From: Methanoculleus receptaculi
Lineage (GTDB): Archaea; Halobacteriota; Methanomicrobia; Methanomicrobiales; Methanoculleaceae
DNA length: 64,000 nucleotides
Direction: 5' to 3'
NCBI RefSeq assembly: GCF_033472595.1
Contig: NZ_CP137642.1
Span: 620,001 to 684,000 of the forward strand
Shown: positions 1-64,000 of the stretch, piece by piece
How the letters are laid out: every line of letters begins with the position of its first letter
How positions within the stretch are numbered: the stretch's first letter is position 1
Made by a program: the position numbers and the translations under genes
The notes under the pieces: generated by a model
What the model saw: the letters and a program-made list of their open reading frames with translations, nothing else
Databases searched by the model: none
Told to the model about the DNA's origin: nothing

Positions 1-309
1 TATTTCGACAAAACATTGGTCAATTATCTCCTGGGGAGCGAACGACGAGTACCACGGGTCCAGATGTACGTTCATCATGGGTACGCCATATGCTTTGTAC
101 GACATACTGTAAAACCTCGTGTCACCCGGCACATCGGTATTGTCGTCGACATACCAGCCTTCCAGTGCACATGCCACCAGGCGGTTACTCTGGAGCAGGA
201 TACGATCTGAAACCATCTCGCTGGTCTGGCCGGTTGTGCGGTCTTCCAATGTGACAATCCAGAGATTCCTAACACCAATCTTCCCATTTTTCTCCGGACT
301 GATAGTCAT
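1..309 (-). CDS. Partial hypothetical protein, runs off left edge
   Basis: Not recognised. A stop-free frame of 103 codons runs from an ATG at 309 to the window edge. The visible part begins MTISPEKNGKIGVRN and continues with mixed composition (for example GWYVDDNTDVPGD), with no clear membrane segment; the C-terminus lies outside the window. Its ATG shares the CATG at 307-310 with the ATG of the divergent plus-strand gene, so at least one of the two starts is probably wrong or both share a very compact promoter. Only frame length and composition support it. Confidence 0.45.
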   Translation of the reverse strand, partial: MTISPEKNGKIGVRNLWIVTLEDRTTGQTSEMVSDRILLQSNRLVACALEGWYVDDNTDVPGDTRFYSMSYKAYGVPMMNVHLDPWYSSFAPQEIIDQCFVEI

Positions 310-1198
310 GACAGAACAACCCAGCAAAAGAACCCTTACCGCCCTCCTGGGCCTGGCCGTCTTCCTTACCCTCTCGGTCCCGTGCAGTCTCCTCATCGTT
401 CTCGGCACCGGGGGTCCTGGTGCCCTGGCAGCAGCGCTCACCCTCCTCCTGGGAGGGATTCTCATGCTCCTGGTACTCCAGAGATACCGGAAGTACGGGT
501 ATCGGCCGGGCCCCGCTCTGCTCGCGGTCGTCATCGGGTGTGCCGGTGCGCTCCTGGCAATCCTCGGCGTTCTTACCCTCGGCCTTGCCTGGGCTGATGT
601 CAACCCTGCCACCTACACCTACCAGGTCACGGTCACCGGGCTCGAGAACTATACCGGCGGTCCTGTCACCGATATCCTGGTTCCACTCCCATCGCGTGAG
701 GGAGAGATGATCTTCTCCGAAGAAGACCTTGAAGGGCAGCGCGTTGGCGCCTGGAAGACTCTCTTTGCAGAGACACCGAAGGGAAGGATGCTTGTCTTCC
801 AGACCATGGAGCGCGATCTCCCGGATATCAGCGTGACCTTTGGGAGTCCGACGGAGAACTACTTCCTCATCGACGATATAACCAAAGAATCCTTCAGTCC
901 GGTCGTCGCCGAGGCACCGGCCGGGTATACCAGGTGGGCCTTTGGGACCGGGGATGTTCAGAACTTTACCACCCTGGTCTGGCTCGATGAGGGGATCAGG
1001 CCTAAGACTGCTGATGCCGGGCCGATCGTCATCCACCTCCGGATCACCGCAGGTGGCGGACGTCTCCATGGCATCACCGGGGAGAAGTATCAGGTTGAGG
1101 TCTATGAGGCGATTCCTCCCGGTGTCACCGGTTTTGTCCCGGTGAGGGCACAGGTGGCAAGGTTCGGGGATACGGGGATCTTACCGGTGACAGAATGA
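308..1198 (+). CDS. Hypothetical membrane protein with a large C-terminal outer domain
   Basis: 296 residues, family not recognised. Three hydrophobic segments are visible at about residues 10-32, 36-56 and 68-93, followed by a hydrophilic beta-rich domain (about 95-296) that probably lies outside the membrane. The C-terminal third contains a TAGGG..HG motif and an FTTLVWLDEGI stretch, both repeated in a truncated relative at 3475-3848 (TAGGG..HG and YTTVIFVDEGI), so the window held at least two copies. The ATG at 308 follows no visible Shine-Dalgarno; the frame is open further upstream, but that part does not look coding. Function unknown. Confidence 0.8.
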   Translation: MTEQPSKRTLTALLGLAVFLTLSVPCSLLIVLGTGGPGALAAALTLLLGGILMLLVLQRYRKYGYRPGPALLAVVIGCAGALLAILGVLTLGLAWADVNPATYTYQVTVTGLENYTGGPVTDILVPLPSREGEMIFSEEDLEGQRVGAWKTLFAETPKGRMLVFQTMERDLPDISVTFGSPTENYFLIDDITKESFSPVVAEAPAGYTRWAFGTGDVQNFTTLVWLDEGIRPKTADAGPIVIHLRITAGGGRLHGITGEKYQVEVYEAIPPGVTGFVPVRAQVARFGDTGILPVTE

Positions 1199-1254
1199 GT
1201 TGAGATGTGTGCACTACAGCCAACTATCGCAGATTGGGGAGAGGGCGTGGTGAG

Positions 1255-1275
1255 AGTTCAACGCGATGGAGAGAA
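1255..1275. repeat. 21-nt repeat, copy 1
   Basis: A 21-nt stretch containing TTCAACGCGATGGAGAG is exactly repeated at 4704-4724. Both copies lie just upstream of genes for small secreted or membrane proteins. The flanks are not similar over long distances. It may mark a decayed duplication or a short mobile or regulatory repeat. Confidence 0.7.
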
Positions 1276-1316
1276 CGTTTATGGTCAGGGGTTCGGACGT
1301 AGTGCATGGTGATCTC

Positions 1317-1808
1317 ATGAGCGTAGCGAAACGCAGTGAGTACGTTGCAGAAAGAATACTTCTTGTCGTCCTGCTCATCGCACTCCTTCTCGTCCTCGGC
1401 GCTCTGGCCTGGTCCTGCACGCCCGCCACCGGGATTGCGGTAACGCCTGTCGCCGACGTCGGCGACGGCGTGGAGGTCCAGTCGATCGTCGGTACGATAC
1501 ACCCGGGCGAGTACCAGACCATCGAGAAGCCGGTGCCACCGGGCGTAAAGACCCTGAAGGTCTACCTCGACTGGAGCGGGCACCAGCATCCAGGAACCGA
1601 TTCGCTTACCCTGACCATAACCCCGCCGGGGAGCGCCGCGCTCGGTCCCTACCATGACGGTGCCGACGGGAGGACGGACGAGAAGATTGCCCTCACCCTC
1701 TCAGGGTCCACTCCCCTGCCGTTGGGCACGTGGAAATTCCTGATCTTCGGGGAAGACGTTCCGGAGGAGGGAACGGAGTATACGCTGAATGTCGTCTATT
1801 ACTACTGA
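1317..1808 (+). CDS. Hypothetical membrane-anchored or secreted protein
   Basis: 163 residues, not recognised. It has an N-terminal hydrophobic helix (about residues 14-34, VVLLIALLLVLGALAW) that acts as an anchor or signal, followed by a beta-rich domain of the kind seen in pre-peptidase C-terminal or immunoglobulin-like folds (inference). The ATG at 1317 is preferred because a GGTGAT ribosome site ends four bases upstream; the frame is open further back to an ATG at 1266 inside the 21-nt repeat. The following HTH gene begins within about 30 bases, so the two are probably co-transcribed. Confidence 0.75.
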   Translation: MSVAKRSEYVAERILLVVLLIALLLVLGALAWSCTPATGIAVTPVADVGDGVEVQSIVGTIHPGEYQTIEKPVPPGVKTLKVYLDWSGHQHPGTDSLTLTITPPGSAALGPYHDGADGRTDEKIALTLSGSTPLPLGTWKFLIFGEDVPEEGTEYTLNVVYYY

Positions 1809-1839
1809 GGGGTGCCGGGCCTCCGTAGGGGGCTGGACC

Positions 1840-2591
1840 GTGCACAGGGCAGCTCTCCTGCTCATATTCCTTACCCTGGCCCTCCTCCTCCTCTGGAGCC
1901 CGGCGGCGGCGAAGATCATCGTCGAACCAGGCCCCGCCGAACTTCCTACTGATGGGATAAACGTCGACGACGAACGGTTCGTGCCGCTCTGGTACTACCC
2001 GCCGCTGGAACTCCTCACCATCCTCCTCCTCATCCACTGCCCGCTCCTCGCGATGCCTTTCGAGATCATCTGTTCAGCAGGTGTCCTCGCGTTCCTCGGC
2101 TACCGGACCTCACGCCACCCCCTGGACAACAAGAAACGGTCCCGGATCTACGCCTGCATCCGGGACCGTCCCGGGATCACGCCCGCAGAGATCACCCGTG
2201 GCACCGGGATCAACCGCGGGACGACCCGCTACCACCTCTCCCGCCTCCGGGAGGCCGGCCTCGTCAGCGCCGTAAACCGGGGCGGCAAGGTGGGCTACTT
2301 CCAGAGCGGCTACGATGCAACCTCAAAGACCATCTGCTGTCACCTCAGGAACAATATCCGACGGGAGATCCTCACCCTGCTCCTCGACGACCCCGGCATC
2401 ACGCAGTCAGAGAGATAGCCGACGACACCGGGATCTCCCGCTCTGCGGCTGCCTGGCACCTGCAGAGGCTCGATGCCGACGGGCTCATCGAGTCTGATCG
2501 CGACGGCCGGGCGGTGCGCTACGCGCTCACGGATGAGGCACTCGAGATCTTTGTGGTCCTGGAGCGGGGAGATCACGGCCGGGCGTGCTGA
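1840..2591 (+). pseudogene. Membrane-anchored double winged-helix regulator, frameshifted
   Basis: Looks like an archaeal transcription regulator with a signal or anchor helix (VHRAALLLIFLTLALLLL), a second hydrophobic segment (LELLTILLLIHCPLLAM) and two winged helix-turn-helix domains. The first is complete (RPGITPAEITRGTGINRG, RYHLSRLREAGLV). The second starts normally (DDPGITQSE) and then hits TAG at 2416-2418. Removing two bases from the GAGAGA run at about 2411-2416 restores EIADDTGISRSAAAWHLQRL and a clean end at 2591. The second half is therefore intact in another frame. The start is taken as GTG 1840 behind a G-rich site; ATG 1789 would overlap the previous gene. It could be a recent null allele or an assembly error. 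Confidence 0.75.
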
Positions 2592-2794
2592 CCGCCGGTA
2601 GGGGACCGATATCGTCGACTGATGACTGAAGCCCCCTCCAGGCTGAACCGGTGGAAGTGCGGGGCGCTGGAACGGGAATAACCCCGGTTTGCCCCCTTCG
2701 CCGGCGGGTCGTGGTGGCCTCCCTGAAAAACACGGCTTTTGAGGTATGGATGGAAGTGAAAGGAGAGGTATAGGTATATTACAAAAATTATCTG

Positions 2795-3022
2795 CTATCT
2801 CAATAATTTCGTCAGAAATTCCTCACGGGTAAGACCGGCCTGCCGAATGATCGCCCTCAACACCCCTCTACCAAGTTCTTCTCCCTGATGATCAGGGATA
2901 ACAATACTCCTTCCATCAGGATGTTGCAGAATGACATGACTGCCTTTCTGCCGGGCAAAAGAAAAACCAGATTCTTCCAGTACCTTTATGACCGCTTCAG
3001 CCTTGACAGGTCTTAATTTCAA
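2795..3022 (-). CDS. hicA: HicA-family toxin
   Basis: 75 residues, the usual HicA length. HicA toxins are small mRNA interferases with a double-stranded-RNA-binding-like fold. The sequence has the family pattern: KVLEESGFSFARQKGSHVIL, with the catalytic-type GSH, then a PDHQGEELGRGVLRAI segment. The start is taken as TTG at 3022 (LKLRPVKAEAV) by comparison with the family; an ATG at about 3055 would add 11 residues. It overlaps the end of hicB by 26 bases, the antitoxin-first order expected for a coupled pair. Identity is clear; the exact start is less certain. Confidence 0.85.
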   Translation of the reverse strand: MKLRPVKAEAVIKVLEESGFSFARQKGSHVILQHPDGRSIVIPDHQGEELGRGVLRAIIRQAGLTREEFLTKLLR

Positions 3023-3221
3023 TCCTCTGAACCCCCACAAACTCTCGTAACTCATCTGGTTCAGGAGATTCATTGACTTCAAGGTAGAGCGAAATTGCCT
3101 CATCAAGCCGCCTGATTAACTCATCATAAGTCTTTGCCTGTGTAAAGCATCCCGGCAGTGAGGGTATCGAGGCATAGTAGTACCCGTCCTCGTCTTTCTC
3201 TATAAGGCAATTGACTTTCAT
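2997..3221 (-). CDS. hicB: HicB-family antitoxin
   Basis: 74 residues. HicB antitoxins carry a partial RNase H fold that blocks HicA. The family hallmarks are visible: KDEDGYYYASIPSLPGCFTQ followed by a predicted helix TYDELIRRLDEAISLYLE. There is no C-terminal DNA-binding domain, so this is the short HicB form and autoregulation is not evident. It is the first gene of the hicBA pair, with an AT-rich promoter immediately upstream. Confidence 0.88.
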   Translation of the reverse strand: MKVNCLIEKDEDGYYYASIPSLPGCFTQAKTYDELIRRLDEAISLYLEVNESPEPDELREFVGVQRIEIKTCQG

Positions 3222-3244
3222 ACTAATTTTATAATATAGTTTTG

Positions 3245-3262
3245 CGGATTAAATATTTATCT
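3245..3262 (-). promoter_or_regulatory. hicBA promoter (TATA element)
   Basis: Reading the minus strand, ATAAATATTTAATCC lies about 25-35 bases upstream of the hicB ATG, in an AT-rich block that stands out from the GC-rich surroundings. Transcription would start only a few bases before the ATG, giving a nearly leaderless mRNA. Confidence 0.5.
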
Positions 3263-3338
3263 CGCAGGATCCCACAGTTGCAGAACTCCCGAAAGTCCCT
3301 ATTGTTTCCCCCAACACACCAGGAAAAGAGGTCCCCCC

Positions 3339-3473
3339 TCACCGGAACTCCTCGATCCTCCATCCCGGGTAATCCCTGATGACCGTATACGCAAGCTCCG
3401 GCGGGATCGCCCCTCGCTCGGTGATGATCAGGTCGATGTACTCAGCGGGTGTCACGTCGAAGGCCGGACGTTC
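3339..3473 (-). pseudogene. C-terminal fragment of an MtnA/eIF2B-alpha-family isomerase
   Basis: About 45 codons encode RPAFDVTPAEYIDLIITERG and a short tail ending WRIEEFR. This matches the conserved C-terminal strand-helix of methylthioribose-1-phosphate isomerase and related eIF2B-like proteins (consensus NPAFDVTPxxxIxxIITExG). Nothing upstream in the frame looks like the family. At about 3474 the sequence changes to the plus-strand fragment, so the rest of the gene has been deleted. Confidence 0.65.
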
Positions 3474-3474
3474 G

Positions 3475-3848
3475 ATGGCTGGACAACGACCGTCGTCGAG
3501 ACCCGGGATGGAAAGATGCTTGCGTTCCAGAACCGGAACAACAACCTGACCGACATCTGGGTTCACTTCGAGCGCTATGAAGAGACCATCGAAGGGACAA
3601 GGCGTCTCCCGAAGGAGCACCTCTCGCCGGTGATCGAGAGGACCGCGGACGATCATTACACAACGGTCATCTTCGTCGACGAGGGCATCAGCCCGCCCGG
3701 AGAACTGAGGGTTTCCCTCAGGCTGACGGCCGGGGGCGGCCTCTTCCACGGGATGGGGCAGGACACCTACCGGACAGAGGTGCGGGAGACGGTCCCCGCC
3801 GGGACAGGCGGGCGGATCATCGTCGATGCGACGGTCGAGAAGTATTGA
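3475..3848 (+). pseudogene. C-terminal fragment of a paralogue of the 308-1198 membrane protein
   Basis: An open frame from about 3475 to 3848 encodes GWTTTVVETRDGKMLAFQ and then a domain resembling the end of the protein at 308-1198. Shared elements are DGKML.FQ / KGRMLVFQ, YTTVIFVDEGI / FTTLVWLDEGI and the TAGGG..HG motif. The membrane segments and the first half are missing. A start at the internal ATG 3516 would give 110 residues, but no ribosome site is visible. It joins tail-to-tail with the isomerase fragment. Confidence 0.65.
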
Positions 3849-3890
3849 TCACCCGGGCCCTGAAGGGGGGAGACGGTATTCCGGGCCGGG

Positions 3891-4163
3891 TCAGAACCCC
3901 CGGTACACCCTGCTCCGGTGGCCGACCGCGACGACATGGATCACCAGGAGGTCGTCGATGACCGAGAGGATTGTCCGGTAATCCCCGACCCTGAGCGAGT
4001 AGAGCGCGGGGTTGTCTGACCCTTTCAGTTTTTTGAGATGCCTCTTCGGGTCAGCCTCACCGGCGAGTGCTGCGAGTTCCTCGCCTATCCGTAATGCTAT
4101 GGGTCGTGGAATGCTCTTGAGGTTATGACGGGCTGTCGCGGTGATGACCACGCGGTAGGTCAT
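3891..4163 (-). CDS. RelE/ParE-family toxin
   Basis: 90 residues with the compact RelE fold pattern: TYRVVITATARHNLKSIPRP, a basic middle (HLKKLKGSDN), then the LYSLRVGDYRTILSVIDD strand and VVAVGHRSRVYR at the end. Family toxins cleave mRNA at the ribosome or poison gyrase; which applies here is not clear from sequence. It follows the antitoxin with a 4-base ATGA-type overlap, indicating translational coupling. Confidence 0.88.
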   Translation of the reverse strand: MTYRVVITATARHNLKSIPRPIALRIGEELAALAGEADPKRHLKKLKGSDNPALYSLRVGDYRTILSVIDDLLVIHVVAVGHRSRVYRGF

Positions 4164-4393
4164 TCCTCCTTCAGCTCCGCCATGACCTCGTCAAGAGTGT
4201 AGACCCTTCCGGCCTTAAGATCCTCCAGCGACCGCTCGATGTCCCGGATCGTCTCTTGACTGAGCGGCTCCTCGTCGACCGCTATAGCCACCAGGCGCTC
4301 GATCACGTCGTTGTAGGACTCCCGGGGATGGATCTTCAGGGTGTTGAGCCGATCCTTGAGTTCGGTATCGATCTTGATGGTGGTGCTGGCCAT
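4160..4393 (-). CDS. RelB-type antitoxin (DUF7557/VapB-like)
   Basis: 77 residues. The N-terminus (ASTTIKIDTELKDRLNTLK) is a ribbon-helix-helix-like DNA-binding segment, and the acidic C-terminal helix (LEDLKAGRVYTLDEVMAELK) is the usual toxin-binding part. It is the first gene of the pair, so it probably autoregulates the operon (inference). No clear operator palindrome was found upstream. Confidence 0.82.
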   Translation of the reverse strand: MASTTIKIDTELKDRLNTLKIHPRESYNDVIERLVAIAVDEEPLSQETIRDIERSLEDLKAGRVYTLDEVMAELKEE

Positions 4394-4913
4394 ACTGAGG
4401 TATACTCTGGTTTACCTGATGAAGGTTTTGTATGATACCTGGGTGGATGCTGTGGGGCACCGGCCTGTTCTGTGAGGGATCCAAACCCGGCGTACACGCA
4501 TCATTTCAGGAGCCGCCCGGAGGCTCACGATTATCCCCGGGTTTGGAGTGTCGGGGGGTGTGCGGGATTCTGGACGGAGTCTGCCCTTGAGCCCACGGGC
4601 GTAAGGGTGAGGCTCATTTTCCATTGGAAATCTGCAATGCCACCATCAAATGGGGGAAATCACTACGATTCGGCGAGATCGGTGATTCCCGTCCCCCGGT
4701 GACAGTTCAACGCGATGGAGAGAAAAGGTTATGGGGAGCAACGCCGAGGTCTCGATTGGGGAAGCCGCATGCGGTATCCCGCGGGGGGTGTCTCGATTGG
4801 CGTCGTGCCCCGGCCCCGCCGCGTGCCCGGAGGGCAATAGGGTTGTCGGCTGTCATCAAGGGTAGTCGTTGTGGTTCCATGGCCTCCCGGAGCATGCATT
4901 GAGGTATGAAACC
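4394..4913. other. 520-bp intergenic stretch with a 21-nt repeat
   Basis: No convincing gene. It contains the second copy of the 21-nt repeat (4704-4724) shared with 1255-1275. The open frames here lack ribosome sites and have arginine- and serine-rich shadow-like composition. Near the right end, a GAGGT site at about 4900 serves the gene starting at 4914. Confidence 0.5.
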
Positions 4914-5381
4914 ATGAAACCAAAATTGCTTTCCGGAATCGGCGCCCTCTTCGTGGCGCTGCTGATCGCAGGCGCAGCCTTCGTGCTGGCGGTGAGCGCA
5001 GCACAGGAAAACGCTTATCCTGCGAATGAAGGAGATGCAAACCCTGATGAACAGATCTTCTCTGCTCAAAAAACTCTACGAATAACCCCCGAAACTCCAG
5101 GAATGTCCAAAGAGGAACTTGTAGCCTATGCTGAGCGAATGGAGCAGAAATATGGGTCAGATTCTGTCAATACACTGAAATCACATGTTGATGGCTTTGT
5201 TCTGGGTTCCTCTTCACAACCGGATGTGACGCAGAATATCCAATATGTAGCGGCTTGGAACGACCACTTGGAAGCTAAGAATGATGACGGGGTTGTTATG
5301 CCAAGTTCCGACAACGTGCTGATACTCTACAAGTTGGATGTGACCGATGGGGGAATTAACAATGGATCGCACACTCTCTGA
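4914..5381 (+). CDS. Secreted hypothetical protein, truncated paralogue of the 5637-6467 gene
   Basis: 155 residues, function unknown. A signal peptide is visible (LFVALLIAGAAFVLAVSA). The mature part shares GMS.EE..AYAERMEQKYG and the Y..AW...LE..NDDGVV..SDN.L.LY.LD.TD blocks with the larger protein at 5637-6467. The similarity stops at about residue 147, and the protein ends 8 residues later in unrelated sequence. It therefore looks like a duplicate that lost its C-terminal half. The ATG at 4914 has a GAGGT site upstream; an earlier ATG at 4906 is out of frame and closes after two codons. Confidence 0.7.
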   Translation: MKPKLLSGIGALFVALLIAGAAFVLAVSAAQENAYPANEGDANPDEQIFSAQKTLRITPETPGMSKEELVAYAERMEQKYGSDSVNTLKSHVDGFVLGSSSQPDVTQNIQYVAAWNDHLEAKNDDGVVMPSSDNVLILYKLDVTDGGINNGSHTL

Positions 5382-5640
5382 AAAGTTATGGGGAGAGAAT
5401 CTCTTTGGGATCTCGTACCCTACGGTCTGCACATTCCTCTCGGCGCTGCTCTCCGCAGCGGTCGGGATGCTGTTTGTGGGCCTGGGTGCGCGAGGGATGG
5501 CCATCCCGTCTGACTACTGGTGGATACCTCTCCTTCGTGCGCACCCGCTCAGTTATGTTTGCATCGGTATTGGTATTGTCTTTCTGGCCGCCTCGCTCTA
5601 TCTCGTCCGAGCGTGCTTCAAGAAGGAGAAGGGGCCATGA
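5362..5640 (+). CDS. Small two-helix membrane protein
   Basis: 92 residues from ATG 5362 (MDRTLSEKLWGENLFG), which sits behind a GGGGG stretch. Two hydrophobic segments (about 21-47 and 62-86) end in a basic cytoplasmic tail (CFKKEKGP). The family is not recognised. It overlaps the end of the upstream truncated paralogue and its stop overlaps the ATG of the next gene (ATGA), so the three genes look like one transcription unit. It may be a membrane partner of the secreted proteins (inference only). Confidence 0.65.
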   Translation: MDRTLSEKLWGENLFGISYPTVCTFLSALLSAAVGMLFVGLGARGMAIPSDYWWIPLLRAHPLSYVCIGIGIVFLAASLYLVRACFKKEKGP

Positions 5641-6467
5641 ATCCAAGACATCTCATTGGCATCTGTGTCCTCTTCGTGGCGCTGCTGATCGCAGGCGCAG
5701 CCTTCGTGCTGGCGGTGGGTGCCGAAGCAGTTCTCTCTGCGAATACTGCCCAGGAAACGCTGCGAATTGCCCCCAACAGTTCTGGCATGTCTGAAGAAGA
5801 ATTTATGGCCTACGCCGAGAGAATGGAGCAGAAATACGGTCCGGAGGCCGTGAGTGCATTAAGACTGCACATCCCTGACGAAACCCGCGGTCCATCTCAG
5901 GGGGCGGGTGCGACACCGAATATCCGGTATGTGTCGGCATGGAGCGGCAGTCTGGAGATCAGGAACAATGACGGCGTGGTTCTGGCAGATTCCGACAATG
6001 CACTGGTTCTCTATGCGTTAGACCTGACCGACGAGCAGGGCAGAGATCATTACTACTGGTGGCAGTGGGGCGCTGCGAAAAACCGCGAGGATACCTGGAT
6101 AGGCGACGACTCAAACCTTCGGAACTTTTGGAGCCGGGTAGAGTTCGAAAATACCACATCAAACTTGCTATGGTACGCCCCCGACGGGGATATGCTTGGT
6201 ATTGAAAATACAGTTACATTACGGTTTGGCCTCGAGTTTTCGGGTCCGGATTGCCACAACATCAGCAAGGACTTTGTCCTCCACCAGGGCAAGATCAGGC
6301 CGAAACCTGGTGAATGCCAGGTGGGAAACGCCGGGAAGTTCGCGGTTGAGTGGGTTGGTAATTATGAAGGGACTCAGTCTATCTATGGTATCTGCGAAGA
6401 GAGACGGCAGGACAGAGCGGGTTCGGCGATCCTATGGACGTATTGCCTGACGGCAAGTCAGTTTTAG
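5637..6467 (+). CDS. Secreted hypothetical protein
   Basis: 276 residues from the ATG at 5637, which overlaps the upstream TGA. It has a signal peptide (ICVLFVALLIAGAAFVLAV) nearly identical in DNA and protein to that of the 4914-5381 gene. The mature part starts with GMSEEEFMAYAERMEQKYG and continues into a beta-rich domain with two cysteines (CHN and CQV) and a late pair (GICEE, WTYCL) that could form disulfides. No known domain is recognised. The shared leader and first half point to a local tandem duplication. Confidence 0.75.
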   Translation: MNPRHLIGICVLFVALLIAGAAFVLAVGAEAVLSANTAQETLRIAPNSSGMSEEEFMAYAERMEQKYGPEAVSALRLHIPDETRGPSQGAGATPNIRYVSAWSGSLEIRNNDGVVLADSDNALVLYALDLTDEQGRDHYYWWQWGAAKNREDTWIGDDSNLRNFWSRVEFENTTSNLLWYAPDGDMLGIENTVTLRFGLEFSGPDCHNISKDFVLHQGKIRPKPGECQVGNAGKFAVEWVGNYEGTQSIYGICEERRQDRAGSAILWTYCLTASQF

Positions 6468-6541
6468 GCTGTAGTAGCGAATGCCGGAAACAAATTGGGG
6501 GACGTAATGCACGTTCCCGTAGCAGGATGAGTGAAGAGACG

Positions 6542-7554
6542 ATGAAAAAGGACAGGAGCAGGCTTAAAAAGATAGTGTCGGCCCCTTTTCTCTCTCTTAC
6601 TATTCCGGGGTGTGCCCTTCTCATGGCCGGGTGTACACGAGCGAGGGGGAGCCTGGCAACGCAGCTCCAGTACCAACCCCTCCCACGTTCCAGCCCGATA
6701 TCCTGGATAAGCCGATCATCAACGCTCCTGCTGGAAAGGAAGGGGCTCCTCCTTTCCTCTTTGAGTTCGATACAGGGAACTCCTCAGGCTTCGAGGAGAT
6801 CAGGACTGACCGCCCGGGTGCGCCGACACTCATTCTGGGATCGAATGCATCGGCAACCCTCCCGATCATCGTCTCCTCGGAGGCCGATACCGGTGTCGGC
6901 ATCAGGCTCATTCGGACCGACGGGCTGCCCGATGATGTATGCGTCTCCTATGTCCCGGACTCCTTCACCCTTCGGATGGGGGAGAAGACACGCCTCATGA
7001 TGCACCTTACCGCCCTGGACAATCGAACCCTGCCGGCAGAGGCGATCGTTGTCTGGATGGAGGGTGCGGGATGGGAGGTTGGAAGGGGTTTCTTCCTCGG
7101 ACTGGATCATGGCGAGGCGTTGCCGGGAATGCCAGACAACTCCGGGGAGGATACCCCCTACATCGAGATTCACCGTGCAGGAGGCCTGAGCATCTTCCTT
7201 TACCCGGGAGACCGCGGGTATCCCGCCCTCAAAGCAGAATGCAGCGAGCAGATCCAGTGTATCTCTGCCCGGTATCAGACGGCGTTCTCGCCGGCGGAAC
7301 TGAAGGCCATGAAACAGAACGGCACCTACGTCGCGATGAACTTCCAGGTCTCCACGACGTTTGAGACCGGCTATATCGTTGACGGGTCGCCGAAGGTGGT
7401 CACGGTAAACGAAGTGATAATTTTTCTGGATCTCGAAAGTTATCCAGAGACCATGATCATCACGCGGGCAGATGATGGACCCGGGGTCTGGGACACATCG
7501 CGCGACCGCAAGGAACTCCGCGACCTTGTCACGCCAGACGTGCACGGGTTATAG
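6542..7554 (+). pseudogene. Secreted lipoprotein, frameshifted after the lipobox
   Basis: The N-terminus is a standard lipoprotein signal: basic start (MKKDRSRLKK), hydrophobic stretch and lipobox MAGC with Cys at 6632-6634. Immediately after the Cys the frame is lost. The rest of the protein continues in the next frame (TSEGEPGNAAPVPTPP, then a 290-residue beta-rich domain). Removing one AC from the ACAC at 6635-6638 gives a continuous reading through C-T-S-E-G-E. As written, translation from 6542 yields only a wrong-frame product ending at about 7000. The mature domain is not recognised. It may be a null allele or a sequencing error. Confidence 0.7.
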
Positions 7555-7635
7555 GACCGGGAGGAATCATCTCGATGCATGGCTTCCCGGCCACAGCGGG
7601 GGATGATCCAGAACTCCCACCCGGCCCCACCCATA

Positions 7636-7643
7636 CTTATATG
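7636..7643 (+). promoter_or_regulatory. rpoL promoter TATA box
   Basis: CTTATATG lies 30 bases upstream of the rpoL ATG at 7673, so initiation would be only a few bases before the AGGGTG ribosome site. Position and sequence match archaeal TATA elements. Confidence 0.5.
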
Positions 7644-7672
7644 CCCGTCTCAAAACCAAACATAGGGTGCAT

Positions 7673-7957
7673 ATGGCCATGAAACTCAAACTCCTGGAGT
7701 TGACTGACGAGAAGGCCCGGATCCTCTTTGAGGGCGAAGGCTACACCTACCTCGACGCACTCGCTGCCGAACTTCTTAACGATCCCGGTGTGGACGTGGC
7801 GCAGCGCAAACAGGCATTCAAGTTCACCGACCCCGAACTTGTCGTCACCACCGTCGGCGGCCGATCCCCTCTTGATGCCGTCATCGATGCAGCAAAGCGG
7901 CTCTCCGGCTACGCCGGCGAACTCCTCCAGCAGATGGAAACCCTCCAGATTGCGTAA
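7673..7957 (+). CDS. rpoL: DNA-directed RNA polymerase subunit L
   Basis: 94 residues from ATG 7673 (MAMKLKLLELTDEKARIL); an ATG two codons later is also possible. Rpo11/RpoL pairs with RpoD to nucleate archaeal RNA polymerase assembly. The family pattern is clear: GEGYTYLDALAAELLNDPGV (usually HT..N.L...L...P.V) and a C-terminal helix with LDAVIDAAKRL. The histidine common in the HTxxN motif is replaced by Y. The downstream methyltransferase gene starts six bases after the stop. Confidence 0.92.
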   Translation: MAMKLKLLELTDEKARILFEGEGYTYLDALAAELLNDPGVDVAQRKQAFKFTDPELVVTTVGGRSPLDAVIDAAKRLSGYAGELLQQMETLQIA

Positions 7958-7963
7958 ATAGTC

Positions 7964-8587
7964 ATGAAAAAGAGCGCCGAAGGTTTCGCCCGTATCGCCC
8001 GGGAAGTCTTTGCCCCAATTTATCCTGTCATCGCTGAGCAGGTGCTCGCGTGGTCCGGGATACGGGACGGTCTCTGCCTTGACCTCGGCAGCGGCCCCGG
8101 CCTCCTCTCGGTCGCGCTTGCGGAGAAGAGCGACCTCACAGTCATCGCGCTCGATGCCGACCCTGCGATGGCACGGATCGCGCAGGAGACCGCCGCCGGA
8201 CGTACCGACCGGATAGCCCCGGTCATCGGCGACGTTCACTCCATGCCGGTCAGGGACGATACCGCATCACTCATCGTCAGCCGCGGCTCGCTCTTCTTCT
8301 GGGAAGACCGGGTGCGGGCGTTCCGCGAGATCGAGCGCGTCCTCAGGCCCGGCGGCGTCGCGTTCGTCGGCGGCAGTTTCGGGACAACCGCGCTCCGGGA
8401 CACAATCTTTGCCCAGATGCGGCGGCGCAACCCCAACTGGGATCGCGACGTTGCACGGAGGAGCGGGCAGGCGACCCCTTATCAACTCCGCCGGGAACTT
8501 GCGGCAAGCGCTGTTGCCTGCTCCCGGATAAGGGAAGAAGAAGCAGGGTTCTGGGTGGAGATCCGAAAGGGATCCGGCTGCTTTTAA
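7964..8587 (+). CDS. Class I SAM-dependent methyltransferase
   Basis: 207 residues. The Rossmann methyltransferase signature is present: motif I LDLGSGPGLLSVAL (about 42-55), acidic loop ALDADPAMARIA, motif III-like PVIGDVHSMPVRDD and post-I LRPGGVAFVGG. It belongs to the UbiE/methyltransf_11 group; the substrate cannot be told. It sits six bases behind rpoL and is probably co-transcribed. The C-terminus runs up to the left end of the downstream TnpB element, so its last residues may have been altered by that insertion. Confidence 0.85.
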   Translation: MKKSAEGFARIAREVFAPIYPVIAEQVLAWSGIRDGLCLDLGSGPGLLSVALAEKSDLTVIALDADPAMARIAQETAAGRTDRIAPVIGDVHSMPVRDDTASLIVSRGSLFFWEDRVRAFREIERVLRPGGVAFVGGSFGTTALRDTIFAQMRRRNPNWDRDVARRSGQATPYQLRRELAASAVACSRIREEEAGFWVEIRKGSGCF

Positions 8588-8590
8588 CGG

Positions 8591-8660
8591 GCAGGGGTGA
8601 AGGGGGCGGAGCGGGAAGTCCCCACCGTTCACGATGGGGATGAAAGCGGAGCCGCCCTTC
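8591..8660 (+). repeat. Left-end hairpin of TnpB element 1
   Basis: A 70-bp block (GCAGGGGTGAAGGGGGCGG, then a CCCCA...TGGGG hairpin, then GGATGAAAGCGGAGCC) matches, with a different hairpin loop, the block at 25326-25398 upstream of the second tnpB. A simpler version (AAGCCCCC...GGGGGATGAATGCCG) precedes the third. The position upstream of tnpA/tnpB suggests the left end of an IS605-like element. Confidence 0.65.
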
Positions 8661-8731
8661 CTTCCTGCGGTAGATATATCCTCTTGAGTATTCTATTATC
8701 ATTCACCCAACATGAGGTATAAACTTGATAG

Positions 8732-8815
8732 GTCTGCACATTCGGTACAGGTACGTCAGGACAGGTAAGCCTCGATGCGCTGAAGGAGTATGTTGACTCG
8801 CAGATAGAGAAGTAA
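8732..8815 (+). pseudogene. tnpA: C-terminal remnant of an IS200/IS605 TnpA transposase
   Basis: Directly upstream of tnpB, 27 codons in frame encode FGTGTSGQVSLDALKEYVDS and end QIEK-stop. This matches the end of Y1 (HUH) transposases, where Y-G-T-x-G-N-V-S...Y-I-E-x-Q follows the catalytic helix. The frame is closed by TAG at 8729, so the catalytic HUH and Tyr residues are gone. The TAA is immediately followed by the tnpB ATG, the close packing typical of IS605. Confidence 0.6.
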
Positions 8816-10018
8816 ATGATCGTTTCCTACAAGTACCGGGCGTATCCCGATGCAACCGTGGAAACACGGCTGAACACTGCACTTGATACCTGTAGGTGGC
8901 TCTACAACAAACTTCTCGAAGAATGCAACACGGCAGCACGAGAGGGTGGGATCTCTCCGACGATGCGGGGAACGCAGGCGCGGATCGTCACGCTGAAAGA
9001 GGAGAATCCTGCACTCAAGGACGTATACTCTAAAGTGCTCCAGATGGTCAACTATACCCTCTGGAGCAACATCGCTGCACTCTCGCAGACAAAGAAGAGA
9101 GGACGGAAGATCGGCAAACTCCGATTCAAGAGTGCAGCCCGATACCGGACGCTCAATTATAATCAGTCGGGTTTCAAGATCGATCGCGAGCGTAGTTCGA
9201 TTACGTTCTCGAAGATCGGAACGATTCCGTTCAACATGCACCGACCCTACACCGGGAAGGTGAAGGGTGTCCTGATCACCCGTTCCGGCGATAGATGGTA
9301 TGTGATCATTCAGACAGAGCAGGAGGTCTACAAGTCAAAGCGTGAAGGGCAGTCTGTCGGTATCGATGTCGGGTTGGATTCGTTTGCGGTCGATAGTGAC
9401 GGTGCAGTGATCGAGAACCCCAGGTTCTATGAACATTCTCTTGGCAGGATCAAGAAGATCCAGCGGAGTCTTGCCCGGAAACAACGGTTCTCGAAAAACT
9501 GGAAGAAGGCAAAAAGGAAACTGGAGAAGGTCTATGATCATGTCGCCAACCAGAAGAACGATTTCCTGCACAAACTCTCCCGTCAGTACGTTGACACCTA
9601 TGCGACGATCTGTGTTGAAGACCTGAATATCAAGTATTTGAAAGAGAACGGCAAATCTCGCGGGCTCCGGAGAAGTATCCACAGTGCGTCGTGGGGACGA
9701 TTTTATTCTTACCTCTCGTACAAGGCTGAAAGTGCTGGTACGGAACTCGTCAAAGTCGATCCCCGCGACACGACACAGATGTGTTCGAACTGCGGAAGCA
9801 TCGTGAAAAAGACGCTCTCCGAGAGAGTCCACGAATGCCCATACTGTGGGTTTGTTGCCGATAGAGATTACAATGCTGCGGTAAATATCCACCGCGTGGG
9901 GATGGAACAGCCCTTTGAGCCTGTGGAGACGATACCTCTACATCACATCTCTGTGGTGCAAGTGTTGGCCATGATAGCCGGGAAGCCCCGCCCTTCAGGG
10001 CGGGGTAGTTCACTCTAA
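8816..10018 (+). CDS. tnpB: IS605-family TnpB, RNA-guided nuclease, intact
   Basis: 400 residues, full length. It has an N-terminal helix-turn-helix-like region ([20 protein letters not shown]...CRWLYN), a RuvC nuclease with Asp184 ([11 protein letters not shown]), Glu268 (CVEDLN) and Asp351 (DRDYNAA), and a zinc ribbon CSNCG...CPYCG before the last Asp. All catalytic residues are present. TnpB proteins of this family cut DNA next to a short motif, guided by an RNA from the element's right end. The last codons lie in the right-end hairpin. The tnpA partner is reduced to a remnant, so the element cannot move alone. Confidence 0.92.
9981..10013 (+). repeat. Right-end hairpin of TnpB element 1 (likely omega-RNA 3' end)
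   Basis: GGAAGCCCCGCCC-TTCA-GGGCGGGGTAGTTCAC is a near-perfect hairpin inside the last codons of tnpB and reaching the element boundary. In characterised TnpB systems the guide RNA scaffold ends in such a right-end hairpin, with the guide read from the flanking DNA, here the 3' end of aif2b. Transcription of this RNA is inferred. Confidence 0.7.
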
Positions 10019-10627
10019 ACGCTCGGTGAAGATGATCGTCCCGGCGATCCTGGTGATCTTCACCTTCACCGTCTGACCCGGTTTTGCGTTTGCAACATAC
10101 ATCGTGTATCGGCCGAGTTTCACCACCCCGTCGCCGCGCTTCGAGAGGAACTGCGGGGTGACGTCCATGATAGCTCCTTCCGTCGGTTTCGCCCCTTCGG
10201 AGGATTCTACCGTTGCCTTCCGCTTCCGGACGGGTCGGTGCCCGCCGCAGGCGTCGCACTGGAGCATCAGGACCCGTTCGGTCTTTACGAGGCGGGTATC
10301 GGGCTTGCCGCACTCAGAGCAGATGACATAGTCATCTACGTACCCTTTTATGATCGAGTTGATCTGCTCCTGCTCGAACTTCCCGGAAAATATGGCACGC
10401 GTCCCATCGATCTTACCGGCGGTGCCGAGTTCGCCGAGGAGGTGTTTCATCAGGTGGTCCTGGTCGCGCCGCAGCGTACTCGCGATCTCGGCGAAGTTCT
10501 CAAGAACCGTGGTCTTCCCCTCAATAAAGACCCTGGCGGCCGGAACGGTGAACCGGTCCTCAAACTCTGTCGGTTCGGTAATATTGGTATACGCCTTCTT
10601 CAGAAGGTCCTCATACGACTGGGTCAT
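10010..10627 (-). CDS. Translation initiation factor aIF2 subunit beta
   Basis: 205 residues. aIF2-beta is part of the heterotrimer that brings initiator tRNA to the small ribosomal subunit. It shows the N-terminal [18 protein letters not shown] segment, the central alpha-beta domain ([21 protein letters not shown]), the zinc ribbon ([11 protein letters not shown]...CDACGG) and an extra C-terminal TRAM domain ([21 protein letters not shown]), as in Methanomicrobiales. Its stop codon TGA is the complement of the TCA in the right end of the adjacent TnpB element, so the insertion defines the present C-terminus (ERLE). It is transcribed divergently from purL. Confidence 0.93.
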
Positions 10628-10719
10628 ACCTCACTATGGATCGCGCAAACTCAAAAAGTGGTTCCCCGGCATGACCTTGCGCATGCTTATCTAGGTAAGC
10701 AACCCACCAGTCTTGCAGT

Positions 10720-12792
10720 ATGTTGCCGGCACAGGACCTCGCACTTCTTCGAAAGACCCTCAAACGCGACTTAACCGATGTCGAACTCGCCTGCTTTGAG
10801 AACCTCTGGAGTGAGCACTGCAGTTACCGGTCCACCAGACACCTCCTGCGGACGCTGCCCACAGAGGGCCCCGGTGTCCTACTCGGCCCCGGGGACGACG
10901 CTGCAATCGTTCGGTTCAGCGATACCTGTGCCCTCGCCGTCGGGATGGAGAGCCACAACCATCCCAGTTACGTTGACCCCTACGATGGCGCAGCGACGGG
11001 CGTTGGCGGAATAGTCCGCGACGTCCTCTCCATGGGTGCCCGCCCCATAGCCCTGATGGACCCGCTCTACTTCGGGCCGCTCGACTCCGAGAAGAACCGC
11101 TACATCTTCGAGCACGTCGTCGCCGGTGTTGGTGGTTATGGCAACTGTATCGGGGTGCCGGTAGTCCGGGGGGAACTCGTCTTCGAGTCCTCCTACTCAG
11201 GAAACCCGCTCGTTAACGTCGTCTGTGTTGGGATAGTGGATCCAGACCGCTACATCACCGCCAGGGTGAAGAAGCCCGGCAACCATCTCGTCCTGATCGG
11301 GTCATCGACCGGGCGTGACGGGCTTGGAGGGGCATCATTTGCGTCCCGCGACCTCTCCGAGGACGCAGAGGCGGCCGACCGTCCGAGTGTTCAGATCGGT
11401 GACCCCTACACCGAGAAACTCCTCATAGACGCGATCCTCGCGATGGCGGAGACCGGAAAGGTTCTCTCCTGTCGAGACCTGGGGGCGGCGGGACTTGCCG
11501 GGGCTTCGAGCGAGATGGCAAGCACATTCGGTGCGGTCATCCACGCTGACCGTGTCCACCTCCGGGAGACCGGGATGACACCGCGGGAGATCATGCTTGC
11601 CGAGTCGCAGGAACGGATGCTCGTGGAGGTGGCCCCGGAGGATGTCATCCTGATAGGAGCGATCGCCGAGAGGTTTGACCTTGACTGGAGCGACATCGGC
11701 GAGGTGATCGCTGAACCCCGCTACATCGTGAGATACCTGGGTGAGACGGTCGCCGATCTCCCGATCGACCTGCTTGTAGGCGGCGCCCCGCGCTGCTCGT
11801 GGGAGCAGAAACCCTACTCGGCTGAGAGACCGTTCTCCAGGCCGGAGGTGCCCGTAAAAGACCTGGCGCTTGCCGTCCTCGCGCATCCTGACGTGGCGCG
11901 CAAGGACTGGGTTTACGAGCAGTATGATAAAGATGTCCAGGTCAGGTCGGTCTCGCTTCTCCACGACGCTGCCGTCCTCCGCCTTGAGGGTAAGGCGCTC
12001 GTCCTATCATGCGGCTGCAACCCCTCCCAGATCTTCTTAAAACCTTACGACGGGGCGGCAAACGCCGTCATAGAGAACGCAGGCAACCTCGCCTGCCTTG
12101 GCGCTGAACCGTTATGCATCGTCGACTGCCTCAATTTTGCAAGCCCGGAGCAGCCGGAGGTTGCGTGGCAGATCGAGCAGTGCGTCCTCGGCCTCGGGGA
12201 GATGGCACGGAAGATGGGGATCCCCATCGTTGGGGGTAACGTCTCGCTCTACAACGAGAGCGACGAGTTCGATACCAGGATCATGCCCACACCCTCGATC
12301 GGGATGCTCGGGCGCGGAGAGGTCAGGAGATGGACAGCCCCGAATGAAGGCGATCTCATCGCCCTGGTGGGCCGGACGCTGCCTGATTTCGGGGGTTCAG
12401 TCCTTGACGCGGTCACTGGATGCGGCGGTCCGGCGCCCGCAATGGCCGATCCTGCAGTTGTTGCAATCGTCCGTGGCCTGGTCGCCTCCGGTTCGGTTAC
12501 GGCGGCAACCGACCTCTCAAGGGGCGGGTTGCTGGCGGCACTTGCAAAGGTTGCCCCGCGTGCAGAAGTTGCGCTCGCAGGCGATCCTCTTGAGGAACTC
12601 TTCTCCGAGACCTGTGGCCGGTTCCTTCTCGCTGTCAGGGATGAATCGGTCCTTGCCGGTGTAAAACACCGGATCATCGGCACTGTCGGCGGCGATACCC
12701 TCACCATCCGACTGGAGAGGGAGAGCATCGTAATCCCACCCGAAGACCTTGATGCCGCACTCTCCACGACCACCCGGACGATGCGTTACTGA
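10720..12792 (+). CDS. purL: Phosphoribosylformylglycinamidine synthase subunit PurL
   Basis: 690 residues, the normal size for small PurL. With PurQ and PurS it converts FGAR to FGAM in purine synthesis, using ATP. The sequence shows the N-terminal [17 protein letters not shown] motif, the ATP/substrate loop ([24 protein letters not shown]), a second AIRS-like half beginning around residue 400 ([15 protein letters not shown]) and [20 protein letters not shown]-type segments. purQ and purS are not in this window. Start ATG 10720 lies about 30 bases after a CTTATC box. Confidence 0.95.
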
Positions 12793-12796
12793 GCAA

Positions 12797-13282
12797 TCAA
12801 TCCTTCTTTTCTGACCCGCGGACGAGATCGACCAGGGATTCTATCTTTGCGGAGTTCTGCACGTCGCTCTCCGTGAGTGACACACACCCCCGGACGTCGG
12901 CGCCCCTCTCCGCAAGCATCGCCTTAATCTTTTCAAGCGTCTTTTGCGGCGAACCGCGCGATGTGCAGTATATGAAAACGGTCTTTCCCTCGATCCCCTG
13001 GAGCGCGTCGACGGCAGCGTTGATCGCTGGCGTCGGGTTACCCGCCCATACGGGTGATCCGATGATTATGGCATCGTAGCCGGAGACGTCGATGACCTCG
13101 GGTTCAATATCGGCCTTATGCCTTAGCAACGCCCGCGGCATGCCTTTGAGTTACATCCCCATCTTCGAGTAGCCGGCGCGGTCTTTTACCTCCACCAGAT
13201 CACCTCCGGTCGCGGCAGCGAGCCGTTCCGCAACAGATCGGGTGTTCCCGGTCTCAGAGTGGTATATGATGCAGAGAGGCAT
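12797..13282 (-). pseudogene. Flavodoxin with an in-frame stop at codon 44
   Basis: A full-length flavodoxin (about 161 codons) can be read from ATG 13282: FMN phosphate loop YHSETGNTRSVAERL, then KDRAGYSKMGM, TAA at 13151-13153, then LKGMPRALL, the FMN-binding GYDAIIIGSPVWAGNPTPAI and IYCTSRGSPQKTL. Homologues have a Tyr or other residue where the TAA lies, so a single base change (TAC or TAT to TAA) explains it. An ATG at 13141 could start a 114-residue fragment lacking the phosphate loop, which would not bind FMN normally. The 5' and 3' halves are otherwise undamaged, so the lesion is recent. Confidence 0.85.
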
Positions 13283-13337
13283 ACCCGAGAGTGGCGCGGG
13301 CCGGGTATAAACCGGTACCGGCCACTAAAAAATGGTG

Positions 13338-14333
<996 letters not shown>

Positions 14334-14461
14334 TCACTTCCCCTTTGGAGAGCAAACCTGATAAATATTCTATCGGTGAACCTCTCTGGTGCACTGTGGG
14401 TTATTTTAAGATTGATGGGGAAGAAACTTTATCCTTCATAACAGGCGATTGAGGATCTATA

Positions 14462-15403
14462 ATGGAACTGCCAGATGTCCAGTCCAGCCTGCCGGAGGTT
14501 CGGATCAGCCTGACCCGGGTGGGCGTGAAGAACGTCATGAAACTTGTTGAGGTTGCCCGGTCGGCCAAGCGGCCGGTCATCTTCATCTCCAACTTTGACG
14601 TCTTCGTTGACCTGCCAGCGAGCCTCAAGGGTGCGAACCTCTCACGGAACTTCGAGGTGATCGATGACGTGCTGCAGCAGGCCATCGACGGTGAGGTGAA
14701 GGGGATTGAGGAAGTCTGCAGCGCGGTGGCCAGGAAACTTCTTGATAAACATGAGTACGCGGAACGGACGGAAGTCCGGATGCGGAGCCAGTTCATGGTA
14801 CGGCGTGAGACGCCGGTCAGCGAGACAACCTGTCACGAGGTCGTGAACGTCCACGCGCGAGCGATAGCGCAGAGGAATGATGGAAACCCGATCATCAGAA
14901 AGAGCATAGGTGCCGAGGTGGTCGGGATGACCGCCTGCCCCTGTGCTCAGAATATCATGAAGGACCATGCCCTCCACGTCCTCGAGCAACTTGGTGTTGA
15001 GGAGGATAAGATCGCCAGGTTCTTTGAAGAGGTGCCGATGGCCACCCACAACCAGCGTGGACGGGGTTTCCTCTGCATAGAGATCGACGACGACCAGCAG
15101 ATCAGCCTCGAGAAGATCATCAAGATCCTGAAGGACTCCATGAGTGCACGTATCTATGAGCTCCTCAAGCGGGGCGACGAGAGTTATGTGGTGATGGAGG
15201 CTCACAAGAACCCGAGGTTTGTTGAGGACTGCGTCCGTGAGATGGCCCGTAAAGTGGTTACGCAGTTCGGGGATCTCCCCGGCGACACCGTGGTCACCAT
15301 TAAACAGACAAACGAGGAGAGCATCCACCAGCACGATGCCTACGCGGAGCGGAAAGCAACGATAGCCGAACTGGTCTCGGAACTGGAAAGAGGCGCACTA
15401 TAG
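14462..15403 (+). CDS. mptA: GTP cyclohydrolase IV (MptA)
   Basis: 313 residues. MptA is the Fe(II)-dependent archaeal GTP cyclohydrolase that starts tetrahydromethanopterin biosynthesis, producing 7,8-dihydroneopterin cyclic phosphate. The COG1469 pattern is clear: LPDVQSSLPEVRISLTRVGV at the N-terminus, GMTACPCAQ in the middle and PMATHNQRGRG as the metal and active-site region. The ATG is preceded by TTGAGGATC. A TTTATCC box at about 14429-14436 is the likely promoter. Confidence 0.95.
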   Translation: MELPDVQSSLPEVRISLTRVGVKNVMKLVEVARSAKRPVIFISNFDVFVDLPASLKGANLSRNFEVIDDVLQQAIDGEVKGIEEVCSAVARKLLDKHEYAERTEVRMRSQFMVRRETPVSETTCHEVVNVHARAIAQRNDGNPIIRKSIGAEVVGMTACPCAQNIMKDHALHVLEQLGVEEDKIARFFEEVPMATHNQRGRGFLCIEIDDDQQISLEKIIKILKDSMSARIYELLKRGDESYVVMEAHKNPRFVEDCVREMARKVVTQFGDLPGDTVVTIKQTNEESIHQHDAYAERKATIAELVSELERGAL

Positions 15404-15499
15404 GCTCCAGCCTCAATTCCATCATTTTTATACTTGCCTGCCCTCCCGGTGCTTGGTGTTACTGTTGCTCTATTACGTAACACTCAGAAACATCCCAAA

Positions 15500-15514
15500 G
15501 CGAAAGATATAAAC
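15500..15514 (+). promoter_or_regulatory. frh operon promoter (BRE plus TATA)
   Basis: CGAAAGATATAAA is a textbook archaeal BRE-TATA pair. Transcription would begin around 15537, leaving a leader of roughly 90 bases before frhA. A second, weaker TTTTATAC box lies at about 15425. The long leader is unusual here, since several other genes in the window look leaderless. Confidence 0.7.
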
Positions 15515-15628
15515 TCTGTTTCCTTCATAATCCATGTTGACGTACTCGTGTACGTTTTCGGTAAAGAATTGTGTGGTAACACCAGTATCGTGTTCAGAAC
15601 ACCACATTATCGGAATGAGGCGATATAT

Positions 15629-16996
15629 TTGTCGAAAGTTGTAGAGATTTCCCCAACAACGAGGCATGAAGGCCACTCAAAGCTCGTCCTGAAGGTCAAT
15701 GATGAAGGAATCATCGAGCGTGGAGACTGGCTCAGCATCACCCCGGTGAGGGGAGTTGAGAAACTTGCCATAGGGAAGACGATGGAGCAGGTTCCAAAGA
15801 TAGCATCACGCGTCTGTGGTATCTGTCCCATCGCACATACCCTGGCGGGTGTTGAGGCGATGGAAGCTTCCATCGGGTGCGAGATCCCCGAGGATGCAAA
15901 ACTCCTGCGCTACATCCTGCAGTGTGCCAACAGGATGCACAGCCACGCCATCCACAACATCCTGTCCCTCCCGGATATGTACATCCCCGGAACAGACACG
16001 AAGATCAACCCGTTCACCAAGGAAGAGCCTGTAAGGAGCGTCGCTCTCCGGATCCAGCGGCTCCGTGAGATCGGCCAGACCATCGGCGAGATAGTCGGCG
16101 GGGAGGCGATCCACCCGAGCAACCCCCGCGTCGGCGGTATGTACACGAACATAACTCCGCGGGCGAAAGCGAAGATCTATGACCTCGCGAAGGAGGCCCG
16201 TGTGCTCGCGCAGCAACAGATGGAGTTCATGATTGCGGTCTTCCGGAACTACCAGAAGCGTGACTGGGCTGAAGTCGGCGGCGTCGAGGTCCCGATCCCC
16301 GATGACCTCGGCTACCACAATCAGGGCTACATGGCCACTGCACCGGTCTACGGCAGTTCAAGCCTTGATGAGAACCCCACCTGGTTCCCCGAGCGGTTCA
16401 CCGAAGTCCGCCCCTGGGACTGGTACATGGGCGAGGTCGAGATCACTGAGGCCGACCCGAACTACCCGATCGGCGGCACCACCCCCGTAGGAAATAAGGC
16501 CTGGCCCCAGATGGAGGCCTGCACCGGCGTCCCGCTCTACGACGGCCAGCCGGTCGAGGTCGGACCGCGTGCACGCCAGGCGATCTTCAAGAACTACGAC
16601 GAGAAGGGCACCATCGGCCTGCAGATCGCGCGGCAGATGGAGTTCCCCGAGACCGCCTATGGCATCATCGACGCCGTGGACGCGCTCAACACCTCCGGAA
16701 AGGTGCTCGCCGACGAGATCCCGCAGGGTGACGGATCCCTCGGCTGGGCCGCAAACGAGGCTCCCCGTGGTACTGACGTCCACCTTGCCCGGGTCAAGGA
16801 TGGCCGGGTGCAGTACTACTCGATGCTGGTTCCGACCACCTGGAACTTCCCGACCTGCAGCCGTGCCCTTGAGGGTGCACCCTGGCGGCTTGCGGAAGTC
16901 ATCATGCGTGGATACGACCCCTGCGTCTCCTGCGCGACGCACATGCTGGTGATCGACGAAGACAAGAGGTTAGTGGCCCAGAAACTCATTCAGTGA
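15629..16996 (+). CDS. frhA: Coenzyme F420-reducing [NiFe] hydrogenase, large subunit
   Basis: 455 residues. FrhA holds the Ni-Fe site where H2 is split to reduce F420 for methanogenesis. Both Ni-binding motifs are present: RVCGICPIAHT (about residues 60-70) and DPCVSCATHM near the end (about 430-438). The C-terminus extends past the second motif (residues LVIDEDKRLVAQKLIQ) and is the part FrhD would remove. The start is taken as TTG 15629, giving the expected SKVVEISPTTRHEGH, with GAGG nine bases upstream; the frame is open to 15434 but that part is the leader. First gene of frhADGB. Confidence 0.95.
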   Translation: MSKVVEISPTTRHEGHSKLVLKVNDEGIIERGDWLSITPVRGVEKLAIGKTMEQVPKIASRVCGICPIAHTLAGVEAMEASIGCEIPEDAKLLRYILQCANRMHSHAIHNILSLPDMYIPGTDTKINPFTKEEPVRSVALRIQRLREIGQTIGEIVGGEAIHPSNPRVGGMYTNITPRAKAKIYDLAKEARVLAQQQMEFMIAVFRNYQKRDWAEVGGVEVPIPDDLGYHNQGYMATAPVYGSSSLDENPTWFPERFTEVRPWDWYMGEVEITEADPNYPIGGTTPVGNKAWPQMEACTGVPLYDGQPVEVGPRARQAIFKNYDEKGTIGLQIARQMEFPETAYGIIDAVDALNTSGKVLADEIPQGDGSLGWAANEAPRGTDVHLARVKDGRVQYYSMLVPTTWNFPTCSRALEGAPWRLAEVIMRGYDPCVSCATHMLVIDEDKRLVAQKLIQ

Positions 16997-17006
16997 GCGT
17001 ACACGC

Positions 17007-17567
17007 ATGCTATTCCGTGAGATCGTGATTGCAGGATGCGGCAACCCTCTCTTTGGAGATGACGGGTTTGGCCCTGCTGTAGTCGAGGAACTCAAGAAAC
17101 TGCAACTGCCCGACAACGTCAAGGTGATCGATGCCGGCCTTGGCGCCCCTCACTTCCTCTTTACGCTGATTGAGGATGCGGAGGTGCCGGTGAAGAAGCT
17201 CGTCATCATCGATATCGCCGATTTCGGCGGTAATCCCGGTGATGTGACGAAACTCCGGCCTGAAGACCTGCCACCGGGCGCCTACCGTGATGCCCATTCG
17301 TGGGATCTCTCAGAGCCGCTGCAGCGATTGAAAGACGTCATCGATATCACGATCATCGGATGCCAGCCAAAGCGTGTCGCGAGCCATGAGTTTGAACTGG
17401 GGCTCACTGAGGAGGTTGAAAGGGCCATTCCCAAAACAGTACGGATCGTACTGGAAGAGATTGGGGTAGAATATGGGGCTACTATCAACCATCAAGGAAC
17501 GCATCTTTGGGCGTCGCCGGGAGAAGCCGGAGGAGATGCCGGGGAGAACCCCGGAGAGCAAACCTGA
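17007..17567 (+). CDS. frhD: Hydrogenase maturation protease for FrhA
   Basis: 186 residues. FrhD is the HyaD/HycI-type endopeptidase that trims the C-terminus of FrhA after nickel insertion. Characteristic are IAGCGNPLFGDDGFGPAVVEEL (metal ligand Asp in GDDG), VIDAGLGAPHF and DAHSWDLSEPL with a conserved His. The usual family end is near EEIGVE (about residue 155). The remaining 30 residues, rich in Gly, Glu and Pro, overlap the frhG frame by 95 bases and are probably not functional. Ten bases separate it from frhA. Confidence 0.93.
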   Translation: MLFREIVIAGCGNPLFGDDGFGPAVVEELKKLQLPDNVKVIDAGLGAPHFLFTLIEDAEVPVKKLVIIDIADFGGNPGDVTKLRPEDLPPGAYRDAHSWDLSEPLQRLKDVIDITIIGCQPKRVASHEFELGLTEEVERAIPKTVRIVLEEIGVEYGATINHQGTHLWASPGEAGGDAGENPGEQT

Positions 17568-18405
17568 GGCGAAGCCCCCGGTGAAGCCCTCTGATGTTAT
17601 TGTGGAAGAAAAGGTGGAAGTTGTACAAAAGGAGGAAAAGCCTGTGGCAGAAAAGATTACGATAGGTGAATTACATCTGAGCGGATGTACGGGATGCCTC
17701 GTGACGCTTGCGGACAATTACGCGGGTCTCTTCAAGCTGCTCGATGATTACGCGGATCTGGTATACGCACTCACCCTGGTCGACGTGCGCCATGTCCCCG
17801 AGATGGATGTGTGCCTGGTCGAGGGTTCGTGCTGCCTGGATGATAAACTCTCGGTAGAAGAACTGAAAGAAGCAAGAGCAAAGTCGAAAGTACTCGTTGC
17901 CTACGGCGGTTGCGCAGCCTACGGAAACATCACCCGGTTCTGCCGTGGCGGACAGTGGAACCAGCCCGGCCACGAGTCGTATGTGCCGATCAGCGAGGTC
18001 GTCGATGTTGACCTCTACATCCCGTCCTGTCCGCCGTGCCCGCAGGAGGTCAGGAACGTTGCCGTCATGGCCTACCTGCTGCTTCGGGGCAACGCCGAAC
18101 AGAAGAAACTCGCGACCGCATACCTGACCCCGCTGATGCAGCTTGCACAGCGCGGCAACGAGGCATGCGGCTGCGACCTGATGTATGAAGTCATCAACCA
18201 GGGTCTCTGCATGGGATGCGGGACCTGTGCCGGCACCTGCCCTGTCCGTGCAATCACCATGGAGTACGGCAAGCCGAACGTGAACCGTGACCAGTGCATC
18301 AAGTGCGGCGCCTGCTATGCCCAGTGCCCGCGCAGCTGGCTTAACTTCGACGTCATAAACAACTACGAGGGCATCATCGGTGCCATCAAGGGAGCCATGC
18401 AGTGA
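17473..18405 (+). CDS. frhG: Coenzyme F420-reducing hydrogenase, gamma (small) subunit
   Basis: 310 residues from ATG 17473. FrhG carries three [4Fe-4S] clusters linking FrhA to FrhB: the proximal set begins at SGCTGC and includes GGCAAYG and PSCPPCPQ, followed by two ferredoxin sets (CMGCGTCAGTCP and CIKCGACYAQCP). The first 57 residues (MGLLSTIKERIFGRRREK, then a Lys/Glu/Pro-rich linker) are absent from the classic protein. An alternative GTG at 17644 has an excellent AGGAGG site eight bases upstream and gives the classic 253-residue form. Which start is used is unresolved; the core identity is secure. Confidence 0.93.
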   Translation: MGLLSTIKERIFGRRREKPEEMPGRTPESKPEAKPPVKPSDVIVEEKVEVVQKEEKPVAEKITIGELHLSGCTGCLVTLADNYAGLFKLLDDYADLVYALTLVDVRHVPEMDVCLVEGSCCLDDKLSVEELKEARAKSKVLVAYGGCAAYGNITRFCRGGQWNQPGHESYVPISEVVDVDLYIPSCPPCPQEVRNVAVMAYLLLRGNAEQKKLATAYLTPLMQLAQRGNEACGCDLMYEVINQGLCMGCGTCAGTCPVRAITMEYGKPNVNRDQCIKCGACYAQCPRSWLNFDVINNYEGIIGAIKGAMQ

Positions 18406-18415
18406 GGTGATGAAG

Positions 18416-19303
18416 ATGGACGTACTCGGTAACTACAAGTCAGTGGTCTCGGCGCGGTCGACCGACAAGGAGATCCTGAAGCATTCCCAGGACGGCGGAA
18501 TCATAACCACGCTCTTTGCCTACGCGCTCGAAGAGGGCATCATCGATGGTGCCATCGTTGCGGGCCCTGGCAGCGAGCCCTGGAAGCCGGAGCCGGTTGT
18601 CGCGACCACGAAGGCCGAACTTCTTGCCGCCGCCGGAACGCGCTACAACATCAGCCCGAACCTCTGCCTGATCAAGGAGGTGACCCGGAGTTACGGCCTT
18701 GATAAAGTCGGCATTGTGGGTACACCCTGCCAGATGCAGGCCGTCCGGAAGGCTCAGCTCTATCCGATCGGTCTGCGTGATGTCGACGACAAGATCGCTC
18801 TTGCGCTGGGCATCTTCTGCATGGAGAACTTCTCCTACCAGGGGCTCGAGGCGATGGTCGAGGACCACTGCAACCAGAAGATGGAGTCCGTCAAGAAGAT
18901 GGACATCGGCAAGGGCAAGTTCACCGTCTACACCGAACGCGGTGCGGTCAGCCAGATGCCGCTCAAACTGATCCACAAGTACGTGCAGCCTGGCTGCCAC
19001 GTCTGCCTGGATTACGTCGCGAACCTGGCTGATATCTCAAGCGGCTCCGTTGGCAGCCCTGACGGCTGGAGCACGGTCTTCGTGCGCAGCACCATTGGCA
19101 ACGGCGTCTGGGACGGCGCTATCGCGGCAGGTCTCTTTGAGACAAAGCCGATCGACAAGGTCAAGCCAGGCCTTGACATGGTGACGAAACTTGCCACCGA
19201 GAAGATCACAAAGAACCAGAAGAACGTGGATGCACGCAAGACCGTGGGCCTGAAGGCGGATGGAACCCCGAAGGGTCTCCGGAACCCCTATGAGGGGCCC
19301 TGA
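18416..19303 (+). CDS. frhB: Coenzyme F420-reducing hydrogenase, beta subunit
   Basis: 295 residues. FrhB binds FAD and one [4Fe-4S] cluster and is the F420 docking and reduction site. Conserved features visible: KHSQDGGIITTLFAYALEEG near the N-terminus, GTPCQMQAVRKAQ (first cluster Cys region), FCMENFSY and HKYVQPGCHVCLDYVANLADIS. ATG 18416 is chosen because GAGGTGA ends five bases before it; ATG 18410 overlaps that site. It ends the frh operon, ahead of a hairpin and T-run. Confidence 0.95.
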   Translation: MDVLGNYKSVVSARSTDKEILKHSQDGGIITTLFAYALEEGIIDGAIVAGPGSEPWKPEPVVATTKAELLAAAGTRYNISPNLCLIKEVTRSYGLDKVGIVGTPCQMQAVRKAQLYPIGLRDVDDKIALALGIFCMENFSYQGLEAMVEDHCNQKMESVKKMDIGKGKFTVYTERGAVSQMPLKLIHKYVQPGCHVCLDYVANLADISSGSVGSPDGWSTVFVRSTIGNGVWDGAIAAGLFETKPIDKVKPGLDMVTKLATEKITKNQKNVDARKTVGLKADGTPKGLRNPYEGP

Positions 19304-19321
19304 AAAACACTCTTTTTTTAT
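19284..19321 (+). terminator. frh operon terminator
   Basis: A short hairpin (CCCCTATGAGGGG) at the end of frhB is followed by CACTCTTTTTTTATTCTT. The T7 run is the typical archaeal termination signal. Confidence 0.6.
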
Positions 19322-19373
19322 TCTTCCCGCTGCAAGCCCGGATAAAGATGGAGGGTGGTGGGGGTCGAAGGTC

Positions 19374-19473
19374 GTTTACGAAGAACGCAAGGCAGGGATG
19401 AACGCCGTCCTCCGGCATTATTGTTGAGCATTATGATCCATACCCGATCATTGAGATTGGGGCTGCAATCTCT
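19374..19473 (+). mobile_element. Deletion relic of a TnpB element (tnpB-less, PATE-like)
   Basis: The left part (TTTACGAAGAACGCAAGGCAG, GGATGAACGCCGTCCTCCGGCA) aligns with the left end of the third TnpB element (TTTACGAAGAAAGCAGGCAG, GGATGAATGCCGTTCTCCGGCA at 62343-62404), lacking its hairpin. The right part (GAGATTGGGGCTGCAATCTC at 19453-19472) is identical to the last tnpB codons at 63500-63519. So both ends of the element are present with about 1.1 kb removed, as in palindrome-associated, protein-less derivatives. Confidence 0.65.
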
Positions 19474-19934
19474 GTTTTGCGCCGCCGTTGACGATGGAAA
19501 ACACCTCCGGTCGAGGTCATACCTTTCCCCGCAGGTGGTAGGGTGATATTCTCCTCACCACTCATTTGTTTTTGACCACCAATGGTCAACCCCGTTCATG
19601 CAGGCTGATGGCGGGGGGTGCGTGCGGGGGGATGCTGGATCGATATACCGCTCCGTCCTGGCTGCTCTCTCATCATGAGCCGGGTAGATTTGCGCCGCCA
19701 GATGGACCCTCCCTGCTGGAACCGCATCACCTCCCCCGCGCCCTTGCAAAAAACTACATGATGCCCACAAGGCCACATGCATACCAGATGAAAATATCTA
19801 GAGCGCCATTTTCATACGAAATAGGAGGAACCCTAGCGCTGCTACGCTCCAGGATCAGGCCCTCGGAATATGGCGGCGCCTCTCTCTGCCGTCATACCCC
19901 ATCAAGAAAGCGTTTTTTGCTGTTATACCGTTAT
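19474..19934. other. Gene-free stretch with a degenerate repeat
   Basis: No convincing gene. Around 19757-19815 the minus strand can be read as SYENGALDIFIWYACGLVGI, which resembles YENAAPIFIRYACGDAGII on the minus strand at about 43575-43640. The rest has shadow-like frames without ribosome sites. It separates the frh operon from the converging SpeD-like gene. Confidence 0.5.
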
Positions 19935-20381
19935 TCAGTCCCTGAACAGCACCTGGTAAGTTACCGATTCTGCTCCAAAAAAGTCCCTGCAAAACTCCGC
20001 TGCTTTTGAGGGCTCGTACTCCTTGCAGCTGAAGATGTCAAGATAGGCCGCGTTTGTCTCGTTCGCGAAGTGGCCGGAGATCAGCGACGTCTCAATGAGC
20101 TGGGTCATGGAGTAACCCGCAACCCTCTCCGTCGGGCCGAAGTGAACGATCTGCGGTTCGCCAAACCTCTTCATCTCGATCAGGTCGCACAGTTCAATAA
20201 TGAACCGGTGTATCTTCTCCGGGTCCCGGATGGATGCCGGGTCGCACCCTTTCAGGTCCACGCTGGTATAGAGCCCCCAGCAACCTCGTTGTTTAAACTG
20301 TGCAACTATCTCCGCATCGCTTGCGGTCTCTGCCATAACGCCGCTTACCGCAACGTTGTTTGTCATTACATTACCAGCCAT
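19935..20381 (-). CDS. S-adenosylmethionine decarboxylase-like protein
   Basis: 148 residues from ATG 20381 behind GGTGGAG; a GTG at 20390 is also possible. The pattern follows prokaryotic SpeD proenzymes, which self-cleave to form a pyruvoyl group and start spermidine synthesis: WGLYTSVDLKGCDPASIRDP, HFGPTERVAGYSMTQLIETS, then NAAYLDIFSCKEYEPSKAAE corresponding to the AAVDVFTCG block. The cleavage motif normally ESH is ETSL here, and the following IHTWPE is SGHFANE. Serine is kept but its neighbours differ, so activity is uncertain and this may be a divergent SpeD2-like family. Isolated gene with an AT-rich upstream region. Confidence 0.7.
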   Translation of the reverse strand: MAGNVMTNNVAVSGVMAETASDAEIVAQFKQRGCWGLYTSVDLKGCDPASIRDPEKIHRFIIELCDLIEMKRFGEPQIVHFGPTERVAGYSMTQLIETSLISGHFANETNAAYLDIFSCKEYEPSKAAEFCRDFFGAESVTYQVLFRD

Positions 20382-20390
20382 CTTCTCCAC

Positions 20391-20899
20391 CTTCGAGACA
20401 GACTCCGATCGATTGATCCCTGTAATTTTTGATAGTTCTGATTTTAAACTTATCCATCATACAAATTGAAAATAGCCGTTATTTTATGGTTACGCCAGAG
20501 CAATCACGTGTTATTGATGAATATAGGGCAAATTCAGGGTAGATTTTGAAATTAATGACTTTGCGTGGCCTCTACTCGTTTTGGTATGAATATTGTAGTA
20601 CTGATGTAATACTAAATATGAATTATGAAAGGAACCAGATTTTTTCTGGGGTCAACCCTCCGTGGGTTTCGGGGTGATCAGGTCTTAAAAGACAATTATT
20701 TTGTCTGTAGGGTTCGGCGGGAACTATCCTGCTGGAATCCAGGTGGAGAAATGACCGCTTGACAATCCGTGCCCGTAACAGTCAGCATCCCCCCTTGAAA
20801 ACCCGAACACGAGTGAATACTGGGAACCATTTCCGGATACACGGAGTCAGGCGGCACCCTGGCTTCAGCGCGCACCGCAACATCCCCCACGCGACAAAC
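20391..20899. other. AT-rich gene-free stretch upstream of the SpeD-like gene
   Basis: About 500 bp without a supported gene. The part from 20440 to 20700 is clearly lower in GC than the rest of the window, with several TATA-like strings (TTTTAAACTTATCC read on either strand, AATACTAAATATGAA). It presumably contains the promoter of the SpeD-like gene. Nothing else was recognised. Confidence 0.45.
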
Positions 20900-21052
20900 T
20901 TACCTTACCTCAGGCGGGGTGCGGTGAACCCGCCGCACGTGCGTATGGAGTTCCTCAAACGTTGAGTAAATTCTGCCGCAGACCGGGCAGATAAACTCGC
21001 CCATCTCCACCGGGAAATCCGGGGGCTTCCTGCCCGGTGGTCTCTCGTCCAT
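20900..21052 (-). CDS. C2H2 zinc-finger microprotein
   Basis: 50 residues, starting MDERPPGRKPPDFPVEMGEF. The second half is a single C2H2 finger: CPVCGRIYSTFEELHTHVRRVH, with two Cys two apart and two His five apart after a normal 12-residue spacer (the aromatic Y and L core positions are present). The ATG overlaps the TAA of the upstream phosphoesterase gene (TAATG), so it is translationally coupled and probably acts with it. Such mini zinc fingers in archaea bind DNA or proteins. Missed by a length cut-off; supported by motif and coupling. Confidence 0.7.
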   Translation of the reverse strand: MDERPPGRKPPDFPVEMGEFICPVCGRIYSTFEELHTHVRRVHRTPPEVR

Positions 21053-21609
21053 TATCGGTCACCCTCTTCGGCTTCAATCTCCTCGATCGTTCGCCCTGAG
21101 ATTACCGATCGAGGTTCTGAAACGACTGGATTCCTGCCGGGGTCTGCCTCATCGTCGTTCTTCTTCACCAGAAGCCAGGCCTCGTTCTTTCCCGTCCTGA
21201 AACGGGTGAGAGCGTAGCCGCCCCGGATCTTTGTTCCATCCAGCCAGAAGGATATGTGACCCTGCCTGAGTCCCTCCGCAACCCCTGTTTTCTCACCTCT
21301 TCGCTCTGTAAGGTTACGGTAGGTCCCCCTGTCCCAGACGAGAACCGCACCGGCGCCGTAACTCCCCTCCGGTATAACCCCCTCGAACTCGGCGTATTCG
21401 AGCGGGTGATCCTCCGTCGGGACGGCGAGGCGTTTCTCCTCCGGAGAAAGGGACAGCCCTTTCGGAACAGCCCATGACTTAAGCACGCCATCAACCTCCA
21501 GCCTGAAGTCGTAATGGAGCGTTTTCGCCGCGTGTTTCTGGATTACAAAGATTGGATTCTCCTGCTCCACTCTCTCCGGGTCATCCACCTGCGTATCCAA
21601 TCCTGGCAT
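21052..21609 (-). CDS. Stand-alone LigD-type 3'-phosphoesterase
   Basis: 185 residues. Matches the PE domain of DNA ligase D, an Mn-dependent 3'-end-healing enzyme that removes 3'-phosphates and ribonucleotides before ligation. Seen: FVIQKHAAKTLHYDFRLEVDGVLKSWAVPKG (catalytic His-x-x-Asp-x-Arg-x-Glu as HYDFRLE), the EDHPLEYAEFEGVIPEGSYGAG block and WDRGTY. In archaea it occurs alone and repairs DNA ends or nicks. It is coupled to the zinc-finger gene downstream and follows the HerA-like gene by 43 bases on the same strand. Confidence 0.92.
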   Translation of the reverse strand: MPGLDTQVDDPERVEQENPIFVIQKHAAKTLHYDFRLEVDGVLKSWAVPKGLSLSPEEKRLAVPTEDHPLEYAEFEGVIPEGSYGAGAVLVWDRGTYRNLTERRGEKTGVAEGLRQGHISFWLDGTKIRGGYALTRFRTGKNEAWLLVKKNDDEADPGRNPVVSEPRSVISGRTIEEIEAEEGDR

Positions 21610-21652
21610 ACGGAAGAGTGCCGTGCTGCCTCAAGATAAGGTTTTTCCTGGT

Positions 21653-23944
21653 TCAGGTCTTCCGCTCTGATGTGGGGACGATCCTGATGTTCATCTTCTC
21701 CGAGCCGCTGATCAGTATACCCTCCCCGGGCTGGAAGTTCAGGAGATCTTTCTCGCTCACCTCGAAGAACCTGGCGTTCTCCTGGGCCTGCTTCTTGTTC
21801 TCTGAGCGCATACAGAACTTCACGGCGATGTTTGCCAGGATCTCCTCGTTAAAGTGAGCGATGAGCTGTGACGCCAGGATCAGCGAGACCCCGAACTTCC
21901 GCATCTCGGTGGCGTACTTGTTCAGCACCGCCTTGATGGCCGTCTTCGAACCGCTCTTCTGGCTCACCAGGAGTTTTGCCTCGTCGACTATGACGAAGAG
22001 CCGGAACTTCGCTCGTTCGTCATCTGTTCCGCGTGGGATCTCCCCAATAGCCTGAAGGGTGTAATAGATCCGGCGGAGGAATAGATCGGCAAAGAGATAG
22101 CGCAGGCTCTCTGGGAGGGCGTTTAAGTTGATATGGGTGATCCCGCCGGAGAGTATGGCGGGGATCGAGATCTTATCCTCTCCCGAGAAGAGGTTGTAGT
22201 CAAAGATATCCTCGAGGTATGCAGGGATCGTCTCGTCCTCGCAGGACATGATCCCCCCCTCGATATCATCGAAGTCGAGCACCCGTGTCCATGTTGCGGT
22301 ATCCGCCGTGATCCCGGCGGTCCTGTAGCAGTCCTTTATGATGTTCTTTAACTTTCGGCGCTGCTGGATGCCGAGTGTTGGGAAGTTGATCGAGATGGCA
22401 TCGACAAAGTCCGATGTGGCCCGAAGAGGCGTGATCTCATCTATCTCGGGGTCGAGTTCCAGCGGGTTGAAGTAGTACTGACCCCCCTCCCGGATCTTGT
22501 ATGACCGGATATCGCTGCCAGTCCCTGCCATGTCCCCGTGAAAATCGATCAGGAGAACCGGCATCGATTGTGCCGCAAGTTCCGAGGCGATACACCGGAT
22601 TGTCTCGGTCTTACCGGCTCCTGACCCGCCAATGATGATCATGTGGCCGTTATTGAGCCTCCCTGGCGACCAGTTGACCCGCTGCCCATCACCGGTGTAG
22701 CCGAGGAAGAGATCAAGCCCGCCGGAGCGCTGGGGCTCCGTCACAGGAGCGTTTCTCAGCGGTGCTGGCGTGGGGTGTGCCACAGCCGCGGCCCTATCTT
22801 CAATCCGCTCCCCCTCCTCCGGGGGAATTGCAAGATCATCCCACACCTCCTCACCCACCTCTCTGTGGCCGGCTGCCGGTGACTGGAGGGCTGCGTCTTC
22901 ACTGAATGGGTGTGCATCCTCGATCTTCCCGGGAGGTTCTGCCGCCGGCATGGGTTGGAGGTCGATAACGATCTTCCCGGCAACTTCAGCCATAAGTGCA
23001 TGCTCGAGGTCGCGAAGGCGCTTCTCGTAGAGGTTCCGGTCCCTGACGATGAACCTGGCAAGGTCAACCCCATCATCCTCTGGCACCCCTTCCAGGACGT
23101 AGACCACGTCGGTAAGGCTCGCAAGGACGCGTGAGAGTTCGCGGCGGAGGGCACGCGATCCGCGGATACGCTCGTAGTCCTCGCCGAAAGCAAGGTATCG
23201 CAGAACTGTGAACGTCGAGTAGAACGACTCAAGAAGCATATCGTAGTGATCCCTTACTCCAGCATCGATCCGTTCGAGCATCTCCTTGAGGATATAGGCA
23301 AACTCCGGCGGGAAGGTGTAGACAACACCGTCGATCATGCCGGTGTCAAGGTCGAATGAGTAGGCGAGGACGGCGCACCCTGCGTCTTTGAGCCTGGTGG
23401 CGAACCGTTCGCACCCCTCAAACAGGCCCGGGCAGTTTTTGAGGAGGAAATTTATGAACGTCTCATCGCTGCGGGGTGGCGTTGATGGGAACGTCTTGTT
23501 TATGAAAGATCCTTTCACCGTACCTGCCAGGAGAACCGGGACGATCTCGTGGGTCTCACGGGCTAGACCCTGGATATCCAGTCTCCGGAGCCTCGCTTTG
23601 AGCAGGTCCCGCCCGATCGCCTCGCCCGTGGCGGTCGGCCGGACCAGTGTCGTCCCGTGCCAGGAGAGTGACTCGATGAGGCCAATGTCTGTAAGGGCAA
23701 ATAGCGGCCCTGAGGTATAGGCATAGCAACTCTGCTCGATCACGCCCTCTCCTTCCCCGCGTGAAGAGGCGCTATTCTGGGCTACATAGATGTAGAGGAG
23801 TGTCTCTATGATGTCGCGGACCTCCTGGAACCGGAAATCCCGCAGGTACTCGATGACGGTGGAAGGAAACGATTCCATCAGGCCGGAGATCTCGGCATCT
23901 GAATAGCCCATCGTCCTTAGTAGTTCGGCTATCTCTGTTGACAC
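21653..23944 (-). CDS. HerA-like ATPase with a large uncharacterised N-terminal half
   Basis: 763 residues. The C-terminal half is a HerA/FtsK-superfamily motor: Walker A IIGGSGAGKTETIR (about residue 439), a LLIDFHGDM strand, Walker B RLFVIVDEAKLL (about 649) and an ASQLIAHFNEEI sensor region. The first 400 residues contain no familiar domain; a helical N-terminus (ELLRTMGYSDAEISGLMESF) is followed by an alpha-beta region and an acidic, Pro-rich linker (about 335-400). HerA motors act with NurA in end resection, and related ones in defence systems. No nurA is adjacent; the neighbours are a DNA-end phosphoesterase and a zinc finger. Confidence 0.85.
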   Translation of the reverse strand: MSTEIAELLRTMGYSDAEISGLMESFPSTVIEYLRDFRFQEVRDIIETLLYIYVAQNSASSRGEGEGVIEQSCYAYTSGPLFALTDIGLIESLSWHGTTLVRPTATGEAIGRDLLKARLRRLDIQGLARETHEIVPVLLAGTVKGSFINKTFPSTPPRSDETFINFLLKNCPGLFEGCERFATRLKDAGCAVLAYSFDLDTGMIDGVVYTFPPEFAYILKEMLERIDAGVRDHYDMLLESFYSTFTVLRYLAFGEDYERIRGSRALRRELSRVLASLTDVVYVLEGVPEDDGVDLARFIVRDRNLYEKRLRDLEHALMAEVAGKIVIDLQPMPAAEPPGKIEDAHPFSEDAALQSPAAGHREVGEEVWDDLAIPPEEGERIEDRAAAVAHPTPAPLRNAPVTEPQRSGGLDLFLGYTGDGQRVNWSPGRLNNGHMIIIGGSGAGKTETIRCIASELAAQSMPVLLIDFHGDMAGTGSDIRSYKIREGGQYYFNPLELDPEIDEITPLRATSDFVDAISINFPTLGIQQRRKLKNIIKDCYRTAGITADTATWTRVLDFDDIEGGIMSCEDETIPAYLEDIFDYNLFSGEDKISIPAILSGGITHINLNALPESLRYLFADLFLRRIYYTLQAIGEIPRGTDDERAKFRLFVIVDEAKLLVSQKSGSKTAIKAVLNKYATEMRKFGVSLILASQLIAHFNEEILANIAVKFCMRSENKKQAQENARFFEVSEKDLLNFQPGEGILISGSEKMNIRIVPTSERKT

Positions 23945-24055
23945 GGGTTCACCAGTGTATTCTTATCCAGGTCGGCACGAGAGGTGCACGGTGCCACTTC
24001 ACGCGATTGCCTGTCTCCGGTGAGGAAGGCGGTATGAATTGGTTTGCTCTCTAAC

Positions 24056-25264
24056 CTAGTGAACTACCACGCGCCTCTCGGGCGTGGCTTCCTGCTTCAT
24101 CCTCCTCCCCACCGGGAGCGAGTCCACAGGCTCAACGGTGCGTCCCGCACCTGATACCCCGACAAGATTCTGTTCTTGCAGGGCGAACTTCTTGATATTG
24201 ATCGCCGCATTGATATCGCGGTCGTGATGAGTATCACAGACCGGGCAGACCCATTCCCTCTCAGAGAGGGCAAGATCCCGCTCGAGATATCCACAATTAT
24301 TACATATCTTTGAGGACGGATCGAACCGCCCGATCTTCAGGAGCGTCTTCCCATACTTTCGACATTTGTAATCCAGCATCGTAAAGAACGTGCTCCACGA
24401 TACATCTCCAATCCCCTGGGCCAGACAATGGTTCTTCATCATCCCGCCAACATTCAACGACTCCACTGCAATAGCTTGGTTCTCGCTCACAACTCGAAAA
24501 GAGATTTTGTGCAGGAAATCGTTTCTTTGGTTGGCGACTTTTTCATGGCACCGGGCAAGTTTCCGGATCGCCTTCTCTTGGTTCTTTGACCCCTTTTTCT
24601 TCCGTGACACTCGCCTTTGCAACACTTTCAACCGCTGGAGGGAGGTCTTCAGGTATCGGGGGTTCTCAATCTTCTCTCCAGTGGAGAAGGTTGCGAAGTC
24701 GGTTAAGCCAACATCAATCCCGACCGTCGTGTCAGATGTGAACGGTACAGGTTTAGGCTCAGGTTCCTCGTCGTCGACAAGGATGCTGACAAACCATTTT
24801 CCCGTCGATGTTACAGACACCGTGGCATACTTCATCTTCCCAGTGAAGATTCGGTGGAAGACGGTCTTAACCTCACCGATCTTAGGGAATTTGATCGTCC
24901 TCTGGTCAAAATTCACATGGTAATGTTGTGGTACCTGAAAAGACCGTACAGGGTTCTTCTTTGACTTGAACCGGGGGAATTCCTTCTTCTCCCTGAAGAA
25001 CCGGGTGAAAGCGTTGTCGAGGTTCTTGTTTGCACTCTGGAGCGACTGCGAGTTGACTTCCTTGAGCCACGGATATTCTTCCTTGAGGGCAGGAAGACGA
25101 TTGTTCAAGTCGAAGCAAGAGAGTTTTTGGCCATCTTGTTCGTATGCTTTGATCTTCTGTTCCAGAGAATGGTTGTACACAAACCGACAGGCATGGATGT
25201 GCTTCATGAGGAGCGTGACTTGCTCTCTTGAAGGATACATCCGATACTTGTAGGCTTGGAGCAT
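24056..25264 (-). CDS. tnpB: IS605-family TnpB, RNA-guided nuclease, intact
   Basis: 402 residues. RuvC residues Asp184 (VGIDVGLTDFA), Glu268 (AVESLN) and Asp350 (HDRDINAAINI) are all present, with the zinc ribbon CNNCGYLERDL...CPVCD. The N-terminal YKYRMYPSREQVTLL...CRFVYN region is typical. It differs substantially from the TnpB at 8816, so the two are separate lineages. The last codons lie in the right-end hairpin. No tnpA remnant is visible, so this is an IS1341-like solo tnpB element. Confidence 0.92.
   Translation of the reverse strand: MLQAYKYRMYPSREQVTLLMKHIHACRFVYNHSLEQKIKAYEQDGQKLSCFDLNNRLPALKEEYPWLKEVNSQSLQSANKNLDNAFTRFFREKKEFPRFKSKKNPVRSFQVPQHYHVNFDQRTIKFPKIGEVKTVFHRIFTGKMKYATVSVTSTGKWFVSILVDDEEPEPKPVPFTSDTTVGIDVGLTDFATFSTGEKIENPRYLKTSLQRLKVLQRRVSRKKKGSKNQEKAIRKLARCHEKVANQRNDFLHKISFRVVSENQAIAVESLNVGGMMKNHCLAQGIGDVSWSTFFTMLDYKCRKYGKTLLKIGRFDPSSKICNNCGYLERDLALSEREWVCPVCDTHHDRDINAAINIKKFALQEQNLVGVSGAGRTVEPVDSLPVGRRMKQEATPERRVVVH
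24059..24092 (-). repeat. Right-end hairpin of TnpB element 2 (likely omega-RNA 3' end)
   Basis: On the minus strand, GGAAGCCACGCCCG-AGAG-GCGCGTGGTAGTTCAC forms a hairpin with the same flanks (GGAAGCC and GTAGTTCAC) as element 1. Its downstream flank on the minus strand is the tail of the gap next to the HerA-like gene, which would supply the guide. Confidence 0.65.
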
Positions 25265-25325
25265 AGAAGTAATATTAAGCGTTATAATAAGATATAGTTT
25301 TTCTGTAATCTCCGGATCTATATCA

Positions 25326-25398
25326 GAAGGGCGGCTCCGCTTTCATCCCCGCGCCTCTCGACCGGGGTCTTCCTGCTCCGCCCCCTTCACCCCCTGCA
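25326..25398 (-). repeat. Left-end hairpin of TnpB element 2
   Basis: Reads on the minus strand GCAGGGGGTGAAGGGGGCGG, a GGAAGACCCC...GGGG hairpin and ATGAAAGCGGAGCCGCCCTT. Apart from the hairpin stem and loop it is nearly identical to 8591-8660. It ends about 60 bases before the tnpB ATG. Confidence 0.65.
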
Positions 25399-25560
25399 AG
25401 ATAAACATAGGTTTTTTGCAGAAATACGGCTGCATCCGGCAAATCCTCCCGCGCCGGGGCCCAGGTGCTGGATGGGTGGCAGGTGCCTGCCTGCGTGATC
25501 ACCGCTGCCGGATCTCATGCGGGCGGATGCCCGGTGACGGTGAGACTCCGCCGGCCGTTC

Positions 25561-26046
25561 TCACTGCCAGACCCTGACCGGGTTGATCGAGGCATCGATG
25601 AGGAGGTCAAAGTCAAACATCTCGACCCAGCCCATCTTCTCAAACATCTGCATGAAGCAGACACCGACGATCATTGCTCCTGGATGGGTGGCGACGGCCC
25701 CGCGCACCGCTTCTTTTGTGACCGGGACGCCCGGCATCGAGAGTCCACCCATCAGGACTATCACCTTCGGGTCGACCTTCACGGCCGATTCGGCGGAGAC
25801 CTGCATACCGACGCCCTCGACCGGCCGGATGACCTTTGCCGCTGCCTCGTTGACGTAGGGCACATAAACCTGTTCGATAGGGAGGTCGCGGACGGCAAAC
25901 CCCAGGAGTTCGATGAAGGGTGTGCAGGTGCCGGGGCAGCCGTAGTAGACAACCTGGTCGCCCTCATTTAGCCCAGAATCGCGAAGGAATCCTTTGAACG
26001 GCCGGAGCATTCCCGGGACGCCTGAGAGTTGTTCTTTCAGTTCCAT
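25561..26046 (-). CDS. DUF2124 family protein
   Basis: 161 residues from ATG 26046 (MELKEQLSGVPGMLRPFKGFL). Resembles the methanogen-restricted DUF2124 family, whose function is not established. Visible are a GDQVVYYGCPGTCTPFIELL segment with a CPGTC cysteine pair, PYVNEAAAKVI, VIVLMGGLSMPG and a C-terminal GVCFMQMFEKMGW. The fold looks like a Rossmann-like alpha-beta protein (inference). The frame is open further upstream, but no plausible start lies there. It follows the 26102 gene by 55 bases on the same strand. Confidence 0.75.
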   Translation of the reverse strand: MELKEQLSGVPGMLRPFKGFLRDSGLNEGDQVVYYGCPGTCTPFIELLGFAVRDLPIEQVYVPYVNEAAAKVIRPVEGVGMQVSAESAVKVDPKVIVLMGGLSMPGVPVTKEAVRGAVATHPGAMIVGVCFMQMFEKMGWVEMFDFDLLIDASINPVRVWQ

Positions 26047-26101
26047 GCAGGTCTTTTTATCGCCTGGAGATATACCATTTCCGGATGTGACCATACGTTG
26101 C

Positions 26102-26449
26102 CTACAGCACACCGCAGCCTGAGAGGTGGTAGAGTCTGCGGACACGTTCGGCCGCATTTTCTGATACCCTCTCCCCGATATGGGCAAGGATGGTCTCGAT
26201 GTCCTCTTCCGGCACGCATCCCAGGTCTTCCCAGCCGGAGAGAATCAGGTCCGTAAGATACGCCCAGTCCTCTTCTGAGAGTCGGGCAACCCGTTCTGCA
26301 AAATCCTTATCATCCCTGGCAATGTGGTTTGAGACCGGCGGAAGGATGGAGTGAAACTCATGCCCGGACCCGGGGCAGAGGATACCACTGTACTCAGGGG
26401 CCAGTTTTCGAAGGATGGATAGATCCTTCTCGTCAAGTTCGCGAGCCAT
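26102..26449 (-). CDS. Hypothetical acidic helical protein
   Basis: 115 residues, not recognised. Predicted mostly helical and acidic (ARELDEKDLSILRKLAPEYS, DDKDFAERVARLSEEDWAYL), with a single Cys near the start (ILCPGSGHEFH) and one at the end (SGCGVL). It is probably co-transcribed with the DUF2124 gene downstream. Confidence 0.65.
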   Translation of the reverse strand: MARELDEKDLSILRKLAPEYSGILCPGSGHEFHSILPPVSNHIARDDKDFAERVARLSEEDWAYLTDLILSGWEDLGCVPEEDIETILAHIGERVSENAAERVRRLYHLSGCGVL

Positions 26450-26700
26450 GGTTTACCGGATATAATGGAGTTGTGTTCGTTCAAAAAGTGCTCTATCCCC
26501 TCGCCCCCCTTACGACGGTGCGAGAGGGTTCTGTTCAGGTGAACCTGAGCCACGCCTCCGTCCGGGTGACAAACGCGAGAAGGAACGCATGGTCCGGGTT
26601 CAGGGGCGTCCCGGCGATCGGGATCTGCCCGCCCATGGATGCAGCGCTGCGCCTTTAGAGCCTGAACTCTTTAAATATGCCAGAGGGGGAACCCGGTGCC

Positions 26701-27552
26701 CTATCGCTCTCCTATCTGTGCCTGGATGTGCCGCACCGTTTCAGGGTAATGTCCTGCAAGGTGGTTATCCTTGAGGTTCTCCCTCACAATCCACCGGATC
26801 TCCTGGTCATCCAGTGTTGAGACCTGCTGCAGGTACTCAAACCCGCTGGACGGGATGGCGGCAACAACACGGCTTAGCGTGCAGCCAAGCGTCTTTCGAA
26901 GCGCATGGAAATCTTCGGACTCCCTCTCACCTGCGGTGTAGACGCGGATCAGGATCTTTCGATGGAGCCGGAGCGCCGCCTCTGCGAGATCTGGCTCTCT
27001 GAGCACGTCCGCGTCCGCAACCCCGGCGGCAACGGCCCGCATGGCGGACCATGAACCCCCCTCCACCCAGCCATTCAGCTCGGAGACGGTCACGTCCCGG
27101 TGCCGGGCGAGGAGATCCTTGAGCCCGATCGCCGCTGCATCCCGGATCCGCCACCTCGGGTCGTCGGCGCTCTCTGCGAGTTTCCGGAGCGCCGCCTTCA
27201 CGCATCCTGGTGATACCGTGCCCATCGCCGCGATACCCCTGACTCCGCAGACCGAGAGGAACTCGTGCGGGTCGTCCGTCGGTGCATCTTCGGGTGATAT
27301 GCAGGCGAGTTCGACGCAGAGGTCCCTGAGTATCCGGCGGTCTTCGGGGTCGGCGGCAGCAAATTCCCGGACTGCCTTGGCAAACGCCTCCGTCAGATCC
27401 TGGTTTGTGCGTGGGCCCGCGAGGCTGCTCTCCGCCGCGAGGTACGCGGCGAGGTCTCCGGCGTCTCCGCTTGAGAGGAGATCCATGAGGCGCCTGGCAA
27501 CTTCGCGGGTATAAATGGAGTCAGGGGTCAATCGTGTGTAGAGAGGTGGCAA
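26701..27552 (-). CDS. HEAT-like repeat protein
   Basis: 283 residues, mainly helical. The middle (DDPRWRIRDAAAIGLKDLLA) and the end (QEIRWIVRENLKDNHL) look like the helical repeats of HEAT and AlkC/AlkD-like proteins; no alkylation-repair catalytic residues were identified. TTG 27552 gives the longest form; a start near the TTG at about 27531 or ATG 27486 is possible. It lies 21 bases behind the GTPase gene, so it may be a GTPase effector or regulator (inference). Confidence 0.7.
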   Translation of the reverse strand: MPPLYTRLTPDSIYTREVARRLMDLLSSGDAGDLAAYLAAESSLAGPRTNQDLTEAFAKAVREFAAADPEDRRILRDLCVELACISPEDAPTDDPHEFLSVCGVRGIAAMGTVSPGCVKAALRKLAESADDPRWRIRDAAAIGLKDLLARHRDVTVSELNGWVEGGSWSAMRAVAAGVADADVLREPDLAEAALRLHRKILIRVYTAGERESEDFHALRKTLGCTLSRVVAAIPSSGFEYLQQVSTLDDQEIRWIVRENLKDNHLAGHYPETVRHIQAQIGER

Positions 27553-27573
27553 CCCGCGGGCATAAAAAGATCG

Positions 27574-28059
27574 CTACCTCCGGGAGAGGGTTTCAACAAA
27601 GGTCTCAAGTGCCGCATGGACATCCTCGCTGTTTAAGGCAGAGATGGGGAAGACCATCTCCCCGTGGAGATCGCGGCAGATGGCGTCGGGCATCGCATCA
27701 GGACAGTCGCACTTGTTTGCCATAAACGCGAGCGGCACCTCAAGCGCTTTCAACCGGAGATAAAGATCTCTGGTCATGGCATCCACGCCCTTTGTTGCAT
27801 CCACCATGATGATAGCGCCGTCCATCCCACGCGAGAGGACCTGACGGACAAACTCGAACCGCTCCTGCCCGGGCGTCCCGAAGAGGTAGACAGCCCTCCC
27901 GTTGACTTTGAGTCTGCCGAAATCAAGCGCCACGGTGGTCGGGCCTTCGTCTGAGGAGGCCTCGATGTGACGGCTGCGGGGGTCGAGCGCCTGGATAAAA
28001 CTTGATTTGCCTGCATTGAATGATCCAAACACGACAATCTTGAGTCTGTCTTCTGCCAT
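27574..28059 (-). CDS. Small Ras/Arf-like GTPase (COG2229 type)
   Basis: 161 residues from ATG 28059 (MAEDRLKIVVFGSFNAGKSS). G motifs: G1 GSFNAGKSS, a Thr-rich switch I (GPTTVALDFG), G3-like FGTPGQERFEFV where the Asp of DxxG is replaced by Gly, G4 NKCD and G5-like ISAL. The GTPGQ form is characteristic of the prokaryotic MglA/COG2229 group of small GTPases. The frame is open about 60 codons further, but that part lacks a coherent sequence. Operon with the HEAT-like gene. Confidence 0.85.
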   Translation of the reverse strand: MAEDRLKIVVFGSFNAGKSSFIQALDPRSRHIEASSDEGPTTVALDFGRLKVNGRAVYLFGTPGQERFEFVRQVLSRGMDGAIIMVDATKGVDAMTRDLYLRLKALEVPLAFMANKCDCPDAMPDAICRDLHGEMVFPISALNSEDVHAALETFVETLSRR

Positions 28060-28289
28060 CAGGCTTCTATTGGCGAGAAGATGTTTTAGGATTTCGATAT
28101 GATGGCAAGATGAACGAGACAGCAATAGTTCCGGGCTGTCATGGGAATCATATTGGTACCTCTCTCGCGTCTCATGGAAAGATTGTTCCGCAGTCGACGG
28201 CGCAAGCGACACTGCCCCGAAAGGGCGCTGGTCACCGAACAAAACCATAGAGCGGCAACATCCAACCTACAGGTATGGGGCCAGATGAG

Positions 28290-28759
28290 ATGGATCCTGT
28301 AGTGCTGGAGATAATGGCAACCCTGGATAGCCTCTTCCTCGCCGAGAAGCAGGCAAGGCTCCAGGTTATCCGCACTCGAGGCACAAGGACTACCCACTCG
28401 CAGCGACATCCGAGATGGTCAGGGACATGGAGTCTGATGCTGCCATCGTAGAGGCGCTCAGCGGTTTCGGTTTTGAACAGCACACCCGGGATGACGATGC
28501 TGAACTATGGATCTCGGATGAACTTGGATCGATGGTCTTCCTCCTTCTTCACCGCACCGGATGGCCGCTCCTACACCTACAGGATAGTTCAGGTTCGAGG
28601 TGGTCGGCGAGGATGAAATATCTCTTTAAAAATGTGGATACTGGGAAAAACCCACGTATTGCTGTTTTGTGGGCTGCTATGCCAGATGCTATATACTGTA
28701 AGATACACTTCTGTGTAACAGGTAAAAGACAGGAGGGGCATATATGGAGCGCTCGGTAA
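28290..28759 (+). pseudogene. Hypothetical protein, probably frameshifted
   Basis: Frame 1 gives MDPVVLEIMATLDSLFLAEK and then ARLQVIR. Frame 2 carries RHKDYPLAATSEMVRDMESD, then GFGFEQHTRDDDAELWISDE and LLLHRTGWPLLHL. Removing the TC at about 28374-28375 joins them as VIR-T-RHKDYPLA. The first 35 residues and the later part look like one protein, perhaps DNA-binding; no family recognised. The end of the frame is overlapped by the promoter of the next gene and looks degenerate. Confidence 0.5.
28688..28697 (+). promoter_or_regulatory. TATA box of the HEAT-repeat gene
   Basis: GCTATATACTG lies about 50 bases before the ATG 28744 with an AGGAGGGG ribosome site between them. It sits inside the tail of the damaged upstream frame. 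Confidence 0.5.
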
Positions 28760-29274
28760 AACGTCTCATGGAGGACAGGGATAAACGTCGCGAGGAGAAC
28801 ATCGAGAAGTACATTGAGCAGCTCTCTGACGAGAGCACCCCCTACCGGCTGCGGGCGGTTGAGGCGCTCGGGACGTGCAGCGATCCGCGGGTGGTCGAAC
28901 CGCTGATTGCCGCCTTGCAGGATCCCGAGAACGAGGTTCGGTGGGTCGCGGCGCAGGCTCTCGGGAAAGTCCGCGACCCCCGGGCGGTCGAACCGCTTCT
29001 CTTTCTCCTGAGAGATGGGGATCGCTGGGCACGGCGCGGTGCTGCCTGGTCGCTTGGAGAGATCGGCGACCCCCGGGCAGTCGAACCAATCCTCCCGCTG
29101 CTTGCGGATGGAAAGAAGGATGTCAGGACTGCCGCCGCGGAGGCGCTCGGGAAACTCCGCGACTCGCGGGCGACTGCTGCCCTCTCCGCCGCCCTCGAGG
29201 ACGAGGTGGAGCCTGAAGTAAGGACGGCGATCCGCCGCGCCCTTCGTGAGATCAGAGGCGAAGCGGAGCCCTGA
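28744..29274 (+). CDS. HEAT-repeat protein (PBS lyase type)
   Basis: 176 residues. After a charged helical N-terminus there are about four and a half 31-residue repeats of the form xRxxAAxALGxxxDPRAVEPLxxxLxD, the third starting RRGAAWSLGEIGDPRAVEPI. Repeats of this kind are protein-binding scaffolds. The DNA of the repeats is also similar (CCCCGGGC.GTCGAACC occurs twice), suggesting recent internal duplication or gene conversion. A strong AGGAGG site precedes the ATG. Confidence 0.88.
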   Translation: MERSVKRLMEDRDKRREENIEKYIEQLSDESTPYRLRAVEALGTCSDPRVVEPLIAALQDPENEVRWVAAQALGKVRDPRAVEPLLFLLRDGDRWARRGAAWSLGEIGDPRAVEPILPLLADGKKDVRTAAAEALGKLRDSRATAALSAALEDEVEPEVRTAIRRALREIRGEAEP

Positions 29275-29651
29275 GCAGGTGGATTGATGGATGGGACGCT
29301 TTCGGCAGCGTCCGGCATGTCTGAAGCGCTGCTCCTCCGTTGTATGCAGTTCTCCATCGGCGCCCCCGCTCTGCCGCGGCCATTACGGACGCCCGAAACC
29401 GCTGGCAGGATAGTCTGTGCAGCAGCCATGGGAGAAACCTCTGCCGATCGGGCATCTGCAAAGTAATCGCCGGATCCACGGTTTTTGAGGATGGTCCCGG
29501 CGCGAAAAAGGATGAGGGCGTCGAGATGCCGGCTGTGGGGGATTACGGATCAACGGAGTTTTTCGGCTGGGCTGAGAGTCCGGGTTCGAACGCTTGAACT
29601 GTCACGCGCTTCCGGCCGTGGTCGTTTACGGAAAGATTTTTAGCAAGACCT
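29275..29651. other. Gene-free stretch of about 375 bp
   Basis: No supported gene. Short frames here lack ribosome sites. A TTTTTAGC string at about 29636 may be the promoter of the chagasin-like gene. Confidence 0.4.
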
Positions 29652-30106
29652 GTGCAACCGCATCACATCTACCAGCGAAAAAGACTCTACGGCGTCCTGA
29701 TCGCAGGACTGCTGCTCATCTGCCTCTTTGCGGCCGGATGCACGTCGCAGCCGACAGGGGAGGGGACACCGACTGCGGCACCCACACCGGGTGCGGCGAC
29801 ACGCCCGCAGCGGAGAACTACATCTCCAATGAGACGCAACCGGTGGGGAGCAGGATCACCATCACCCTTGATGAGAACCCGACGACCGGCTACAGGTGGA
29901 ACGTCACCTCATCTGCCGGCCTTCAGTACGTGAACGAGACCTTCATCGCACCTGAGACAGAGGTCGTGGGCGCCGGTGGTGTGCACCAGTGGCAGTATGT
30001 CGCAGCAGAGCCCGGTTCCGTCGAGTTTACCGCGATATACAGGCGCCCCTGGGAAGAAGCAACCGGAAACGAGACCACCTTCTCGATGGATTTCATCATC
30101 AGATAA
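29652..30106 (+). pseudogene. Chagasin-type protease inhibitor lipoprotein, frameshifted
   Basis: The N-terminus (GTG 29652) has a lipoprotein signal ending LLICLFAAGC and a Thr/Pro linker. The mature domain lies in the next frame: TQPVGSRITITLDENPTTGY (the NPTTGY loop of I42/chagasin inhibitors), GVHQWQYVAAEPGSVEFTAI and YRRPWE (the RPW motif). All three inhibitory loops are present. Removing GC from GCGGCG at about 29799-29804 joins linker and domain as PTPGADTPAAENY. Known family members inhibit papain-like cysteine proteases; here it would be outside the cell. Confidence 0.75.
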
Positions 30107-30142
30107 CTCTTCATTTTTTCCCACACCGGTCGGAGATCCCCC

Positions 30143-31600
30143 TCACCCCAGGAATCTCCGTCGGTTTGCAGCCTCCAGGATAAGCGGGGTCAACCCACCG
30201 GTCTCGTTCTCGCGCAGCGCCCGCGAGATGGCGGTGGTGAGGCGGGCATGCTCCTCGTCCGGGACGACGTCCACCAGATCAGTCACCGTGGCTGCAAGGT
30301 CCGGTGGAACAAAACCGGTCTCTGTGTTGAGGAACCGGCAGGCGGCTCTAAGATCCTCATCAAAGTTGATATAGACTTTCCGTATAAACTCGATATCCGC
30401 ATCATCCAGCACATTCAGGCCCAGTATCTCTGGAGGAAGGCCGATCGAGTAGAAAGCGGCGGTGAACTTGATTGCCCGTGGCAGGGTGATCCCGCCTGTG
30501 TTTCGCGCATACCCGAAGAGACCGATATGGAGTTTCCGTTTCCGTCTCTCCGGAACATATCGGGCAACCCGATTTATCAGAGGGGCAAACGGTCCAAGCC
30601 AGCGCTCATATGCCCGCGTATACCTCCAGATGATATCAAGTGCCGCATCTTCTTCGATCTTCGTGGGTTTTGTGGGCTGGCGTTCTTCCAGCACCCGGAT
30701 AGCGTTCTGGACATCTTCAAGCTGGTAGTCATACTTGAACGCCGACTGAACGGTAAACGTCCGGACGCTGGGATACTCGGCAGCGACCCGATCGACCGTC
30801 AGCGGCGTGAGCCCTCCTCTAAAAGGTGCCGAACCGACACCTATGATCGGATGAATTCCTGCTCCGGCCTCTTCTGAGGCCTCCTGGAGATTCTGGAGAG
30901 CGATCTTGTTGAGGAGGACGGCGCTGATGAGCCCATAGTTCATTGCCGGGTCTGACCGGGCAAGGAAGACACGCTGGTCAGCGATATCCTTGTCCTGGAG
31001 GTAGCGCCTGACCACGTTGTGGGCATCAAGCATACTGGCCATATCCTCAAAGAGTGGTATGACGTTGATTCGATCCGGTCGGAATCTTCCGATCCAGTCA
31101 GCGATGGTTGGCCCACCCTCCCGGAGGCGTCTCTCCTGTTTTCCGACGACGACGTCTCTATAGTATCGGTAGATGTTGTCGATGGCAAGATGAGAGGTGG
31201 TCATCGGCAGGATAACCTCAAATATCGGGGAGCATTCTTCCCCGTAAAAGAGGCATGCCGTATCAAATGACCGCGGGATGCTCTCGAGTGTTTCAAGCAG
31301 GATCTTTGCCTCGGCGCTCTCGACCTCCGGATTTGGAACGCGCATTGTGAGGAAGACATCCCGTCCAAGCCGTTTCTCCCGGAAGAAAGTCTCGTAGCGG
31401 CTCAGGAGTTTCCTGACCACAAAGTTGTCAACCTCTTTTCCCTCGCAGTCCCACATCTGTTCGCTGCAGCCGAGGTGGGAGTAGGCGTAGTACGCCTCCT
31501 GCACCTCATCGTCCCCGCCAAGTTCGGGACTCTCGGCAAAAAAAGGCAGGTTAACGTTGTCAGGGTGCTGTGTGCTCATGCACTGCGGGATCCGTAACAT
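30143..31600 (-). CDS. ppcA: Phosphoenolpyruvate carboxylase, archaeal type
   Basis: 485 residues from ATG 31600 (MLRIPQCMSTQHPDNVNLPF), with GGAG upstream. PpcA makes oxaloacetate from PEP and bicarbonate, feeding the incomplete TCA pathway of methanogens. Typical features: STQHPDN, EVQEAYYAYSHLGCSEQMWD, VILPMTTSHLAI, GVGSAPFRGGL (catalytic glycine-rich loop) and TVQSAFKYDY. Only about half the length of bacterial PEPC, as expected for the archaeal family. The last four residues are RRFLG. Confidence 0.95.
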   Translation of the reverse strand: MLRIPQCMSTQHPDNVNLPFFAESPELGGDDEVQEAYYAYSHLGCSEQMWDCEGKEVDNFVVRKLLSRYETFFREKRLGRDVFLTMRVPNPEVESAEAKILLETLESIPRSFDTACLFYGEECSPIFEVILPMTTSHLAIDNIYRYYRDVVVGKQERRLREGGPTIADWIGRFRPDRINVIPLFEDMASMLDAHNVVRRYLQDKDIADQRVFLARSDPAMNYGLISAVLLNKIALQNLQEASEEAGAGIHPIIGVGSAPFRGGLTPLTVDRVAAEYPSVRTFTVQSAFKYDYQLEDVQNAIRVLEERQPTKPTKIEEDAALDIIWRYTRAYERWLGPFAPLINRVARYVPERRKRKLHIGLFGYARNTGGITLPRAIKFTAAFYSIGLPPEILGLNVLDDADIEFIRKVYINFDEDLRAACRFLNTETGFVPPDLAATVTDLVDVVPDEEHARLTTAISRALRENETGGLTPLILEAANRRRFLG

Positions 31601-31670
31601 CTTCTTGCTCCACGTGGCGGGTCGTGTTCTCGTGTCGACCATATCATTCTGTAACGGTTGACAGAAAAAC

Positions 31671-31698
31671 CCGCCGCCTGCTATTTATCCTGCGGCGG
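31671..31698 (-). promoter_or_regulatory. ppcA promoter with inverted repeat around the TATA box
   Basis: On the minus strand a GATAAATAG box lies about 80 bases upstream of the ppcA ATG. Seven-base arms (CCGCCGC at 31671-31677 and GCGGCGG at 31692-31698) flank it symmetrically. The rest of the 31601-31917 gap holds no gene that I can support. Confidence 0.45.
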
Positions 31699-31917
31699 TG
31701 AAGATAGCGGAGCGAAAAGATCGCGGCCTTTATGGCGCGGTAGTTCGTAGCAGTGTGCCGTAACCCTTTACCTCATGGTCTCTTACCCCATTCTGTGGCC
31801 TGCCCGCCGCGAGTTAAAGATGGTAAGAGAGTTTTTCTGGCACAGAACCGCTGGAATTATCAGCCGCATCCGCTCACTGTGGATGGGAAAAAGAAAATAT
31901 GAGGGTATCGGGATTGA

Positions 31918-34110
31918 TTACGACAGGTAGTCTTCCGGCCGCGGGATCTGCTCCTTCAGGCCCTTGCGGCGGCGGATGCTCCTGACCACTTCTTCCACCA
32001 GGCCTGCCGGAACCAGTTCGAACCCGGCGAACTCGGTGCTCCACATCGCACGCCCTTCTGTTGCCGACCTGATATCCCCGGCAAACCCGAAGAGTTCGGC
32101 GACCGGTGCCTTGCCGATGACCGTCACAGTGTCGCCTTCGCTCTGCATATCAAAGATCTGGCCGCGACGGCCCTGGATCTGCGAGGTTGCCGCACCCATC
32201 AGATCGGCCGGGACGGTGATCTGGATCTTCTGGATAGGTTCGAGGAGCGAGTCGCCGGCCATCAGCATGCCTGCCTTGACAGCGCTCCTGACCGCCGGGA
32301 TGACCTGGGCGGGGCCGCGGTGGATGGCGTCTTCGTGGAGTTTCACATCTACCAGCCTGACCTTCAGGTTCTGGACCTGCTCATCAGCGAGCGGGCCACC
32401 GCGGAGCGCTTCGCGCCATCCTTCCAGGATCAACTCCATGGTCTCGTTGAGGTACTGGATACCCTTTGTCATGTCGATGAACATGTTGGTGCCCTCGATC
32501 GCCCTGACGTTCTTGGCCTCCTCTTTATCCATCCCTGCGGCGACCAGGATGTCACGTCGCTCAAGCGCCTGCTGGTTTATCGAGACCTCGCCATCATGGA
32601 TCAACTTCACGATCGCCGGGTCCATCGGTTCGAGCTCGATGTAGAACCGGTTGTGGCGGTTAGGCGACTTCCCCTCAACCGGGCCAGCCCGACCCGTGAT
32701 CGTCTCGCGGTATACAACGATCGGCGGAGATGTGATGATATCGACGCCCTTGTCGCGCCTGATACGCCCGGTGATGATCTCCAGGTGAAGCTCCCCCATG
32801 CCGCTTATCAGGTGCTCCCCGGTCTCTTCGTTGATCGAGACCTGTACAGTCGGATCTTCCTTGGCCACCTGGCGGAGAACCTCAACCAGTTTCGGGAGGT
32901 CCTTCATGTTCTTTGCCTCGACAGCGACGGTCATGACAGGTTCGGAGTAGTGTTTAAGCGACTCGAACGGGGTCATATCAAGGAGTGTCGTGACGGTCGA
33001 ACCGACGATGGCATCTTTTAAGCCCGTCACGGCGGCGATATTGCCTGCCGGGAGCGCTTCCACCTCGATCCGCTCGGCACCCATGAAGATGCCGACCTGG
33101 GCGAGACGGTTTACCCGTTTCGCCGTCCCCATGATGTAGCACTCGGTGCCCCTGCGGAGCGTTCCTGCGAAGAGGCGACCGGTGGCAACCTCGCCCGCGT
33201 GTGGGTCAAACGAGATATCTGTGACCATAAGGCATACTGGACCGTTCGGGTCGCAGTTGATCATCGCCTTCCCTTCGGGGGTGCTATAATCGCCGTGCCA
33301 GATGATGGGTATACGCCGGTGCTGGGCCTCGATGGGGTTTGGGAGATGCTTGACCACCATGTCGAGAAGGACGGCGTGCAGGGGGCTGTTCTTCCCCAGC
33401 CACTTCATGTCGCCGGAGTTGCACTTCTCATAGACCTCTTTGAATGAGACCCCGCTCTTTTTCATGAACGGGATGGAGACGGCCCATTTATAGAGGGCGG
33501 ACCCGAAGGCTACGGTGCCTTTTGCGGCATCCAGTTTCCAGCCTTCGTTGTACATCTTCTCGTTCATACCCTTGATCAGCTTGTTGACCTTGTCGATCAC
33601 CCTTGCAAGGCGGATCTGCATCTCCTGCTCGTCCACCTTCAGCTCGTTGATCAGCCGGTCGACCTTGTTGATAAAGAGAACCGGGCGGACACCCTCTTTC
33701 AGCGCCTGACGAAGCACAGTCTCCGTCTGGGGCATGGTGCCCTCTACCGCGTCCACGACGACTACAGCACCATCCACCGCACGCATGGCGCGAGTCACGT
33801 CACCGCCAAAGTCCACGTGGCCCGGGGTATCGATCATGTTGATCAGGTACTCCTTTCCGTCGTATTCGTGGACCATCGAGACGTTGCTTGCGTCGATGGT
33901 TATGCCGCGCGCCTGTTCTTCCTCATCTGAGTCCATAAAGAGTTGCCGGCCGGCAAGCTCCTCGCTGATCATGCCCGCGCCGGCAAGCAGGTTGTCTGAG
34001 AGGGTTGTCTTTCCGTGATCAATGTGGGCGACGATGCCGATGTTCCGGATCTGCTCCGGTTTGTCCATCAGTTCCGTCACCCGCTCTACCATCTTCTTTC
34101 GTCGGGTCAT
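31918..34110 (-). CDS. Elongation factor 2 (aEF-2)
   Basis: 730 residues. GTPase that drives ribosomal translocation. Visible: G1 [16 protein letters not shown]3 DTPGHVDF, G4 NKVDR, domain [13 protein letters not shown], and in domain IV the loop with [13 protein letters not shown] carrying the His that becomes diphthamide. The start [15 protein letters not shown] matches the archaeal family. Downstream of rps7 in the str-type operon. Confidence 0.97.
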
Positions 34111-34139
34111 GAAAAAACACCAAAAATAATGGAGGGTCT

Positions 34140-34730
34140 TTAGCGGGCTGCCTTTGCAATACGTTCGCGCTCTTCTTTCTTCGAGACGGCGTACGAACGG
34201 GTGTCGCCGTTCGCGGCCGCGATAAGTTCCTCGGCAAGCGCCTCGCTCACACTCTTCTTCTTCTTGTGGCTTGCCTGGTATACGCCATCTGTTATGAACC
34301 GCAACGCGGTATCGACGCGGCGCTGGGGTGCGGTGTCGACCGATTTCGGGACGTTGATGCCACCGTACTTCAGCCTGACCGTCTCCTCACGGGGGCCGGT
34401 ATTCGCGACAGCGTCAACCAGGACCTGTACCGGGTTCTTTCTTGTCTTCTGGTAGACGATCTCGAAGGCATCACGGACGATGCGGATGGCAAGCTCCTTC
34501 TTGCCGGTGTTGTGTTCGGTCTGCATCAGCTTGTTGATCAGGCGCTCCACGATCAGCATGTTGCTCTTGTTGAACTGCTGGCCGGCGAGCTTGCCGCATG
34601 TATGCGGCACGATCATTGTGTGCAGGTTCACGTAGCGGGCAAGGCTTGGATCCCGGATCTCAACCTCGCTCATGTCCCAGCGGTTGAATAATAACTGCTG
34701 GGCGTTTGCTTCCGTCTCTGCTTCAGTCAT
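34140..34730 (-). CDS. 30S ribosomal protein S7
   Basis: 196 residues. S7 nucleates the head of the small subunit and contacts the exit-site tRNA. Family signatures: [14 protein letters not shown]-like segment, [40 protein letters not shown] and [15 protein letters not shown]. The archaeal N-terminal extension is present. It is six bases downstream of rps12 and upstream of aEF-2. Confidence 0.97.
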
Positions 34731-34736
34731 TGTCGC

Positions 34737-35165
34737 TTACCTCCGCGGCTTCTCCTTGCGCCCGATGACCATCTCACGCAGGCTGACGTTGTTAACCTTG
34801 GTCACAACGTAGCGGACACCGGGGATATCACCCATCGACCTCCCCAGTCTGCCGCCGATGCCTTCGATCTCGACCTCATCATGCTCGTCGATATAGTTGA
34901 TGGCGCCATCACCGACGGCAAACGCAGTCACCTGACGACCGTTCTTGATCAACTGCACGCGGACGCACTTCCGGATGGCCGAGTTCGGCTGCTTCGCCTC
35001 GACACCCACCTTTTCGAGAACGATCCCGCGGGCCTGCGGCGCTCCCTCCAGGGGGTCGGACTTCACATCAAGTCCGAGCTGGCGCCGCGCGTAGACAGGG
35101 TCATGCCACCGCTTCTTCTTTGAATCGCGCTTCAGTTTTCGGGCTGCAAATTTACCGTTTCCCAT
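34737..35165 (-). CDS. 30S ribosomal protein S12
   Basis: 142 residues. S12 forms part of the decoding centre. Seen are the archaeal/eukaryotic S23-type start ([17 protein letters not shown]), the [20 protein letters not shown] block and the C-terminal [20 protein letters not shown]. It is the first gene of the rps12-rps7-aEF2 unit. Confidence 0.97.
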
Positions 35166-35240
35166 CGAATACCCTCGTACCTGTTAAATTTGTAGATAGG
35201 AGCAACTCCTGCTGTGCTATAAAACAACGCGCGTTACGGA

Positions 35241-35250
35241 TTTATATATT
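35241..35250 (-). promoter_or_regulatory. Promoter of the rps12-rps7-aEF2 operon
   Basis: On the minus strand AATATATAAA is followed about 75 bases later by the rps12 ATG, giving a leader of roughly 50 bases. The region to 35339 is shared with the divergent queD promoter. Confidence 0.6.
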
Positions 35251-35303
35251 GTGGAAACCCTCCTCTGCGCCGGTTGTTTGTCCAGTTAATTTGATCACGA
35301 CCT

Positions 35304-35318
35304 GATATAATATTATAT
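35304..35318 (+). promoter_or_regulatory. queDEC promoter (leaderless type)
   Basis: GATATAATATTATAT lies 22-35 bases upstream of the queD ATG, so transcription would begin at or next to the start codon. No ribosome site is present, in line with a leaderless mRNA. Confidence 0.55.
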
Positions 35319-35339
35319 CCCGGCGGGCAACCTTCATTG

Positions 35340-35753
35340 ATGAGAGCCCGGATATATAAAGAGGTCTTTTTCGAGGCGACCCACCGCCTGATCCACTACC
35401 GGGGAAAGTGTTTTCGATTGCATGGTCACCAGTGGCGGGTTGAGGTATGGATCGAAGGTACGGCCGATGAGCGCACGGGAATAGTCCTTGACTACAACTG
35501 CATCAAAGAGGTCGTGGGAAGGTTCGATCACCAGGTGATCCTGAACGAGGACGATCCCATGGCGGCGTGCATCGAGACGTTTCATCCGGTCATCACCACC
35601 CGCGGCGACCCGACAAGCGAGACCCTTGCCGATCTGATCGCGGATATGATCGATGCCGAGGCTGCACGGCAGGAAAGCGACGCCCGTGTTGCAAAGATCC
35701 GGGTCTGGGAGTCCACATCCTGTTACGCAGAGCGCACCTATGATCGTCAGTGA
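35340..35753 (+). CDS. queD: 6-carboxy-tetrahydropterin synthase (QueD)
   Basis: 137 residues. QueD converts dihydroneopterin triphosphate to 6-carboxytetrahydropterin for preQ0, the precursor of archaeosine in tRNA. Zinc ligands: EATHRLIHYRGKCFRLHGHQW (His, His-x-His) with the catalytic Cys in GKC. A second catalytic His/Asp set lies in FDHQVILNEDDP, and the substrate Glu in VWESTSCYAE. ATG 35340 is preferred to the TTG just before it. First gene of queD-queE-queC. Confidence 0.93.
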   Translation: MRARIYKEVFFEATHRLIHYRGKCFRLHGHQWRVEVWIEGTADERTGIVLDYNCIKEVVGRFDHQVILNEDDPMAACIETFHPVITTRGDPTSETLADLIADMIDAEAARQESDARVAKIRVWESTSCYAERTYDRQ

Positions 35754-36348
35754 GATCTTCCGGAGCCTTCAGGGGGAGGGAAAGAACCAGGGGCGGCCCT
35801 GCACCTTTGTCAGGCTGGCAGGCTGCAACCTCCGGTGCGCCTGGTGCGACACCCCCTACGCCTGGAACGAGGGGGAGGAGATGAGCGTTGGGGAGGTTCT
35901 CGACCGGGTCTGGCTGCTCCGCGGCGCATACATCTGTATCACCGGCGGGGAACCGCTCCTGCAGCGGGAAGATCTCCTGGAACTTCTGAAAAAGTTCAAA
36001 CTTCATGGTTATTCAGTCGAGATCGAGACGAACGGCAGTCTGGATTTCCGGGAGATGCAGCCTTACGCCTCCATATGCATGGACGTTAAATGCCCATCAT
36101 CTGGCGAGAGAAGCGATCTATCACTTCTTTCGGCGATAACCGCGCACGACAGCGTCAAGTTCGTGGTGGCTGATATGGACGACCTCCTCTACGCGAGGGC
36201 TGTTATGGGCCGCTACCGGATCGGGGGCGAGGTTTTCGTCTCGCCGGTGAAGGGGTCTGATTGCCGCGCCATTGCAGACTATATAGTGAGTGAGAATCTT
36301 CCTGTGAGGTTTCAGGTGCAACTTCACAAAGTCCTGGGGATGAGATAG
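35740..36348 (+). CDS. queE: 7-carboxy-7-deazaguanine synthase (QueE)
   Basis: 202 residues from ATG 35740, overlapping queD by 14 bases. Radical SAM enzyme that contracts the pterin ring to CDG. Features: SEIFRSLQGEGKNQGRPCTF, the cluster motif CNLRCAWCDTPYAW (CxxxCxxC variant CNLRCAWC), ITGGEPLLQ for SAM binding and VEIETNGS. The usual queE core length. Confidence 0.94.
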   Translation: MIVSEIFRSLQGEGKNQGRPCTFVRLAGCNLRCAWCDTPYAWNEGEEMSVGEVLDRVWLLRGAYICITGGEPLLQREDLLELLKKFKLHGYSVEIETNGSLDFREMQPYASICMDVKCPSSGERSDLSLLSAITAHDSVKFVVADMDDLLYARAVMGRYRIGGEVFVSPVKGSDCRAIADYIVSENLPVRFQVQLHKVLGMR

Positions 36349-37014
36349 ATGAAAGCAGTCTGCCTCCTCTCCGGCGGCATGGACTCGAGCACTCTTGCCT
36401 ACGTTGCAAAGGATATGGGTTACGATATAATCGCGCTCCATTTCACATACGGCCAGCGAACGGAGGAGAAGGAGCGGGAGTGTGCCCTTTTGATCGCGCG
36501 TAAGCTTGAGGCCATCGAGTTTGTCGAGATTGGCCTTGAGTACTTCAGGAAGATCGGCGCCTCGAGTCTGACGGATCCATCGATCCCGATCGAGGATTAC
36601 GCTGGTGAGAAGGGAGGTGTACCTACCACCTATGTCCCGTTCAGGAATGCAAACCTCCTTGCCATTGCGACAAGCCTCGCGGAAGCCCGGCGGGCGGAGG
36701 CGATCTTCATCGGCGTCCAGACGGGGGATTACCCGGGGTATCCCGATTGCCGGCCGGAGTTCATCGAGGCGTTCCAGCGGGTGATCGACCTCGGAACGGC
36801 GGCTGACCCGCGGATCACCCTGATGACACCGTTTGTCCGGATGACGAAGGCGGATATCGTCAGGGTGGGTCTTGCTCTCGGCGTCCCCTACGAACTTACC
36901 TGGTCGTGCTACCGCAGCAGCGACCGGGCTTGCGGGGTATGCTCATCCTGCCACTACCGGAGAGAGGCCTTCCGTGAACTCGGGCTTGAGGATCCAATCG
37001 AGTATGAGGCATAA
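36349..37014 (+). CDS. queC: 7-cyano-7-deazaguanine synthase (QueC)
   Basis: 221 residues. QueC uses ATP and ammonia to turn CDG into preQ0. The PP-loop is [17 protein letters not shown], followed by [12 protein letters not shown]-like sequence and [17 protein letters not shown]; the C-terminal zinc site is [18 protein letters not shown] (four Cys). The ATG directly follows the queE stop. Confidence 0.96.
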
Positions 37015-37016
37015 AC

Positions 37017-37511
37017 ATGGAGATCTACAGTGGAAAACGTCTCACCGTTGAGAAAAAAGTGGTCACGCTCCCTGACGGCGAGAAGAAGGAGCTGGTGATA
37101 GTCCATCCCGGGGGGGCGGTTGCGATCCTCCCTGTAGAAGGGGACGCCTGCTACCTGATCCGGCAGTACCGGTTTGCGATTGACGACTACATACTGGAAG
37201 CCCCGGCAGGCACGATCGATGAGGGCGAGAAGCCAGAGGAGACCGCCTACCGGGAACTGATCGAGGAGACCGGCATGAAGGCGGAGAGGTTTATCCCCAA
37301 AGGCTGGATCTACCCATCCCCTGGTTATACTGACGAGCGGATCTGGCTGTTCATGGCGGAGGGTCTATCCCCGAGTTCTGAGTATAGGAGGGATGATGAT
37401 GAGTTTATCGAGGTTCTTCGCGTCCCGCTTTCCGCCCTTTCCGGAATGATCGCGAATGGAACGATCATCGATGCAAAGACGATCTGCCTTGTCTGCCGGT
37501 GTTTCGGCTGA
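37017..37511 (+). CDS. Nudix hydrolase, ADP-ribose pyrophosphatase type
   Basis: 164 residues. The Nudix box is complete: GTIDEGEKPEETAYRELIEE followed by TGM (Gx5Ex7REUxEExGU). The upstream PAGT and the beta-rich N-terminus (YSGKRLTVEKKVVTLPDG) match ADP-ribose pyrophosphatases. Gap of two bases behind queC, so it belongs to the same transcript; the functional link to preQ0 synthesis is not obvious. Confidence 0.9.
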   Translation: MEIYSGKRLTVEKKVVTLPDGEKKELVIVHPGGAVAILPVEGDACYLIRQYRFAIDDYILEAPAGTIDEGEKPEETAYRELIEETGMKAERFIPKGWIYPSPGYTDERIWLFMAEGLSPSSEYRRDDDEFIEVLRVPLSALSGMIANGTIIDAKTICLVCRCFG

Positions 37512-37619
37512 GAGGCGCAGCGAACGTGCGCAAGTTTATGTTTTCTCCGGCGAAACAGGTAGTAGGTTCGGTGAATAGTTCGGTGAATAAATACCTTTCA
37601 GATAACTTGGTGAACCCCG

Positions 37620-38891
37620 ATGGAAGAGACGCAAGAGATGGAAACCGCGCGAAAGCGCTACGAATTTAAAAAGACGCTTGAGAGGCTTGCGGAGAAGGAG
37701 GGGAGCGGCACCGAGCTTATCACACTATACATACCGCCGGATAAGCAGATATCCGATGTGACCGCCCAGCTCCGCGACGAGTTCGGGCAGTGCTCAAACA
37801 TCAAGAGCAAACAGACCCGGACAAACGTCCAGAGTGCAATATCCTCCATCCTCTCCCGCCTGAAGTACTACAAGCGCCCGCCGGAGAACGGCCTGGCGAT
37901 CTTCTGCGGCACTATAAACGTCGGTGGCGACCGCACGGATCTCCAGTGCGAGATAATCGAACCGCCCGAACCGCTCAACACCTACATGTACCGCTGCAGT
38001 TCCACGTTCGAACTCGAACCCCTGCAGCAGATGCTGGAGGAGAAGGAGGTCTACGGCCTTATAGTCATCGACCGGCGAGAGGCTTACATTGGTTTCCTGC
38101 GGGGCAACCGGATCGAACCTGTCCGCGGCGTCACCTCGACCGTGCCTGGCAAACAGAGAAAAGGAGGTCAGTCGAGTGTCCGGTTCCAGCGGCTGCGGTT
38201 GATTGCCATAAATGAGTTCTACACGAAGGTTGGTGATCTCGCGAGTGAGGTATTTCTTGGAGAGAAGGATTTCTTCGAGAGGTTCAAGGGTGTCCTGATC
38301 GGCGGCCCGACCCCGACAAAGGAGGAGTTTGAAGCCGGTGGCTACCTGCATCACGAGGTGCAAAAACGGATCATCGGGCTGTTTGACGTCTCCTACACAA
38401 ACGAGTCAGGGCTTGCTGAACTCGTCGAGAACGCAGCGGATGCACTTAAAGGTCTTGAAGTCATCAAGGAGAAGACGGTGATGAACCGGTTCCTCCAGGA
38501 ACTGGTAAAGGATGACGGAGCGGCTGCTTACGGTGAGGAGAGCGTACGTAAGAACCTGGAGCTTGGTGCCGTCGATACCCTCCTCCTCTCCGATAAACTT
38601 CGGCGAGCAAGACTGAAACTTGCCTGCCCCAACTGTGATTACACCGAGGAGCGAACGGTCAGCGTCGAGCCTGGCAAACATATCAAGGATCTCGACCTCG
38701 GAACCTGTCCAAACGACACCTCGCCGCTCTATGTGGCCGAGGAGAGCGACATCATCGATGAACTGACCGCGCTTGCTGACCAGAGCAACACGACGGTCAA
38801 GATCATCTCGGATGATTTTGAGGAGGGCTCGATGCTCTACAATGCGTTCGGCGGAATCGCTGCAATTCTGCGTTACAGGACCGGCTACTGA
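37620..38891 (+). CDS. prf1: Peptide chain release factor aRF1
   Basis: 423 residues. Class I release factor that reads all three stop codons. Stop recognition: the NIKS motif (CSNIKSKQTR, about residues 61-64) and YxCxxxF (YMYRCSSTF). Peptide release: GGQ in RKGGQSSVRFQRLR. The C-terminal domain includes a zinc site (CPNCDYTEERT...CPND). The ATG has GGTGA five bases upstream, and a TAAATA string about 30 bases away. Its stop overlaps the argS start. Confidence 0.96.
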   Translation: MEETQEMETARKRYEFKKTLERLAEKEGSGTELITLYIPPDKQISDVTAQLRDEFGQCSNIKSKQTRTNVQSAISSILSRLKYYKRPPENGLAIFCGTINVGGDRTDLQCEIIEPPEPLNTYMYRCSSTFELEPLQQMLEEKEVYGLIVIDRREAYIGFLRGNRIEPVRGVTSTVPGKQRKGGQSSVRFQRLRLIAINEFYTKVGDLASEVFLGEKDFFERFKGVLIGGPTPTKEEFEAGGYLHHEVQKRIIGLFDVSYTNESGLAELVENAADALKGLEVIKEKTVMNRFLQELVKDDGAAAYGEESVRKNLELGAVDTLLLSDKLRRARLKLACPNCDYTEERTVSVEPGKHIKDLDLGTCPNDTSPLYVAEESDIIDELTALADQSNTTVKIISDDFEEGSMLYNAFGGIAAILRYRTGY

Positions 38892-40555
38892 TGTATCAGG
38901 AGAAATACCACCATATTGAACGCATGCTCAGGGCATGCACCGGTGAGGAGGACGTCCTCCTCACCGCCGGAGGGGATCACGCCGATCTTGCCTCCACGGT
39001 AGCGTTTAAGCTTGCAAAGAAGGAGAAGCGGCCGCCGCAGGAGATCGCCGCCGATATCGCAAAGAAACTGGGGAGAAACCCGGAACTCGGCGATATCCAG
39101 GTTGAGGCGGCCGGGCCCTATCTCAACTTCCGCTTCGGGCCGACACTCCTTGCGGAGGCGGTCAGGGAGGCGGTCGAACCCGGTTACGGAAGCCGCCCCC
39201 GCCGTTCCAGCCGGGTCGTGCTCGAACATACGAGCGCGAACCCGAACGGCCCGCTTCACGTCGGCCATATCCGCAACACTGTCATCGGGGACAGTCTGGT
39301 CCGGGCGTTCCGGAAGGCCGGCTACCCGCTTGAGGCTCAGTACTACTTAAATGATATGGGTCGCCAGATCGCCATCGTCTCCTGGGGTTTCGATCACCTC
39401 GACATCCACCGTGGGGAGGGCGAGAAGGAGGACCATTACGTTGCCCGTGTCTATATAGCGGCGAACCGCGAGATCGAGAAGAATCCGGAGATCACCCACG
39501 AGATCGACCTTCTCATGCAGAAGGTGGAGCGCGGCGACCCCGTGACCGTCAAGAAGTTCCGGAGTGCGGTCTCTCTCTGTCTTGAGGGAATCAGGGCGAC
39601 CCTCGCCGCCTTAAACGCCTATCATGACCGGTTTGTCTGGGAGAGCGATTTTGTCCGGATCGGTGACGTGGACAGGGTCATCGAACGTGTCCGGCGGTTG
39701 CCGCAGGCCGTGGAAGATGAGACCCTCTGGGTTGACCTATCTGAGTTTGGTTTTGAGAAGAGGTACATCCTCCGGCGCAGCGACGGCACATCGGTCTACA
39801 GCACCCGGGATCTCGCCTACCACATATGGAAAGGGCGTAACTATGATCGGTTGATCGACGTGCTCGGGGCGGACCATAAACTGATCGGTGCCCAGCTCCA
39901 GGCCACCCTGAAACTTCTGGGTGAGAAACCCCCGGAGATCGTCTTCTTTGAGTTTGTCTCACTCCCCGAAGGCTCGATGAGCACCAGGGCAGGCAAGTTC
40001 GTCTCGGCGGACGAACTGATCGAGGAGGTTGCCGCGAAGGCGTTCGAGGAGGTGACCGCCCGCCGGCCGGAACTCCCCGAAGGGGAGCGGTGCTCGATCG
40101 CAAAGTCGGTCGCCATCGCTGCCGTCCGCTACGATATCGTGAAGGTCTCCCCGGAGAAGAGCACGGTCTTTAACTGGAAGGAGGCGCTTGACTTCGAGCG
40201 GCAGAGCGGCCCATACATCCAGTACGCCCATGCCCGTGCATGCAGCATACTGGAGAAGGCCGGGGGGTTCGAGCCGGCGTATCACTACGAGACCGACCAC
40301 GAGATCGCGCTTGCCAGACACCTGGCCAGGTTCCCGGCCGTTATTGAGCAGGTTGTGGCGGAGCTCCGGCCGCACCTCCTCGCTGCTTACGCTCGCGACC
40401 TCGCTGACCTCTTCAACGCCTTCTACCACTATGACCCGGTCTTGAAGAGCGAGGGTGAGACCCGCAACAGCCGTCTTACACTCGTGGACGCGGTCAGGAA
40501 CACCTTGAAGGAATCACTTGAGACCCTCGGGATCGATGCACTCAGAAGCATGTAA
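38891..40555 (+). CDS. argS: Arginyl-tRNA synthetase
   Basis: 554 residues, class I. Features: the N-terminal Add-1 domain, ATP motif ANPNGPLHVGHIRNT (HVGH for HIGH), SMSTRAGKFVSADELIEEV (the KMSKS equivalent, degenerate as is usual in ArgRS) and a C-terminal DALR anticodon domain (QYAHARACSILEKA). The ATG overlaps the prf1 stop by one base. Confidence 0.97.
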   Translation: MYQEKYHHIERMLRACTGEEDVLLTAGGDHADLASTVAFKLAKKEKRPPQEIAADIAKKLGRNPELGDIQVEAAGPYLNFRFGPTLLAEAVREAVEPGYGSRPRRSSRVVLEHTSANPNGPLHVGHIRNTVIGDSLVRAFRKAGYPLEAQYYLNDMGRQIAIVSWGFDHLDIHRGEGEKEDHYVARVYIAANREIEKNPEITHEIDLLMQKVERGDPVTVKKFRSAVSLCLEGIRATLAALNAYHDRFVWESDFVRIGDVDRVIERVRRLPQAVEDETLWVDLSEFGFEKRYILRRSDGTSVYSTRDLAYHIWKGRNYDRLIDVLGADHKLIGAQLQATLKLLGEKPPEIVFFEFVSLPEGSMSTRAGKFVSADELIEEVAAKAFEEVTARRPELPEGERCSIAKSVAIAAVRYDIVKVSPEKSTVFNWKEALDFERQSGPYIQYAHARACSILEKAGGFEPAYHYETDHEIALARHLARFPAVIEQVVAELRPHLLAAYARDLADLFNAFYHYDPVLKSEGETRNSRLTLVDAVRNTLKESLETLGIDALRSM

Positions 40556-41429
40556 CCTCCTGCGCAGACAGGGCTACCAGTTCATCACCCCGGCCTCCTC
40601 GGCGGCCGTGAAACCATGTATGTGGTGCAAGCGGGCGCTAAAAGGCGGGGAGATGTGCTACAAGGCGCAGTTCTACGGCATTGAGAGCCATCGTTGTGTC
40701 CAGATGACCCCTACCCTGCGGTGCAACCAGCGATGCCTCTTCTGCTGGCGGTCGTTTGAGCACGAGGTCGTGGAGGAGGAGGAGTGTCCGCCGGAGGTCA
40801 TCATCGCAAACCTCCGGCGCGCCCAGAAGAGAGCCCTCGCGGGATACAAGGTATCGCCCCATGTCACGCCGGAACGGTTCGCCGAGGCCCTGAATCCCAC
40901 GATGGTCGCGATATCCCTCTCAGGGGAGCCGACCTGCTACTCACGTCTCCCCGAACTGGTGGACGGTCTCAACAGGGAAGGCTACACAACCTTCCTGGTC
41001 TCAAACGGCACCAGGCCGGAGGTTCTCGTCCGGTGCCGGCCATACCAGACCTATGTCTCCCTGGACGCTCCCGACCGGGAGACCTACCTGCGCCTCTGTC
41101 GACCAGAGGAGGATTACTGGGACCTGGTGCTGGAGAGCCTTGCAGGGCTTGCCGGGCGGCGGTCGGCCATCCGCACCACCCTGGTTCGCGGTTACAACGA
41201 CTTCTCTCCGGAGCGTTACGCGGCGATCTACCAGGATTCCGGTGCCAGGTTTGTGGAGGTAAAGGGTTATATGTATCTTGGGTACAGTAGAAACCGATTG
41301 CTGAGGGAGCAGATGCCGGAACACGCTGAGATCCGGGAATTTTCAGAGATGGTTTCGCAGCACTCGGACTATTTCATTAAAGATGAGAGCCCGCTTTCCC
41401 GTGTTGTCTGCCTGGAGAGAGATGTATGA
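40536..41429 (+). CDS. taw1: 4-demethylwyosine synthase (Taw1)
   Basis: 297 residues from ATG 40536, overlapping argS by 20 bases. Radical SAM enzyme that forms the tricyclic base of wyosine at G37 of tRNA-Phe. Two cluster sites are visible: [20 protein letters not shown] at the N-terminus and the SAM motif [13 protein letters not shown] (CxxxCxxC). [11 protein letters not shown] and [10 protein letters not shown] follow. Length and order fit the archaeal enzyme. Its stop overlaps the sepS start (ATGA). Confidence 0.95.
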
Positions 41430-43018
41430 GATTTGATGTGGAAGAGTTCAAAAAGAGGGCTAGAGAGGACTTCGAGCACGCCTGGTATGAGGGGCCGTCT
41501 GTCCTGACGCCGCCGTGGGTCTCGGGCCGCTATCCCCGGCTTCGCTACTCCCGGGCGAGGGAGCACCCGATCTTCGATATTGTGGAGCGGCTTCGCGAGA
41601 CATATCTCGCGATGGGGTTTGACGAGGCGATGAACCCCCTGATCGTCGAAGAGTCTGATATATACCGGCAGTTCGGTCCTGAAGCAATGGCCGTCCTTGA
41701 CCGGGTCTTCTACCTCGGCGGTCTGCCCCGGCCGAACGTCGGGATCGCAAGAAAGCAGATCGAGGAGATCGAGGCTATCCTTGGCCGTGCGCTCACTGCC
41801 GGAACCGAGGAGAGGCTCCGTGAGACCCTCCACGGCTATAAGAAAGGAAAGATCGACGGTGACGAGTTGGTGCACGAACTTGCGGCCGTGCTCGAGGCCG
41901 ATGATGCTGCCGTGGTGCATATCCTTGATGCGGTCTTTCCGGAGTTCCGCGACCTTGCTCCGGAGTCGTCGCGCAACACCCTGCGCAGCCACATGACGAG
42001 CGGCTGGTTCCTGACGCTCTCCTCTATCTGGGACAGGCAGCGGCTGCCCCTCAGGCTCTTCTCGGTGGACCGGTGTTTCCGGAGGGAGCAGGAGGAGGGG
42101 CCAACCCGCCTGATGGCCTATCACTCGGCCTCGTGTGTCGTTGCCGGGGAGGATGTCACCCTTGAGGAGGGGAAAGCCGTCAGCGAGGCGCTTCTTTCGG
42201 CGTTCGGGTTCACTGAATTCAGGTTCCAGCCCGACGAGAAGCGGTCGAAGTACTACATGCCTGGAACGCAGACGGAGGTCTATGCACGCCATCCCTCGCT
42301 CGGGTGGGTGGAGGTCGCTACGTTTGGTCTCTACTCCCCGTCGGCGCTCGCGGAGTACGGGATCGGAGTGCCGGTGATGAACCTGGGTCTTGGGGTGGAG
42401 CGTCTTGCGATGATCGTCTACCAGTCAAACGATATCCGCCAGTTGACCTACCCGCAGTTCTTCCCGCAGGCGATCTCCGACCGCGAGATCGCCGGTGCAA
42501 TCCACCTCCGTGAAGAACCGGCATCGGTTGCCGGGCGACGTATGGCAGAGGGTATCCGGGCCACTGCTGTGGAGCACGCCGCCGCCCCCGGGCCGTGTGC
42601 GTTTGTTGCCTGGAGTGGCGAGATCGCGGGACGGGAGGTTGAAGTGGTGGTCGAGGAGACTGAGTCCAACACGAAACTCTGCGGTCCTGCCTGCTTAAAC
42701 GAGGTCTTTGTCCATAACGGTTCGGTGCTCGGTGTACCCGATACAGCGAAGTGGGCAACCGTCCGCCAGGAGGGCGTCTCCACCGGGATCACCTACCTGG
42801 ACGCTGTGGCCGGGCTTGCAGCCGCCAGGATCGAGGAGGCGGCGAGGTGCGGGGAGGAGGTTCGTGTCCAGGTGAAGATGGCAAAACTCCCCTCTGATGT
42901 CAACCTGCGTATCGAGGACTACGTGATGCGCTACATCACCGACCACAATAAAAAAGTGGATCTCCGCGGTCCGGTCTTTCTGACGGTCAGGTCGGTCATC
43001 CGGAAGCCGGAGGTTTGA
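41426..43018 (+). CDS. sepS: O-phosphoserine--tRNA(Cys) ligase (SepRS)
   Basis: 530 residues. SepRS charges tRNA-Cys with phosphoserine, the first step of the indirect cysteine route found in most methanogens; SepCysS then makes Cys-tRNA. Class II motifs: [20 protein letters not shown] (motif 2 region) and [10 protein letters not shown] (motif 3); the phosphoserine site TSGWFLT lies at about residues 191-197. The C-terminal anticodon-binding domain follows residue 370. No pscS or cysS is in this window. Start overlaps taw1 (ATGA). Confidence 0.96.
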
Positions 43019-43909
43019 TCCTGGATGATTGGGTGTTGCCCTTCCTGGATGAGTAATATGAGGCCATCAAATCAACGATTCTGAATCTAATCCCGCCACC
43101 TTTTTCAGGTGGCAGGTGCGAGCCCATCAAACCAGTTCGATCATGGTTTGACGCCATCGGATCGCCACCGTGGTGAACGTTTTTTGCGGCTGACCTCCTC
43201 CATCCATGGGCGGCCGGTGCATGATGACAGATCCTGGAAAACCGTGGCAGCGACGGAAACGGGATCTCAGGGAAGTATCTCACCGAGAACGTGGTAAGGA
43301 GATCTCCTCCCGTCGAGGGGGAATCACCTGCGGGGGTGGGGCTCGCCGGGGAGGAGGGATGGAACATCCCCCGCCCCTGTCTTTTGCGTGTCATCCGAAA
43401 ACCTCTCTCGCTGGATCGCCCCCTTTCCCGGGGGCGGGCAAGTGTCTGGCGATTGCCAGTGGGAAGCCGCGCCGGGGAGGTTTCTTGCCTGAAACCGTGT
43501 GAGGGGATCACCTCTCTTGCGGTGTATCGATGGGGAAACCCTCCCTCCCCTGCCCTGAGATGCTCCCGGAAACCAGATGATGCCCGCGTCTCCACAGGCA
43601 TACCGAATGAAGATGGGGGCAGCATTCTCATACAGACCCCGGCCGCCCCGGATCCGGATTGGAAGAGGTGGGCGGCGATCCACACAGGCAGGGGCACAAT
43701 CCCATGAACGTGGCAAAAGAACTCCAATTTCAGGATATTTTCTTCTGGCGTCTATAAACAACCGCCTTATCTCTGAATTCTGCCCCGGCCTGAAGTATTG
43801 GTTTGATGGCCTCTACTGCACTTTATGAGACCCCTGGCAGGTGAGCAGACATCTCTGGGAGGCGAGGTTCAACCTGACCCTGCCGGGTGTGAAGGCCGGT
43901 AAGGTTATG
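43019..43909. other. 890-bp non-coding stretch rich in repeats
   Basis: No supported gene. It starts with a perfect hairpin that may terminate sepS (GCCACCT-TTTTC-AGGTGGC, 43095-43113). A 12-nt sequence GAGGCCATCAAA at 43060-43071 is inverted at 43802-43813, and a close variant (GAGCCCATCAAACCA) lies at about 43120-43134. The minus strand at about 43575-43640 encodes YENAAPIFIRYACGDAGII, related to the repeat at 19757-19815. A 145-codon minus-strand frame (43324-43761) has no start context and looks like decayed sequence. Confidence 0.55.
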
Positions 43910-43934
43910 TATTTCTAACACCATGTTAGAAATA
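43910..43934. promoter_or_regulatory. Perfect palindromic operator upstream of the XRE/membrane-protein pair
   Basis: TATTTCTAACA-CCA-TGTTAGAAATA: two exact 11-base arms around a 3-base spacer, ending 16 bases before the ATG of the membrane protein. Symmetry, size and position are those of an operator for a dimeric helix-turn-helix protein, most likely the XRE regulator encoded two genes' lengths downstream in the same operon (inference). Confidence 0.8.
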
Positions 43935-43950
43935 TACAACTGGTGTGACT

Positions 43951-44337
43951 ATGAAACGAACCTACGCTGTAAAGATAGGGGTGGGAGTGTTCCTCGCGGC
44001 TGCGGGCATAATCCTTCCATTTCTCGTGGACGGAATGGAATCTCTCTCCTCGGTCCTGGTTGCTATCGGTCTTGTGACCGTTGCGGTGACCGGTGTGCAG
44101 CACTGGAGATACAGTGACGGTCTGGAGAAGGATGAGAGGACGCAGAAGCTCGGGGCATACGCCATCTCTTACTCCTGGTTGCTCACCATTGTCTTTCTTG
44201 CAATCCTCTTCTGGGTTGACTACCTGGGTCTGCTCGTCCTCAGCGTCCAGGCCGTTCTGGTCTCCGCCATCCTGCTGATGGGGTTCTCCGCACGTCTCTT
44301 CCAGTGGTACCTATTCAGGCAGGGTGACGTGGCTTGA
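43951..44337 (+). CDS. Four-helix membrane protein (DUF2178-like)
   Basis: 128 residues from ATG 43951; a GTG six bases earlier is also in frame. Four hydrophobic segments (about residues 6-27, 32-50, 71-90, 94-114), with a conserved-looking charged loop [19 protein letters not shown] between the second and third. This is the pattern of DUF2178 proteins, which commonly pair with XRE regulators in archaea. The function is unknown; a sensor or an immunity-like role for the regulator has been considered (inference). Confidence 0.75.
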
Positions 44338-44350
44338 GGAGGGATGCCGG

Positions 44351-44557
44351 GTGAAGACCCGGATCAAAGAATTTCGGGCGAAGGCCGGGATGACCCAGGA
44401 GGAACTGGCCAGGCAGGTGGGCGTCCGGCGGGAGACGATAGTCTTCCTTGAGAAGGGGAAGTACAACCCCTCCCTGAAACTTGCCTACAGGGTGGCAAAG
44501 GCGCTCGACTCCACCATCGAGGAGGTCTTCATCTTTGATGAGGAGGATCTGGCATGA
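44351..44557 (+). CDS. XRE-family helix-turn-helix regulator
   Basis: 68 residues from GTG 44351, with GAGGAGG upstream. A single HTH_3 domain: [38 protein letters not shown] and [20 protein letters not shown]. No extra domain. The gene starts 14 bases after the membrane-protein stop, so both are translated from one mRNA whose promoter carries the palindrome at 43910-43934. Confidence 0.9.
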
Positions 44558-44584
44558 GAAGAACCTCTCCGGCTGCCCGGAAGG

Positions 44585-45664
44585 TCACGATTGCGGCTTT
44601 ATCTCACCCATCTCATCCCCCATTTCTGGTGTAGGCGCTTCTCTGGTTGCTGCAGTCCTGTCATCTCCCCGGAGAAGCGCAAACAGCCTGGCAAGAGAGA
44701 TGATATCCTGCCTGTTATGCTCTACGATCGGGATGAGCGGGCCGGGGTTACCTGTTCGCATGTAGGTCTCGTAGAACTCTGGAACCATCGCGCTCGGGAG
44801 ATCGTCTGTCCGGGTTATGTGGAGGACCGCCGTCTCAAGACTGCCGAGACGGCAGGATGGCAAGCGGCCTCCCCAGCACCGGCGTGCAAACCGGAGAACG
44901 TCAAAGTGGGGGAGGTCGAGGGTTGCCGGGACACCGTGCCGGGCGAGTCGATCCCGGATGTAGGGGAGGTCAAAAGCCCGGCCGTTGAAGGTGACGAGGG
45001 CGGCTCTTTCCGCCTCCAGGTCGGGGAGGATGGCGGTCAGCGCCGCTGTCTCTTCCTTGATCGACCTGACGAGGTGCTGGCGGACGACGATAGAACCTCT
45101 TTCCGCCCGGCCCAGGCCTATCAGGATGATCGGCCTGGAGGAGAGCCCCAGCGTCTCGATATCCAGGAAGAGGAAATCTTCCGGGGCGTGAAACCTGCTG
45201 GCCTCGAGGAGGAGCGGATCGCTCTGCCGGTGCCGCCGTTCAATCCAGTTCACGAGTTCCCGCGTCTCTCCCCTTGCCACCAGATCGAGGAGCCGGCTGG
45301 CATCCTGATGGTAACGGGGGTGTCCCAGCAGGTCAGGGACGGTGCGGTAACCGCGCTCTTCCAGCCGCTGCCGGGTTGTCGGGCCGATACCCTGGATCAG
45401 GCTGAGATCGCCCAGGATGGCTGCCGCCGCGCGTTCGCGGTCGCGAACGGCCAGGAAGATCGGGCTCCGGTGGTCTATGACGTAGCACCTCCCGCCTGAG
45501 CACCTCACCTCCCGGCCGTTGAAGACGTCCTCGATCGCCAGGCCCCGGCACCTCTCGATGAGATTGGCCCGGAACCTGCGGGCCTCCTGGTCGCCGGAGT
45601 GGTGAAGATGCCCCTTCTGGAGATCCCGCACAGACCACCTCACCCGATCAGGTGCTTGAACCAT
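44585..45664 (-). CDS. RNase H-like 3'-5' exonuclease domain protein (YprB-like)
   Basis: 359 residues from ATG 45664. A helix-hairpin-helix-like segment (IQGIGPTTRQRLEERGYRTV) is followed by an RNase_H_2/DEDD nuclease: FLDIETLGL (first Asp and Glu), VTFNGRAFDLPYIRDRL (second Asp), a late EHNRQDIISLARL (third Asp). All expected acidic residues are visible. Homologues include predicted single-strand DNA or RNA exonucleases; substrate unknown. It converges with the XRE gene. Confidence 0.82.
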   Translation of the reverse strand: MVQAPDRVRWSVRDLQKGHLHHSGDQEARRFRANLIERCRGLAIEDVFNGREVRCSGGRCYVIDHRSPIFLAVRDRERAAAAILGDLSLIQGIGPTTRQRLEERGYRTVPDLLGHPRYHQDASRLLDLVARGETRELVNWIERRHRQSDPLLLEASRFHAPEDFLFLDIETLGLSSRPIILIGLGRAERGSIVVRQHLVRSIKEETAALTAILPDLEAERAALVTFNGRAFDLPYIRDRLARHGVPATLDLPHFDVLRFARRCWGGRLPSCRLGSLETAVLHITRTDDLPSAMVPEFYETYMRTGNPGPLIPIVEHNRQDIISLARLFALLRGDDRTAATREAPTPEMGDEMGEIKPQS

Positions 45665-45933
45665 TTCATCCTGATCTCCGTCTTTGCATAAATTCAAACT
45701 GACTCCCGCGGGGTGAAAGTGAACCACCCCGGCGCCTGACAGACCGGTCGCCGGAAGCGAACATTTTCAAGCCGGCATCATGTGGTTTTTTGCAATTCGC
45801 CGCGCATACGACCTGGAAAAAGGTGGCGAGTTTATATTTCAGATCGCTGATTCGATACCACGCGCATGTAGCACCTCCTCCACCTCAGCGGCCATCCACC
45901 TAAATACTCTCAGTGACAATCGAGAGGAGAGAG

Positions 45934-46691
45934 ATGAATATTGGAGCAGTCCTGATCGATATCGATGGCGTTCTCCACGCAGGTGACCGGCAGGTCGCGG
46001 GAGCGGACCGGGCGCTCCGGGAACTCGACCGGCGCGGGATACCCTACCGGTTTGTCTCCAGCACAACCCGTAGTTCCAGGCATTCGGTTGTGCAGCGTCT
46101 GCATCGCCCCGGTTATGAGATCCCGGAACCCTGGATCGTCACCGCCGCGGTTGCGGCCGCCGTACACCTCCGGGAGAGCGGGCGGACGCGGTGCTGCCTT
46201 CTGACCACCCCGGATGCCCGGACGGACCTTGAGGAGAGCGGGATCTCGGTCGTGGATGAGGGTGCCGATGCGGTCGTGGTCGGCGACGCGGGCGGCGCTC
46301 TCACCTGCGAGCGGTTGAACCGTGCGTTCAGGCTCCTGATGGAGGGGGCGGACGTTATTGCCCTCGAGAACGACCGTTACTGGATGGGGGGAGACGGACT
46401 GATGCTTTCGGCCGGCCCGGTAGTGGCCGTGCTCGAGTATGCCGCCGGAATAGAGGCTGAAGTGATAGGGAAACCCTCGCCGGCGTTCTTCCAGCGGGCG
46501 CTTCAGGGTATCGGGGCGCGCCCTCTGGAGACGGCGATGAGATCGTCACCGATATCGGTGGTGCGCGTGGCTGCGGTATGAAGGGCATACTTGTGAGAAC
46601 CGGGAAATACCGCGAAGAGGCCGTCCGCCGCTCAGGCATCACCCCGGACCTGGTCATCGACTCGCTTGCAGACCTTCCCGATCATATATGA
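45934..46691 (+). pseudogene. HAD-superfamily hydrolase with a 10-nt deletion
   Basis: The first frame (ATG 45934, GGAG upstream) has HAD motif I IDIDGVLHAG, motif II FVSSTTRSS and the GKPSPAFF Lys motif, then reads LETAM and goes out of frame. The second frame continues GDEIVTDIGGARGCGMKGIL (motif IV) and ends at 46691 with DSLADLPDHI. A 10-base loss between two copies of GGCGATG (GGCGATGATC) explains both the missing IGD and the shift. The protein resembles the phospholysine phosphohistidine phosphatase group. All motifs exist, but no single frame has them all. Confidence 0.78.
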
Positions 46692-47797
46692 TGGTCATGA
46701 GAAAGCGGATTCTCTTCCTGTTTCTCCTGGCCGCCGCAATCGGCGGAGCGTGTCTCGGGTTTTTCCTCCGTCCGGAGTTCGTCCCGCCGGCGATCGTCCC
46801 CCTGGAGGGTGCGAGCCTCAACCAGACGCCGGTCTATACACTCCTCTTCGAGGGCGGGATGGAGACGATCCGCATCGACCCCGACCCGGCGGTCTACGCC
46901 GGTGCGAAAGCGGCAGACAGGAGCCTTCACCTCTACACAGATATGCCGGAAGAAGAGTGGATCCCGATCTACTACCTGGCGTTCATAAACGAGCCCCACC
47001 AGGAACCCTTCTATGCGGACCTGCTCGGCGCCCTTCGCGAGATCCGTGACCGGAGAGGGCTCGATGACGACCGTTACCTCGAACTGATCGCCGTATTCGT
47101 GCAGTCTATCCCGTATGAGACCGACGCCTCGGTGAGCGAACCAAAGTTCCCGATCGAGACCTTCGTGGACGCTGCTGGAGACTGTGACGACAAAAGCCTC
47201 CTTCTCGCAGGTCTCCTCGCGCGGGAGGGCTACGGTGTTTCGCTCCTCTACTTTGGAGGCGAAACCCACATGGCTGTCGGGGTGAAGAGCGCAGGCTGCG
47301 GCTACCGCAACACCTCTTTTGCCTACATCGAGACCACAAACGTAAGTTATGTCGGAATCCCGCCTGCAACGCTCTCGGGCGGCGCGACCCTCTCCTCCGA
47401 TCCGCTGGTGATCCCGGTCGGGCAGGGTGAGCGCAGCTACACCGCCTGCAACCAGGTTCAGACGATTGAGCGCGCGCTCTCCGCATTACGCGACCGTGCC
47501 GCGGTTCTCGAGACGGAACTTGAGGCACGCGGCCGGGAGATCGAGGCGATGCGCGATGCCCTCGACGCCCTGGGTGCCCGGATGACGTCCCTCCTGCGTG
47601 CGGGCGATATCAGTGAGTACAACCGCCTCGTCCAGGACTACAACAGGATGGCCGGGGACTACAACCAGGCTGTAGACGCTTACAACGCCCTTCTCGATGA
47701 GGCTGAAAGGGTTGTCGACCTCCACAACGACCTGGCCGCCGGTGCTCATGACCGGCCCGCCTCATACCTCGTGGCGCGGGCCTATCTCTCCGGGTGA
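46688..47797 (+). CDS. Membrane-anchored transglutaminase-like protein with coiled coil
   Basis: 369 residues; the ATG at 46688 overlaps the end of the HAD frame and ATGs at 46691 and 46697 are also possible. An N-terminal anchor (FLFLLAAAIGGACLGFFL) is followed by a domain with the transglutaminase-like catalytic pattern: DAAGDCDDKSLLLAGLL (Cys), GETHMAVGV (His) and YIETTN (acidic). The C-terminal 100 residues form a coiled coil (ERALSALRDRAAVLETELEA...). It is likely to act outside the cytoplasm; substrate unknown. Confidence 0.82.
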   Translation: MMVMRKRILFLFLLAAAIGGACLGFFLRPEFVPPAIVPLEGASLNQTPVYTLLFEGGMETIRIDPDPAVYAGAKAADRSLHLYTDMPEEEWIPIYYLAFINEPHQEPFYADLLGALREIRDRRGLDDDRYLELIAVFVQSIPYETDASVSEPKFPIETFVDAAGDCDDKSLLLAGLLAREGYGVSLLYFGGETHMAVGVKSAGCGYRNTSFAYIETTNVSYVGIPPATLSGGATLSSDPLVIPVGQGERSYTACNQVQTIERALSALRDRAAVLETELEARGREIEAMRDALDALGARMTSLLRAGDISEYNRLVQDYNRMAGDYNQAVDAYNALLDEAERVVDLHNDLAAGAHDRPASYLVARAYLSG

Positions 47798-48264
47798 GAC
47801 GCATCTACCGGCCCGGGAAGGGTTGTGTGCGTCTCTCTGCCCCGGGCGATGGGCGGCCCACGGCACCATCGGCAGCAATATGCACCTCTTTGCGAATCTG
47901 GCTGCGGCGGGCGATGGTCGGGTACCGGGCGGCCCGCTCCGCGAGGCAGGCAAACGTCGTGAGTTCTGATCTCTCCATGCATGATAACGATGCAATCTGT
48001 TCACTTAACGATAGGCCGCGCGCGGTGTGAAAGTGAAAATTTGGGTCTTCAAATCCTGGCCTATAATAGGCCGAAACACCGTTTAATCCCCGATCCTTAT
48101 TGGTATGGTTTTTTGGTCTATTTATTCCGGTTTAATTTTGGAAAACAAATTTTTCCGTGGCTTGATCTGAGATAAGGGGCTGCTGCCACCGTATTATACC
48201 TCCGGGTCAGCCGTCCTGCAAGTTTTTATCTATCCTCTGGCAGATACATGAAACGGAGTGCCGT
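47798..48264. other. 467-bp intergenic region upstream of suf
   Basis: No supported gene. A perfect palindrome GGCCTATAATAGGCC (48058-48072) contains a TATA-like core. A TTTTTATC string at about 48222 is the likely suf promoter, about 40 bases before sufC. The left half (to about 48000) is GC-rich with shadow frames only. Confidence 0.5.
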
Positions 48265-48999
48265 ATGCTGGATATCAGTGATTTGCATGTGGAAGTTGAT
48301 GGCACCGAAGTGCTCCACGACATCAACCTCCATATCGGGTGGGGGGAGACCCACGTTCTGATGGGCCCAAACGGCTCAGGGAAGAGCACGCTGCTCAAGA
48401 CCATCATGGGGTTTGGCGGTTACACCATCACATCCGGTTCAATCGTCTTTAAAGGGCAGGACATTACCCGGATGCCGATCCATGAGCGCGCCCATCTCGG
48501 TATAGGCATGATGTTTCAGAACCCGCCAGCGATCTCAGGGCTGAAACTCGGGAAACTGCTTACTGCCGTCTCCGGGCTGAAAGAGGACGAAATCGAGGCA
48601 TTGGCCCGGTCGGTCAATATGGGGCAGTTCCTCAGCCGGGATATCAACGTCGGCTTCTCCGGCGGCGAGATCAAGCGGAGCGAGGTCCTCCAGCTGAAGG
48701 TCCAGCAGCCTGATTTCCTGATGCTGGACGAACCCGAGAGCGGTGTTGACCTGGAGAACATGAACCTCATGGGCAGGGAGATCGCCACCCTGCTTGAGAA
48801 GGATGTCCGTATCGTCAACCGGCGCCGGAGCGGCCTGATAATCACCCACACCGGCTACATACTCGATTACGTCGATGCCGACCAGGGTCATGTGATAATC
48901 GAAGGACAGATCAGGTGCCACGGAAACCCGCGCGAGATCCTGCGCCTTGTCAAAGAGAAAGGATACGGAGAGTGCCTGCGTTGCAAACAGATAACATAA
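48265..48999 (+). CDS. sufC: Fe-S cluster assembly ATPase (SufC)
   Basis: 244 residues. ABC-type ATPase that drives the SufB scaffold. Walker A LMGPNGSGKSTLLK, Q-loop MMFQNPP, signature VGFSGGEIKRSEVLQL (SufC-specific FSGGE), Walker B DFLMLDEPESGVDLEN and H-loop IITHTG. Followed five bases later by the SufB-type gene with no sufD, sufS or sufU, the two-gene set known in many archaea. Confidence 0.96.
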   Translation: MLDISDLHVEVDGTEVLHDINLHIGWGETHVLMGPNGSGKSTLLKTIMGFGGYTITSGSIVFKGQDITRMPIHERAHLGIGMMFQNPPAISGLKLGKLLTAVSGLKEDEIEALARSVNMGQFLSRDINVGFSGGEIKRSEVLQLKVQQPDFLMLDEPESGVDLENMNLMGREIATLLEKDVRIVNRRRSGLIITHTGYILDYVDADQGHVIIEGQIRCHGNPREILRLVKEKGYGECLRCKQIT

Positions 49000-49004
49000 C
49001 TGAC

Positions 49005-50096
49005 ATGGAACACCTCTCAGAGAAGGACCGGGAGCGTCTTGCCCTTACCGGTCTCGAAGTGGAGATGCGGAATCGCTGCGGGAGTTTCTTCCAGATCGAC
49101 CAGAACGTTGTCCAGACCACATGCATGGCAGAGGGTGTCGAGATGCTCCCCATCAAGGCCGCTCTCGAGAAGTATGACTGGGTAAAGGACTACTACTGGA
49201 AGGCCGTCCCGAGAGACAAGGATAAATACACCCGCTACGTGGCAGACCAGGAGACCCCCCAGGGTCTCGTTGTCATCGCCCATCCCGGCACAAAGATCGA
49301 GATGCCCCTCCAGGCATGCCTCTTCCTCCGGGAGGGCCCGGTGCAGCACGTCCACAACATATTTATAGCGCAGGAGGACTCCGAGATCCACATCATCTCC
49401 GGTTGCGCGAGTTCCTGGCAGAAAGAGCATGGAGCGCATATCGGTGTGACCGAGATCTACGTCGGCAAAGGCGCAAAGGTGACATCCACCATGATCCACA
49501 ACTGGAACCGGGGGATCGCCGTCTTCCCGAGGAGCGCCACAATAGTCGAGGAGGGAGGGTTGTTCCTCTCGAACTACGTCTGCATGCAGCCGGTCAGGAA
49601 GGTCAGCATGTACCCCACGGCCAGCCTGGTCGGAGAGAACGCTGTGGCCCGGTTTTCGAGCATCGTGGTTGCGACACCGGGCTCAACCCTGGATCTCGGC
49701 TCCCGCGCGATCCTCGGCGCCGAAGATACAAGCGCCGAACTCGTCACCCGGGCGATCACCACCGGCGGCACCATCATCTCCCGCGGGCATATCCTTGGCG
49801 CGAAGGACAACACCCGTGGCCACATAGAGTGCAGGGGCCTGATCCTGAAGGACGGCATCATCCATGCCATCCCCGAGATCGAGGGGACGATCACGGGCAC
49901 CGAACTCTCGCACGAGGCCGCGGTGGGAAAGATTGCCCGCCACGAGATCGAGTACCTGATGGCACGCGGCCTCTCAGAAGAGGAGGCCACCGCAACCATC
50001 ATACGGGGATTCCTGGACGTGAAGATCAGCGGTCTCCCTGCCGTCCTGCAGGCCCAGATCGACGCCGCAATTGACAAAGCCGAATCGGGCTTCTAA
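49005..50096 (+). CDS. sufB: SufB/SufD-family Fe-S assembly scaffold
   Basis: 363 residues from ATG 49005. Beta-helix scaffold protein that assembles Fe-S clusters with SufC. Characteristic are HNIFIAQEDSEIHIISGCAS, a long beta-helix core, RGHIECRGLILKDG and a C-terminal SHEAAVGKIARHEIEYLMARGLSEEEATATII motif (given here in part) that binds SufC. Shorter than bacterial SufB, as in the archaeal minimal system. Confidence 0.94.
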   Translation: MEHLSEKDRERLALTGLEVEMRNRCGSFFQIDQNVVQTTCMAEGVEMLPIKAALEKYDWVKDYYWKAVPRDKDKYTRYVADQETPQGLVVIAHPGTKIEMPLQACLFLREGPVQHVHNIFIAQEDSEIHIISGCASSWQKEHGAHIGVTEIYVGKGAKVTSTMIHNWNRGIAVFPRSATIVEEGGLFLSNYVCMQPVRKVSMYPTASLVGENAVARFSSIVVATPGSTLDLGSRAILGAEDTSAELVTRAITTGGTIISRGHILGAKDNTRGHIECRGLILKDGIIHAIPEIEGTITGTELSHEAAVGKIARHEIEYLMARGLSEEEATATIIRGFLDVKISGLPAVLQAQIDAAIDKAESGF

Positions 50097-50111
50097 CCGA
50101 TGAGGTGTGAG

Positions 50112-50777
50112 ATGACGGAGGCAGACCCCTTTGCGGGAGCACGAGAGGCGATGGTGGAGTTCCAGATCCGTGCGCGCGGGGTCAGCGACCAGAGGGTGCT
50201 CGACGCAATGAGGAAGATCCCCCGTCACCTCTTTGTGCCGGAAGATTTGAGGCACGCGGCCTACGACGACCGCCCCCTCCCCATCGGCGAGGGGCAGACG
50301 ATCTCTCAGCCCTACATAGTCGCCGTCATGACGGAGCAACTTGAACTCTCGCCAGGAGACCGCGTCCTTGAGATCGGGACAGGCAGCGGTTACCAGGCGG
50401 CAATACTTGCAGAACTTGCCGGCAGCGTCATCTCCATAGAACGTCTCCCCCGCGTCGCCGAGAAGGCACGCCAGAACCTGGCCCGCGCCGGGGTCACCGG
50501 CGTCGAGGTGGTAGTCGGCGACGGCACGAAAGGCTACCCTCCTGAGGCGCCGTATGACGCCATCATGGTCACGGCGGCAGCGCCGGATATTCCCAAACCA
50601 CTTATCGACCAGATGGCTGAAGGCGGCCGACTGGTTGCCCCGGTCGGGTCGCGCGACTACCAGGAACTGATCAAACTTGTCAAACGCGGGGGTGGGATCG
50701 AGACGATCCCCCTTGGCGGGGTCTGTTTTGTGCCGTTGATCGGGCAGTTTGGATGGCAGGGAGGTTACTCCTCGTGA
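50112..50777 (+). CDS. pcm: Protein-L-isoaspartate O-methyltransferase
   Basis: 221 residues from ATG 50112, with GAGGTG a few bases upstream (an ATG at 50100 is also in frame). Repairs isoaspartate in aged proteins using SAM. Motifs: HLFVPEDLRHAAYDDRPLPI, GEGQTISQPYIVAVM, motif I LEIGTGSGYQAAIL and VVGDGTKGYPPEAPYD. Its stop overlaps the GTG of the next gene. Confidence 0.95.
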   Translation: MTEADPFAGAREAMVEFQIRARGVSDQRVLDAMRKIPRHLFVPEDLRHAAYDDRPLPIGEGQTISQPYIVAVMTEQLELSPGDRVLEIGTGSGYQAAILAELAGSVISIERLPRVAEKARQNLARAGVTGVEVVVGDGTKGYPPEAPYDAIMVTAAAPDIPKPLIDQMAEGGRLVAPVGSRDYQELIKLVKRGGGIETIPLGGVCFVPLIGQFGWQGGYSS

Positions 50778-51388
50778 CCGTCCATGACATCACCCGGGTT
50801 CTATCGCGGGATGCCGTCGTCTACCCGGGAGACGTCCGGCCGCGGTTCCGCGAGATCGATAACGGGCAGTATCGTGTGACCGAGATGACCCTCGGCAGCC
50901 ACACCGGGACGCACATCGACGCCCCCTCGCATTACATCGAGGGAGGCCAGACGGTGGATGAGATCCCGCCGGGGGTGCTGGTTGGGCCGGCGAGGGTTCT
51001 GGACTGCAGCGATGCCGGAGAGGCCATCGGCCCCGGTAGCCTGCTCGGCCGCCTGGATGGGGTAAGGACTCTCCTCTTAAAGACCTGGTTCTCGGGGCTG
51101 CGGGAGTTCGATCCCGGCTACCCATCTCTCTCCATGGAGGCGGCAGACCTGATCATCGCTGCCGGGATCACCTGTATCGGGACGGACGCCCCCTCGATAG
51201 AGGGGTTCAGCGGTGACGGTTCCGTCCACCGCCGATTGCTCGGAAACGGTGCTGTCATCCTCGAACTGCTCGACCTCTCTGGTGTGGCAGAAGGGGAGTA
51301 TTTTATGGCAGCACTGCCGCTGCGGCTCAGGGGTGCGGATGGATCTCCCCTGAGAGCGCTGCTCTGGGATGCGGAGGATGAAGTATGA
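50774..51388 (+). CDS. Cyclase/kynurenine formamidase-like metal hydrolase
   Basis: 204 residues from GTG 50774, chosen for the GGGAGG site nine bases upstream and the GTGA overlap with pcm; ATG 50753 would overlap more. Metal-binding signature SHTGTHIDAPSHY (HxGTHxDxPxH) and the VVYPGDVRP start are those of the cyclase/formamidase superfamily; a second motif is GTDAPSIEG. Substrate unknown. It overlaps the next gene (ATGA). Confidence 0.9.
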   Translation: MTVHDITRVLSRDAVVYPGDVRPRFREIDNGQYRVTEMTLGSHTGTHIDAPSHYIEGGQTVDEIPPGVLVGPARVLDCSDAGEAIGPGSLLGRLDGVRTLLLKTWFSGLREFDPGYPSLSMEAADLIIAAGITCIGTDAPSIEGFSGDGSVHRRLLGNGAVILELLDLSGVAEGEYFMAALPLRLRGADGSPLRALLWDAEDEV

Positions 51389-51990
51389 GTTTCTGGCATG
51401 ATGCAGTCGAGAGACTGGAGAAGATCCTCGCTGGCAGCGGCTGCGAGGATGGTATTGTAACGCTTGGCGTAAACTACGACGCAGACCGCTGTCAATACCC
51501 AAAAGGGGTCTGTATGGAGGCTCAGTTTGGCGGCCGGCGCGGGCAGTTCGTCACGAACGAACCGACCCGGGCCAGGACCCGGATCTCCTTTATGTTCGGT
51601 GCGCCGCTTGCGACCACGAAACAGCGGGCGGCGGCAGGCGCGATCATCAACGCCGTCTCGGCATTCCTCTGCCTGACACGGAGATTGCAGCCCTGCACGA
51701 AGGAGTGTCACGGCCCATGCCTTGAAGCCCTCTCCCGTGAGGTCGCCGGGAAACGGGTCTACCTTCTCGGGCCGATGCCTCTGCTCGCGCGGGCGCTTGA
51801 AGCGCAGGTTGCAGACTCTCCCGAAGAGGCCGATCTCATCCTGGTCGCAGGGGATGGCATGGCAACCGATGCCGGGGTTGCCTGCATCGACGGCTACAGG
51901 GGGAGGAAGCGGATGATCTTCATTGGCCCATCCTCTGCCGGGATCAGCGGGCTTCTCAACCTCGAACATTGGTGCCCCTACGGGAGATGA
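51385..51990 (+). CDS. Conserved hypothetical protein, cysteine-containing
   Basis: 201 residues, family not recognised. Two parts are seen: an N-terminal part with CQYPKGVCMEAQFGGRRGQF and CTKECHGPCLEAL, and a C-terminal Rossmann-like half (RVYLLGPMPLLARALEAQV, ADLILVAGDGMATDAG). Cysteines in CTKECHGPC are well spaced for a metal. Placed between the cyclase and glmM with tight spacing, so probably part of the same transcript. Confidence 0.65.
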   Translation: MSFWHDAVERLEKILAGSGCEDGIVTLGVNYDADRCQYPKGVCMEAQFGGRRGQFVTNEPTRARTRISFMFGAPLATTKQRAAAGAIINAVSAFLCLTRRLQPCTKECHGPCLEALSREVAGKRVYLLGPMPLLARALEAQVADSPEEADLILVAGDGMATDAGVACIDGYRGRKRMIFIGPSSAGISGLLNLEHWCPYGR

Positions 51991-52025
51991 ATACATTTTT
52001 CAGGCAGAAAGGGGCTATAGAGAGT

Positions 52026-53282
52026 ATGCTTTTTGGCTCTTCCGGCATTCGGCAGGAGTTCGGCCCCGATCTCGTCGATCTTGCGTTCCGTATCGGATCT
52101 GCCGCCGCTGCAGGGGCATCTGAGATCGCCCTCGGTCGTGACACCCGCACCACCAGCGAGTTGCTTGAGCACAGTGTAGTATCCGGGATGCTTGCGACCG
52201 GTGCAACGGTCTACTCCTGCGGGATTGCGCCCACACCGACGGTCGCGTACGCGACAGGGAGCGCCGATGCGGGATGCATGATCACCGCGTCACACAACCC
52301 CGAGCCCTACAACGGCGTCAAACTCCTCAACCCGGATGGCTCCTCGTTTACCGTCCGGCAGCAGGCCGCGCTTGAAGAGGCGCTCAACGGAACACACTGG
52401 AAGGGGTGGGATGAGATGGGTCGCCTCCTCCCGATCGACGCCGTTGACGCACACAGGGAGGCGATCCTGGATAAGGTCAGCCTCTCTCATCCCGTCAGGG
52501 CCGTGCTCGACTGCGGCAACGGTGCCGGGAGCGTCATAACCCCCGATCTTCTTGCAGATGCAGGGGTTACGCTCACCGGCCTGAACTGCAACGTTGCAGG
52601 GAAGTTTGCACGACCGTCTGAGCCGCTTGAGTCAAATCTCCCCTACATCGGTGAGATCGTCCGGCGGCGCGGTGCCGCCTGCGCCGTCGTCCATGACGGC
52701 GATGCCGACAGGATGATGGCGTTTGATGAGCGGGGCCGCTACATAGACGGCGACCACCTTCTCATGCTGTTTGTGAAGTATCTCGACTGTAAACGGGTGG
52801 TCACAACCGTCGACGCCTCGATGGCCATCGAGGAGATTGCAGATGTGCGCCGCACACCTGTCGGCGACAGTTTCGTCTCCGAAGAACTCATATCCTGGGG
52901 CGATTTCGGCGGCGAGCCCTCCGGGAGCTGGATCTTTCCCGGGCACTCACTCTGCCCGGACGGTGTCTACGCCGCCGCCCTGCTCTGCGAGATCGCATCT
53001 GAATGCTCGATCGCCGAAGAACTCGATCGGATGCCCCGCTACACCCTGCTCCGCAGGTCATGCCCGGTTCCAGACCCCCGTCAGGTCATGGCGGCGATGG
53101 GCGCGGAGGAACCAGCGCACGGCATCCGGTTTGAGGACGAGGACGGCTGGTACCTGGTCCGGGCAAGCGGCACCGAACCCAAGATCAGGATCACTGCCGA
53201 GGGGAGAACACCGGAAAAGGCAAAAGAGATGCTTGAAGCAGCGTCGGCCGCCCTCAAGCGGGCGAGACGCAGTCTGGAGTAG
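52026..53282 (+). CDS. glmM: Phosphoglucosamine mutase / phosphohexomutase
   Basis: 418 residues from ATG 52026. Alpha-D-phosphohexomutase fold. Catalytic phosphoserine in CMITASHNPEPYNGVKL (ITASHNP), metal loop VVHDGDADRMMAF (DGDADR) and C-terminal phosphate site VRASGTEPKIRI. Substrate is inferred to be glucosamine-6-phosphate from the neighbouring glmU and glmS genes. The last residues overlap neither neighbour; the next start is seven bases on. Confidence 0.93.
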   Translation: MLFGSSGIRQEFGPDLVDLAFRIGSAAAAGASEIALGRDTRTTSELLEHSVVSGMLATGATVYSCGIAPTPTVAYATGSADAGCMITASHNPEPYNGVKLLNPDGSSFTVRQQAALEEALNGTHWKGWDEMGRLLPIDAVDAHREAILDKVSLSHPVRAVLDCGNGAGSVITPDLLADAGVTLTGLNCNVAGKFARPSEPLESNLPYIGEIVRRRGAACAVVHDGDADRMMAFDERGRYIDGDHLLMLFVKYLDCKRVVTTVDASMAIEEIADVRRTPVGDSFVSEELISWGDFGGEPSGSWIFPGHSLCPDGVYAAALLCEIASECSIAEELDRMPRYTLLRRSCPVPDPRQVMAAMGAEEPAHGIRFEDEDGWYLVRASGTEPKIRITAEGRTPEKAKEMLEAASAALKRARRSLE

Positions 53283-53289
53283 ATGCTAC

Positions 53290-54489
53290 ATGCAGTGTGT
53301 TGTACTTGCAGCTGGCGAGGGGAAACGGATGCGCCCCCTTACCGCCCGGCGCCCGAAGGTGATGCTTCCGATCGCCAACCGCCCAATGATCGAGCACCTG
53401 ATCACCGCCGCCCGTGACGCCGGGATCACCGGGTTCATCCTGGTCGTCGGCTACTGTGAGCGTGAGATCCGCAACCACTTCGGCGACGGGAGCGGTCTTG
53501 GCGTGAAGATCACCTACGTGACCCAGCGCAGACAGCTGGGCACCGCTGATGCCCTCCGGGCGGCATCGGGGATGGTGAACGATCGCTTCCTCCTCTTAAA
53601 CGGCGATATGATTCTGAGATCGGATGATATAAGGAGCCTCTGCCGGATGGAAGCCCCGTGCATGGGGATCCACGAGACCGACCACCCGCAGGACTACGGC
53701 GTGGTGACGGTTGAGGATGGCCTAATCACCGGTCTTGAAGAGAAGTCGGAAGAACCGATAAGCAACCTGATCAACGCTGGCGCCTACATCTTCGATCCCG
53801 ATGTATTCGACCTTCTTTCAGGAGTCGGGGTCTCTGAGCGCGGGGAGTTCGAGCTGACCGACGCCCTCGCATCCTACATAGAGGAGGGAAGGCTCCGGGG
53901 ATACCTCCTTGACTACTGGCTCGATCTCGGACACCCATGGGACCTCCTCGACGCAAACGCGGAGATCCTCTCCTCGATGCACCACGAAAAGCATGGTGTG
54001 ATCGAGCCCGGGTGCAACGTCCCGGAGACCGTCAGCATAGGGAGGGGAACGGTCATCCGTGCGGGAACCTGCATCGAGGGCTCATGCATCATCGGTGAGA
54101 ACTGCGTTATCGGCCCCCACGCCTACATCCGGGGTTCAACCGCCATCGGTGATGGCTGTCACATAGGTCACGCGACCGAGATCAAGAACTCCATAATAAT
54201 GTCGGCGACAAAGGTTCCCCATTTCAACTACATAGGCGACAGCATCATAGGAAGCGGGTGCAACTTCGGGGCGGGCACCAAGGTTGCAAACCTCCGGCAT
54301 GACAACGGAGCGGTGAAGGTCTGCGGGAAGAGCACCGGCCGGAGGAAGTTTGGCGCCATCATAGGCGACGATGTGCTCTTCGGCATAAACTGTTCGGTCA
54401 ACGTCGGGACCTCCATCGGGAGCGGCACGCGGGTCTCCCCCCACTCTTTTGTGGATGGGTGCATCCAGGAGAACTCGGTCATCAGGTGA
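53290..54489 (+). CDS. glmU: GlmU-like bifunctional nucleotidyltransferase/acetyltransferase, copy 1
   Basis: 399 residues from ATG 53290. N-terminal nucleotidyltransferase with VVLAAGEGKRMRPLTARRPK, metal site LLLNGDMIL and NAGAYIFDPDVF. C-terminal left-handed beta helix with many hexapeptides (IGENCVIGPHAYIRG, IGDGCHIGHATEIK) and HFNYIGDSIIGSG typical of GlmU. In archaea such proteins acetylate glucosamine-1-P and make UDP-GlcNAc. The frame is open upstream, but this is the shadow of glmM. Confidence 0.92.
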   Translation: MQCVVLAAGEGKRMRPLTARRPKVMLPIANRPMIEHLITAARDAGITGFILVVGYCEREIRNHFGDGSGLGVKITYVTQRRQLGTADALRAASGMVNDRFLLLNGDMILRSDDIRSLCRMEAPCMGIHETDHPQDYGVVTVEDGLITGLEEKSEEPISNLINAGAYIFDPDVFDLLSGVGVSERGEFELTDALASYIEEGRLRGYLLDYWLDLGHPWDLLDANAEILSSMHHEKHGVIEPGCNVPETVSIGRGTVIRAGTCIEGSCIIGENCVIGPHAYIRGSTAIGDGCHIGHATEIKNSIIMSATKVPHFNYIGDSIIGSGCNFGAGTKVANLRHDNGAVKVCGKSTGRRKFGAIIGDDVLFGINCSVNVGTSIGSGTRVSPHSFVDGCIQENSVIR

Positions 54490-54493
54490 TATG

Positions 54494-55645
54494 ATGCAGG
54501 CAGTAATTTTAGCAGCGGGAGAGGGGAGCCGTCTGCGTCCTCTCACCCGGAGCAAGCCAAAGGCTCTAATCCCGGTTGCAAACCGGCCGATCATCGATTA
54601 CGTCATCGATGCACTGCTGGAGAATGGGATCCGCGAGATCGTTGTGGTTGTGGGATACCGCAAGGAGGAGGTCATCCAGCACCTCAACAGCCTCGACGCG
54701 CCGCTCCAGGTCGTCATACAGGAACGCCAGCTCGGGACGGGAGACGCTCTCAGGGCGGCCGAGCCGGAGATCAGGGGCGATCTCCTGGTTCTCCCTGGCG
54801 ACAACTACATCAATGCCGCGTCGATCGCCCGGATCAAGGGCGTGCGCAACGCCATGCTGGTGGCAGAGCACCCCAACCCCTCCAACTTCGGTGTTGTGGT
54901 GATCCGCAGCGGCATCGTCCGCGAGGTAGTTGAGAAGCCCGAAGACGCCCCGACGTTCACGGTATCGACCGGGGTCTACTCTTTTACGCCGGAGATCTTC
55001 TCCTATCTCCAGACGAACGAGATCCCCGACGCTGTATCTGCCATGATAGCAGATGGCCGGCAGGTTCGCGCAATCCCGGCAGACGAGTGGCAGGACGCCG
55101 TATACCCGTGGGACCTCCTGAAACTGAACACCCGGATGCTCCGGGGGATCCAGCCCGGGATCGCCGGGACGATTGATGCATCCGTCGTCCGCCGGGGGGT
55201 CGTGCAGATCGGCAAAGGAACCACCGTGGGTCCAAACACCGTGATTTACGGCCCCGTAAATATAGGGAGCAACTGCAACATAGGCCCGAACACCGTTATA
55301 ATGCCGGACACGAGCATAGGTGATCGGGTGGTGATCGAGCCCTTCACCTACGTCGCTGACTCGCTCATCATGAGTGATGTCACGGTCGGGTCGCACTCAC
55401 GGATAGTCTCGGCGGTCTTAGGGCAGGGCTGCATCCTCGCCGACCATATCACAACCACTCCCTCCGCAAGCCTGATCGAGGTGGGGGGCCGCGTCCAGAA
55501 AGAGGAGTTCGGCGCGGTTCTCGGGGAGGGTGTACGGGCTGCACCATTCACAACGTTTAAGAACTGCATCGTCGGTAACAATGTCAGCATACTTAAGGGG
55601 CGGACGCTGGCGGGCAGGATCGAGGACGGCACAAGGGTGATGTAG
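54494..55645 (+). CDS. GlmU-like bifunctional nucleotidyltransferase/acetyltransferase, copy 2
   Basis: 383 residues from ATG 54494, GGTGAT upstream; four bases after copy 1. Again nucleotidyltransferase (VILAAGEGSRLRPLTRSKPK, LVLPGDNYIN, YPWDLLKLN) plus beta helix (IGKGTTVGPNTVIYG, IGSNCNIGPNTVIM). The helix end (GAVLGEGVRAAPFTTFKN) differs from copy 1's (GRRKFGAIIGDDVLFGIN). The pair may divide labour between UDP-sugars or steps; which is unclear. Confidence 0.88.
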   Translation: MQAVILAAGEGSRLRPLTRSKPKALIPVANRPIIDYVIDALLENGIREIVVVVGYRKEEVIQHLNSLDAPLQVVIQERQLGTGDALRAAEPEIRGDLLVLPGDNYINAASIARIKGVRNAMLVAEHPNPSNFGVVVIRSGIVREVVEKPEDAPTFTVSTGVYSFTPEIFSYLQTNEIPDAVSAMIADGRQVRAIPADEWQDAVYPWDLLKLNTRMLRGIQPGIAGTIDASVVRRGVVQIGKGTTVGPNTVIYGPVNIGSNCNIGPNTVIMPDTSIGDRVVIEPFTYVADSLIMSDVTVGSHSRIVSAVLGQGCILADHITTTPSASLIEVGGRVQKEEFGAVLGEGVRAAPFTTFKNCIVGNNVSILKGRTLAGRIEDGTRVM

Positions 55646-57385
55646 GTGTGCGGGATCGTCGGCTACACCGGGAGGCGGGCGGCAACCCCTATCCTGGTGC
55701 GGGGGTTGAAGAGGCTTGAGTACCGCGGATACGACTCCTTCGGGATTGCAACGGTCGGCAGCGCGATCGAGGTCTACAAGAAGGCCGGCCGCATCCCGGA
55801 CAGCGGGGTGGTGCCGGTCGATCTCGCGGGGTGCACCGGTATAGGGCATACCCGGTGGGCGACGCATGGTGAACCAAACGAGATCAACGCTCACCCTCAC
55901 GTGGACTGTGGCGGGAGGATCGCCGTTGTGCACAACGGCGTGATTGAGAACTACGCTGAATTGAAGCGGAGCCTCCAGGAGAGGGGGCATACCTTCAGGT
56001 CTGAGACAGATACCGAGGTGATCGCCCACCTCATCGAGGAGCGGTATGACGGTGATCTCCTGGCAGCGGTCAACGCGGTTCTTCCACTGCTCCGGGGCTC
56101 CTACGCAATACTTGTGATCGCCGACGATCGCCAGAGGGTCGTCGCCGCTCGCGATGCAAGCCCGCTTGTCCTCGGCATCGGTGATGACGAGGTCTTTGCC
56201 GCTTCGGACATGACGCCGCTTCTTGAGTACACGGAACGCGTGATCTTCCTTGAGGACGGTGATGTTGCCGATCTCACCCCCTGCCGCTGCACAATCTATA
56301 GCGGCGGCCGGAAGGTTGAGCGCCCGGTTGAACTGATCAACTGGTGCCTTGAGGATACACGGAAGGGCGGTTTTCCTCACTACATGCTGAAAGAGATCTA
56401 CGAGCAGCCCCAATCGTTCTATGAGACCCTCAGGGCGGGTGTCGACGAGCGTGTGCGAAACCTGGTGATGGAGGCCGATGAGATCACGCTGGTTGCATGC
56501 GGGACATCCTATCATACCGCCCTGGTCTTCAAGTACCTGGCCGAATCGCTCTGCGGCATACCGGTGCGCGTCGAGATGGGTTCGGAGTTCAAGTACTTCA
56601 CCCCACCCCTCCACGGCCTCGTTATCGCGGTCTCGCAGTCGGGGGAGACGGCGGATACGATCGCCGCCTTAAAGATGGCAAAAGCCCGCAACTGCCCGAC
56701 GCTTGCCATAACCAACATGCAGGGAAGCACGGTCACCCGGATCGCGGACGAGACCATGCTCATGCGGGCCGGCCCCGAGATCGGTGTCGCTGCAACCAAG
56801 TCCTACACGGCACAGCTTGCGGCGCTTATGCAGATTGTCAACCTGCGATGCGAGGGGGCGTTCGACGATGCTCTGTCGCATGCGCACCTGGCCATCGGGG
56901 ATGTCCTCCTCCAGGACGTCCATGAGGCGGTCACTCTCTGCTCAAAGGCCAAGCACGTCTTCTTCGTAGGAAGGGGGCCGTTTTACGCGGTGGCGCTGGA
57001 AGGCGCCCTCAAGATGAAGGAGATCTCCTACGTTCATGCCGAGGGTTACGCTGCCGGAGAGTTGAAGCACGGGCCGTTTGCCCTGCTCACCCCGGAGACG
57101 CCGGTGGTTGCGATCTGCACCCCCGGCCCGACATACGGGGTGATGGTCTCGAACATAAAGGAGATGAAGGCGAGGAGAGCGCCGATCATCGCCATCGGGG
57201 TTGCCGGTGATACTGAGCTCCCCGAGATCGTGGACATCTTCATCCCCATACCGGACACACATCTTCTGGTTCAGGTGCTGACTGCGTCGGTCGTCCTGCA
57301 GTTGCTTGCCTACCACACCGCCTGCGCCCTGGAACGGGACGTCGACAAACCGCGGAACCTGGCAAAGAGCGTGACCGTTGAATGA
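55646..57385 (+). CDS. glmS: Glutamine--fructose-6-phosphate aminotransferase
   Basis: 579 residues; GTG 55646 directly follows the copy-2 stop codon and codes for the Met removed to expose catalytic Cys2 (MCGIVGYTGRRAA). N-terminal glutaminase (HTRWATHGEPNEINAHPH, YDGDLLAAV), then two SIS domains (ACGTSYHTALVFKYLAES, AVSQSGETADTIAALKMAK) and the C-terminal DKPRNLAKSVTVE tail with its sugar-phosphate site. Makes glucosamine-6-P for UDP-GlcNAc. Confidence 0.96.
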   Translation: MCGIVGYTGRRAATPILVRGLKRLEYRGYDSFGIATVGSAIEVYKKAGRIPDSGVVPVDLAGCTGIGHTRWATHGEPNEINAHPHVDCGGRIAVVHNGVIENYAELKRSLQERGHTFRSETDTEVIAHLIEERYDGDLLAAVNAVLPLLRGSYAILVIADDRQRVVAARDASPLVLGIGDDEVFAASDMTPLLEYTERVIFLEDGDVADLTPCRCTIYSGGRKVERPVELINWCLEDTRKGGFPHYMLKEIYEQPQSFYETLRAGVDERVRNLVMEADEITLVACGTSYHTALVFKYLAESLCGIPVRVEMGSEFKYFTPPLHGLVIAVSQSGETADTIAALKMAKARNCPTLAITNMQGSTVTRIADETMLMRAGPEIGVAATKSYTAQLAALMQIVNLRCEGAFDDALSHAHLAIGDVLLQDVHEAVTLCSKAKHVFFVGRGPFYAVALEGALKMKEISYVHAEGYAAGELKHGPFALLTPETPVVAICTPGPTYGVMVSNIKEMKARRAPIIAIGVAGDTELPEIVDIFIPIPDTHLLVQVLTASVVLQLLAYHTACALERDVDKPRNLAKSVTVE

Positions 57386-57981
57386 TAGAGTATGGACGCA
57401 ACGCCCTCGGTGAGGGGGCGACGATATTTGAGCCGGTGACCATCGGGTTTCCCTCCCGTGACCGGATAGGAGAGAAGGAATACCCGGGCGCCACCATCGG
57501 GAAGAACGCGGTCCTCCGGTCGGGGACCATCATCTACTGCGATGTGAGGATAGGTGATGCTTTCCAGACCGGCCACAACGTGCTGATCCGTGAGAAGACC
57601 ACTATCGGAGACCGCGTGGCGGTCGGCACGGCGGCGGTGGTAGAGGGCGACTGCACCATCGGCGACGACGTCCGCATCCAGAGCCTGGTCTACGTCCCGA
57701 CCGGCGCCCGGATCGGTGACCGGGTTTTTATAGGCCCAAACGCTGTCCTGACAAACGACCGCTACCCGCCGGGGCCGCGTGAGTCTCTCCGCGGCCCGGT
57801 TTTAGGAGACGACGCCGTCATCGGTGCAAATGCGACGATCCTGCCCGGCGTCAGGGTTGGTGAGGGTGCGTTTGTCGCTGCTGGAGCGGTTGTGACAAGG
57901 GATGTCCCGCCGGAGATGCTTGCGGTGGGGGCACCGGCACGGTTCCGTGCGCTCCCTGCTGAAGCGAGGCGGTGCCGGTGA
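57382..57981 (+). CDS. Hexapeptide-repeat acetyltransferase (WbpD/WlbB-like)
   Basis: 199 residues, ATG 57382 overlapping the glmS stop. Left-handed beta helix: IGKNAVLRSGTIIYCDVRIG, TIGDRVAVGTAAVVEGDCTIG and a C-terminal AAGAVVTRDVPPEMLAVGAP cap. Resembles N-acetyltransferases that act on the 3-amino group of UDP-GlcNAc3N uronates (known pathway of WbpD/WlbB). Together with the next gene this fits UDP-diacetamido uronic acid synthesis. Confidence 0.8.
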   Translation: MIEYGRNALGEGATIFEPVTIGFPSRDRIGEKEYPGATIGKNAVLRSGTIIYCDVRIGDAFQTGHNVLIREKTTIGDRVAVGTAAVVEGDCTIGDDVRIQSLVYVPTGARIGDRVFIGPNAVLTNDRYPPGPRESLRGPVLGDDAVIGANATILPGVRVGEGAFVAAGAVVTRDVPPEMLAVGAPARFRALPAEARRCR

Positions 57982-59069
57982 TGATCCCCGTTGCCCGGCC
58001 GGTGGTCGGGGAGGAGGAGATCGCTGCCGTCGCTGAAGTGATGCGGTCGGGGATGCTTGCCCGCGGTTCGGTCGTCGCGGAGTTTGAGTCCCGCTTTGCG
58101 GACTACTGCGGTGCCGCCCACGCGGTCGGCGTCAACTCGGGCACCGCTGCGCTGCATGCTGCACTCCTCGCCGCCGGCATCCGTCCGGGAGACTCGGTGA
58201 TAGTCCCGGCGTTCACGTTCTTTGCGACGGCATCGAGCGTCTCTATGTGCGGGGCAACACCGCTCTTTGCGGATGTCGACCCGCGGACGTTCAACATCGA
58301 CCCTGCTTCGGTCGAGGCTCTCGTCAGCCCGGATACCCGGGCGGTGATCGGCGTCCACCTCTTCGGGCAGCCTTTTGATCTCGATGCCGTCCGTGCGCTC
58401 TGTGACGACCACGGTCTTATGCTGATCGAGGACGCCGCCCAGGCGCACGGCGCTGAGTATCACGGGAGACGGACAGGCAGCCTGGCCGATATAGGGTGCT
58501 TCTCGTTTTACCCGACGAAGAACATGACCACCGGGGAGGGCGGTATGGTCACGACCGATGACGAACGCATCGCCGAACGGGTCAGACTCTTCATCGATCA
58601 CGGCCAGAGCCGGAAGTATCTCCACACAGTCATCGGCTACAACTACAGGATGACAAACATCGCCGCCGCGATCGGGATGGTGCAGGTCGAGCGGCTTGAG
58701 GCGTTCAACGAACGCCGGATCGAGAACGCCCGCTACCTCGACCGCCACCTGGCGGGCACGGGGCTCGTGACGCCACACGTTGCGCCGGGAGTCAGGCACG
58801 TCTACCACCAGTACGTTGTGAAACTCCCGGCCGGCTACCCGGTTGCGCGGGAGGTGTTCATGAGCGCCCTTGCGGAACGCGGGGTCGGGACGGCCGTCCA
58901 TTACCCCATCCCGCTCCACCGGCAGCCGGTCTACGAGAGTGCGGGCAAGACCGCGTCCTGCCCGGTATCGGACGACCTTGCGGCATCGGTCGTGAGCCTG
59001 CCGGTTCACCCATCGGTGACGGATGAAGAACGGGCATACATCTGCGACGCGGTGCGGGAACTCTCCTGA
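57981..59069 (+). CDS. DegT/DnrJ/EryC1/StrS aminotransferase (WbpE-like)
   Basis: 362 residues from ATG 57981, overlapping the previous stop by one base. PLP-dependent sugar aminotransferase. GVNSGTAALHAAL, the FTFFATASSV region, IEDAAQAHGAEYHG (Asp for PLP nitrogen) and SFYPTKNMTTGEGGMV with the PLP lysine. WbpE-type enzymes aminate a 3-keto UDP-sugar; the needed WbpB-like dehydrogenase is not in this window. Confidence 0.92.
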   Translation: MIPVARPVVGEEEIAAVAEVMRSGMLARGSVVAEFESRFADYCGAAHAVGVNSGTAALHAALLAAGIRPGDSVIVPAFTFFATASSVSMCGATPLFADVDPRTFNIDPASVEALVSPDTRAVIGVHLFGQPFDLDAVRALCDDHGLMLIEDAAQAHGAEYHGRRTGSLADIGCFSFYPTKNMTTGEGGMVTTDDERIAERVRLFIDHGQSRKYLHTVIGYNYRMTNIAAAIGMVQVERLEAFNERRIENARYLDRHLAGTGLVTPHVAPGVRHVYHQYVVKLPAGYPVAREVFMSALAERGVGTAVHYPIPLHRQPVYESAGKTASCPVSDDLAASVVSLPVHPSVTDEERAYICDAVRELS

Positions 59070-59556
59070 CCGAGAAGATGAAGGACCAAATACTCTTTTT
59101 ATTGAAGAGCATCCGATCAGCACGTTTGCTGGCGGTCTGGTGGATCTCCCTCGCAAGTTGTAGGCCACCAGAGATCGCCCTCCGGAATCCAACGGCGGCA
59201 GTGGCCGGATTTTATGAGAGAGAATGAATATAAGATTTTATCGAAGCGATATAGTTATCTGTGCCGCAGAGGTATATTTTAATGTCGGAGATCACACCGC
59301 GGCAGGACAGGTAAGGCACGGTGCCCCGGAATGCCTCCAAACACCGGCGCATCCAGGGCACCTACAACGCTGCCGGATCCAGGATAGCCGGATTGAAGTG
59401 ACCATCCCCTGAACGTAGCAACGTACTCTTGCCCGGGATGGTGCACGTGGTTGCTTCTGAGCCTATGAGGCGGGGAAAACACTCTGACATCGTGCAAAAG
59501 GGGCTTGAAACCCGGGTACAGGTCAAGGTCAAATTTCAGCGAAGCAGGAGGAGCAA
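59070..59556. other. Intergenic region of about 490 bp
   Basis: The DegT gene is followed by CTTTTTATTG, a plausible terminator (about 59094-59103). AT-rich strings at 59235-59280 (TTTTATCG, GTATATTTTAA) look like a promoter but no gene follows closely. The last bases carry a strong GGAGGAG site for the 59557 gene. Nothing else is supported. Confidence 0.45.
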
Positions 59557-60876
59557 ATGCAAAACCTTCTTGTAAAGATCACTGATAGAAGTGCAAAAAT
59601 TGGAATTATCGGTCAGGGCTACGTCGGCCTCCCGCTTGCAATGGCTTTTGCACGGAAGTTTACCGTCTTCGGCTACGACGTCTGTTCAGGCACCGTCGAG
59701 CGGCTCCGGGCAGGGAAGTCTCACATCCAGGACGTTCCGGACACGCAACTCTCCCTATACCTTGGACAGACCTATTTCCCGACCTCTGATCCCGAAGACC
59801 TTCACCAGTGCGACTTCCTCATCATCTGCGTCCCAACACCGCTATCGGAAGACAAGATCCCGGATCTGAGCTGTATAAAGGATGCCTGTTCGACTCTCAA
59901 AATCATTCTGCGCCGGGGGAAGTTTGTCATTCTGGAGAGCACAACTTTTCCGGGGACGACCGATGAGGTGGTGGTTCCGATCCTCGAAGAGACCGGGCTC
60001 GTCGCCGGCAGCGACTTCGGCATCGCCTACTCTCCAGAGCGAGTAGACCCCGGGAACAAGCAGTACCCCATCGATAAAGTGCCGACGGTCGTCGGCGGGA
60101 TCAACGCCGAGTGTACCGAGATCGCCGCCGCCCTCTATGGGAGTGTCATGGACCGGGTCGTCCCGGTTCGGGATGCCCGCACGGCGGAAGCCGTGAAGAT
60201 GATCGAGAACATCTTCAGGAACGTCAACATCGCTCTGGTCAATGAGATGGCTCTCATCTTCGAACGGATGGGCATCGACACCTGGGAAGTGATCGACGCC
60301 GCGGCCACCAAGCCTTATGGTTTCATGCCCTTCTATCCCGGTCCCGGCATCGGCGGCCACTGCATTCCCCTCGACCCCTACTACATGTCGTACCGGGCGA
60401 AGAAATACGGCTTTATCCCCCGCTTCATCGAGACCTCCGGAGAGATCAACGAGTTCATGAAGATGCACACTGTCAACCTTATCGAGAAAGGGCTCAGACA
60501 GGTCGGCAAGCGCGTTTACGGTGCGAAAGTCGCTGTGATGGGTCTCGCCTACAAAAAGAACATCAATGACTCGCGGGAGTCGCCTTCCATCAAGATCGTC
60601 GAAGAACTCGCAAACCTCGGGGCCGACGTGCGGGTCTACGACCCGTTCGTCCCCTCCCTTGCGACGAAGGCAGGCGTGTTTACTTCGGCAGAGAGCATCG
60701 AAGAGGCGCTTTCGGGGGCTGATTGTGCGGCATTCCTTGTGGACCACGATGCCTTCAGAAGGCTGGACGCAGGGTATATCGGGAGCTGTATGAGTACCCC
60801 TGTTCTTGTAGACTGCAAGAACCTCTTCCAGCAGAAAGACGGAATCGTATACCTGTGCATCGGTAAAGGCGAGTGA
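59557..60876 (+). CDS. UDP-sugar 6-dehydrogenase (WecC/WbpA-like)
   Basis: 439 residues. Oxidises a UDP-hexose or UDP-HexNAc at C6 with NAD, to the uronate. Rossmann IGIIGQGYVGLPLAMAFA, VPTPLSEDKIPDLS, the catalytic Cys in PGIGGHCIPLDPYY (GGHCIP) and a C-terminal KVAVMGLAYKKNINDSRESP site. The GGHCIPLDPYY form is typical of UDP-GlcNAc/ManNAc dehydrogenases. AGGAGGAG precedes the ATG. Confidence 0.93.
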   Translation: MQNLLVKITDRSAKIGIIGQGYVGLPLAMAFARKFTVFGYDVCSGTVERLRAGKSHIQDVPDTQLSLYLGQTYFPTSDPEDLHQCDFLIICVPTPLSEDKIPDLSCIKDACSTLKIILRRGKFVILESTTFPGTTDEVVVPILEETGLVAGSDFGIAYSPERVDPGNKQYPIDKVPTVVGGINAECTEIAAALYGSVMDRVVPVRDARTAEAVKMIENIFRNVNIALVNEMALIFERMGIDTWEVIDAAATKPYGFMPFYPGPGIGGHCIPLDPYYMSYRAKKYGFIPRFIETSGEINEFMKMHTVNLIEKGLRQVGKRVYGAKVAVMGLAYKKNINDSRESPSIKIVEELANLGADVRVYDPFVPSLATKAGVFTSAESIEEALSGADCAAFLVDHDAFRRLDAGYIGSCMSTPVLVDCKNLFQQKDGIVYLCIGKGE

Positions 60877-61175
60877 GCCCGGTAACGCCAGCACGGAATA
60901 GACCACTTTTTTCAGGATGAGCGCAAGTGTCTGCCTGCACGATCGATGCCGCAAGGTCGGATAAACCACATAGAGGCCGGAACTAAAACCATGCTGTGAC
61001 GGCTACAGGGCCGAGACCCGGGGTTTCATATGAATCCCGCTTTGAGCGCACGGCCACGCGCACACCAGATGCAGATCGTCGTTTCGGGGCGGATTTTTCG
61101 TTAGAGGCGAGGAGAAAGACGGGTATTTTCATCATACCGGCTAAATAATAAATAGTAAACCATTACATTGATACT
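60877..61175. other. Intergenic region of about 300 bp
   Basis: No gene. The TATA-like AAATAATAAATAG at 61143-61155 lies about 20-30 bases before the ATG 61176, so the next gene is probably leaderless. Around 61040-61070 a degenerate copy of the IFIWYACG repeat may be present on the minus strand (ICIWCARGRA). Confidence 0.45.
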
Positions 61176-62297
61176 ATGCTCTTGTGGATCGGCATAGGGC
61201 TCATCGTTGCTGCAGTCGCCCCATACATAGTATACCTTATCGGGATCAACATCGGCAAAAAACCCGGCAAACCGCCGGTACTCGAAGAGTATCCGCCCAT
61301 CAGCATCATCATCTCCGCATATAACGAAGAGGCAGTCATTCAGAAGCGGGTCGAGAACATCCTTGCATCCTCATACCCGGCAGACCGATATGAGGTCATC
61401 TTTGTGGACGACTGCTCCTCCGACAACACCCGGGTGCTTGCCGAGGAGGCCTTCAGGAAGGCCGGTATCACTCACCGGATCATTGCCAATACCGAGCGAC
61501 TGGGCACAAACCGGTCGTATAACAAAGCAATGCAGATGGCGCGTTTTCCAATCGTTGTCACCACGGATGCTGACGTATTCTTTGAACGTGAAGCTCTCGC
61601 GCACCTCATCGCCCGGCTCGTCAGCGATGAGCGCATTGCTGCGGTCTGCGGGGACCTCCATCCCCTCCCGGACGACGGGTCCCATCCGGCACAGATGGAG
61701 AGCGCTTACAGGAACTACTACGGGCGGATGTGCAGCTGGGAGAGTGCCGTCGACTCCACCTACACCTTCAACGGTGCCCTCGTCGCGTTCAAGCGCGACC
61801 TGGTGACCAGGATCGACGACAAGCGGGGAGCTGACGATGCAAACACGGCGTTCGAGGCGATCCGGCGCGGATATCGGGCGGTTTACGAGCCCAGCGCTCT
61901 GGTCTACGAGGACATACCACGGGATTTCCATACGCAGTACCGGCAGAAGATCCGGCGGGCCACCCGTCTAATCGAGGCGACAACCGCAAACCTTGACCTC
62001 TTGAGACATGCCCGCCCGTTTTCGCGGTTCTTCTACCCGCTGCGGATCTACATGTACCTCGCAACGCCGGCCCTCTTCTTCATCGGAAGTGCTCTCTTCA
62101 TCGTAGGGCTTGCTCTTGCGTCCACCACCCTCGCTTTCGGGCTCCTCTGTCTCTTCGCCCTGATCGGTTACTTCCGGAGGAGCAGCACGATCGTCTCCTT
62201 TACCACGAATCAGGTCTATCTCGCAAAAGGGCTGCTTAACCTAGGAAAAGATATGCGGGTCTGGGAGAGTACGTCAAACAAGTTGGGGACCGGGTAG
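61176..62297 (+). CDS. Membrane family 2 glycosyltransferase
   Basis: 373 residues. An N-terminal anchor (LLWIGIGLIVAAVAPYIVYLI) precedes a GT-A catalytic domain: ISIIISAYNEEAVIQ, VIFVDDCSSDNT, the DxD motif TTDADVFF, CGDLHPLP, and a QKIRRATR form of the QxxRW region. Two or three C-terminal membrane helices follow. It processes a nucleotide sugar at the cytoplasmic face, likely for surface polysaccharide or N-glycan (inference from neighbours). Confidence 0.9.
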   Translation: MLLWIGIGLIVAAVAPYIVYLIGINIGKKPGKPPVLEEYPPISIIISAYNEEAVIQKRVENILASSYPADRYEVIFVDDCSSDNTRVLAEEAFRKAGITHRIIANTERLGTNRSYNKAMQMARFPIVVTTDADVFFEREALAHLIARLVSDERIAAVCGDLHPLPDDGSHPAQMESAYRNYYGRMCSWESAVDSTYTFNGALVAFKRDLVTRIDDKRGADDANTAFEAIRRGYRAVYEPSALVYEDIPRDFHTQYRQKIRRATRLIEATTANLDLLRHARPFSRFFYPLRIYMYLATPALFFIGSALFIVGLALASTTLAFGLLCLFALIGYFRRSSTIVSFTTNQVYLAKGLLNLGKDMRVWESTSNKLGTG

Positions 62298-62342
62298 CCA
62301 GTCCGGTCTCCCCTCTGCTGAGGGTCCTGAAATCATCAATTT

Positions 62343-62410
62343 TTACGAAGAAAGCAGGCAGAAGCCCCCCATTTTAGTGGGGGATGAATGCCGTTCTCCG
62401 GCAATCTTAT
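62343..62410 (+). repeat. Left-end hairpin of TnpB element 3
   Basis: TTTACGAAGAAAGCAGGCAG, then the hairpin CCCCCCATTTTAGTGGGGG and GATGAATGCCGTTCTCCGGC. The flanks match the relic at 19374-19405, and the hairpin-ATGAA form matches the left ends of the other two elements. Confidence 0.6.
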
Positions 62411-62433
62411 TACGCATTGGCGCGCACAAAACC

Positions 62434-63526
62434 ATAATACGTAAGGCCTATCGGTATCGACTCTCTCCCTCAACGTCTCAGGTTACTCTCCTTGAGCAGA
62501 CGCTTGAGATCTGTCGGTGGGTCTATAACGATACGGTCGCAGTGCGAAAGAACGCCTGGGAACAGGAGCAGAATTCCATCTCTCTACGAAACCAACAAGA
62601 TCCTGCCCCAATGGAAAAAGGAACGACCCGATCTGAACCGGGTTCATTCTCAGGTTCTTCAGAATGTTCAGATGCGCGTTGATCTTGCTTTCAAAGCGTT
62701 TTTCCAACGGGTGAAGGCGGGCGAGAACCCCGGCTATCCCCGGTTCAAGGAGAGAGATCGATACGATAGTTTCACGTACAAACAGTCGGGGTTCAAACTC
62801 GATGGAGATCGTCTCCATCTCTCGAAGATCGGTGAGGTGAGGATCGTCCTCCACCGACCCATCGAGGGAACGATCAAGACTCTCACAATCCGGCGGTCTT
62901 CGACCGGGAAGTGGTACGCCTGCTTCTCGGTCGAGTACGATCCCTCTCCGGCACCGCAGAAGGAGACCGTAGTCGGGATCGATGTCGGTCTCGAATCCTT
63001 CGCCACCCTCTCAAACGGAGAGAAGATCGAGAACCCCCGGTTTTTCCGTACTGACGAGAGGGTTCTCGCCAAAGCACAGAGGAAACTCTCGAAGGCACAG
63101 AAGGACACTCCTGAACGAAAGAAGGCCAGAAAGATCGTCGCACACGTCCACAAACGGATCGTCAACAGACGGCTCAATTTTGCTCACCAGACCTCCCGTC
63201 AATTGGTAGATCGGTTCGGTACAATTGTGTTTGAGGAACTGAACATCACAAACATGCAGAAGAACCACCCTCTGGCAAAAAGCATCGCAGATGTTGCCTG
63301 GAATATGTTTATCTCGATCACGGGGAGCAAAGCGGAGGATGCTGGCTCACGCGTGATCTAGGTGAATCCCAGAAACACATCACAGATGTGCTCCAGATGT
63401 GGGATGATCGTCGCCAAGACACTTTCTGATCGTGTCCACTCCTGCCCACATTGTGGATTGGTGATGGATCGCGACCAGAACGCGGCGATCATTATTATGA
63501 GATTGGGGCTGCAATCTCAGGGGTAA
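62434..63526 (+). pseudogene. tnpB: IS605-family TnpB, inactivated three ways
   Basis: Three lesions. (1) The expected start is ATA ATA (62434) with no ATG in frame, only a GTG inside the left-end hairpin. (2) At about 62577 the CT repeat (ATCTCTCTACG) has lost two bases, shifting WEQEQNSISL into a frame that continues LYETNKILPQWKKERPDL. (3) TAG at 63359-63361 replaces the usual Glu in RVI-E-VNPRNTSQ. The RuvC Asp (IDVGLESF), Glu (FEELN), zinc fingers (CSRCG, CPHCG) and last Asp (DRDQNAA) are still coded. It was active recently, since the damage is small. Confidence 0.85.
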
Positions 63527-63530
63527 CCCA

Positions 63531-63564
63531 GGATGCCCCTGACTTCAGTTGGGGGAGCAGTCAC
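63531..63564 (+). repeat. Right-end hairpin of TnpB element 3
   Basis: GGATGCCCCTGACTTCAG-T-TGGGGGAGCAGTCAC. Position, GGA.GCCCC stem and terminal TCAC match the right ends at 9981 and 24059. Confidence 0.55.
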
Positions 63565-63604
63565 CCGGAGCACGATCCAGAGCAATAAACCGGATCCTGC
63601 AAGA

Positions 63605-63614
63605 GGAATATATC
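63605..63614 (+). promoter_or_regulatory. asnB TATA box
   Basis: GGAATATATC lies 26-35 bases upstream of the ATG 63640, so the mRNA would start at most a few bases before it. Confidence 0.45.
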
Positions 63615-63639
63615 ATCCTGCAGATAGACTCTCTTATCC

Positions 63640-64000
63640 ATGTGTGGTATTGCCGGGCAACTGCACCTTGCGGGAGGAGCAGCCGATCCAGAGTTGGTCC
63701 GGCGGATGTCCGACCTCCTCAAACACCGCGGGCCCGACGGGGACGGGATCTACGTAGACGGGATGGTAGCGCTTGCTCATCGCCGCCTGGCAATCATCGA
63801 TCTCTCCGAAGAGGGGCACCAGCCGATGACCAACGAGGACGGGACGCTCTGGCTGGTCTTCAACGGGGAGATCTACAACTACCGGGAACTCATGGAGGAA
63901 CTGATCGCGCACGGCCACCAGTTCCGATCGAGGACCGACAGTGAAGTGATCCTGCACGCCTACGAGGAGTGGGGAACCGGTTGCCTGCAACGGTTCAACG
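63640..64000 (+). CDS. asnB: Asparagine synthetase (glutamine-hydrolysing), N-terminal part
   Basis: 120 codons visible; runs off the right edge. Class II glutamine amidotransferase domain with catalytic Cys2 (MCGIAGQLHLAGG), LLKHRGPDGDGIY, RRLAIIDLSEEGHQPM, VFNGEIYNYRELMEEL and RTDSEVILHAYEEWG. The synthetase domain is outside the window. It could belong to a surface-polysaccharide asnB-like amidotransferase, given the neighbouring sugar genes. Confidence 0.93.
   Translation, partial: MCGIAGQLHLAGGAADPELVRRMSDLLKHRGPDGDGIYVDGMVALAHRRLAIIDLSEEGHQPMTNEDGTLWLVFNGEIYNYRELMEELIAHGHQFRSRTDSEVILHAYEEWGTGCLQRFN

What the first reader, a model, noticed from the sequence alone, without database searches (positions are those of the whole stretch)
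43019..43909. Repeat-rich non-coding block with inverted 12-mers and a conserved peptide-like repeat
GAGGCCATCAAA at 43060 is mirrored at 43802 and a variant lies at 43120, enclosing about 750 bp. Inside, the minus strand keeps a YENxAxxIFIxYACGxxGI reading that also occurs at 19.8 kb and, weakly, at 61.05 kb. Conservation at the peptide level suggests remnants of a small-protein family or an unclassified mobile element.
Basis: partly seen in the sequence, partly recalled or inferred. Interest (0 to 1): 0.6.

Follow-up and report, generated by a model that had tools for sequence, protein, structure and literature searches.

The report
G-quadruplex-carrying mini-transposon in a methanogen
The block is a worn copy of a small, gene-less jumping element in a methane-producing archaeon (Methanoculleus); the element borrows its ends from a full transposon and carries a G-rich repeat already known from this genus, which shows how such four-stranded-DNA motifs can be moved around a genome.

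Summary
The repeats are real. The 43060-43813 block is a non-autonomous, MITE-like element of 754 bp with 12-bp terminal inverted repeats, inserted downstream of pheS in a 1.98 Mb Methanoculleus genome. Its ends match those of a ~1535-bp DDE insertion sequence (7 copies in the genome, 5 with a long open frame). Related elements occur throughout the genome (28 left-end matches). One, 647 bp, has a perfect 5-bp target duplication and a clean empty site in a close relative (G002). The window copy is also absent from G002, and homology resumes at the exact outer base of the right repeat; its own target duplication is no longer recognisable. The cargo is a ~267-bp unit, single or in tandem, holding the recurrent G-quadruplex sequence reported for Methanomicrobiaceae (PMC8044849). 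That unit is genus-wide (24 of 25 genomes), whereas the transposon ends are almost confined to this species, which also has the insertion sequence. The 'conserved peptide' is not a protein: it is a decayed copy of a separate ~67-74-bp dispersed element whose two ends are those of a 1520-bp IS110-family element. New variant of a known kind.

The parts
43060..43813 (+). Whole MITE-like element, 754 bp, between 12-bp inverted repeats GAGGCCATCAAA...TTTGATGGCCTC
   Evidence: absent from the orthologous site of G002, where homology resumes at 43814
43060..43119 (+). Outer left end (L0); first 24 bp match the left end of the DDE IS (GAGGCCATCAAATCAACGATTCTG)
   Evidence: score 36, 0 of 2000 shuffles
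43120..43194 (+). Inner left end (LE): terminal repeat plus inverted GGTTTGA like the right end of the IS; family of 28 genomic matches
43208..43405 (+). Internal repeat unit, first copy (modules C, B, A1 in family order)
43332..43358 (+). Recurrent potential G-quadruplex sequence GGGGGTGGGGCTCGCCGGGGAGGAGGG, followed by a C-rich tract
   Evidence: architecture close to that in PMC8044849
43419..43538 (+). Second, incomplete repeat unit (A2, C, B; the G-rich half of A1 is missing)
43576..43641 (-). Decayed copy of the ~67-74-bp IS110-derived repeat; source of the YENxAxxIFIxYACGxxGI reading
43621..43685 (+). Module M2, inner part of the common right end (12 copies found)
43703..43813 (+). Right end (RE) with terminal TTGGTTTGATGGCCTC; recurs at 387839 and 1254344 in the genome
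41426..43018 (+). Upstream gene, read by me as phenylalanyl-tRNA synthetase alpha chain (pheS), ends 41 bp before the element; name not tested against a family library
   Evidence: its 3' part is conserved in 24 of 25 genus genomes

Best explanation
The block is an old, degenerate copy of a species-restricted MITE-like family. The elements have no gene. They are bounded by inverted repeats cognate to a resident DDE (PF01609) insertion sequence and were most likely moved in trans by its transposase, making 5-bp target duplications. Between the ends they carry a Methanoculleus-wide ~267-bp repeat unit with the recurrent G-quadruplex motif; the unit can expand in tandem or be lost by internal deletion. 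Shown: shared ends, copy number, target duplication and empty site for a sibling copy, absence of this copy from the orthologous site of a relative, distributions of unit and ends, open transposase frames. Inferred: trans-mobilisation by this IS, capture of the unit by the IS ends, and any effect on neighbouring genes.
For: IS copies of ~1535 bp with the same ends and 5-bp duplications in four (AATGT, ATACT, GATAA, CCTGC; a fifth shows GATATG); long open frames without stops in five copies (a 408-codon frame in three of the six read). Element ends align to IS ends above all 2000 shuffles. Sibling 1275077-1275723 has ATAAT on both sides and G002 holds one ATAAT at the uninterrupted site. In G002 the window site has 51 bp where this genome has 793, and homology resumes at 43814. 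Order LE-unit-M2-RE recurs. LE: 28 matches here, 1 weak match each in G002 and G021, none in 38 others; IS protein: here and in G021, G014, G023 only. Unit core A1: 91 matches here, 1-65 in 23 other Methanoculleus, none in 16 genomes of other genera.
Against: The window copy has no recognisable target duplication, and its two left ends in tandem (L0 then LE) could mean two events. Of the other elements checked, only 447484 and 1303763 show a believable 5-bp duplication, and only with a one-base shift. 20 of the 39 unit-bearing clusters found lack any trace of the ends, so most unit dispersal in the genus is not explained by this MITE. Most copies are only ~70-86% alike, so recent activity is not shown. 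G002, a close relative, has the unit but no helper IS and at most one LE.
Confidence: 0.88

Rival explanations
1. Remnants of a small-protein gene family; the conserved peptide is the signal.
For: A peptide-like reading shared by the block and 19.8 kb.
Against: Copy lengths that break any common frame, a stop directly after the motif at 19.8 kb, DNA identity 94-99% across the whole ~74 bp including both ends in seven copies, ends identical to IS110 ends, no Pfam match to ORFs of the block over the cut-off.
Confidence: 0.02
2. A host regulatory or chromosome-structuring repeat (G-quadruplex/hairpin unit acting near gene ends, like REP/BIME sequences), with the inverted repeats incidental.
For: The unit is genus-wide, strongly conserved in its G-rich/C-rich core, and PMC8044849 reports such motifs only between genes, half of them tail-to-tail.
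Against: Here only 4 of 38 clusters lie between convergent genes, 16 divergent, 18 tandem; it does not explain the ends, the target duplication or the empty sites. It may hold for the unit itself alongside the MITE reading.
Confidence: 0.07
3. Two separate insertions side by side (a solo IS end at 43060-43119 and an element at 43120-43813).
For: The inner LE begins with its own full terminal repeat; the 1275077 sibling starts at LE, not L0.
Against: The L0-LE tandem recurs with the same ~60-bp spacing at 137857, 1655314 and 1676260, so it looks like a subfamily with a doubled end.
Confidence: 0.15

Closest known systems
Prokaryotic MITEs (review PMC10969869), archaeal examples SMN1 and SM3A of Sulfolobus (PMC3718332)
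   Same: Gene-less, multicopy, terminal inverted repeats shared with an autonomous IS, short target duplications
   Different: Carries a pre-existing, genus-wide satellite-like unit with a G-quadruplex motif, in 0 to several copies; no Methanoculleus MITE was found in the papers searched
Recurrent potential G-quadruplex sequences (rPQS) of Methanomicrobiaceae (PMC8044849)
   Same: Four G-runs with a single-base first loop, CTGAC central loop and single-A third loop, 3' C-rich tract, intergenic, many copies
   Different: The paper does not mention mobile elements; here the motif sits in a ~267-bp tandem unit and, in this species, often inside elements with transposon ends. No tail-to-tail excess here
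Prokaryotic satellites (PMC6749651)
   Same: Tandem arrays of a long non-coding unit dispersed over an archaeal genome; the paper lists 21 satellites in M. marisnigri
   Different: The paper found dispersed non-coding long-repeat satellite families only in Leptospira interrogans and Methanocella conradii and gave no mechanism; here part of the family has a transposon vehicle
IS1182/IS5-type DDE insertion sequences (for the helper IS)
   Same: PF01609 domain above cut-off; weak matches to NCBIfam IS1182 and IS5 models
   Different: Far below both NCBIfam cut-offs (35.8 of 270 bits, 21.9 of 110), so family assignment is open

Membership tests
MITE | Terminal inverted repeats | tested here: met
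   12-bp exact inverted repeats at 43060 and 43802
MITE | Ends shared with an autonomous transposon in the genome | tested here: met
   all three ends exceed all 2000 shuffles against at least one IS end; IS transposase present
MITE | Target-site duplication, this copy | tested here: not met
   AATAT versus TACTG; no exact 5-mer within 5 bp of the ends. The copy is old; the family feature is tested in the next row
MITE | Target-site duplication, family | tested here: met
   ATAAT at 1275077-1275723 with single-ATAAT empty site in G002; 447484 and 1303763 with a one-base shift
MITE | No transposase gene | tested here: met
   No Pfam match over the cut-off for ORFs in the block
MITE | Multicopy | tested here: met
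   28 LE matches; 14 LE-RE pairings listed, a few of them overlapping
MITE | Movement in trans by the cognate transposase | not testable with these tools
   Needs a transposition assay
Methanomicrobiaceae rPQS | Four G-runs with loops 1 / 3-5 / A, central loop CTGAC in Methanoculleus | tested here: met
   40 of 50 unit cores have a PQS, 32 with loop CTGAC; the window copy is a degenerate version with a 6-base central loop, CTCGCC
Methanomicrobiaceae rPQS | 3' C-rich tract | tested here: met
   30 of the 37 cores with that architecture
Methanomicrobiaceae rPQS | Preference for tail-to-tail gene pairs | tested here: not met
   4 of 38 clusters convergent (simple gene calls); a tendency in the paper, not a definition
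Methanomicrobiaceae rPQS | Folds into G4/triplex | not testable with these tools
   Shown for synthetic oligonucleotides in the paper only
IS1182/IS5 insertion sequences (for the helper IS) | Family model over its cut-off | tested here: not met
   only the general DDE_Tnp_1 domain passes

The most novel reading that the evidence does not exclude
IS-derived ends have captured a genus-wide G-quadruplex satellite unit, so that transposition seeds new sites at which the unit then expands in tandem: a two-step route (transposon seeding, then local amplification) for spreading non-coding satellites and G4 motifs in an archaeal genome, possibly with effects on neighbouring transcription.
Probability: 0.4. 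Interest if true: 0.6.

Novelty: new variant of a known kind. Interest (0 to 1): 0.42.

Why it matters
Recurrent G-quadruplex sequences of Methanomicrobiaceae were read as possible transcription signals from their repetition and position. In this species at least part of that repetition comes from a mobile element, so copy number alone is not evidence of function. It also gives a concrete vehicle for dispersed satellite arrays in a prokaryote, for which a survey (PMC6749651) found only two cases and no mechanism.

Tried and rejected
Rfam and tRNA scans of the window: no hits. Pfam on ORFs in the block: nothing over the cut-off. IS200/IS605 as source of the peptide repeat: three Y1_Tnp copies exist, but the repeat's ends match IS110 instead. 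Conserved RNA fold of the unit core: 7 pairs, covariation term -0.03, 1 pair with a two-sided change, so no support beyond a G/C hairpin. An excess in divergent intergenic regions (16 of 38 against 57 of 306 neighbouring pairs) is not claimed, because long gaps are themselves more often divergent (6 of 21 in the window). An empty-site check for the stand-alone array at 1114 kb failed because its flanks lie on two contigs in G002.

Full report
Setting. The window lies at C1:620001-684000 of a 1.98 Mb single-contig genome. All genomes with matches to the block fall in one genus, and named records with the same transposase at 94-99% identity include Ca. Methanoculleus thermohydrogenotrophicum, so the host is taken to be a Methanoculleus. 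The block starts 41 bp after an ORF I read as pheS (41426-43018) and ends before a small ORF at 43945.

Observation. The 12-mer is strongly over-represented in the genome, 76 against 8 control matches, and the block has 84 matches elsewhere. They are not chance.

Anatomy. Iterated profile searches over the fetched stretches split the block into modules that recur in one order: LE, then the repeat unit (A2-C-B-A1, ~267 bp per tandem step in arrays), then M2 and RE. Elements with both ends range from about 190 bp, where only traces of the unit remain, to about 650 bp. The window copy has an extra outer left end (L0), a second incomplete unit and an IS110-type repeat, 754 bp in all. The L0-LE arrangement recurs at three other loci. 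The IS110-type repeat is also present in the copy at 2.45 kb, after the same truncated A1, so it was probably acquired before that subfamily spread.

The helper. Six IS copies of 1.43-1.54 kb were read in full; they carry the same kind of ends, with 5-bp duplications in four and a 6-bp match in a fifth. The protein has a DDE_Tnp_1 domain over the Pfam cut-off and falls far short of the NCBIfam IS1182 and IS5 cut-offs. The genome search shows a seventh copy, and five copies with a long stop-free frame. L0 resembles the left IS end over 24 bp; LE and RE resemble the right IS end, in the family consensus including an inner inverted GGTTTGAT.

Insertion. The sibling at 1275077-1275723 is flanked by ATAAT on both sides, and G002 reads straight through with one ATAAT. 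For the window copy, G002 has 51 bp between flanks where this genome has 793, with homology resuming at 43814. The left flank is too diverged to fix the breakpoint and no duplication survives.

Cargo. The A1 core reads GGGGGAGGGGCTGACGGGGAGGGGG followed by a C-rich tract. This is the rPQS of PMC8044849, including the CTGAC loop that the paper gives for Methanoculleus. The core is found in 24 of 25 genus genomes and in none of 16 from other genera of the order. LE is nearly confined to this genome, as is the helper IS, apart from three relatives. The simplest order of events is that the unit is old and was captured by IS-type ends in this lineage; that order is inferred. Twenty of 39 unit-bearing clusters show no ends, so another process also spreads or preserves the unit.

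The peptide. The stretch is a decayed member of a ~67-74-bp repeat present in seven near-identical copies here and in several relatives, most often in G002. Its first 19 and last 15 bases are identical to the two ends of a ~1520-bp IS110-family element, and the 19.8-kb copy is absent from the G002 site. Copy lengths break any common frame.

Judgement. Ordinary in kind (a MITE), less ordinary in cargo. The literature search was limited to open-access papers; no earlier report of a Methanoculleus MITE or of rPQS on mobile elements was found there, which is not proof of absence.

Noticed in passing
window 19748-19821; also genome C1 1859053, 1398955, 1628705, 366795, 1566691, 96938: A ~74-bp dispersed repeat whose first 19 and last 15 bases are the exact ends of a ~1520-bp IS110-family element (about 160214-161733; second copy at about 806.1-807.6 kb). 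It looks like a minimal non-autonomous derivative of an RNA-guided IS110 element; ~67-74-bp versions occur in several Methanoculleus species, most often in G002. The 19.8-kb copy is absent from the G002 site.
   Followed up: partly
genome C1 1114113-1115371, 1501633-1502882, 1485341-1486512, 925880-926896: Tandem arrays of 4-5 copies of the ~267-bp unit, most of them without any transposon ends; how they formed is unexplained.
   Followed up: partly
window 45805-45857 (minus strand): A solo left-end-like sequence (L0, 83% over 47 bp) about 2 kb from the element.
   Followed up: no
window 8594-8653 and 25333-25405: Two further short stretches with matches at several of the fetched repeat loci; other dispersed repeats of this genome.
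   Followed up: no
L077 (JAKOVF010000242.1): A contig labelled Chloroflexota MAG encodes the same transposase at 99% identity; possibly a misbinned Methanoculleus contig, or a very recent transfer.
   Followed up: no
genome C1 1514924, 1789129, 1458709: Three IS200-type TnpA genes (140-codon frames, Y1_Tnp).
   Followed up: no
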